NCBI GenBank assembly: GCA_013791885.1
Contig: VMSZ01000054.1
Coordinates: 1-32,408, forward strand
Direction: 5' to 3'
DNA: 32,408 bases
From: Sulfurimonas sp.
GTDB lineage: Bacteria; Campylobacterota; Campylobacteria; Campylobacterales; Sulfurimonadaceae
Notes under the pieces: model-generated
What the model saw: only the letters and a program-made list of their open reading frames with translations
Told to the model about the DNA's origin: nothing
The model's database searches: none
Shown: piece by piece, positions 1 through 32,408 of the stretch
Position numbering within the stretch: the first letter of the stretch is position 1
Layout: the number at the start of each line of letters is the position of its first letter
Position numbers and translations under genes: made by a program

Positions 1-348
1 AGTTTTATTTTGCAAATCACACTCACCGGACTTGTCACATACACCACATTCTAAAGGGTGGTTTACATCATAAAGTTTCATAATGTTTGTACGTTCATTC
101 TCTAATGCAGCACTATCTGTTTTAACTTCTAAACCTTCAACCGGAGGTGTATTACATGAGAGAACAAATCCATTTACTCCCTCAGCTTCAACCACACACA
201 TACGGCATGACGCACACGGCGTAGTTTTAGAAATGTAACACATTGTCGGAATGTAGATATCGTTTTTACGAGCTACATTCAAGATGGTCTCGCCTTTTTT
301 CGCTTCTACCGAGATACCGTTAATTTTAAAGTGAATCAAATTACTCAT
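1..348 (-). CDS. nuoG: NADH-quinone oxidoreductase subunit G, N-terminal 116 codons (cut by window edge)
   Basis: NuoG is the large iron-sulfur subunit of the complex I peripheral arm and passes electrons towards the quinone site. I translated the visible part by hand: it starts MSNLIHFKINGISVEAKKGE and stays open to base 1. It has the plant-type [2Fe-2S] ferredoxin domain, with C37, then CRMC (C48, C51) and C65. It then has the His/Cys motif HPLECGVCDKSGEC, ligating an N5-type [4Fe-4S] cluster, at residues 98-111. The ATG at 346-348 is preceded by a very strong ribosome binding site (GGGAGGAG on the minus strand, 351-358) that overlaps the stop of the upstream 677-aa gene, so the two are translationally close. 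The molybdopterin-like C-terminal part lies outside the window and cannot be judged. Confidence 0.95.
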   Translation of the reverse strand, partial: MSNLIHFKINGISVEAKKGETILNVARKNDIYIPTMCYISKTTPCASCRMCVVEAEGVNGFVLSCNTPPVEGLEVKTDSAALENERTNIMKLYDVNHPLECGVCDKSGECDLQNKT

Positions 349-357
349 ATCTCCTCC

Positions 358-2391
358 CTACGCCTGAACCATAGCGATGTAGTAACAACGCATACAGCGG
401 TCAGCTTCACTTAATGCTTCATCTTGTGTGAAACCTAAGTTTACTTCCATGTTATTGAACTTTCTGATGTCCACATCTACCACTTCACTGTGCTGACGAG
501 CAAGACCTGGCAACCAACCGGTTATCTTTTCTTTTTTGTTGTAGACTTTCAGTTTACGCAAGTGATCTTCCATAATCTCATCGTCAGATAAAGTTATTTC
601 ACCTGTTTCAAGATAACGAGCCATAACAGAAGCGCCGCGTTTAGCCTGACCGACTGCGTTTACAATCGTCATCGGACCATATTCACAGTCGCCTGAAGCA
701 AAAATACCTTTGCGAGATGTCATATAATCTTTGCCGTTTGTTTTAAGCGTTCCCCAAGAAGTCATCTCTAACTCCCAGTCTTTTGGAATAAACTTCAAAT
801 CAGCCGCCTGAGAAACAGCAGGAACAAGATAATCTACTTCCATCTCAAATGAAGCGCCTTCGATTTTAACAAGTTCTGCACGTCCGCCATCCGGTGGAGG
901 AACAAGTTCAAACTTGTCAATTATGAGTGATTTAAGTACATCATTCTCATCTTTCATCTCGGCTACAGCCGAGTGGAAAATAAACTCAACACCCTCTTCA
1001 ACCGCTTCATGGTACTCTTCATAAGTCGTATTACGGATAATAGTCGCTTCATCACGACGATAAATCATGACAACTTTTTTAGCACCCGCACGGATTGCAC
1101 AACGTACAACATCCATAGAGGTAAAACCACCACCGACACAGGCAACTGTTTTACCGGTCAAATCAACATGATCCGTTGGAAGCATCTGTTGCACTTGAAC
1201 TTTCTCAGGTGTTTTTATGTCAAATTTCTCATACAGGTTTACCCAGTCAAGAAAGTCGATAGCACCCCAGTAGCCCTTAATCTCCGGACGTTCATTGTCA
1301 CAATACACTTTTTTAGAGATACGTGTTCCTGAAGCTATCATTGTCGCATCGTAATCTTTTTCAAACGCAACCATCTCATCAGCAGATACTCTGTGGTTTA
1401 AGATAAAGTTTACACCCATATCTCTTACACATTCAATATCTTGAAGATATTTATCCCACGGCATACGGTACTCAGGAACTCCAACAGTTACCTCGCCGCC
1501 AAGAACAGGAAGTTCTTCATAAACATCAACCGCAACACCCTCAGCTGCAAGGTAATATGCTGTAGTAAGTCCTGCAGGTCCAGCTCCAACAACGGCAACT
1601 TTTTTGCCAGTCATCGGTTTTTTCTCCATAGGATGGAAAAAGTCATAACCGTGGTCAGTTTCCCAATCAGCGCCAAGACGTTTGAGTGCCATAATAGCAA
1701 TCGGCTCATCAAGGTTTGTTCTTCTACATGCATCTTCACAAGGGTGCGGACAAACGCGGCCACATACGTGAGCAAGCGGCATAGTCTGACGCGTTGCTTC
1801 TAATGAATCATCAAAACGTAAATCTCTTACACCCTCAATGTACGCTGGAATATCAACATGCGCAGGACAAGCATCTGTACATGGTGCTGTTATTTTTGCT
1901 ATATAACCGATTGAATCGTTATAGTGTTTTGATGCTTTTTGCTCGTTAATACAAGCCATAAACTCCGCTTCAAAATGAACCATCAAATCAATGATAGGAT
2001 TTGGAACTGTTTTTCCAATTTCACATTTTGAAGTAAGTTGCATACTTTTGCCAATCTCTTTTAAGTGATCCAAATCTGCAACACTACCCTCACCGCGAGC
2101 TATTTTATCTAGCAGGTCATATAAAATACGTCCACCCCAACGTCCGGGTGCACATCTTCCACATGCTTCAGAATACTCTTGGTACTGCGCAGCGTACTCC
2201 ATAGCTAAACGGATTACATCTACATCGGCGTTAAATAATGAAACACCATCCCATCCTATAAAGGCTTTGGAATCGCGGTGGTCATCATATTGTGCCGGCA
2301 GGTTATAAGCTGATTCTTCCCACTCTTCCACGGGTTTGCCAACATTGTTGATTAACTCCCCGTTCCAAGTAGAAAAATAGACTTTACTCAC
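358..2391 (-). CDS. Complex I-associated GltD-like FAD/NAD(P)H oxidoreductase with NuoF-like Fe-S N-terminus
   Basis: A 677-aa protein sits where nuoF would be. Residues about 65-150 resemble the C-terminal [4Fe-4S] (N3) domain of NuoF: CGRC at 77-80, C123 and a following HFEAEF helix. NuoF's FMN/NADH-binding domain is absent. From about 165 it resembles the small subunit of glutamate synthase (GltD): cysteines at 171, 175, 210, 214, 218 and 222 (two [4Fe-4S] clusters), an FAD-binding GAGPAG at 269-274, a second dinucleotide fold GGGFTS at 420-425, and YRRDE at 444-448 as in NADPH-type GltD. A CMRC pair lies near the end (666-669). The start is GTG with AAGGA upstream; an in-frame ATG-rich alternative was not seen. 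It lies between the 73-aa subunit and nuoG, so it is probably the electron-input subunit. The donor (NADPH, NADH, ferredoxin or flavodoxin) is not settled by sequence. The third N3 cysteine position is Gly83. Confidence 0.85.
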   Translation of the reverse strand: MSKVYFSTWNGELINNVGKPVEEWEESAYNLPAQYDDHRDSKAFIGWDGVSLFNADVDVIRLAMEYAAQYQEYSEACGRCAPGRWGGRILYDLLDKIARGEGSVADLDHLKEIGKSMQLTSKCEIGKTVPNPIIDLMVHFEAEFMACINEQKASKHYNDSIGYIAKITAPCTDACPAHVDIPAYIEGVRDLRFDDSLEATRQTMPLAHVCGRVCPHPCEDACRRTNLDEPIAIMALKRLGADWETDHGYDFFHPMEKKPMTGKKVAVVGAGPAGLTTAYYLAAEGVAVDVYEELPVLGGEVTVGVPEYRMPWDKYLQDIECVRDMGVNFILNHRVSADEMVAFEKDYDATMIASGTRISKKVYCDNERPEIKGYWGAIDFLDWVNLYEKFDIKTPEKVQVQQMLPTDHVDLTGKTVACVGGGFTSMDVVRCAIRAGAKKVVMIYRRDEATIIRNTTYEEYHEAVEEGVEFIFHSAVAEMKDENDVLKSLIIDKFELVPPPDGGRAELVKIEGASFEMEVDYLVPAVSQAADLKFIPKDWELEMTSWGTLKTNGKDYMTSRKGIFASGDCEYGPMTIVNAVGQAKRGASVMARYLETGEITLSDDEIMEDHLRKLKVYNKKEKITGWLPGLARQHSEVVDVDIRKFNNMEVNLGFTQDEALSEADRCMRCYYIAMVQA

Positions 2392-2403
2392 AGTTGTGTT
2401 CCT

Positions 2404-2625
2404 TTATTTTTTACAAACGATAGTCCAGTCGACTTCGTTAAACTTTAAAGAGTTCATCAACTCATATCCGCACTCTTTTACCAAATCAGCTGATTTTTGA
2501 ATCGGTGTAAAATCACCAATTTCAAATAAAAAAATTGCAACCTCGCCAGCTTTGTGCGCAGCTAAAAGCTCTTTCATTCTTGGCTCAAAATTATCTTTTA
2601 AGTGTCTTAAATCATATCTTTTCAT
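2404..2625 (-). CDS. Small complex I subunit in the nuoE position (Cj1575c/HP1264-like)
   Basis: A 73-aa protein encoded between nuoD and the GltD-like subunit. It is far shorter than a standard NuoE (about 160 aa) and has only one cysteine in the middle (CGYEL) and one near the end (VCKK), so it cannot form the four-cysteine [2Fe-2S] site of NuoE. Campylobacter and Helicobacter complex I operons carry a similarly short protein of unknown role here, and it is often labelled NuoE by position only. Its ATG overlaps the nuoD stop by one base (TAATG), and only 12 bp separate it from the next gene, so it is clearly part of the operon. It probably helps dock the unusual input module; that role is inference. 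Confidence 0.8.
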   Translation of the reverse strand: MKRYDLRHLKDNFEPRMKELLAAHKAGEVAIFLFEIGDFTPIQKSADLVKECGYELMNSLKFNEVDWTIVCKK

Positions 2626-3866
2626 TAGCGGTCTACCTCTCCAAATACGATATTTGTTGTACCAATAATAGAAACAACATCCGGAATATAGTGGCCCGGT
2701 AAAAGGTCAGTTAAAATCCCTGTATGCCAAAATGACGGAGCACGTAGTTTGAGTCTGTAAGGATATGGTCCGCCTTGTGAATTTATAAAGAAGCCAAGTT
2801 CACCTTTTGGTGATTCAGTAGCAACGTAAACTTCACCAACCGGTGGTCTCATCCCTTGTGTTACAAGCACAAAGTGTTGCATCAAAGAGTAGTTTTGTGT
2901 CATGATGTCGAGCTTTGGTGCTGAAATGTATTTCGGTGCATGCGCCATTAACTCAGTTTGGTTCTTTTTAACTGTCTCTTGGTACATATCTATTGTTTGG
3001 TACAAAATCTTTGCAGATTCTCTCATCTCTTCCATATAGATACGGTAACGAGCAAAGTTGTCGCCTTTGTCTGAGTAAGGAACATTAAATTCTACTTCGT
3101 CATACAATTCATACGGCTCTTCTTTACGAATGTCCCAAGCAACGCCGGAAGCTCTAAGCATTGGACCTGTGCAGCCCCATGACAGAGCCATCTCTTTTGA
3201 AATAGTTCCAACTTCTTCCATTCTCATGAGCCAGATACGGTTTGTATCAAGTAAATCTTCATAATCTTTGATATTTGCAGGCAATTTATCTAGGAATGTT
3301 TTGAGTTGAGATATAAAAGTATCTTGAATATCTAAAGGAACGCCGCCAATACGGATAGCCGCATGCGTAAGTCTTGCTCCACAATAACCCTCAATAATGT
3401 CCATCAAATATTCTCTCTCGCGGAATGCAAAAAGGAATACTGTCATAGCCCCAATGTCAAGCGCAGTTGTAGCCAACCAGAAAAGGTGAGACATTAAACG
3501 GTTGATTTCCAAAAGCATCATACGAATAACTTTCGCACGGCGAGGAACTTCTAAGCCAATCAATTTCTCAACAGCTAAAGCAAAACCGTAGTTGTTTGAA
3601 GATGAAGCAATATAATCCATACGGTCAGTTGTAGGCATGAATTCATTGTAAATCATGTTCTCAGCCATTTTTTCCATACCGCGGTGCAGATAGCCTATGT
3701 CCGGATGTGCTTTTACAATCTGTTCTTGTTGGAGGTGAAGCATTAAACGCAACTGTCCGTGAGCAGAAGGGTGCTGAGGACCGAAGTTTAGGATAAGCTC
3801 ATTGTCGTCTCTGTCAAACGTGATGTTTTCAAAAAACGGTGTTAATCTATTTTTTACTTGTGCCAT
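2625..3866 (-). CDS. nuoD: NADH-quinone oxidoreductase subunit D
   Basis: NuoD (413 aa, full length) is the 49-kDa-type subunit that, with NuoB, forms the quinone-reduction chamber of complex I. The N-terminal motif [13 protein letters not shown] carries H36, equivalent to the quinone head-group histidine, and RMDY at 82-85 carries the partner tyrosine. The sequence is collinear with the family through to [16 protein letters not shown]. NuoC and NuoD are separate proteins, unlike the fused NuoCD of E. coli. The ATG follows AGGGTGG with good spacing, 12 bp after the nuoC stop. Function is firmly supported by family and context. Confidence 0.97.
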
Positions 3867-3878
3867 ATTTTTGCCACC

Positions 3879-4685
3879 CTATCTTTGAGGATCATCAATA
3901 ACTTTTGATGATGCTTTATCGAATTTTTTAATTAAGAAAACGCCGCCCTCTTCTTGGTACGACTGTTCATTTCTCTCTTCATTTCCTGTGATTACCGTAC
4001 CTTTTGGTACTTCAAACCCTAAACGTGCAAAACGCTCTGAGTCATATCTGTCAACTCTTGCAGTGTCACGAATTTCAGGCCCGATAACATCACGAGCTTC
4101 TTTTCCGTAAATTTTGTCTACTTCATACCAGGCAGCAAATTCATCACCCTCTAGCGGGTAAGTTTTAAGCAACGGATGTCCTTGCCAATCGTACGGCATA
4201 AGGATACGTTTCATAAATGGATGTCCGTTTGCTTCGATGCCGAACATGTCGTACATTTCACGCTCAGACCAGTCAGCACTACGGAAAAGTTTTTCCACTG
4301 AATTTACCGCTTGACCGTTAGTAATGAAAAATTTAATACGGATACGCTTACGTTTGTTCATACTCAGCATTTGGTAAAAAATCTCAAATTGGTTACTTTT
4401 TGCAAGCCAGTCGATAGCGCTCATCTCCGAGAGTTGTGTATATTCCAGCTCATCACGTAAAAGTTCTAAAACCCCATAGTTATCTGCTGCGTTTATATAA
4501 ACAACCATTTGTCCAACTTGAATGTAAGCATCGCTTACTTCAAATTTTGCTTTGATAGCCGCCAAGTCTGCAGCAAAAACCGCATCACTTTCAACGTCAC
4601 TTTTTGGAACCTGAGGTGCTACATAAAATCTGTCTGTATAGTAAGCTTTTGCTTGTACATCGTCTTTAGGTGTATAGGCTCTCAT
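3879..4685 (-). CDS. nuoC: NADH-quinone oxidoreductase subunit C
   Basis: NuoC (268 aa) is the 30-kDa-type subunit of the complex I connecting module and has no cofactor. The family signature covers about residues 145-185: [17 protein letters not shown] followed by [18 protein letters not shown]. The N-terminal 50 residues and the charged C-terminal tail (about 215-268) extend beyond the minimal domain. Its ATG overlaps the nuoB stop by one base (TAATG), which implies translational coupling. Confidence 0.96.
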
Positions 4686-5194
4686 TACATTAACCTTTTA
4701 GCTTTTTGTGCGTTTCCGGCTTTGTTGGCACGGATTTTTTTCTGTAATAACATAACACCATATTGAAGTGTTTCAGGACGCGGCGCACACCCTGGAAGAT
4801 ACAAGTCAACTGGGATGATTCTGTCACAACCCTGAACAGTTGCGTATGTATTAAACATACCGCCTGTGTTCGCACAAGAACCCATAGAAATCACCCATCT
4901 AGGCTCCGTCATCTGATCATAAAGTCTTTTAATAAACTCAGCATGTTTTTTCGTCAACGTTCCCGCAACAATCATAACGTCAGCTTGACGAGGAGAAGCA
5001 CGGAAGATTGTGCCGTAACGGTCAAAGTCAAAACGAGATGCACCCGAAGCCATCATCTCAATACCGCAACAAGCAAGACCGTAAGTAAGTGCCCAAAGAG
5101 AGTTTGAACGTCCCCAGTTTACGATTTTATCTATACTTGTAAGTGCAACCGGCAAACCACCGTCTTGTGTATAATTTACTTTATGTTGTGCCAT
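4685..5194 (-). CDS. nuoB: NADH-quinone oxidoreductase subunit B
   Basis: NuoB (169 aa) binds cluster N2, the last iron-sulfur centre before quinone. The ligands are visible: the tandem pair C42-C43 in [13 protein letters not shown]107 in MGSCANTGG and C136 in PGCAPRPE. Length is normal. The ATG at 5192-5194 lies inside the end of nuoA (19-bp overlap) and has a strong AAAAGGAG upstream that falls within nuoA coding sequence. A shorter reading frame on the same strand inside this gene (4690-4875) is a shadow. Confidence 0.97.
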
Positions 5195-5565
5195 TCAAGA
5201 GCTCCTTTTTTCCATGCATATACGAAACCAATCGTTAGAAGTAAGATGAAAAGTAACATCTCTACAAAACCAAACCAGCCTAGAAGTTTAAAATCAACCG
5301 CCCATGGAAACATAAACACTATTTCCACATCAAATAACAAGAAAAGAAGTGCAAACAGATAAAACTGTGGTGATACTCTATTCGGCTGTTTTGTAATTTC
5401 AGGTCCACATTCGTATACCGAAAGTTTAATCTTTTCAGAATCTTTGCGTGCTAATGCACGACTCGCTAAACGGGCGATTACAGTTGTTCCTATAAACGCA
5501 CCGAATGTTATAACAAACAGTACAAAGACCCCAAAATACGGATTTGCAGTTGCAATATGTTCCAT
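5176..5565 (-). CDS. nuoA: NADH-quinone oxidoreductase subunit A
   Basis: NuoA (129 aa) is a small membrane subunit at the junction of the complex I arms. Three hydrophobic segments are visible, around residues 10-32, 65-90 and 97-117. The signature between segments 1 and 2 (YECGPE) is that of the cysteine-containing matrix/cytoplasmic loop, and [15 protein letters not shown] is typical of the second helix. It is the first gene of the minus-strand nuo operon. The start ATG (5563-5565) is preceded by AAAGGTAGG on the minus strand. Confidence 0.96.
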
Positions 5566-5699
5566 ATAACCTACCTTTAAATTTCAAAGTCACATCCCTT
5601 AAAACGTGACCTCTTAATATTTTGTTTTCCAACCAGATAAAAACTCCCGCCGTTAAGGCAGATTTTTTTACAAAATTGTTGGAAAAAACAGTTACTTGC

Positions 5700-5705
5700 A
5701 CTATA
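5700..5705 (-). promoter_or_regulatory. Candidate -10 box for the nuo operon
   Basis: TATAGT on the minus strand in a T-rich context, about 135 bp before the nuoA ATG. No clear -35 is seen, which is usual for sigma-70 promoters of Campylobacterota. It is chosen by eye and other weak boxes exist in the gap. Confidence 0.35.
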
Positions 5706-5819
5706 ACAAAAAGAGTATTAAATAAACTTGTATGGGAAAAAATAAGATTAGAAAATGTCACGAAACGCAACACAGATTTTGACGAGGATATCAATATGTT
5801 TCAAATAGTAACTCATTTG

Positions 5820-5856
5820 AAAAAAAGTGTGAAAAAATGAGACATTTCACACTTTT
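5820..5856 (-). terminator. Rho-independent terminator of the OlsF-like gene
   Basis: A perfect 11-bp inverted repeat (5823-5833 with 5846-5856; AAAAGTGTGAA arms on the minus strand) encloses a 12-nt loop. On the minus strand it is followed by a run of T (bases 5826 down to 5820, partly in the stem). It begins about 16 bp past the stop of the 5873-7579 gene and insulates it from nuoA. Confidence 0.85.
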
Positions 5857-5872
5857 AGTTCGCAAAAATTCC

Positions 5873-7579
5873 CTAAATTTCTAAATATCGCTTGCGTTTA
5901 TTTGGCTTTAATTTTTGTGTATCGACAAGAATAAATCCGTCTACACAGTTGTCAAAAGCTCTATCAATTCCAAAGTCCAGAAACTCTACACCGCCATCTT
6001 CGCATAAATCACTATATTGCTTATAGAGTGTTGGAATTGCATAACCTCTGACTTGAAGTTCATTTTTTAAAACAGCCAGGTCTTCTTCGTAACTTACTTT
6101 AGAAAAAAGCAGTTCATATTTTTGCGTTTTTTCATTACTGATAAAGTAGCTCTCTTTGTGTGTTACACTTCGAACTTTTGGCCCAAAATAGAGCATATAA
6201 AAATAGACAAGCAGAGATACCGATTCATCATCGTAAGCACGTGAAATACTTACCGGTCCAAACATATATCTAACATCCGGATTTGCTCTTAAATACGCAC
6301 CGATTCCCTGCCATAAATAATCAAGTGCCCGAGAGTTCCAATATTTAGGCTGTACAAAACTGCGACCGAGTTCCAAGCCACTCTCAAAGTATTTATTAAA
6401 ACTCTCTTGGTAATCAAAAAGTGTAGAAGTATAAAGCCCTTCTACATCCAGAGTCTCTTTCGCTTTTAAAACCCTGTACGAGCCTACTATCTCCAAATCT
6501 TTTTCATCCCACAAAATAATATGCTCATAGAAGAAATCAAACTCATCTAAATCCCTTTTCTTACCGCTTCCTTCTTTAACCTGTCTGAAGCTAATTTCAC
6601 GAAGTCTGCCTATTTCTCTAAGCAAAGCGCTTTCATCTTCATTGGAGTAAAGATAAATCTTTTTGCCATCGTTCGTTTCTCCAAGTAATTTTGCCTCTTG
6701 AAGTTCACGTTTCAACTCCTGTCTCTCCTCGGCAAGGGCGATGGAATTATGTGTTTTAAAAATACCCCTATGCTTTTTTGAGACAAGATAAAAGTGTTTT
6801 CTAAAGAGTTTCACTTTGTCTACCAAAGTAAGAGCAGGAATATTGTAATTTTCATAGGGTATGCTTTTTCCTATGCGAAAGCCTATTGTTTTATCATGAT
6901 ATTTAAACATTTCATGCGGTATTGTCGCGGTCGCGAGTGATTTACTCAGCATAGAAATCAAGTAAAAAAACTTAGAATTCTTCGCGTTTACATAGATAGG
7001 CAGAATCGGTGATTTTGTTTTTTGTGCCACTTTTAAAAAGCCGCTTCTCCATTTTGTATCTTTTATACCGTTTGGACGTGCACGACTCACTTCTCCTGAG
7101 GGAAAGATTATGACAGCCTGCTCTTTTTTCAGTGCATCATAAATGGACTCTACCGAATTTTTAGACATTTTTCCCTTGACATTATCAATTGGAATGAGCA
7201 CTTCGTTGAGATTTTCAAAAACGCTTAAAAAATTTGATGCAACTATTTTAATATCTTTTCTTACATTTTTAAGAATATGCATAAGTGCCAGTGCGTCAAG
7301 GGCCCCAAGAGGATGGTTCGCAATGATTACGACTCTTCCATAAGAGGGAATTCTTGATAGTTCATTTTGATTAATTGCTACGTCAATGTTGAAATATTCC
7401 AAGATAGACTCTATAAAACCATAGGTATCTTCATGCGTATGTGCTTTTAAAAACATATTAATCTCTTCTTCATGAGAGATTTTTTTAAACAAAGAGAGAA
7501 GGGATTTTTTCACTAAAGTCGGATATTTTTCTAGCGATGGATAGTTGTGGGTGAGATATTTTTCAACTGAAATAGCCAC
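5873..7579 (-). CDS. olsF: Bifunctional acyltransferase, OlsF-like (ornithine/amino-acid lipid synthesis)
   Basis: A 568-aa two-domain protein. Residues about 80-260 form a PlsC-type glycerolipid acyltransferase: NHPLGALD at 88-95 (catalytic His89 and Asp95, five residues apart rather than the usual four) and the FPSGE motif at 159-163. Residues about 320-520 resemble the GNAT-like OlsB/hemolysin-type N-acyltransferase: SYRVL at 367-371, ELGRSFV and the GPVSISR strand. This order (O-acyltransferase then N-acyltransferase) is that of OlsF, which makes ornithine lipid in one protein. The product here is inferred; another amino acid could be the head group. The start is GTG with AAAAGG 11 bp upstream. 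It follows the AAA ATPase gene by 205 bp, a gap that includes a palindromic element, and ends at a strong terminator. Confidence 0.75.
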   Translation of the reverse strand: MAISVEKYLTHNYPSLEKYPTLVKKSLLSLFKKISHEEEINMFLKAHTHEDTYGFIESILEYFNIDVAINQNELSRIPSYGRVVIIANHPLGALDALALMHILKNVRKDIKIVASNFLSVFENLNEVLIPIDNVKGKMSKNSVESIYDALKKEQAVIIFPSGEVSRARPNGIKDTKWRSGFLKVAQKTKSPILPIYVNAKNSKFFYLISMLSKSLATATIPHEMFKYHDKTIGFRIGKSIPYENYNIPALTLVDKVKLFRKHFYLVSKKHRGIFKTHNSIALAEERQELKRELQEAKLLGETNDGKKIYLYSNEDESALLREIGRLREISFRQVKEGSGKKRDLDEFDFFYEHIILWDEKDLEIVGSYRVLKAKETLDVEGLYTSTLFDYQESFNKYFESGLELGRSFVQPKYWNSRALDYLWQGIGAYLRANPDVRYMFGPVSISRAYDDESVSLLVYFYMLYFGPKVRSVTHKESYFISNEKTQKYELLFSKVSYEEDLAVLKNELQVRGYAIPTLYKQYSDLCEDGGVEFLDFGIDRAFDNCVDGFILVDTQKLKPNKRKRYLEI

Positions 7580-7692
7580 TGTTTTAGTTTCCTTTTAAAG
7601 AAAAATTTAATAGCGGTATTATGGATGAAATAGGTTACGAACTTGTTACGAGAATTAGATTTTATAATAATTGAAGGGTAGCACTAAAAATA

Positions 7693-7762
7693 AGATTGCC
7701 GCGCTTCGCTCGCAATGACAAACTCACGTCACTGCGAGACTTCAAAGAAGTCGCGGCAGTCT
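7693..7762. repeat. Palindromic interspersed-type element (two related inverted arms)
   Basis: The left arm 7693-7719 (AGATTGCCGCGCTTCGCTCG then CAATGAC) and the reverse complement of the right arm 7728-7762 (AGACTGCCGCGACTTC... CTCGCAGTGAC) are versions of one unit differing in the middle. The right arm contains its own perfect hairpin, GACTTC-AAA-GAAGTC (7738-7752). The GTCATTGCGAG...GCGGCAATCT pattern recurs in many bacterial genomes as an intergenic palindrome. It is far more GC-rich than the flanks. It lies between the AAA ATPase stop and the OlsF-like gene, where the RNA would fold into a large stem-loop. Confidence 0.75.
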
Positions 7763-7784
7763 AAATGTCAGCTTTTAAAGAAAA

Positions 7785-9521
7785 TTATTTGTTTAAAAAT
7801 CCCATAGATTTTTCACTGTCAAAACTTGCATCTTTCTCTCTGTGAATCTCTTCAAGAAAATCTTTTACACTGAAGACAGGCGTTTCTCTAACTGCTACTT
7901 TATAGGCAGTATTTTTGATAATAAGGTGAATCTGTCCACCGGTAAGCCCATAAGTGGCAAGTTCTTTCACATCAAAATCTTCTTCATAAGGTGCCTCTTT
8001 TGGTAACATCTTACTCCAAAGCTCTTGGCGCTGCGTTTCATCAGGTTTTTTAAACTCTATCTTGTAGTTAAAGCGTCTTGAAAAAGCTTTGTCTATATTT
8101 TCAAGCAGATTTGTCGTTGCAATAAGCATACCTCTGAACTTTTCAATCTGTTCTAAAAAGATATTTTGCATTTGATTATGCATTTGGTCGGCACTTGAAC
8201 TGATGCCGCTAGAGCGTGAACTCAAAAACTGGTCTGCCTCATTTAAAAGTAAAATAGGCTCAGATTTTGTTTTTTCACATAAATCATAAAAAGTATCAAA
8301 AATCTTGCGCACATTTTTTTCGCTCTCACCCACATACATAGAAAGAATTTTTGAACAGTCAAAGGCAAGAACCTGGCGTTTTAGAGATTTTGCAAGAGAG
8401 TACGCTGTCATTGTTTTCCCTGTTCCAGCCGCTCCATAAAAAATAATCCGTGCATCAATTCCGCTTTTTTTATCTTTGATACCCCAATCGACCAAACGCC
8501 CTATTACTTCTTTGTCTACCTGACGCATCAAGTTTTCAAGTGTCTGTTGCGTTTTTTTGTTGAGCACTACATCACTGAGTTGCGTTGTAGGTTCCACAAG
8601 TTCAAAAATATCCTGCTCATCTATAAGAGCATTCAGCTTCAAACGGCGTACTTTTTTGTTTTTTTGCGGATGAATAATACTCTGAAGTACCTCATCTACA
8701 ATATAAAAAGAACGGGAAATCCCTCCAAAAGGATTCAACATCTCTTCATAGTCTATAATCCCGCCACTTACAAGATTAGAGCCTTCTTCCAAAAGTGAAC
8801 GGTTTTTAATTCTGTCATACTCATCAAGAGAAATAAGGTCAATTAATGCATTCATCTCTCTCAAAGAAGTATCAGTCGCACTATATTCTTCCCGTAACAA
8901 AGCGATAAATATGACCTGCTCTTTGACTTGCATCTTTTTTTGTTTAAAAAATTTATCTAAAATCAGCGGTTCCGTTGTTTGAGCCACTCTCTCTGCAATG
9001 CGTTTTTCTAAAAGCTTGAGTTTGTTTTGAACTCTGTCAATACCGAGTGAATGTTCATGCACACTTTGACGAATAATGCTCATTTTTTGGTACAACTCTA
9101 TTCTAAAAAACTGATCTTGCAAATATTCCAAATGATCTGCATAAGGTTTGATGTCCGGCAAATCTAGTTCAAGTGTGCCATCTTGTAAGAGTTTTAAAAA
9201 TGAAGGAGCAAGCCCTACTGCAGTGTTGAGAAGTTCAAGCGGCGTCACTTCTGACATCTTCATAGGAGTAAAACTTTGCTGGTGCAGCCAACCGAGTTCC
9301 AGAAGATTTTTCAGTTCACCCAGATGTGCCAAATATTCATACTTCTCTTTTTTATACAGATCTTGTAAAAGGTCAAGAACAAGCACGTCATCCTGCCCTT
9401 CCATGTATTGTTTGGCAAGGTACTGAAGCATTAACGCTTCAGCCGGACTACATTTGAGATGTACAAATATCTCACTCTCTTCAATATTTTTTGCCTGTAA
9501 AAAATCTATTAATATTTTCAA
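7785..9521 (-). CDS. AAA-family ATPase with long N-terminal domain
   Basis: A 578-aa protein. The C-terminal half is an AAA+ module: Walker A GAAGTGKT (363-370), Walker B-like ILLLNEAD (423-430, Asn where Asp is usual), sensor 1 ATTN (468-471), an arginine-finger-like SRRF (481-484) and sensor 2-like TGGQ (527-530). This places it with the classic AAA clade that remodels proteins. Residues 1-330 are helical and charged, with no family I recognise, and probably select the substrate. The start is TTG: TAAGGATAGATTTG puts an AAGGA site over the stop of the upstream FadL gene, and no ATG is better placed. The 8-bp gap to that gene suggests joint expression. The substrate is unknown. Confidence 0.8.
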   Translation of the reverse strand: MKILIDFLQAKNIEESEIFVHLKCSPAEALMLQYLAKQYMEGQDDVLVLDLLQDLYKKEKYEYLAHLGELKNLLELGWLHQQSFTPMKMSEVTPLELLNTAVGLAPSFLKLLQDGTLELDLPDIKPYADHLEYLQDQFFRIELYQKMSIIRQSVHEHSLGIDRVQNKLKLLEKRIAERVAQTTEPLILDKFFKQKKMQVKEQVIFIALLREEYSATDTSLREMNALIDLISLDEYDRIKNRSLLEEGSNLVSGGIIDYEEMLNPFGGISRSFYIVDEVLQSIIHPQKNKKVRRLKLNALIDEQDIFELVEPTTQLSDVVLNKKTQQTLENLMRQVDKEVIGRLVDWGIKDKKSGIDARIIFYGAAGTGKTMTAYSLAKSLKRQVLAFDCSKILSMYVGESEKNVRKIFDTFYDLCEKTKSEPILLLNEADQFLSSRSSGISSSADQMHNQMQNIFLEQIEKFRGMLIATTNLLENIDKAFSRRFNYKIEFKKPDETQRQELWSKMLPKEAPYEEDFDVKELATYGLTGGQIHLIIKNTAYKVAVRETPVFSVKDFLEEIHREKDASFDSEKSMGFLNK

Positions 9522-9529
9522 ATCTATCC

Positions 9530-10789
9530 TTAAAATTTATATCCTACCCCTGCAGAAACAAGGAGGACATTTGAGTTTGTAAACTCGCCGTCTAAATCAT
9601 TTTCATTGTCTGCGGCACTAATACTTCTACTTTCTCTCATGGAATAAAGTATCGCTAAACCAACATCCACTTTTTCATTAATCGCATAACGCCCACCGAT
9701 TGAAACCGATGTCGAATCAGAATCCGGAAGTTCAAAGCTTAGCGTTTCATCCGGAATAGGGCTCTCCCCATATACTACACCTGCCATTAATGTTAAAGCA
9801 TCGAGTTCTTGAGTAATACCTAAACGAAAAGCATTTGTATCTTTCCAGTCTTTATTTATTGATGTACCAAAAACCGCATTTACGTAAGGGTCGATACTTC
9901 CCTGATAATCAAAATCTAACTCTTGATATGCTGACCAGTAGCTTCTCTCATAAACAAATTCTACTATCGTTTTTGTCGGAAATGTATAGGCTGCGGCTAA
10001 GCTTAAAGTTGCCGGAAGCGGTACAGATACCGTTGCACTTCCGTCATAAGATGGTCTTACACTAGGAGTCGTAGTAAGATTTGTAGTCAAATCAAGTTTT
10101 GCATTGCCTTCAACAGTCAAATCTACTTTTGAGCGGTAAGTTAAACCTAATTCTGATGTTGGCTTATACGCTAAAGCTATGTTGTATCCAAAATCTATTG
10201 AGTCACCTTCCATATCACGCGCTAAAGAAGAATATCCCAAACCATCAATAGGGGCAATTCCATCACTCTTTACAACACCTTTAGAATGCACAATTCGCAA
10301 ACCGACAGCTACACCTATTTTATCACCTATCGGAAGGGCAACTGTCGGGTTTACTTCAACAGTTTGAAGCGTAAATTCTTCTGCTGAAGTTTTTGCCGGC
10401 TGTTCTTCCCAACGCTTTGACAAACCGCCCGGAGAAACTACACTTAGACCAAAACGCGCTCCGCCGTTCACTTTGCCAGAGACATAATGAATTGCAGGAA
10501 CCAAGAAATTTTCTGTCTCAGCATCTATATCGTAAGGTCCGGTTCCACTTACTGTTCCCTGATAATTCGTCGCATCAAGTTTGATATACATCAAATCCGC
10601 TTCCATAGCATTTTCATCTGCCATAAAAACCATGTTTGCAGGGTTATAGTAAGCCGCGTCTGCACTTTTATTGTGTGCTATGTTTGCAGCACTCAGTGCC
10701 ACAGAGTTTAGAGAAGTTTCAGGTATTTTATATCCGCCGGCTAACAAAACGGAGCTTGCCACAAGTGACATTAAAGCAATTTTTTTCAT
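9530..10789 (-). CDS. FadL/OmpP1/TodX-family outer-membrane transporter
   Basis: A 419-aa protein with a signal peptide (MKKIALMSLVASSVLLAGG) and mature N-terminus. It then has the plug motif YYNPANM (residues about 47-53) typical of FadL proteins, which carry hydrophobic substrates across the outer membrane. The body is rich in alternating beta strands with aromatic girdles (for example FVYERSYWSAY), and the chain ends GVGYKF with the terminal Phe recognised by the Bam machinery. Length is normal. The ATG is preceded by AAAGGGAAAAATAATA. It lies 62 bp downstream of nfo and immediately upstream of the AAA ATPase. Substrate (fatty acids, hydrocarbons or aromatics) cannot be told. Confidence 0.9.
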   Translation of the reverse strand: MKKIALMSLVASSVLLAGGYKIPETSLNSVALSAANIAHNKSADAAYYNPANMVFMADENAMEADLMYIKLDATNYQGTVSGTGPYDIDAETENFLVPAIHYVSGKVNGGARFGLSVVSPGGLSKRWEEQPAKTSAEEFTLQTVEVNPTVALPIGDKIGVAVGLRIVHSKGVVKSDGIAPIDGLGYSSLARDMEGDSIDFGYNIALAYKPTSELGLTYRSKVDLTVEGNAKLDLTTNLTTTPSVRPSYDGSATVSVPLPATLSLAAAYTFPTKTIVEFVYERSYWSAYQELDFDYQGSIDPYVNAVFGTSINKDWKDTNAFRLGITQELDALTLMAGVVYGESPIPDETLSFELPDSDSTSVSIGGRYAINEKVDVGLAILYSMRESRSISAADNENDLDGEFTNSNVLLVSAGVGYKF

Positions 10790-10818
10790 TATTATTTTTC
10801 CCTTTAAAAATTTAGTTA

Positions 10819-10824
10819 ACTATA
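10819..10824 (-). promoter_or_regulatory. Possible -10 box for the FadL-family gene
   Basis: TATAGT on the minus strand, 30 bp before the ATG, in the short gap after nfo. There is no convincing -35. The FadL gene could instead be read through from nfo. Confidence 0.3.
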
Positions 10825-10851
10825 TTACACAATATAAACTTAACCGTACCA

Positions 10852-11751
10852 TTAATCTACAAACGAATATAAAAGCTCTATCTCATCTTTCCAAATAGTC
10901 TCATCTATGGTCTCTAAAATCAGCGGAATATCATCCATTCGCGCATCGTTCATAATGAAGCGAAACGCATCGAGTCCAATTTTGCCTTTGCCTAAAGAAT
11001 CGTGTCTGTCCACATGGCTTCCAAGCTCCGGTTTTGAGTCGTTGATGTGCATGCCCATGAGGTATTTGAAGCCCACAACACGCTCAAACTCTGCCCAAGT
11101 TGTGTCATACGCTTCACGGGTTCGTATGTCATAGCCTGCTGTAAACATATGGCAAGTGTCTATACAAATGCCTATTCGGGATTTATCTTCTACTTTGTCG
11201 ATAATGTGCGCCAAATGCTCGAAGCGCCAGCCGAGGTTGCTTCCCTGTCCGGCCGTGTTTTCTATCACCGCTTTGACACCCTGCGTTTTATCCAGAGCGA
11301 TGTTGATAGACTCCGCAATCACATCAAGACAAATATCTTCAATAGGCTTGATAATTTCCGGGTTCTCTTTCTCTTTTTTTGTAATTTTTGCCAAATGGCT
11401 TCCTGGGTGAAAATTGAGCCTGTCAAGTCCCAAAAGTGCGCATCGCTCCAACTCGTCTATAAACGCAGCACGAGACTTCTCAAGCTGTTGGACATCCGGA
11501 TGTCCTAAATTAATAAGGTAAGAATCATGAGGCAAAATGTGCTTAGACAAGATTCCGCTTTTTTCAAGCTCGCTTTTAAATTTGTCAATTGTCTCAGTGT
11601 CGAGTTCTTTAGCAACCCACTGTCTTTGGTTTTTAGTAAAGAGCGCAAATGCTTTAGCACCTATCGCTGTTGCGTTTATGGGTGCATTAAAAACGCCACC
11701 GCTTGCACTGACATGTGCTCCGACAAATTTACGACTTGTTTTACTACTCAT
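10852..11751 (-). CDS. nfo: Endonuclease IV (deoxyribonuclease IV)
   Basis: Nfo (299 aa) is a zinc-dependent AP endonuclease of base-excision repair that cleaves 5' of abasic sites. Family motifs with metal ligands are present in order: GAHVSASGG (about 11-19), [43 protein letters not shown] and [23 protein letters not shown]. Length matches the family. The ATG lies inside the end of the upstream lipoprotein gene (8-bp overlap), with AAAGGA correctly spaced, so the two are coupled. Confidence 0.97.
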
Positions 11752-12214
11752 TTGTATCCTTTAGTTTTAATAATATTGCGTTTTTACTGTCTTTAAAAAA
11801 GATTGCGTTTGACGTTACTTTGTAGCTGATGTCCACATCTGCGTTTTGGATGTTTTGCTCAAAACCGTCTTCTGTTTTCACCTTGTTTTGTCCCTCATAA
11901 ATAGCTTTTCCCAAAAGAACATTTTGCAGAATTTCTTCAGGGTAAGAAGCGTGCAGGTACTCTTCATTGAAGCTGCGTTTACTCATACAGCCATCACTAA
12001 CGCATATGACATGGTTTATGGCTATCTTCTCCACAGCCGTTCCGGCTACAAATATTTCCAACTCTATGCTTTTTTGGCTGTTGCGCAGGTAGCCGACATC
12101 GGCAAATTTTAATTTTGGAGATTTGATGATGACAATTTTTGTTTGGGTAAATTCATAGTTTTTGGTACTACACGCTGTAAAAAAAAGTACAAATATTAAA
12201 AGTATGGTTTTCAT
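11744..12214 (-). CDS. Small lipoprotein of unknown function
   Basis: A 156-aa protein with a lipoprotein signal peptide: [15 protein letters not shown] with the lipobox FTAC, so Cys15 is the likely lipidated residue. The rest is mostly beta-like and has a cysteine pair ([10 protein letters not shown], about residues 82-88) that could form a disulfide in the periplasm. I do not recognise a named family. It is the first gene of a two-gene unit with nfo, overlapping it by 8 bp. That arrangement probably reflects compact gene packing rather than shared function. Confidence 0.8.
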
Positions 12215-12308
12215 GGGTGAAATTGTAGCAGGTAATTTTTGGATTTTACAAATGATGAAATTTTAGTGAAAAATTTTAATTTTTTGAAGCCGCTTTGGCA
12301 GGCACCGC

Positions 12309-12890
12309 TTAAAAGCGATACCCTACTTTTGCCAATGTTCTTGTATTGTTCAGATTGTCTTTTTTCCCAGAGTCTGTGTAGTCTTTCTCTACACTTCCCT
12401 GCCATCTGACATCTACTCCAACTAAAACATCTTTATTGATGTAGTATTTGAGTCCTGCTCCTGCTTGGTAAGTAAAAAGCCAAGTCTCTTGACCTGGTGC
12501 ATCCACAAGTGCAGCACCTATACCAGGACCAAAACCAAATACTAAATCTTTAGAAAGATGCGTAAAATAGTATGGATTCATCTCTATCGTAGTAACATCT
12601 ACCGAGTTTTTACTATACTTATTTATACTCAGCTGTTGTCTAATAAGATTATCCCCCGGAAGTGTAAAAACCGGACAATCAAGGGAAACCTCAACGCCGT
12701 ACATACTTCCACTATCAAGATCGCTGTTAGCAAAACCTACATAGCCACCAATCAATGCCACTTCTATATTTGGTTTGAAATTTGGATCATTAAAAACCGG
12801 AAACGCCTGAAACTTATCCGCTCCATAGACAGAACTTGCCAACAAAACGCCACTTGCCAATGTAAATAGACTTCTTTTTATACTTTTCAC
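12309..12890 (-). CDS. Outer-membrane beta-barrel protein (small, OmpA/OmpW-like size)
   Basis: A 193-aa protein with signal peptide (MKSIKRSLFTLASGVLLASSVYGA) and a mature part of about 170 aa. It is rich in strands such as IEVALIGGYVGF and ends LAKVGYRF with a C-terminal Phe, as in barrel proteins assembled by Bam. I chose the GTG at 12888-12890: TTGGAG lies 7 bp upstream and the signal peptide then begins correctly. The longer frame to 12908 needs a TTG and adds six residues that spoil the signal peptide. Probably an eight-stranded barrel; function unknown. Confidence 0.8.
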   Translation of the reverse strand: MKSIKRSLFTLASGVLLASSVYGADKFQAFPVFNDPNFKPNIEVALIGGYVGFANSDLDSGSMYGVEVSLDCPVFTLPGDNLIRQQLSINKYSKNSVDVTTIEMNPYYFTHLSKDLVFGFGPGIGAALVDAPGQETWLFTYQAGAGLKYYINKDVLVGVDVRWQGSVEKDYTDSGKKDNLNNTRTLAKVGYRF

Positions 12891-12924
12891 TCGTGCACTC
12901 CAAAACAATTATTTATAAGTACAT

Positions 12925-12930
12925 ATTATA
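12925..12930 (-). promoter_or_regulatory. -10 box for the small barrel gene
   Basis: A perfect TATAAT on the minus strand, 35 bp before the GTG start, giving a leader of roughly 28 nt. No consensus -35 is present at normal distance. Confidence 0.5.
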
Positions 12931-13059
12931 TTGTTTGCGTAACAATTCAAAATAAAATTACATTTTCATCACAAAATAATTGTATAAATGTAATTTTGTA
13001 ACTTTTTTTACGCACTATTTTTCAATTTGCCACATATTTGATTTTTATTTTTAGATTAA

Positions 13060-13065
13060 TATACA
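13060..13065 (+). promoter_or_regulatory. Possible -10 box of dinB (leaderless transcript?)
   Basis: TATACA lies 8 bp before the ATG at 13074, and there is no Shine-Dalgarno sequence between them. If it is used, transcription would begin at or next to the start codon. Confidence 0.3.
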
Positions 13066-13073
13066 ATGGCCTC

Positions 13074-14306
13074 ATGAAAATACACATAGATATAGACTGC
13101 TTTTTTGTCAGCGCCGCAAGGATACTCAATCCTGACTTAGAAAATAAGCCCGTAGCCATCGGCGGTAGAAGTGACACAAAGATTTTCAACAAAGAAGCGA
13201 AAAATCAGAGTGTCAACTTACAAAACGCAGGTTCTTTTGTACCGACTTTTTACAAAACCTATGAAGAAAAAGACGAGGTGAATTACGGAGTAAGAGAAGG
13301 TGGGCCGGGCCGTGAGAGCTTAGATGGCTTTAAAGATCCTGATGGACGAATTCGCGGAATACTTACAACTTCAAGTTATGAGGCCAGAGCCTATGGGATT
13401 AAAACCGCTATGAGCATACAAGAAGCGCTTGGTCTTTGCCCGCAGCTCATTATAAAAGCTCCCAATATGACACTGTACCAAAAACTCTCGCATGAGCTTC
13501 ACGAGTTTTTACAAACCAAAATTCCACTCATTGAACAGGCAAGTATTGATGAATTTTATGGAGATTTGGAAGGCTGGGTTAGCGATGAAGATGTACCCGA
13601 ATTTATAGACAATCTTCGCCATGAGATAAAACGCCACATCAAACTTCCTGTTTCCATAGGTGCTGCAAAAACACGCTTTATTGCAAAGCTTGCAACAACC
13701 TACGCCAAACCTTTTGGCTGCAAAACTATTACTGCTCATGACTTCGACAAATTTGTCAATCCTATTCCTGTAGATGCCTTTGCGGGTATTGGCCGCAGTA
13801 TGAGCGCCAAACTCAAATCTGCTCAGATTCATACTCTTGGGGATTTACGTGCCAGAAGAGGAACTATAGAATCTTTTGGACCTTATGCGAAAGAACTTTA
13901 CAAACGAGTAAGCGGCTTGTCAGATGGGAATATTCAAACAAGTCACATAAGAAAATCTATAGGTATTTCGCGGACTTTTGATCCGCTTTATGACAGAGTA
14001 GAACTGAGACGCAGAATTCATGTTCTAGCCCGTCATCTCAATTTCGCCATCCATAAACTTGAAGTTATCCCTACGGTATTTCATCTGAGTATTGCCTATG
14101 AGATGAGTAAGAAATCGCATAAAAACATAAGCCTTTGCGAAGTTTTTACAGAAAAAAAGTTTGACTCTTTATGCCTGAATCTCTTTCATGATGCCGACAT
14201 ATATAAAAGACTTCACGTCATTAGAATCAGCATTAACTGTTCTAGCTTTACCAGAGACAGCAGAAAAGAGCTCTCTCTTCTTGCTTTGAAGAAGAACAAA
14301 AAATGA
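13074..14306 (+). CDS. dinB: Y-family DNA polymerase (DNA polymerase IV-like) with a large palm insertion
   Basis: A 410-aa translesion polymerase. Catalytic carboxylates are present: D6 and D8 in HIDIDCFF, and D159-E160 in QASIDEF. F11 is the steric-gate position. The palm/fingers continue with TTSSYEARAYGIKTAMS (98-114). The little-finger domain starts near RKSIGISRTF. About 58 residues (roughly 35-93), charged and Gly-rich, interrupt the usual GG(S/R)...G(V/I)(I/L)(T/S)T junction. I chose the ATG at 13074, because the longer frame starts at a TTG and adds 12 non-homologous residues. The C-terminus reads ELSLLALKKNKK. The next frame carries a better family-like tail (see the following entry), so the 3' end may be shifted. 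Confidence 0.88.
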   Translation: MKIHIDIDCFFVSAARILNPDLENKPVAIGGRSDTKIFNKEAKNQSVNLQNAGSFVPTFYKTYEEKDEVNYGVREGGPGRESLDGFKDPDGRIRGILTTSSYEARAYGIKTAMSIQEALGLCPQLIIKAPNMTLYQKLSHELHEFLQTKIPLIEQASIDEFYGDLEGWVSDEDVPEFIDNLRHEIKRHIKLPVSIGAAKTRFIAKLATTYAKPFGCKTITAHDFDKFVNPIPVDAFAGIGRSMSAKLKSAQIHTLGDLRARRGTIESFGPYAKELYKRVSGLSDGNIQTSHIRKSIGISRTFDPLYDRVELRRRIHVLARHLNFAIHKLEVIPTVFHLSIAYEMSKKSHKNISLCEVFTEKKFDSLCLNLFHDADIYKRLHVIRISINCSSFTRDSRKELSLLALKKNKK

Positions 14307-14383
14307 AAGCACTCAGCGACCAAACGCAGAAGATGCGAGAAAAATATGGAATTGATGCTTTAAAATGGGGCAGTGAACTATAA
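14303..14383 (+). CDS. Out-of-frame 26-codon tail of the Y-family polymerase, or coupled peptide
   Basis: The ATG overlaps the dinB stop (ATGA). The frame reads MKALSDQTQKMREKYG, then IDALKWGSEL, then stop. The segment MREKYGIDALKWGSEL resembles the extreme C-terminus of many Y-family polymerases, which follows their clamp-binding QLSLF-like motif. Upstream in this frame the bases give CFEEEQK directly before the Met, again more native-looking than ALKKNKK in the dinB frame. So it is likely the true end of DinB, displaced by a frame difference around the CTCTCTCTTCTT tract at 14271-14282. Alternatives are reinitiation as a separate peptide or ribosomal frameshifting. Confidence 0.5.
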   Translation: MKALSDQTQKMREKYGIDALKWGSEL

Positions 14384-14400
14384 AGATATTGCTTCTATTT

Positions 14401-14443
14401 AAAATCAGCCACTCAAACGAGCAAAGCTTGCTTTTTTGATTTT
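14401..14443 (+). terminator. Terminator-like hairpin after dinB
   Basis: The inner stem AGCAA-AGC-TTGCT (14420-14432) is followed by a T run. An outer pair, AAAATCA (14401-14407) with TGATTTT (14437-14443), extends the structure. It is short and AT-rich, so strength is uncertain. It lies between dinB and the next plus-strand gene. Confidence 0.5.
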
Positions 14444-14473
14444 ACTCCCACTATTTATGCTAAAATAACTCTC

Positions 14474-15415
14474 ATGACACATAACAAACTCATAGATCAG
14501 TTTCGATCTTTTTATTTTAGAAATTATCCGGATGATATGGAACTCCAAATTGAATATTTTTCAGTTTTTGGAGGGCTTGGTTGGGATATAGACACATCTA
14601 AACCTCTTGAACAGCTTATCCAAGAGATTGTATTTGAAAACTTTGATACCCTCAACGAAAAAATGACCCAACTCACTTTTAACAATAAAAACCACAAAAG
14701 ATTGCTGCGTGCATTAGCTGTAGGAGACAGAAAAATCTTTTCTGCGTTTAATCGCGCCGGTCTTAACAATAGCAATGGCGGAGCAGCTCTCAACTATTTG
14801 CAGGAAAAAGGTCTTATCAGCATAGAATACTCAAGAGAAGAACCGGCAAGAAGTCTCAAGCCTCACGGCAAACTTAAACGCGAAATTGCCAAACATAGAA
14901 TTTCGCATAAGGTTCTTTTCTCTCAGCCATTTGTCCGATTTTGGTTTTATTTTATCGCGCCGCACATAGAAGAGATTAAAGAAAAGAATTATGAAAATGC
15001 ACTCCAAAGATTTCGGGAGAGACAAAACAGCTACACAAGTCTGGTCTTTGAAGAGCTCTCGGAAGTATTGCTGAACTACCACATACGAGATTCTCAGATA
15101 ATAAGCTCCGGAAGCTACTGGGATGCAAAAGTGGAAATAGATATTTTAACAGTCACGGAAGATGAGAGAGTTTTTGTCGGTGAATGTAAATGGACAAATC
15201 ATAAAGTCAATAAAAAAGAGTTCCATAAACTCACTGAAAAATGCCAGAAATTAGATTTGCATCCCTACCAAATAGCCTTTTTTTCAAAACGCGGCTTTTC
15301 AAAAGAGCTCACAGGCATGCAAGGCAAAGAACTGGCACTTTACAGTTCCGAAGATTTTCAGGCACTTGTGAAAAACAGCTCAAGAGAGAATCTTATAGAA
15401 AATCTTATTAGCTAG
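14474..15415 (+). CDS. DUF234-type PD-(D/E)XK nuclease-like protein without ATPase domain
   Basis: A 313-aa protein. The C-terminal part (about 150-300) resembles the DUF234 domain that normally ends archaeal-type ATPases. It carries a PD-(D/E)XK-like pattern: E193/E194 in VFEELSEVL, D223 in VEIDIL, and E237/K239 in VGECKW. The middle (about 75-125: NHKRLLRALAVG ... ALNYLQEKGLI) looks like the winged helix that links ATPase and DUF234. The P-loop ATPase half expected upstream is absent and the N-terminus is short, so this is a standalone form. It may bind or cut nucleic acid; activity is not proven. The ATG at 14474 has little Shine-Dalgarno signal. It converges on the J-domain gene with 8 bp between stops. 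Confidence 0.7.
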   Translation: MTHNKLIDQFRSFYFRNYPDDMELQIEYFSVFGGLGWDIDTSKPLEQLIQEIVFENFDTLNEKMTQLTFNNKNHKRLLRALAVGDRKIFSAFNRAGLNNSNGGAALNYLQEKGLISIEYSREEPARSLKPHGKLKREIAKHRISHKVLFSQPFVRFWFYFIAPHIEEIKEKNYENALQRFRERQNSYTSLVFEELSEVLLNYHIRDSQIISSGSYWDAKVEIDILTVTEDERVFVGECKWTNHKVNKKEFHKLTEKCQKLDLHPYQIAFFSKRGFSKELTGMQGKELALYSSEDFQALVKNSSRENLIENLIS

Positions 15416-15423
15416 ATAATCTT

Positions 15424-16227
15424 CTAACTAACCACACGCAATGCTGTGTAGGCTTCTTGAAGGAGTTGAAATTTTTGCGTGTAATGCTGTAAGAGATGTG
15501 GGCACTCGTGAAAAACTTTGTCAGGGTGGTAAACTTTTGTAAGTTTTTTATAGCTTTTTTTCAGTGCATCTTGACTCGCGCCAATTGGGCATTCTAAGAC
15601 AGTATAGAAAAATTTATTTTCGTCCTCTTCCTCTTCTTTACATAAATCACCAAAGCTGAAACTTGCAAAATCAGAGTAGAGTTTACTCATAAAATGGTTA
15701 TCGAAGCTATAGCCAATGTTATAATGTAGAATATGGCGTTTATTGAGTGCGCGCTCAAGTCTTGCCTTTGCTTTGTAGTCAGAGACGTCAACTACAAGAG
15801 AGTTGTCAGTCCCTCTTTCCACATAAACATCCAACTGGGAGCGCAAGTAACTGATTACCCAGGTATTTGGCTGATTAAGCGTAATTAAAACAGTATTTTT
15901 ATCGTAAGCGTAAAGATTTACTTTCACATTCTCGGTATCTTCAAGTTTGCTCAGTTCTATTTTTATAGGCTGTGAACCGTACTTAAGCATTGAGCGAAGA
16001 AAAAATTCATGAGAAAAATCATGCATTGAAGCATGATATTTACTCAGTTGATGGAGAAACTCTTCTCTAATTTCTTTTAAATTCTCATTTCTAAAAACCA
16101 AAACAGACTTCGGTAAAAAGAGCATACCACGGGAGTGATGATTTAAAAACTCTCGCATCCAAGAGCTGTTGAGAGTATCAAATCCCGTAGTGATAAGAAT
16201 AAGATTATTGCGAAGTACAATTTCCAT
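15424..16227 (-). CDS. Protein with C-terminal J domain (DnaJ-like)
   Basis: A 267-aa protein. The last 62 residues form a J domain: helix II SQDALKKSYKKLTKVY, the HPD motif at 234-236 that stimulates DnaK, then helix III with LLQEAYTALR. Residues 1-200 match no family I recognise. They include a basic/hydrophobic start, a CC-free mixed region and an acidic stretch EEEEDE just before the J domain. There is no signal peptide or clear membrane segment, so it is probably cytoplasmic. It would bring DnaK to a specific client bound by the N-terminal part. A C-terminal J domain is less common than an N-terminal one. The ATG (16225-16227) is preceded by AAAGGTAGGACT. Confidence 0.8.
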   Translation of the reverse strand: MEIVLRNNLILITTGFDTLNSSWMREFLNHHSRGMLFLPKSVLVFRNENLKEIREEFLHQLSKYHASMHDFSHEFFLRSMLKYGSQPIKIELSKLEDTENVKVNLYAYDKNTVLITLNQPNTWVISYLRSQLDVYVERGTDNSLVVDVSDYKAKARLERALNKRHILHYNIGYSFDNHFMSKLYSDFASFSFGDLCKEEEEDENKFFYTVLECPIGASQDALKKSYKKLTKVYHPDKVFHECPHLLQHYTQKFQLLQEAYTALRVVS

Positions 16228-16354
16228 AGTCCTACCTTTTCATTACTTTCTTGTTTGTTCCTTAGCAATTTTGGTTCCAAAATCTAAAAACAGTGCTCAT
16301 AAAAGTTATGGCGATAATAAAGAAAATATTTGTGGATTTTAAAGACGAAAAGTA

Positions 16355-16384
16355 TTAATCAAGGTCTTTTAAAACCTTGATTAA
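16355..16384 (-). terminator. Hairpin after the DUF2135-like lipoprotein gene
   Basis: A perfect 11-bp inverted repeat, TTAATCAAGGT (16355-16365) with ACCTTGATTAA (16374-16384), around an 8-nt loop. It begins 7 bp past the lipoprotein stop. The T run after it on the minus strand is poor (TACTTTTCG), so it may be a weak terminator or an RNA-stabilising hairpin. Confidence 0.65.
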
Positions 16385-16391
16385 CTGTTAG

Positions 16392-18161
16392 TTATTTTGT
16401 CGGAAGATTATCAAATAAACCTATATCTGGGTCAAAGCTAGAGTCGGTAACTCTTGCTGATGCTGCAAATAGTGTGCTCGTATCAGTGTCATTACCAATC
16501 ATTTGATTTACTGGGTACACATTGCCATAAGAATCAATATTAAATACATGCCAGATATCATGATATCCTACACTGTCTGCCGTTGGAGCCGTGTAGGTAC
16601 GGGAAGTTCCATTAGCCGTTCTGACATTCACAACTGCGTTTCCTTCACTCATAGTGCCATTTCCAGCATAATGATGAATATAATATTTGTAGATTCCATC
16701 TGGTTCTACACTACACAAGGTAGTTGTTTCTGGCCCATAACCATCTACATCGTCACGGTCAAGTGTTGCTATTATTCCATCGGAACATGTTGTTTGTGTA
16801 TCTCCCGTATATTCACCTATTGTTCTTTTGTAATATGCGAGATGAAAACGTGAACCATTCGTATCCGGACCGGTTAAATGTGAATCTAAGTCCCTTGGAT
16901 CTGCACTCCAATCCAAAGTTATTACAGCGAATGCATCATTTAAAAGGTCGGATTCTGATGTATTAACATATATCGGAAGATTTTCTGTCGGTTCTGTTCC
17001 ATACACTTCTAATGTTACATATCTTGTATAATAAGCATTGTTAGTAATTTGAACAGTATATACACTCACAGGTAATTCTACAGAATATGCTCCATCAGCA
17101 TCTGTTGTAACTGTAGCTGTAGGGGTGCTTAAACGTTCATTATAACCTGCTCTGAAAACTAAAGTTGAATCTGCGACACCAGTATCTGTTGTTCTTCCAT
17201 CAAAAACCGATCCGCTTAATCTCGTAGTAGTATTTAACTCAGAATTAGGGAGCATAGGGATAGAACCGATACTTGTTGTAGTAAGCATAAATGCTGAAAC
17301 ATTTGGAATGTACTGACTCACATAGCCATCTGCTTCAACAGTCACATCATATACGCGCATTGTTTGTACTTGTGCAGTAAATGTGCCGTTAACATCTGTC
17401 ATTGTACTAATATTACGTTCTGTACTATCAGTGAGAGTTATTTGAGCACCGACAATATCACTGTCATCCTGCACATTATACACCCTGCCCGTAAAATCAA
17501 TATTTGAGACATTGATATCATAATTTATAGTATCCAAACTAGTGTTTTCATCTACACGAATAATCACATCATCTTCATTTAATTCTATGTCAAGTCCATC
17601 TAACAGAGCATCATATCCAGTATGATCAGCATTAAAAGTAGATGTAAAATGGTTAAAATCACTTACATTATTTTCTGTCATTCTCGCTGCTAGCGCTACT
17701 GATAATTGTTGCGATACAGCCGCAATTTCTGTATTCACATTTGCTGGAACAGTACTATTTTGAAACCTTCTTAACAATTGCGCTGCCCCACCTAGTAAAT
17801 TTAAAGTTTCCGCAGCTTGATTCACCATGTAGCTTGTCAATGGAGTCACATTTGTAGTTCCAGTTCTTGATGTTGAAAAGGAATAAAGCGTTGTTCCATC
17901 TCTATCAAGTACAGCTCTTAACATTATTGGCTGAGTTAATCCCCCTGTACTAACCGTGTATCTTCCTGATGAGAGAGAATGGCCCTCAACTACCCTACCA
18001 TTATTACCAACGAATGTAAGCGTTGCTGCTGCTCCGGCTCCAGTGGCTACAGTACCGCTCATTGTAGAATTTGTTACATCTGTAGTAGCAGAATCAGAAC
18101 CACAGCCAGTAAAAAAAATAAAAGACAATGACACGCCTAAAGTTAAAATCAACTTCTTCAT
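16392..18161 (-). CDS. Lipoprotein with two regulatory-like beta domains and a DUF2135-like C-terminal domain
   Basis: A 589-aa lipoprotein. The signal peptide MKKLILTLGVSLSFIFFTGC gives lipobox FTGC, with Cys20 lipidated. Residues about 35-215 are Ser/Thr/Ala-rich. Two segments (about 220-300 and 315-395) have the carboxypeptidase-regulatory-like pattern of a conserved Gly-rich turn followed by VTVEADGY or VQITNNAY strands. From about 410 (VITLDWSADPRDLDSHLTGP) to 560 it resembles the YfaP/DUF2135 domain, with LDWxxDPxDLDSHL and LDRDDVDGYGPET as key motifs. Function is unknown; the architecture suggests a surface or periplasmic adhesion or binding role. AAAGGAG precedes the ATG. Genes on both sides lie on unrelated units. 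Confidence 0.8.
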   Translation of the reverse strand: MKKLILTLGVSLSFIFFTGCGSDSATTDVTNSTMSGTVATGAGAAATLTFVGNNGRVVEGHSLSSGRYTVSTGGLTQPIMLRAVLDRDGTTLYSFSTSRTGTTNVTPLTSYMVNQAAETLNLLGGAAQLLRRFQNSTVPANVNTEIAAVSQQLSVALAARMTENNVSDFNHFTSTFNADHTGYDALLDGLDIELNEDDVIIRVDENTSLDTINYDINVSNIDFTGRVYNVQDDSDIVGAQITLTDSTERNISTMTDVNGTFTAQVQTMRVYDVTVEADGYVSQYIPNVSAFMLTTTSIGSIPMLPNSELNTTTRLSGSVFDGRTTDTGVADSTLVFRAGYNERLSTPTATVTTDADGAYSVELPVSVYTVQITNNAYYTRYVTLEVYGTEPTENLPIYVNTSESDLLNDAFAVITLDWSADPRDLDSHLTGPDTNGSRFHLAYYKRTIGEYTGDTQTTCSDGIIATLDRDDVDGYGPETTTLCSVEPDGIYKYYIHHYAGNGTMSEGNAVVNVRTANGTSRTYTAPTADSVGYHDIWHVFNIDSYGNVYPVNQMIGNDTDTSTLFAASARVTDSSFDPDIGLFDNLPTK

Positions 18162-18219
18162 TACATATACTCCTTTAGAGTTTCATAAAATTAAACGAAA
18201 TTTTTTTTTTCGAATAAAC

Positions 18220-18225
18220 ATTATA
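18220..18225 (-). promoter_or_regulatory. -10 box for the DUF2135-like lipoprotein gene
   Basis: TGTATAATG on the minus strand contains a perfect TATAAT about 60 bp before the ATG. The leader that follows contains an 11-base homopolymer (A on the minus strand, plus-strand T at about 18200-18210), which could vary in length. Confidence 0.5.
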
Positions 18226-18358
18226 CATTTTATAACAAAATATTTACTTAATTAACTATTTACAACATTAAGTTGCTTTTATAAAAACAATCTCTTTTTA
18301 AAACTAAATCTTCCAAACTAATTCCATTTGCTTTCATTTTATTTATAGGTATTTTGAG

Positions 18359-18364
18359 TATAAT
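18359..18364 (+). promoter_or_regulatory. -10 box of purF
   Basis: A perfect TATAAT 29 bp before the TTG start at 18393, preceded by T-rich DNA without a clear -35. Transcription would begin near 18371, which rules out a translation start at 18354 and supports the shorter PurF. Confidence 0.6.
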
Positions 18365-18392
18365 TGCGCCAATAATATACAAGGAATCTATT

Positions 18393-19748
18393 TTGCTAGA
18401 AGATATGAACGAAAAGTGCGCAGTCGTAGGTATTTATGGCCATCAGGAAGCTTCAAAGTTAGCTTATTTCTCTCTCCACTCTCTCCAACACCGCGGTCAA
18501 GAAGCAGCTGGAATAAGTTCTTCAGATGGTAAAAAACTTCACACTATCAAAAATCGTGGTCTTGTTATGCGTGTTTTCAACGAAAGAAAACTTGCAACAC
18601 TTAGCGGCTCAAGTGCAGTTGGACATACCCGTTATTCAACTGCGGGCGATGATTCTATCCTTGATGCGCAGCCGGTATTTGCCCGCTATGACCTGGGAGA
18701 AATGGCAATTGTTCATAACGGAAACCTTACAAACGCAGACGAAGTACGCCAAGCTCTCATAGCAAAAGGTGCGATTTTTCAAACTTTCATGGACACTGAA
18801 AATCTTATTCACCTTATTGCAAAAAGTGAAAAAGAGAAGCTTATTGACAGAATAATCGATGCCGTTCATAGAATTGAAGGTGCTTTTTCTTTAGTATTTT
18901 TAAGCAGAACAAAAATGTTTGCTATGCGTGACCGTCATGGTTTTAGACCTTTAAGCCTTGGAAGACTTCCAAACGGCGGCTACATTGTAGCAAGTGAAAC
19001 TTGTGCATTTGACCTTGTAGGTGCAGAGTTTATCCGCGATGTGAGAGCCGGTGAGCTTTTAGTTTTTTCTGAAGGTCAAGAGCCTGAATCTATTCAAGTT
19101 TTTGAACCGACTCCAAAACACTGTATTTTTGAATATGTTTATTTTGCTCGTCCAGACTCTATGGTTTTTGGTCAATCCGTCTATCAAATGCGAAAAAATA
19201 TGGGTAAGGAGCTGGCAAGAGTACAACCCGTAGAAGCTGATGTTGTCATACCTGTTCCAGATGGCGGTGTTCCTGCTGCTATCGGATATGCTCAAGAGAG
19301 TGGCATACCTTATGAGATGGGTATTATGCGAAATCACTATATCGGCCGTACTTTTATTGAGCCTACCCAAGAGATGAGAGATTTAAAAGTTAAAATGAAA
19401 CTCTCTCCAATGCCAAATGTTATCGCCGGGAAAAGAGTTGTGGTTATAGATGATTCCATTGTTCGCGGAACGACTTCAAAACGTATAGTAAGAATGCTTA
19501 AAGAAGCCGGGGCAAAAGAAGTTCACATGAGAGTATCTTCTCCGCCTACAACAGACCCTTGTTTTTATGGAGTAGATACACCGGACAAAGACAAACTTAT
19601 AGCTGCAAACATGACTCTAGAGCAAATCTGTGAATATATTGAAGCGGATTCTTTAGCATATCTTGACGAAGCAGCACTTCTTAGAAGCGTAAACGCAACA
19701 GAAGACAACTATTGTACAGCTTGTTTTACCGGCAAATACATAGTATAG
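18393..19748 (+). CDS. purF: Amidophosphoribosyltransferase
   Basis: PurF makes phosphoribosylamine from PRPP and glutamine, the first step of purine synthesis. The start chosen is TTG at 18393 with AAGGAA 7 bp upstream, giving MLEDMNEKC: a short propeptide before the nucleophile Cys9, as in Bacillus-type PurF. ATG at 18405 (MNEKC) is the alternative. The glutaminase part includes QHRGQEAAGI and GHTRYST. The PRPP site is VVVIDDSIVRGTTSKR. Four cysteines, in KHCIFEY, TDPCFYG and YCTACFTG, match those of the [4Fe-4S]-containing, oxygen-sensitive PurF group. It runs into the radical SAM gene after 7 bp. Confidence 0.95.
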   Translation: MLEDMNEKCAVVGIYGHQEASKLAYFSLHSLQHRGQEAAGISSSDGKKLHTIKNRGLVMRVFNERKLATLSGSSAVGHTRYSTAGDDSILDAQPVFARYDLGEMAIVHNGNLTNADEVRQALIAKGAIFQTFMDTENLIHLIAKSEKEKLIDRIIDAVHRIEGAFSLVFLSRTKMFAMRDRHGFRPLSLGRLPNGGYIVASETCAFDLVGAEFIRDVRAGELLVFSEGQEPESIQVFEPTPKHCIFEYVYFARPDSMVFGQSVYQMRKNMGKELARVQPVEADVVIPVPDGGVPAAIGYAQESGIPYEMGIMRNHYIGRTFIEPTQEMRDLKVKMKLSPMPNVIAGKRVVVIDDSIVRGTTSKRIVRMLKEAGAKEVHMRVSSPPTTDPCFYGVDTPDKDKLIAANMTLEQICEYIEADSLAYLDEAALLRSVNATEDNYCTACFTGKYIV

Positions 19749-19755
19749 AGATTTT

Positions 19756-20715
19756 TTGCAACAAATTTATACTTATGGTAACTACCTAAAAGAGAAATTC
19801 GGTACTAAAGTCTATAAGGTAGGTATCAATATATCGGGTTTTACTTGTCCTAATATTGACGGAACCGTGGCAAAGGGTGGATGCACTTTTTGTGAAAATG
19901 ACTCTTTTAGCGCAAGCACAAATGAGGTTCAAGAACTCAAAGGTTTTCACCTCAATCTAGATTCCAAAACAAATCCCTATCTTGATAAACAGCTTGAGCA
20001 ACTTTCTATTCAGTTTAATGCCATCAGCAAACTCCAGATGAGTGAATACGGTGCACAAAAGTTTATCGTCTATTTTCAATCTTTCACAAATACCTATGCT
20101 CCGTTTGAAACACTCAAAGCTCTTTATGAAAAAGCTCTCTCATTTCCTAATGTTGTGGGCTTAAGCATAGGAACAAGGTCTGACAGCATTACAAATGAAA
20201 CACTTGAGTATTTAGCTGAGCTCGCTAAAAAAACAGAGATATGGATAGAGTTTGGCATTCAGTCTGTCTTTGATGAAACTCTGGAAAAAATAAATCGCGG
20301 CCATGACAGTGCCAATGTTAAAGAGTGGATACTTAAATCTAAAAAAGCTGGTTTAAATGTATGCGGACACCTTATTTTTGGACTTCCGGGTGAAGATGAA
20401 GCGATGATGCTCGAAACCGCGAAACAGGCGTATGAATGGGGAATAGACTCTGTCAAGTACCATCCGCTTTATGTTGTAAAAAGAACGGCTTTGGCCAATG
20501 AATTTACTCGAGGGGAGTTTACTCCCATAAGTGAAGAAGAGTATCTCACGGTACTCTTAAAAGCATTGCAAATGAAACCCCAAAAGATGTCGGTTCAAAG
20601 AATTACTGCGGGAATAAACAACGACTCTTTATTGGCGCCGGCATGGTGTAAAGATAAAAATATACAGATAAAAAACATCAATAAAGCCCTCAAGCCGTTA
20701 GGACTTAAGTACTAG
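19756..20715 (+). CDS. TIGR01212-family (YhcC-like) radical SAM protein
   Basis: A 319-aa radical SAM enzyme. The cluster motif is the extended type of this family: CPNIDGTVAKGGCTFC (residues about 31-46), with the last two Cys as CxxC. Later motifs include FIVYFQSFTNTYA, GLSIGTRSD, WIEFGIQS and GHLIFGLPGE, all typical of YhcC-like proteins. The reaction is not established here; members are often annotated as of unknown function. The only in-frame start near the purF stop is TTG (19756), with a weak AGAG before it. The gene follows purF by 7 bp and its stop is 2 bp from that of the convergent minus-strand gene. Confidence 0.88.
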   Translation: MQQIYTYGNYLKEKFGTKVYKVGINISGFTCPNIDGTVAKGGCTFCENDSFSASTNEVQELKGFHLNLDSKTNPYLDKQLEQLSIQFNAISKLQMSEYGAQKFIVYFQSFTNTYAPFETLKALYEKALSFPNVVGLSIGTRSDSITNETLEYLAELAKKTEIWIEFGIQSVFDETLEKINRGHDSANVKEWILKSKKAGLNVCGHLIFGLPGEDEAMMLETAKQAYEWGIDSVKYHPLYVVKRTALANEFTRGEFTPISEEEYLTVLLKALQMKPQKMSVQRITAGINNDSLLAPAWCKDKNIQIKNINKALKPLGLKY

Positions 20716-20717
20716 AC

Positions 20718-21266
20718 TTAATGTCCTCTCACGGTTGAAAAATCTGCAACGTTTCTAAAGTAAGGCGGAAAGTCAAAATAGACTCTAAACTGCTCTGCTT
20801 CTCCAGGCTTCAGGTTAGTTGCAACTACAAACTCTTTTATAATTGTTTGCGGTTTATATAAAACATTTGCACCACCGCCAAAAAACTCTGCAAATCCACT
20901 CGGAGCAAAAAATGAACCCGCTTTTACGTTTCCTGTAACATGCCCCTTGTTTACAAGTTTTATCTCAAATATTACTTCGCCAATAGTGTACTTCCCTTCA
21001 TTTTTCACCACACCGGTGTATATAATCTGTTCTGTACTAAGCAATCTTTTGTTTTCTAATTTATAGAGTTTGACAACCTTTGTGTACTTATCTACAACTA
21101 CTACAGAAAAAATAGCCAGTAAAGAGAATACAAGAGTAACAGAAAAGGCCATTGGGAAAATAAGCTTCTTTTTTTCTTGCCTAAACGCAGCAATCAAACC
21201 GCCAATATATAAGATAAATATAATAATCAGTGTGAAATAGTGCCAATAATTAAATAGTGTCGTCAT
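20718..21266 (-). CDS. Small membrane-anchored protein, DUF2393-like (second of pair)
   Basis: A 182-aa protein with two N-terminal hydrophobic segments (about 8-27 and 36-57) followed by an extracytoplasmic beta-type domain: EGKYTIGEVIFEIKLVNKG, and EQFRVYFDFPPYF near the end. The topology and size match the DUF2393 membrane proteins of Campylobacterota; the family name is from memory and not tested. Its ATG overlaps the stop of the preceding homolog by 4 bp (ATGA), so the two are coupled. It shares the plan of that gene, which suggests an old duplication. Confidence 0.65.
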   Translation of the reverse strand: MTTLFNYWHYFTLIIIFILYIGGLIAAFRQEKKKLIFPMAFSVTLVFSLLAIFSVVVVDKYTKVVKLYKLENKRLLSTEQIIYTGVVKNEGKYTIGEVIFEIKLVNKGHVTGNVKAGSFFAPSGFAEFFGGGANVLYKPQTIIKEFVVATNLKPGEAEQFRVYFDFPPYFRNVADFSTVRGH

Positions 21267-21778
21267 GAGTTACAATCCGCTTTTAGTGAAATATTATAGT
21301 CTCCAGAATAGGTGAATGGTTCAATAATTATTTTAAACTCTCTCTGGGCGCCTATGGAAATTTGTTCTTCTACTATCGACATATTTTTAAATGGCTTGAA
21401 GGGATATATATAGTTTTTATATTTATTTGCACTTACTTTATATGCGCTCGCGGTAATAGTACAACTCTTAAAATTAAATGTAGAGTTGTTTGTTAGTGTT
21501 CCTTTTACAACGACCGCCTCTGTAAAATTTAATTTTTGTTGGCTCTGTAATACTAAAGAATGTTTATATAGATACTCATGCAAATATTTATACCCTAAAG
21601 TCGGGCCAAGAATTAAACTGGAAAAGGATAATAATATGAGAAAAAGGGCCAAGCCAAGCTTCTTCCTTAGGATTATTGCTAAAATAATAAATAGTAAAAA
21701 AAGAATAACCACACTGCCAAAAAGAATATAATCGTAAACAATAAGGTTATCTATAAATAAATTTATTGTTTCTTTCAT
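21263..21778 (-). CDS. Small membrane-anchored protein, DUF2393-like (first of pair)
   Basis: A 171-aa protein with two hydrophobic segments (about 13-36 and 42-64) and a beta-type outer domain. KLNFTEAVVVKGTLTNNST and REFKIIIEPFTYSGDY parallel LLSTEQIIYTGVVKNEGKY and EQFRVYFDF in the next gene. Its ATG overlaps the hisIE stop by one base (TAATG). It probably forms a complex with its neighbour; no function is known to me. Lysine- and isoleucine-rich codon use is in line with the AT-rich surroundings. Confidence 0.65.
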   Translation of the reverse strand: MKETINLFIDNLIVYDYILFGSVVILFLLFIILAIILRKKLGLALFLILLSFSSLILGPTLGYKYLHEYLYKHSLVLQSQQKLNFTEAVVVKGTLTNNSTFNFKSCTITASAYKVSANKYKNYIYPFKPFKNMSIVEEQISIGAQREFKIIIEPFTYSGDYNISLKADCNS

Positions 21779-22458
21779 TAATCTTTTCTAGCGTTTTTTT
21801 CAGCTATCCCGCTCATGTTAAATCTGCGGGCCAACTCTTGCTTTATTCTGTCTGGAGAGATGTTTTTGACTGCCAATGCTACAAGGACATGGTATGTTAA
21901 ATCAGCTGCCTCATAGACCATCTCAGCTTCGTCATTGTCTTTGTAAGCAAAGCTGAACTCACCTGCTTCTTCTACAACTTTTTTTAAAATAGTGTTGTCA
22001 CCCTTAGACATAAGTTTCGCTGTCCATGAAGATTCAGGATCTGCATTTTTACGCTCTTGAATGGTGTGGTAAAGTGTGTCTATTACGCCATACATTGCCT
22101 CAGAATTTACTTCTACTTCAGAGGTCGCCGTACCAGATTCAAGCTCCGTAAAGAAGCAGGATTTTCTGCCTGTGTGACACGCGACCCCTTCTTGCGTTAC
22201 TTTAATGAGGAGTGTATCATTGTCACAGTCAATATTAAAAGAGTGAATTGTTTGGATATGTCCACTGCTCTCACCTTTTTTCCAAATGCGTTTTTTGCTT
22301 CTGGAATAGTAGTGCGCAATTTTTGTGGAAAGAGAAAGTTCAAGAGCTTCTTGGTCCATATAAGCCATCATGAGCACTTCATTATTCGTGACGTCTTGAA
22401 CAATAACCGGCAAAAGGTCTATTTTCTGCCAGTCTACTCTGTTTATTGTGTTTTGCAT
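21778..22458 (-). CDS. hisI: Histidine biosynthesis bifunctional protein HisIE
   Basis: A 226-aa fusion that carries out steps 2 and 3 of histidine synthesis. Residues 1-115 are phosphoribosyl-AMP cyclohydrolase (HisI): YMDQEALELSL, YYSRSKKRIWKKGESSGH and the metal-binding set DCDND plus GVACHTGRKSCF. Residues about 125-226 are phosphoribosyl-ATP pyrophosphohydrolase (HisE): SWTAKL, KKVVEEAGEF and EAADLTYHVLV. No other his gene is in the window. It sits 8 bp after the SPFH gene and is coupled to two membrane proteins, an arrangement with no obvious link to histidine. Confidence 0.95.
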   Translation of the reverse strand: MQNTINRVDWQKIDLLPVIVQDVTNNEVLMMAYMDQEALELSLSTKIAHYYSRSKKRIWKKGESSGHIQTIHSFNIDCDNDTLLIKVTQEGVACHTGRKSCFFTELESGTATSEVEVNSEAMYGVIDTLYHTIQERKNADPESSWTAKLMSKGDNTILKKVVEEAGEFSFAYKDNDEAEMVYEAADLTYHVLVALAVKNISPDRIKQELARRFNMSGIAEKNARKD

Positions 22459-22466
22459 CTTTTTAC

Positions 22467-23558
22467 TTACTGAGAAACTGTCGTAGTTCTTTGTTTTGGA
22501 TCTTTCATATCAACCCAAATGTTTGGAGTCGAACCGCCAGGCGTTAGGAAAATTTTTGCATCTTTGTTTTCACGAAGTGCATCATTAAACTTTCCTTGAA
22601 CGTTCATTTGCTCAAGTTGTAAGAGTTGAGATGTTAAAGATTGCGCTATCAAGATGTTCGCTTTTGCTTTTGCATCTGCTTCTATTGTTACGGCATCTGC
22701 AATACCCTGTGCTTCAATTCTTGCTTTTTCAGCTGTACCTTGTGCTTCTGCCGCAAGTTTCAATGCTTCTTGTTTTGCACGCTGTACATCTTGCTCTGCT
22801 TTTTGAACTTCTTGTTTTGCAACTTGAACACGCTCAATCTGATCTTTTACTTTTTCAGGTAAAACAATCTCACGAAGCTGCACTGATTGTAAAAGTGCCG
22901 GAGAATTTTTAAGTCCATTCACACTTTTACGAATTCCGCTGTCAATCTCATCCGCTATCACGTTTCTTTTTTGTGGCAGAGACTCTGCATCATAGTTACC
23001 GACAACGTTACGAACAACGTCACGAACAACAGGATTGATGATTTTATCTTCCCAGCTAAAGCCCCAGTTGGAGATAGTCTGTGCTGCAAACTGCGCGTCA
23101 AGTCTATACTGAACCGTAAGCTCAATAGAAACTGGAAGACCGCGTTTGTCAAGAACAGTGATGGCAGGTTTTGTGCTTATACCTGAGGCAGTTGTACTTG
23201 CTTCAATGCGAGAAGCATAGTTAATAATACGTACTTTCGTATCTACAGTATAAACTTTTTGAATTACTGGCATAATGAAATGCAAACCAGGAAGAAGTGC
23301 TTGGTCTTGATATTTACCGTTAGTACTTAAAATACCGCGTTCACCCTCTTCTATAATTGTAAAAGGTTTTGCTAAAACAAGTAAAATAACTATTGCTGCA
23401 ATAAAATAAAATAAACCTGCTTTACCACCACCAAAATTGAAATCTATCTTTGGCATTTGTGGACCATTACCGCCACCGCCAGAGCCACCGCTAGGTTTTT
23501 TAAAGCCGCCGCTCTCGCTTTTTTTCTTGTTAAAATAGTCATTCATATCTGATGCCAT
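22467..23558 (-). CDS. SPFH/prohibitin-family membrane protein (HflK/HflC-like)
   Basis: A 363-aa protein with a Gly/Pro-rich N-terminal cytoplasmic stretch. One membrane helix (GLFYFIAAIVILLVLAK) lies near residues 48-65, and an SPFH domain follows (IEEGERGILSTNGKYQ ... VSIELTVQYRL, VRDVVRNVVGNYD). A long charged coiled coil is next (QIERVQVAKQEVQKAEQDVQ), then a C-terminal tail. Such proteins scaffold membrane microdomains or regulate FtsH. A single prohibitin-like protein of this type is usual in Campylobacterota. I chose the ATG at 23556-23558, preceded by AAGGAT; another ATG at 23574-23576 (AGGAAG upstream) and a TTG at 23613-23615 are less likely. Confidence 0.85.
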   Translation of the reverse strand: MASDMNDYFNKKKSESGGFKKPSGGSGGGGNGPQMPKIDFNFGGGKAGLFYFIAAIVILLVLAKPFTIIEEGERGILSTNGKYQDQALLPGLHFIMPVIQKVYTVDTKVRIINYASRIEASTTASGISTKPAITVLDKRGLPVSIELTVQYRLDAQFAAQTISNWGFSWEDKIINPVVRDVVRNVVGNYDAESLPQKRNVIADEIDSGIRKSVNGLKNSPALLQSVQLREIVLPEKVKDQIERVQVAKQEVQKAEQDVQRAKQEALKLAAEAQGTAEKARIEAQGIADAVTIEADAKAKANILIAQSLTSQLLQLEQMNVQGKFNDALRENKDAKIFLTPGGSTPNIWVDMKDPKQRTTTVSQ

Positions 23559-23656
23559 GAGTAAGTTATCCTTCATAATTATTATCTTCCTTTTTTTGCC
23601 TAATTTTATCGACAAATGTTTTAGCCAAACTTGTAAAGCTATGCTAAACCTAAAGC

Positions 23657-23676
23657 AAAAGGAACAGAGTCCTTTT
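23657..23676 (-). terminator. Terminator-like hairpin after ilvE
   Basis: AAAAGGA (23657-23663) pairs with TCCTTTT (23670-23676) around a 6-nt loop, 7 bp past the ilvE stop. On the minus strand the stem ends in TTTT and is followed by GCTTT. It is moderate in strength and separates ilvE from the SPFH gene. Confidence 0.55.
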
Positions 23677-23682
23677 CTTAAC

Positions 23683-24603
23683 CTAATTTACGTATGTTAA
23701 ATAGTGCTCGTATGCCGGGTTTCTTCCAAAAACAATGTCAAAATATGCACTTTGAATTTTTTCTGTCATTTCACCGCGGGCACCACAGCCTATTTCTCTT
23801 GCATCTACTAAACGTACAGGTGTAATCTCAGCTGCAGTTCCCGTTAAAAACGCCTCATCTGCAATGTAAATCTCTTCTCTTGTTATACGGCGGCGCACAA
23901 CTTTTATGCCCATGTTTTCAGCCATTTCAATAACTGTTTTTTGCGTAATAGATTCAAGCGCATTATCTGCCGGAGGCGTGATTAAAACGCCGTCTCTTAC
24001 CATGAAAAAGCTCGCACCGCTTGCCTCAGCAACGTAACCCTGATCATCTAAAAGAAGCGCTTCATCATATCCGCAGTCAATAGCTTCGTATTTTGCCATT
24101 TGAGAGTTCAAATAGTTCCCCGTTGCTTTTGCTTTACCCATGTTTGAAGTATTTGCAGGTCTTGTCATAGAAACAATTTTTAGTTTAATACCTTTTCTCA
24201 TACCCTCTTCACCAAGGTAAGCGCCCCACTCCCAAGCGGACATAACAGTCTCAACAGGACAGTTTTTGTGGTAAATGCCCATAACACCGTACCCTAAAAA
24301 CGCAAATGGACGGAGGTAAACATTGTCACCTGTAAACTCATTTTTTTTGATTAAGTCAATTTGAGCTTGGTTCATCTCTTCTATTGAGTAAGGGATATTA
24401 ATAAGTGTCATCTTAGCGGACTCTATCAATCTTTTTGTATGGTCATTTAAACGAAAAATCGCATAACCTTTTGCAGTTTTATAAGCCTTTGTTCCCTCGA
24501 TAACACCATTTCCATAGTGTATAGTGTGTGAAAGAACGTGCACTTTAGCATCATCCCAAGATACAAATTTTCCATTCATCCAAATATATTTGGCTGCGTC
24601 CAT
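23683..24603 (-). CDS. ilvE: Branched-chain amino acid aminotransferase
   Basis: A 306-aa fold-type IV PLP enzyme that makes or degrades leucine, isoleucine and valine by transfer to 2-oxoglutarate. Visible motifs are HYGNGVIEGTKAY (about 28-40), the PLP lysine region GKAKATGNYLNSQ, ALLLDDQGYVAEASGASFF, and the turn FLTGTAAEITPVR that binds the cofactor phosphate. Length is standard. The ATG follows GGAGAATTTA. It appears to be its own unit, with a hairpin after it and a divergent promoter region before it. Confidence 0.95.
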   Translation of the reverse strand: MDAAKYIWMNGKFVSWDDAKVHVLSHTIHYGNGVIEGTKAYKTAKGYAIFRLNDHTKRLIESAKMTLINIPYSIEEMNQAQIDLIKKNEFTGDNVYLRPFAFLGYGVMGIYHKNCPVETVMSAWEWGAYLGEEGMRKGIKLKIVSMTRPANTSNMGKAKATGNYLNSQMAKYEAIDCGYDEALLLDDQGYVAEASGASFFMVRDGVLITPPADNALESITQKTVIEMAENMGIKVVRRRITREEIYIADEAFLTGTAAEITPVRLVDAREIGCGARGEMTEKIQSAYFDIVFGRNPAYEHYLTYVN

Positions 24604-24757
24604 TAAATTCTCCAGTAATTTACATAATTGCTCGCATTTTATCTAAAATGATGTTTACAATATATTAAAACTTATTCTAAAACTTCCCCGCCAATTAAAT
24701 GTCCCATTTGTAACTAAACTGACACTCAATAGAAATCTTAGAGTAATAAAGCTTCTT

Positions 24758-24763
24758 TATACT
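24758..24763 (+). promoter_or_regulatory. Candidate -10 box for the triplicated lipoprotein gene
   Basis: TATACT lies 40 bp before the ATG at 24798, in the 194-bp divergent region shared with ilvE, giving a leader near 28 nt. No clear -35 is visible. Confidence 0.45.
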
Positions 24764-24797
24764 TCGAAATATTTTACAAGCCTTGGAGAAATCATAT

Positions 24798-27700
24798 ATG
24801 AAAACGAAAATAATCTTAAGCGCACTCGCTGCTGCAATGACAGCATCGCTTACTGGCTGTGGTGGTACAGACAACTCATCCACAAACACATATTATTATA
24901 CAGAAATAACAGACAGCTATAATACTACCAACACTGGTACTGGTACTGATACCAACACAACAACAGAGCCGACAAATGAACCGACTCTAGTTTCAAGTCT
25001 CATCACTGAAAATACAACATTATTTAAAGCAAACAGCCCTTACTTACTTACCGGCAGCCCTACTGTTGTAAAAAACGGTTCTATCCTTACAATTGAGCCA
25101 GGTGTTACTATCTATGGTCAGGAAAACTCTTATTTAGTTATCGCTAAAGGTTCTAAAATCATCGCTGATGGTACAGAAGAAGCCCCAATTATCTTCACAT
25201 CTGAAGCAACAATGCCTACGGCTGCTCCAGCTCTTGCTCCTTCGCTTGCTCCGGCGGCTGCTGGACAATGGGGTGGTGTAGTACTTTTAGGAAAAGCGAT
25301 AGTAAATGAAGCAAACCTCTTTTTTGAAGTTGACGAAGCAAATCCGGATTTCGCATACGGCGGAACAAACGATGCCGACAACTCAGGGATACTCAGAAAT
25401 GTAAAAATCCTTAATTCAGGTTTTGCGGTTGCTCCGGACAAAGAGGTAAACGGACTTTCATTATGTGGTGTAGGTTCTGAAACTATTGTAGATAATATTA
25501 CTGTAATAGACTCTGCTGATGACGGAATTGAAATCTGGGGTGGTTCTGTAAATCTTAACAATATTTCAATTACCGGTGCTCAGGATGATGGTTTTGACGT
25601 GGACAATGGTTACCATGGAACTGTTAAGAACCTCACAGTAACACAGACTGAACCGGGTTCTGCTCTTATTGAGATGACAAACAGCGGCGATGCTACTCTT
25701 CAAAGAACAGAATGGACTTTAGATGGATTTACTTTACAGGCATCCAATAAGCAAGTCGGTGAAGGCGGTATCTACTTTAAAGATGCGGATGTTGCAATTC
25801 ACGCTTCAAACGGTACGATAAACATGACTGACTCTAACGCTTCAGACTCAGGTTTACACAATAAGAAAGGTGTATATTCAGGTTCAACGCTTGAGAATAT
25901 TCTTGTTTTAGGAAGTGCTACGGTTGATAACAATATGACTTCTGGAGATGCCGCAGGCGTAACAGTTCTTGACACTATTGTTGAAGATGGTGCCGGTAAT
26001 ACTTTTGCAAGACCGACTATACTTCCGGCAGGTTCAAGCTTAAGCGGAGACATTATAGAAGACACACTATTGACTAAAGCCAACAGCCCGTACAAATTAG
26101 CTGGAAATAAGGTAAAAGTTAAAAATGGTGCAACTTTGATTATTGAGCCGGGTGTAACAGTATACGGTGAGTCAACAGCATACCTAATCATAACAAAAGG
26201 TTCAAAAATAAACGCAAGCGGTACTGCAACTGACCCTATTATCTTCACTTCAGAAGCTGCGTTTAACGGTGCGACAGGTGTTTCTGGTCAGTGGGGCGGT
26301 GTTACTATCCTTGGAGAAGCAATCACAAATGAGCCTGATACAATCAGATATGAAGTAGATGAATCAGATGCAGACTTCGCTTACGGCGGAACAAATGATG
26401 CGGACAACTCCGGTGTACTAAACTATGTAAAAATCCTTAACTCAGGTTTTGCGGTTGCTCCGGACAAAGAGGTAAACGGTCTTTCATTATGTGGTGTCGG
26501 TTCATCTACGATTGTTGACAATATCACTGTCTTAAACTCTGGCGATGACGGAATTGAAATTTGGGGTGGTGCTGTAAACCTGAACAATATCTCTATCACA
26601 GGTGCTGAAGATGACGGTTTAGACTTAGACAGCGGTTACCATGGAACAGTTAAAAACTTAGCTGTAACACAAGTTGCACCTGGTGCTGCTCTTATAGAGA
26701 TGACAAATCACGGTGATGCTACAAAACAGAGAACAAACTGGACTCTTGACGGCTTTACTTTAACAGCTTCTGCGAACCAAGTTGGTGAAGGCGGTATCTA
26801 CTTTAAAGATTTAGATGTAACGGCTACGATTAAAAACGGTACAGTTGACATGACTGCTTCTCCTGTTGCAAACAAAGCAGCAGGTTTAACAAATAGCTCT
26901 GGTGTCTTTGCTTCTCCGGTTTTTGAAAATGTAACGGTAAAAGGCAATCAATATGTAAATGTTGTAGCAAATAAAAAAGACGGTACAGTAAGCGACCTCG
27001 GAACAGCAACTCTGAACGCTGCGTTTGACGCAAACACAACAAACACTTACGAAGCCTACTATGAAACATTAGCGCAAGGTTCTGACTTGACTGGAGATAT
27101 CACTGTCAATACACTCTTGACAAAAGCGAACAGCCCATATAAATTGGCTGGAAACAAAGTAAAAATTAAAAATAACTCTATTCTCAAAATTGAGCCGGGC
27201 GTAACAATTTACGGTGAGTCACTAGCTTACCTAATCGTAACAAAGGGTTCAAAAATAAACGCAAACGGTACTCAGGCTGAGCCGATTATCTTCACTTCAG
27301 AAGCTGCGTTTAACGGTGCAACAGGTGTAGCTGGTCAATGGGGCGGTGTTACAATCCTAGGTCAGGCAATCACGAATGAGCCCGATACAATCAGATACGA
27401 AGTAGATGAGGCAGATGCAGATTTCGCTTACGGCGGAACAAATGATGCAGATAACTCTGGGGTACTTAACTATGTACAAATCCTTAACTCCGGGTATGCA
27501 GTTGCTCCGGACAAAGAGGTAAACGGACTTTCATTATGTGCTGTCGGTTCAGGAACTGTTGTTGACAACATTACTGTCTTAGATTCCGGTGATGACGGAA
27601 TTGAAATCTGGGGTGGTTCAGTAAACCTGAACAACATCTCTGTCACGGGTGCCCAAGATGACGGCTTTGATGTTGACAGCGGTTACCATGGAACAGTTAC

Positions 27701-28112
27701 AAACTTAGCTGTAACACAAACAGAACCTGGTTTTGCTCTTATTGAGATGACAAATCACGGTGATGCTACAAAACAAAGAACAAACTGGACACTTGACGGT
27801 TTTACTTTGACAGCTTCTGCAAATCAAGCGGCTGAAGGCGGTATCTACTTTAAAGACTTAGATGTAACCGCTACTATTAAAAACGGTACGATTGACATGA
27901 CTGCTTCTCCTGTTGCTAACAAAGCAGCTGGTTTAACAAATAGCGCTGGTGTAGTGTATGCTTCACCGGTTCTTGAAAATGTTAAAATTAAAGGAAGCGC
28001 AAGCGTTGATGTTGCTGCAAATAAAAAAGACGGTACAACGGCAGATGCCGGTACTGCAACTTTAAACGCAGCACTTGATGCGGATGTAACAAACACTTTC
28101 ACTTCATATTAA
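24798..28112 (+). CDS. 1104-aa lipoprotein with three tandem beta-helix-like repeats
   Basis: The signal peptide MKTKIILSALAAAMTASLTGC has lipobox LTGC; a Thr/Asn-rich linker (about 30-60) follows. Then come three units of about 350 aa starting near residues 74, 424 and 773. Each has IEPGVT(I/V)YG, a QWGGV strand, FAYGGTNDADNSG, APDKEVNGLSLC, DDGIEIWGG, DD(G)-D-GYHGTV and WTLDGFTL in the same order. The turn-rich, short-strand pattern fits a right-handed parallel beta-helix. Similar chains occur in surface proteins of marine bacteria, in Bacteroidetes with a T9SS tail that is absent here. Start: ATG 24798 with GGAGA 8 bp upstream; the frame extends back to a TTG at 24783 that overlaps the ribosome site. 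Function unknown; surface binding is plausible. A TonB operon follows. Confidence 0.88.
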   Translation: MKTKIILSALAAAMTASLTGCGGTDNSSTNTYYYTEITDSYNTTNTGTGTDTNTTTEPTNEPTLVSSLITENTTLFKANSPYLLTGSPTVVKNGSILTIEPGVTIYGQENSYLVIAKGSKIIADGTEEAPIIFTSEATMPTAAPALAPSLAPAAAGQWGGVVLLGKAIVNEANLFFEVDEANPDFAYGGTNDADNSGILRNVKILNSGFAVAPDKEVNGLSLCGVGSETIVDNITVIDSADDGIEIWGGSVNLNNISITGAQDDGFDVDNGYHGTVKNLTVTQTEPGSALIEMTNSGDATLQRTEWTLDGFTLQASNKQVGEGGIYFKDADVAIHASNGTINMTDSNASDSGLHNKKGVYSGSTLENILVLGSATVDNNMTSGDAAGVTVLDTIVEDGAGNTFARPTILPAGSSLSGDIIEDTLLTKANSPYKLAGNKVKVKNGATLIIEPGVTVYGESTAYLIITKGSKINASGTATDPIIFTSEAAFNGATGVSGQWGGVTILGEAITNEPDTIRYEVDESDADFAYGGTNDADNSGVLNYVKILNSGFAVAPDKEVNGLSLCGVGSSTIVDNITVLNSGDDGIEIWGGAVNLNNISITGAEDDGLDLDSGYHGTVKNLAVTQVAPGAALIEMTNHGDATKQRTNWTLDGFTLTASANQVGEGGIYFKDLDVTATIKNGTVDMTASPVANKAAGLTNSSGVFASPVFENVTVKGNQYVNVVANKKDGTVSDLGTATLNAAFDANTTNTYEAYYETLAQGSDLTGDITVNTLLTKANSPYKLAGNKVKIKNNSILKIEPGVTIYGESLAYLIVTKGSKINANGTQAEPIIFTSEAAFNGATGVAGQWGGVTILGQAITNEPDTIRYEVDEADADFAYGGTNDADNSGVLNYVQILNSGYAVAPDKEVNGLSLCAVGSGTVVDNITVLDSGDDGIEIWGGSVNLNNISVTGAQDDGFDVDSGYHGTVTNLAVTQTEPGFALIEMTNHGDATKQRTNWTLDGFTLTASANQAAEGGIYFKDLDVTATIKNGTIDMTASPVANKAAGLTNSAGVVYASPVLENVKIKGSASVDVAANKKDGTTADAGTATLNAALDADVTNTFTSY
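25017..26066 (+). repeat. Repeat unit 1 of the lipoprotein gene
   Basis: The anchor AACAGCCC is at 25032. The most diverged copy: it has an Ala/Pro-rich insert (TMPTAAPALAPSLAPAAA) before the QWGG strand and a different C-terminal third. It begins 1050 bp before unit 2. Confidence 0.85.
26067..27113 (+). repeat. Repeat unit 2 of the lipoprotein gene
   Basis: The anchor AACAGCCC is at 26082. Unit 2 is close to unit 3 along its whole length (shared AAFNGATGV, NEPDTIRYEVDE, TASPVANKAAGLTNS) and lies 1047 bp before it. Confidence 0.9.
27114..28109 (+). repeat. Repeat unit 3 of the lipoprotein gene
   Basis: The anchor AACAGCCC is at 27129. It ends at the stop codon, slightly shorter than unit 2. 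Nucleotide similarity to unit 2 includes long identical stretches, suggesting recent duplication or gene conversion. Confidence 0.9.
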
Positions 28113-28127
28113 TAGTTCTTCAAATAC

Positions 28128-28153
28128 TATAGAGGCTTCTTCTGGCCTCTATA
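28128..28153 (+). terminator. Terminator-like hairpin after the triplicated lipoprotein gene
   Basis: A perfect 9-bp stem, TATAGAGGC (28128-28136) with GCCTCTATA (28145-28153), around an 8-nt loop. AAATCTTTTT follows. It lies 15 bp past the stop and separates this gene from the TonB operon. Confidence 0.7.
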
Positions 28154-28289
28154 AAATCTTTTTCACTTTTTCAAACACATACACTCTCAAAACACAATAA
28201 TTTTCTGTCGCCAAAAGGTAATCAAAAAGTAATTCTAAGGTAGCTAAAGAAGCATACTATTCGCTTATCTTAAACTATATGGGGAATCC

Positions 28290-29048
28290 ATGTCTAAAAT
28301 AACCGTTAGTATCGCTTTGAGTTTACTGCTAGGTGCTTCAGCAGTAACAGCAAACTCAGACAATATGGCTGAGTCGTTAATGAAACTTCGTGCTCAGGTT
28401 GAGCAGCTAGACAGTTCTATTACTGATGAAAAAGAGAATTACAGAGCTTCAATGAAATCACTTTTAAGACAAAAAGATGATTTAGAATCAATTGTAGCCC
28501 GTGAAGATCTGAAAATAAAACAGATAGAACAAGAACTTGCAAAAGTAAAACAAGAGATTACAGAAGGAAGCAAAAACTCTCTAGGCTTAAAACCGCTTTT
28601 AGAAAATGCTTTGACTCTTTTGGAAGAAAATGTGAAGGCTTCTTTACCGTTTAAAACGCAAGAGAGACTCGCAGACATCGCTCAAATAAAAGAGCAAATC
28701 CAAAATGACTTAGTCAGCCCGCAAAAAGGCTTGGCACTCACTTGGAATGCTTATGGCGACGCAATCAGAATGACGAAAGAAAACGGTCTATTTAAACAGA
28801 CTATCACGCTTGGCGGTAAAGACAAACTCGCTGAAGTAGCACGTATCGGAACCATGATGATGTACTTCAAAACTCCGGACAATGTTGTCGGCTATGCCAA
28901 TAAAGATGCCAAAGGCTGGTACTACAAAGAGGCTGTCTCTAAAGAAGAACAAGAACAAATTTTATATCTTTTTGATTCATTCAAAAAACAGATCCGTACA
29001 GGATACTTCACGCTACCAAATGCCATTGTAATGGGAGAAAACAAATAA
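28290..29048 (+). CDS. DUF3450-type periplasmic coiled-coil protein of the TtpC/TonB operon
   Basis: A 252-aa protein with signal peptide (MSKITVSIALSLLLGASAVTA) and a long charged coiled coil (about 25-95: LRAQVEQLDSSITDEKENY, SIVAREDLKIKQIEQELAKV). A compact C-terminal part ends in YFTLPNAIVMGENK. It fits the DUF3450 proteins encoded first in TonB2-type operons of Vibrio and related marine bacteria. It probably assists the TtpC energising complex in the periplasm; the exact role is not known to me. The ATG follows GGGGAATCC. The stop overlaps the next ATG by one base (TAATG). Confidence 0.85.
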   Translation: MSKITVSIALSLLLGASAVTANSDNMAESLMKLRAQVEQLDSSITDEKENYRASMKSLLRQKDDLESIVAREDLKIKQIEQELAKVKQEITEGSKNSLGLKPLLENALTLLEENVKASLPFKTQERLADIAQIKEQIQNDLVSPQKGLALTWNAYGDAIRMTKENGLFKQTITLGGKDKLAEVARIGTMMMYFKTPDNVVGYANKDAKGWYYKEAVSKEEQEQILYLFDSFKKQIRTGYFTLPNAIVMGENK

Positions 29049-30361
29049 TGAAATTCATACTAACTATCTTACTTGCACTCAGTGTAAGTCTTTTTGGTGC
29101 AAGTGATACTGATTTAGAACGTGCCTATGCTAAAGAGTTCGCTTACCTTAAAGCACAAAAAAATATGTTGCAAACTAGACTGGACTCTGTAAAAGCTGAA
29201 CAAAATAAGAAAATAAGTTCTGCTAAAAATGATTTAGAACAATTACAATCTCTTGTTTTACAAAAAAATGCTTTGAGTGAAAAACTCGCAAATGATTTGT
29301 ACCGTTCTCAGCAAAATGCTATGAATATGACGGATGACACTGCCATAATTGAAGCTGTCATGATGCAGTCGACTAGCTCTTTAAAACCTTACGGTATTGA
29401 GATAACAGTTGATAAAGATAATTATCAGCCGGCACTCGAAGAAGTTTTTACTCAAAGCAACAAACTTATTCGTGATTTAAGTTCACTCACTGTAAGCCAA
29501 GGGAAGTTTTACAACTTAGACGGTTCTCAGGAGAGCGGTTCTATCGTTAAAGTCGGGAACATCGCAAGCTATGGCGTTTCACCTAAAATATCTGCTGCTT
29601 TAGTTCCGGCAGGAGAAGGAAACTTTAAAGTTTGGAATGCTCCTGAAGCTGCTTCAACTGCTGAGAGTCTTAAAAAATTAGACCTCTCAAAACCTTTAAA
29701 CATTTTCATTTATGAAAACGCTGCTCAAGAGATAGAGAATGTACAAGAGCAGAGTGTTGTAGATGTTATTAACTCTGCGGGAATCATTGGTTGGATAATT
29801 GTTGCAATTGGCGCTGTTGGTCTTTTACTTGCCCTGCTTCGTAGTATCTTTTTGGCAAGTGCGAGTTCTTCAACTGCTAACTTAGCTGCATCTACACTTG
29901 CAACACTTTTAGAAAAAGGTGTTGATGGTTCTCTAGAATACCTAAAAACAAAAAAAGGCTCAACTGCCCGTGTATTGAAGGCGACTATTCGTAACCTTGA
30001 CAGAGACCGTGAGCACATTGAAGATATCGTAGCTGAGTCTATTTTACATGAGAGCGGAAGACTGGACAAATTCGGTTCTATTATTATGGTTATTGCAGCT
30101 GTAGCACCTCTTTTGGGTCTTCTTGGAACAGTTACGGGAATGATAGCTACCTTTGACATTATTACAGAATTTGGAACGGGTGATCCGAAGTTACTATCTG
30201 GCGGTATTTCTATAGCTCTTGTAACTACAGAACTTGGCCTTATAGTTGCCATTCCTATCTTAATGATAGGCAATATGCTTGGTGGTTGGGCTGAGAGAGT
30301 GAAGGACAATATGGAACATTCTGCTCTTCACCTTATCAACGAGTACAACAAACAGAAGTAA
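29048..30361 (+). CDS. ttpC: TtpC-like MotA/TolQ/ExbB proton-channel protein with periplasmic extension
   Basis: A 437-aa protein with signal peptide (MKFILTILLALSVSLFGA). A periplasmic coiled coil covers about 20-90 and an extension runs to about 235. The MotA/TolQ/ExbB channel module has membrane helices near 245-268, 344-366 (VIAAVAPLLGLLGTVTGMI) and 386-411 (GISIALVTTELGLIVAIPI). This is the architecture of TtpC, the fourth component of Vibrio TonB2 systems. It should draw on proton motive force, together with ExbB and ExbD, to drive TonB. GGGAGAA precedes the ATG. The gene ends 3 bp before exbB. Confidence 0.9.
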   Translation: MKFILTILLALSVSLFGASDTDLERAYAKEFAYLKAQKNMLQTRLDSVKAEQNKKISSAKNDLEQLQSLVLQKNALSEKLANDLYRSQQNAMNMTDDTAIIEAVMMQSTSSLKPYGIEITVDKDNYQPALEEVFTQSNKLIRDLSSLTVSQGKFYNLDGSQESGSIVKVGNIASYGVSPKISAALVPAGEGNFKVWNAPEAASTAESLKKLDLSKPLNIFIYENAAQEIENVQEQSVVDVINSAGIIGWIIVAIGAVGLLLALLRSIFLASASSSTANLAASTLATLLEKGVDGSLEYLKTKKGSTARVLKATIRNLDRDREHIEDIVAESILHESGRLDKFGSIIMVIAAVAPLLGLLGTVTGMIATFDIITEFGTGDPKLLSGGISIALVTTELGLIVAIPILMIGNMLGGWAERVKDNMEHSALHLINEYNKQK

Positions 30362-30364
30362 AAA

Positions 30365-30958
30365 ATGGAATTCATAACGCAATTTTTAGAGTATATGCAA
30401 AGCGGCGGTTACGTCATGTGGCCGCTTGCAGCCTCAGTTGTCGTACTTTGGTACGCCTTGGGTTTTCGCTTTCATTCACTTAAACGCGGTTCAAATGCGA
30501 ATGTCCGTAACTTGGTAAGAAAATATGACACGGGTGCCAGAACAGTTCCAAGGGGAGTTATTGACTCTGCTATTGTTGAAGCACTCTCTATTGTAAATGT
30601 TTATGGCCGAAAATCAACAAGCAGAAAGTATCTTGATGATGCTTTTAATAAGTACAAACTAGAGACAACTCAGTTTGAAACACTTATTAAAACCATTGTT
30701 GTAGCTGCACCTCTCATAGGTCTGTTAGGTACTGTTATAGGAATGATTGAAACATTTGACTCTTTGGCAAGTGCTTCACTTTTTTCTCAAACAGGCGGTA
30801 TTGCGGGTGGTATTTCACAAGCACTTTTTACAACACAGTTTGGGCTTGTTGTTGCAGTTCCCGGCTTAATCATAGGAAAAATCCTTGACAGAAAAGCCGA
30901 CACAATGGAACTTGAACTTGAGCAAATCAAAGATATATTATGTTCAGAAGGAGTATAG
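30365..30958 (+). CDS. exbB: ExbB-like proton channel subunit
   Basis: A 197-aa MotA/TolQ/ExbB protein with three membrane segments at about 15-35, 108-128 and 144-172. The channel motifs are APLIGLLGTVIGMIETFD (115-132) and GGISQALFTTQFGLVVAVPG (148-167), the helices that line the proton path around ExbD. It is shorter than TtpC and lacks the periplasmic extension, as for ExbB2 of Vibrio. The Shine-Dalgarno AGAAG overlaps the end of ttpC. Its stop is directly followed by the exbD ATG. Confidence 0.93.
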   Translation: MEFITQFLEYMQSGGYVMWPLAASVVVLWYALGFRFHSLKRGSNANVRNLVRKYDTGARTVPRGVIDSAIVEALSIVNVYGRKSTSRKYLDDAFNKYKLETTQFETLIKTIVVAAPLIGLLGTVIGMIETFDSLASASLFSQTGGIAGGISQALFTTQFGLVVAVPGLIIGKILDRKADTMELELEQIKDILCSEGV

Positions 30959-31363
30959 ATGCGTTTTAGACAAAAAAAATCGCAAGAGAGTACTGTAGAT
31001 ATGTCACCGCTTATCGATATGGTTTTTATCCTATTGATATTTTTCATGGTGAGTTCTACATTTGTAAAAGATATGAAACTTGACTTGAACCGTCCGGGTG
31101 CATCTTCAGCTTCAAAAGCTTCAAGCAAAGTTATCCGCGTTTACATAGATAACGTCGGTGAAACGTATGTAGACGGTCAGCCTGTTAAAACTTGGGCAAT
31201 TCAGGGCAAACTCAGAGATATGTTACGTGCTTCAACCGAAAAATCAGTACTTGTTGTAACAGATGAGACTGTTGCCGTTGAAAAGCTTATAGACGTTGTT
31301 GACCAGTGCCGCCTAAGTGGTGCTAAAGACGTGGCAGTAGCGACTGAAAAAGAAGTTGGCTAA
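30959..31363 (+). CDS. exbD: ExbD/TolR-family protein
   Basis: A 134-aa protein: short cytoplasmic N-terminus, one membrane helix (MVFILLIFFMVSSTF) and a periplasmic domain. D20 in SPLIDMVF is the conserved aspartate that is protonated in the helix (equivalent to ExbD Asp25). The periplasmic part ends in DVVDQCRLSGAKDVAVAT, typical of the family. GGAG lies 5 bp before the ATG, overlapping the exbB stop. Confidence 0.95.
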   Translation: MRFRQKKSQESTVDMSPLIDMVFILLIFFMVSSTFVKDMKLDLNRPGASSASKASSKVIRVYIDNVGETYVDGQPVKTWAIQGKLRDMLRASTEKSVLVVTDETVAVEKLIDVVDQCRLSGAKDVAVATEKEVG

Positions 31364-31364
31364 G

Positions 31365-31994
31365 GTGAAAAATATAAAAAACCATCTCAAAGCATCTCTA
31401 TGGATGCTATTTGGTATCTTTTTTGTATTTAATATAGTTATTTTGATGAACAGTGAAAGCTCACTGCTCAATCAAGAGAAGAAACAAGAGAATGCAAATT
31501 TTGAGATTGCAAGAATTGCAAAACCAAAGCCCGAACCAAAACCTAAGCCTAAGCCAAAACCTGAACCTGCCAAAGCTAAAAAAAGCACTGCCGCACCTAG
31601 CATCAGTTCAAGCCTCAGCGGTATAGACACCGGTCTGGATGCCTTCATGAGCAGCGATTTGAGTATGGACGACACACTCCTCGGTGATGTAAGCAAGAAT
31701 GTTGTCATGAGTGAAGACTCAGTGGATGAAGCACCGAAACCGACACACAGAGCAGCTATGGAGTATCCGGCTAAAGCAAGAAAATCCGGAATCACGGGTT
31801 ATGTTCTCATGAACCTTCTTGTAAGTAAAGACGGGGATGTTGAAAAAGTAAAAGTTTTAGAGTCTCAGCCAGCCGGTCTTTTTGACGAAGTAGCCATCGC
31901 CGGTGTTAAAGAGTGGAAGTTCAAACCTGCTCAGTACCAAGGCCAGCCGGTAAAAGTCTGGGCGAAACAAAAAATCAGTTTTAATCTTCAATAA
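31365..31994 (+). CDS. tonB: TonB energy transducer
   Basis: A 209-aa protein. The N-terminal membrane anchor is LWMLFGIFFVFNIVILM. A Pro/Lys spacer (KPKPEPKPKPKPKPEPAK, about 50-67) crosses the periplasm. The C-terminal TonB domain is YPAKARKSGITGYVLMNLLV ... DEVAIAGVKEWKFKPAQYQG. I prefer the GTG at 31365, which has AAGAAG upstream and gives MKNIKNHLK; the TTG at 31356 lies inside exbD with poor spacing. It is short, as TonB2-type proteins are. It couples the ExbB/ExbD/TtpC motor to outer-membrane receptors, none of which is in the window. Confidence 0.93.
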   Translation: MKNIKNHLKASLWMLFGIFFVFNIVILMNSESSLLNQEKKQENANFEIARIAKPKPEPKPKPKPKPEPAKAKKSTAAPSISSSLSGIDTGLDAFMSSDLSMDDTLLGDVSKNVVMSEDSVDEAPKPTHRAAMEYPAKARKSGITGYVLMNLLVSKDGDVEKVKVLESQPAGLFDEVAIAGVKEWKFKPAQYQGQPVKVWAKQKISFNLQ

Positions 31995-32003
31995 GGAAAA
32001 AAG

Positions 32004-32408
32004 ATGAAAAATATTTTAACAATACTACTAATTTTATCTTTGAACCTTTTTGCGGCAGAGAAAAAAAACAACACGGATGAGATAGATCACCTCTCTCTGG
32101 CTGCCCTGCTTTTAAAAGACGGCCATATAGACCGCGCTAATGATGAACTCTCTCAAGTAAATCTTGAAGATAAGAAGTTGGACTTCATAAGATTCTACAC
32201 TTTAAAAGGTCTCGTTTTAACAAAACTGGGTTCTTATGAAGAAGCAAACAAAGCGTTTAAACAGAGTGTAAACGCAGGTCAGACAGATAAATCCATCTAT
32301 CTTTACATTGCACAAAACAGCTTTAAACTGGAAAAATATGAAGATACGCTTGACGCCATAAAAAACGCAGGCAATCTTATAGAAGACAAGCCATCTATTT
32401 ACGGCTTG
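32004..32408 (+). CDS. TPR protein of the TonB operon (cut by window edge)
   Basis: The 135 codons visible by hand translation begin MKNILTILLILSLNLFAAEK, a signal peptide. Helical pairs follow: LKGLVLTKLGSYEEANKAF and SIYLYIAQNSFKLEKYEDTL, which fit tetratricopeptide repeats. A TPR protein is the usual last gene of TtpC-type TonB operons and is thought to bind partners in the periplasm. AAGGAAAA precedes the ATG, 9 bp after the tonB stop. The 3' end lies outside the window. Confidence 0.85.
   Translation, partial: MKNILTILLILSLNLFAAEKKNNTDEIDHLSLAALLLKDGHIDRANDELSQVNLEDKKLDFIRFYTLKGLVLTKLGSYEEANKAFKQSVNAGQTDKSIYLYIAQNSFKLEKYEDTLDAIKNAGNLIEDKPSIYGL

Follow-up and report, generated by a model that had tools for sequence, protein, structure and literature searches.

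The surface-exposed lipoprotein ElpS (CC_0170) of Caulobacter crescentus is induced by phosphate starvation, and its gene adjoins genes for a TonB-dependent receptor (TBDT) and for type II secretion (PMC2996285). Overproduction of ElpS raised the phosphatase activity of culture supernatants, and ElpS itself had no such activity (PMC2996285). The FI, FII and FIII lipoproteins of Flavobacterium johnsoniae (Fjoh_3856, Fjoh_0546) are described as ElpS-related in the available part of PMC8115612, according to which FI and FII are both induced by phosphate depletion and encoded beside TBDTs, FII also lies beside phoBR, and FII is placed in the pectin-lyase fold class (IPR011050). The same part of that source reports induction by phosphate depletion for PusCD of Bacteroidota. 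Lipoproteins of the ElpS kind figure prominently in Caulobacter and Flavobacterium under phosphate starvation, and form a family without known activity. Among TonB systems, TonB2 of Vibrio vulnificus, with TtpB2, TtpC2 and TtpD2, functions in the uptake of iron-siderophores, and iron limitation induces it (PMC6957404). A search for a system of phosphate, TonB and lipoprotein genes in Sulfurimonas returned nothing relevant among the literature searched.

The locus described here lies on contig VMSZ01000054.1 of assembly GCA_013791885.1 (Sulfurimonas sp.), of which the whole stretch analysed (32,408 nt, forward strand) is called the window. The reading frame is open from 24783/24798 to 28112 (+), and ATG 24798 is its likely start because a GGAGA ribosome-binding site precedes it. 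The translated N-terminus, MKTKIILSALAAAMTASLTGC, carries a lipoprotein signal whose lipobox LTGC bears out the original prediction that the gene encodes a lipoprotein. As with ElpS, the protein is a lipoprotein beside a TBDT and apparently tied to phosphate starvation (PMC2996285). Because homologues stand in the elpS arrangement and beside TBDTs, we therefore file it as ElpS-like, a provisional assignment made from the description of ElpS and from these homologues rather than by alignment. Differences are also apparent: ElpS has ∼50 kDa and probably one unit, whereas the window protein has three; release of ElpS depends on type II secretion, whereas the window island has no type II secretion genes; and no dedicated adjoining TonB2-type operon is described for ElpS, whereas the window protein has its own TonB complex. 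FI and FII are likewise lipoproteins beside TBDTs, likened to the window protein by description rather than by sequence, but FI, FII and FIII belong to Bacteroidota and the available part of PMC8115612 reports no tandem units for them. The TonB2 operon of V. vulnificus has the same order of DUF3450 (TtpB), TtpC, ExbB, ExbD, TonB and TPR (TtpD) genes, but no beta-helix lipoprotein is described in it (PMC6957404). With SusCD and PusCD (the latter from the available part of PMC8115612) the locus shares a TBDT with a partner lipoprotein, which is a resemblance in working rather than membership, since SusD and PusD are a different protein family and the window lipoprotein has no Pfam match to a SusD domain and is predicted to be a beta-helix. 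Probably, the protein is a member, with multiplied modules, of a family of phosphate-starvation lipoproteins that is known but whose function is unexplained.

Table 1. Features of the lipoprotein gene and its operon in the window
Feature	Position	Strand	Evidence or remark
Weak Pho-box-like direct repeat TGTAACTAAACTGACACT	24709..24726	+	89 bp before start codon; 6.9 bits
Three-unit beta-helix lipoprotein (filed as ElpS-like), 1104 aa	24798..28112	+	ORF translation, profile matches, AlphaFold2
Signal peptide, lipobox LTGC, predicted acylated Cys21	24798..24860	+	Read in translation
Unit 1, diverged, Ala/Pro insert near 25212-25262	24993..26012	+	Profile match 633 bits
DDGIEIWGG, unit 1	25518..25544	+	D, D, E, G, G invariant (31 units, four phyla)
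DDGFDVD, unit 1	25584..25604	+	Acids invariant (31 units, four phyla)
Unit 2	26019..27059	+	Profile match 700 bits
DDGIEIWGG, unit 2	26544..26570	+	D, D, E, G, G invariant (31 units, four phyla)
DDGLDLD, unit 2	26610..26630	+	Acids invariant (31 units, four phyla)
Unit 3	27066..28109	+	Profile match 702 bits; AlphaFold2 beta-helix
DDGIEIWGG, unit 3	27591..27617	+	D, D, E, G, G invariant (31 units, four phyla)
DDGFDVD, unit 3	27657..27677	+	Acids invariant (31 units, four phyla)
Two overlapping weak Pho-box-like sites, 11-bp step, upstream of DUF3450 gene	28206..28234	+	7.4 and 7.9 bits
DUF3450 protein (TtpB-like)	28290..29048	+	PF11932, E 1.6e-32
TtpC-like protein, C-terminal MotA/TolQ/ExbB domain	29048..30361	+	PF01618, E 3.5e-28
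ExbB	30365..30958	+	PF01618, E 1.8e-24
ExbD	30959..31363	+	PF02472, E 2.2e-29
TonB	31356..31994	+	PF03544, E 1.4e-21
TPR protein (TtpD-like), cut by contig end	32004..32408	+	Pfam; remainder opens contig C46 (L065)

The lipoprotein gene is the first of an operon that continues in the TonB2-type (Ttp) gene order, i.e. DUF3450, TtpC, ExbB, ExbD, TonB and TPR. At the contig end, the window and contig C46 share an 8-bp end overlap (ACGGCTTG), across which the TPR frame runs on as it does in the nearest relative, Sulfurimonas sp. STC_53. After the remainder of the TPR gene, C46 carries a TBDT, which stands at the end of the same operon, followed by a PhoB-like regulator at L065 4045-4740 (PhoB is its top NCBIfam match, below the cut-off of that family) and a 429-aa protein without family. 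Further on, C46 encodes PstS, two PPK2 proteins, a Na/Pi cotransporter, PHO4, PstC, PstA, PstB and PhoU. The operon is complete in STC_53, where a 1065-aa TBDT with a CarboxypepD_reg domain comes after the TPR gene, again at the end of the operon, and precedes an OmpR-type regulator. This neighbourhood of TonB and phosphate genes, which the original prediction had not taken into account, is the main clue to function, and we consider, with a probability of about 0.7, that the protein is an ElpS-like outer-membrane lipoprotein partner of a phosphorus-scavenging TBDT with a dedicated TonB2-type motor.

The order of lipoprotein, DUF3450, TtpC, ExbB, ExbD, TonB, TPR, TBDT and response regulator genes is kept in many Sulfurimonas genomes. 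Among 100 genomes of the genus, the lipoprotein family and DUF3450 were both above cut-off in 26, the lipoprotein only in 1, DUF3450 only in 3 and neither in 70 (Fisher p 1e-19, with related genomes counted as independent in this test as in that of linkage). In 9 of 14 genomes pstS or pstCAB-phoU was found near the operon, in one of them (G000) across the contig join, and a naive binomial test over eight cases gave 2e-12, a value that treats genomes as independent when they are related. Lipoprotein, TonB genes, receptor and pst genes also stand together in two genomes of another genus, and the lipoprotein, TonB genes and receptor are retained in two genomes of another family of the order; some paralogues (L043, L044 and L047) occur singly, apart from TonB operons. 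At the Sulfurimonas loci, members of the lipoprotein family are found together with pst genes, a receptor and a TonB complex of their own. Plasmid-borne homologues of the window unit in Sphingomonas and Indioceanicola (42.5% and 37.2% identity over ∼180-190 aa, E 5e-29 and 5e-24) adjoin a TBDT and type II secretion genes, which is the elpS arrangement. Moreover, homologues on plasmids of Hymenobacter and Aureibacter (Bacteroidota) and homologues in Leptospiraceae adjoin a TBDT, and those on plasmids of Pseudoalteromonas adjoin a TonB2-type operon and a TBDT, in clusters where the ∼20 kb that was read contains no phosphate genes. One of the Pseudoalteromonas clusters is located near siderophore genes.

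The lipoprotein contains three units of ∼350 aa each. The landmark NSPY occurs at residues 79, 429 and 778, which gives steps of 1050 and 1047 bp, just as had been predicted for the unit starts, and a second, independent repeat scan recovered three copies with core steps of 1026 and 1047 bp; the first of these is 1026 rather than 1050 bp because the length of unit 1 differs around the Ala/Pro insert and at the C-terminal end. Unit 1 was expected to be diverged and to carry this insert, and its amino acid identity to the other two units is 63-66%. Between units 2 and 3 the identity is 82.7% for both amino acids and nucleotides; the long identical stretches claimed for them are found more in the protein than in the DNA, where the longest identical run has only 32 bp. 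With eight homologous units as input, AlphaFold2 predicted unit 3 as a right-handed beta-helix (mean pLDDT 79, pTM 0.85), and ∼250-290 residues of this model were aligned to solved beta-helices with Z 20-24 (VIA-align 2), in agreement with the fold originally proposed. The full-length model has a disordered N-terminal stretch of 60 residues and then three helix modules with low-confidence linkers between them, and at its pTM of 0.39 the relative orientation of the modules is not fixed by the model. Pfam Beta_helix scored 19.3 bits, below cut-off, the family profile matched no PDB sequence, and Foldseek alone gave no match with E below 0.001. Since the structural matches span enzymes, tailspikes and NosD, the beta-helix fold alone gives no function.

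Strong structural alignment to AlgE4/AlgG alginate epimerases, tailspikes and polysaccharide lyases (Z 20-24), together with the weak resemblance of FI and FII to polygalacturonase noted by the authors in the available part of PMC8115612, would fit an extracellular carbohydrate-active enzyme of the polygalacturonase, lyase or epimerase type, which frees glycans, perhaps phosphorylated, for the TBDT and in which the acidic motifs are catalytic. However, right-handed beta-helices generally align in this manner, the transporter accessory protein NosD doing so equally well (Z 22.6), no enzyme family of Pfam or NCBIfam was above cut-off for the lipoprotein, the PDB sequence search found no enzyme or other match, and the neighbours are phosphate genes rather than glycan-degradation genes, so that we regard an enzyme of this kind as unlikely.

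Eight residues, Asp176, Asp177, Glu180, Gly183, Gly184, Asp198, Asp199 and Asp202 (unit 3 numbering in A2), are invariant in 31 homologous units and in a set of 8 proteins covering Campylobacterota, Spirochaetota, Alpha- and Gammaproteobacteria and Bacteroidota. The spacing between the two acidic motifs is 22 residues, which is about one helix turn, and hence the two motifs should be stacked on one face of the helix. In the original prediction, these motifs and a conserved Cys in NGLSLC were taken as hints of a ligand or metal site in each unit. The invariant acids argue, at the level of sequence conservation, for the acidic motifs as a candidate site, whereas the part concerning Cys had to be abandoned: this Cys is present in all three units of the window protein but otherwise limited to a few close relatives, and Val, Ala, Phe or Gly takes its place in most relatives, which rules it out as a site of the family.

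Alternatively, the lipoprotein might itself deliver no ligand to the receptor and instead act as an accessory by which a secreted phosphatase is activated or anchored, the role proposed for ElpS; in favour of this, overproduction of ElpS, itself inactive, raised supernatant phosphatase activity (PMC2996285). Yet no phosphatase gene was recognised among the identified genes of the island, in which several ORFs are without assigned family, and the constant neighbour of the lipoprotein is a TBDT with its motor; we consider such a role quite improbable for the window protein.

Upstream regions were compared with a motif trained on pst upstreams only. It consists of the direct repeat TGTAAcCatttTGTAAcc at a step of 11 bp, which is the form of a PhoB box. 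This motif was enriched upstream of 15 lipoprotein genes versus 131 control upstreams (p 3e-8), and no recognisable site of this type was found upstream of two members of the family. The site of the window's lipoprotein gene is weak, as 6.9% of control upstreams score as high, and its position is the same in STC_53. The top match to the motif in the window (19.3 bits, 7633-7650, minus strand) lies upstream of a gene for an OlsF-like acyltransferase/acetyltransferase fusion (ornithine-lipid synthase), and fits a phosphate-starvation regulon because ornithine lipids are induced at low phosphate in Vibrio cholerae according to the available part of PMC12186959. Another reading is a lipoprotein that scavenges metal, either iron or some other cation, through a TonB2-type system of the Vibrio kind and has pst neighbours by coincidence. 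It would agree with iron transport by TonB2/TtpB/TtpC/TtpD of V. vulnificus (PMC6957404), with the acidic nature of the conserved residues and with the siderophore genes near a Pseudoalteromonas cluster. Against it stand the pst genes linked in 9 of 14 genomes and also in a second genus, the PhoB-like regulators that the operon contains, the enrichment of Pho-box-like sites upstream of the family and the induction of related lipoproteins elsewhere by phosphate starvation (PMC2996285 and the available part of PMC8115612), and it has only a slight chance of being correct.

If the lipoprotein is the partner of a phosphorus-scavenging receptor, as we prefer, low phosphate would lead the PhoB-like regulator to turn the island on, presumably including the window copy. 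Acylated Cys21 and the flexible linker would tether the lipoprotein to the outer membrane, probably exposed at the cell surface, and the stacked Asp/Glu patch of each unit may hold a phosphorus-containing ligand or assist a phosphatase, probably via a divalent cation. The TBDT at the end of the operon, with which the lipoprotein would associate physically and which would be powered by its own motor (DUF3450/TtpB, TtpC, ExbB, ExbD, TonB and TPR/TtpD), would then import the product, whose uptake would be completed by PstSCAB together with further phosphate transporters. Tandem units would raise valency, and gene conversion would keep the units alike. More tentatively, the beta-helix lipoprotein could fill the role of SusD in a phosphorus-specific TonB route with its own motor, the unit number being tuned by recurrent duplication and gene conversion, a wider interpretation which is possible but which we hold to be doubtful. 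A few invariant acidic residues and a repeatedly copied, homogenised tandem unit are now defined, and these bear on what the unit binds and on the passage of phosphorus across the outer membrane in sulfur-oxidising Campylobacterota.

Duplication or gene conversion had been proposed for units 2 and 3. We compared codons at identical amino acids only, with Met and Trp excluded, between the window and its nearest relative STC_53 (L002), which also has three units. The same codon was used at 206 of 282 positions between units 2 and 3 of the window, versus 175 of 300 and 166 of 291 between orthologous units of the window and STC_53 (p 1e-4 and 4e-5). Because units 2 and 3 match each other at synonymous codons more closely than they match their orthologues in the sister species, the codon comparison supports the proposal, in the form of homogenisation of these units by gene conversion inside the gene, and the effect is stronger in several other species. 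In STC_53, the 228 core residues are identical between units 2 and 3, with an exact DNA run of 300 bp, a tract that could be partly an assembly effect in this metagenome assembly. In genomes of one or two contigs, the units are up to 99.3% identical in protein and 98.7-100% at fourfold sites in L036 and L038, and 87-95% identical at fourfold sites in L037. Copy number had been suggested to vary between strains, and unit number does differ between species: one unit is found in L003 and others (the assembly of L003 has low coverage and might have collapsed its units into one), two units in L035, L038, L039, L095, L099 and L100, and three in the window, L002, L036, L037 and one Pseudoalteromonas protein. 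In a tree of 40 units, those of the same protein cluster together in several species, and along the units the outer ends tend to keep orthology, with the core homogenised.

The TPR gene of the TonB operon is divided between the window (32004-32408) and locus L065 (1-760), which is contig C46 of the same assembly, and the ends of the two contigs overlap by 8 bp. Thus, the window contig and C46 are neighbours. Genes located between the TonB operon and pstS encode a putative porin in locus L063 and a 429-aa protein in L065 (coordinates in the table). Due to the 22-bit Pho-box-like site at its gene, the 429-aa protein may be a phosphate porin. Within the window, the strongest Pho-box-like site belongs to the OlsF-like gene, which suggests phosphate-controlled lipid remodelling. 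For the 589-aa protein of the window, no family was found beyond a carboxypeptidase regulatory-like domain.

Members of the lipoprotein family also occur in other settings. Three solitary one-unit paralogues are distant from any TonB operon, and EAL-domain genes adjoin two of them. At L041, a prepilin-type gene and others directly adjoin a one-unit member; this is possibly a secretion or pilus locus, reminiscent of elpS with its adjoining type II secretion genes.

DUF3450 genes of a second class score ~240 bits against Pfam, compared with 80-117 bits for the phosphate-linked class. Because the scores fall into two classes, the genus Sulfurimonas seems to hold two TonB2-type systems.

Features discussed in the text (L, loci in relatives or the window's own genome; G, Sulfurimonas genomes)
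Feature	Location	Strand	Domains or family
OlsF-like ornithine-lipid synthase	window 5873-7579	-	Acyltransf_2 + Acetyltransf_5
Pho-box-like site of OlsF-like gene	window 7633-7650	-	
589-aa protein	window 16392-18161	-	
Putative porin	L063 1397-2587	-	Porin_5
429-aa protein	L065 4850-6139	-	no family
Solitary paralogue	L043 10118-11395		
Solitary paralogue	L044 9945-11171		
Solitary paralogue	L047 7527-8948		
Prepilin-type gene and others	L041 11797-17872		
DUF3450 genes, second class	G004:C6, G041:C42, G073:C38:227464 and others		DUF3450
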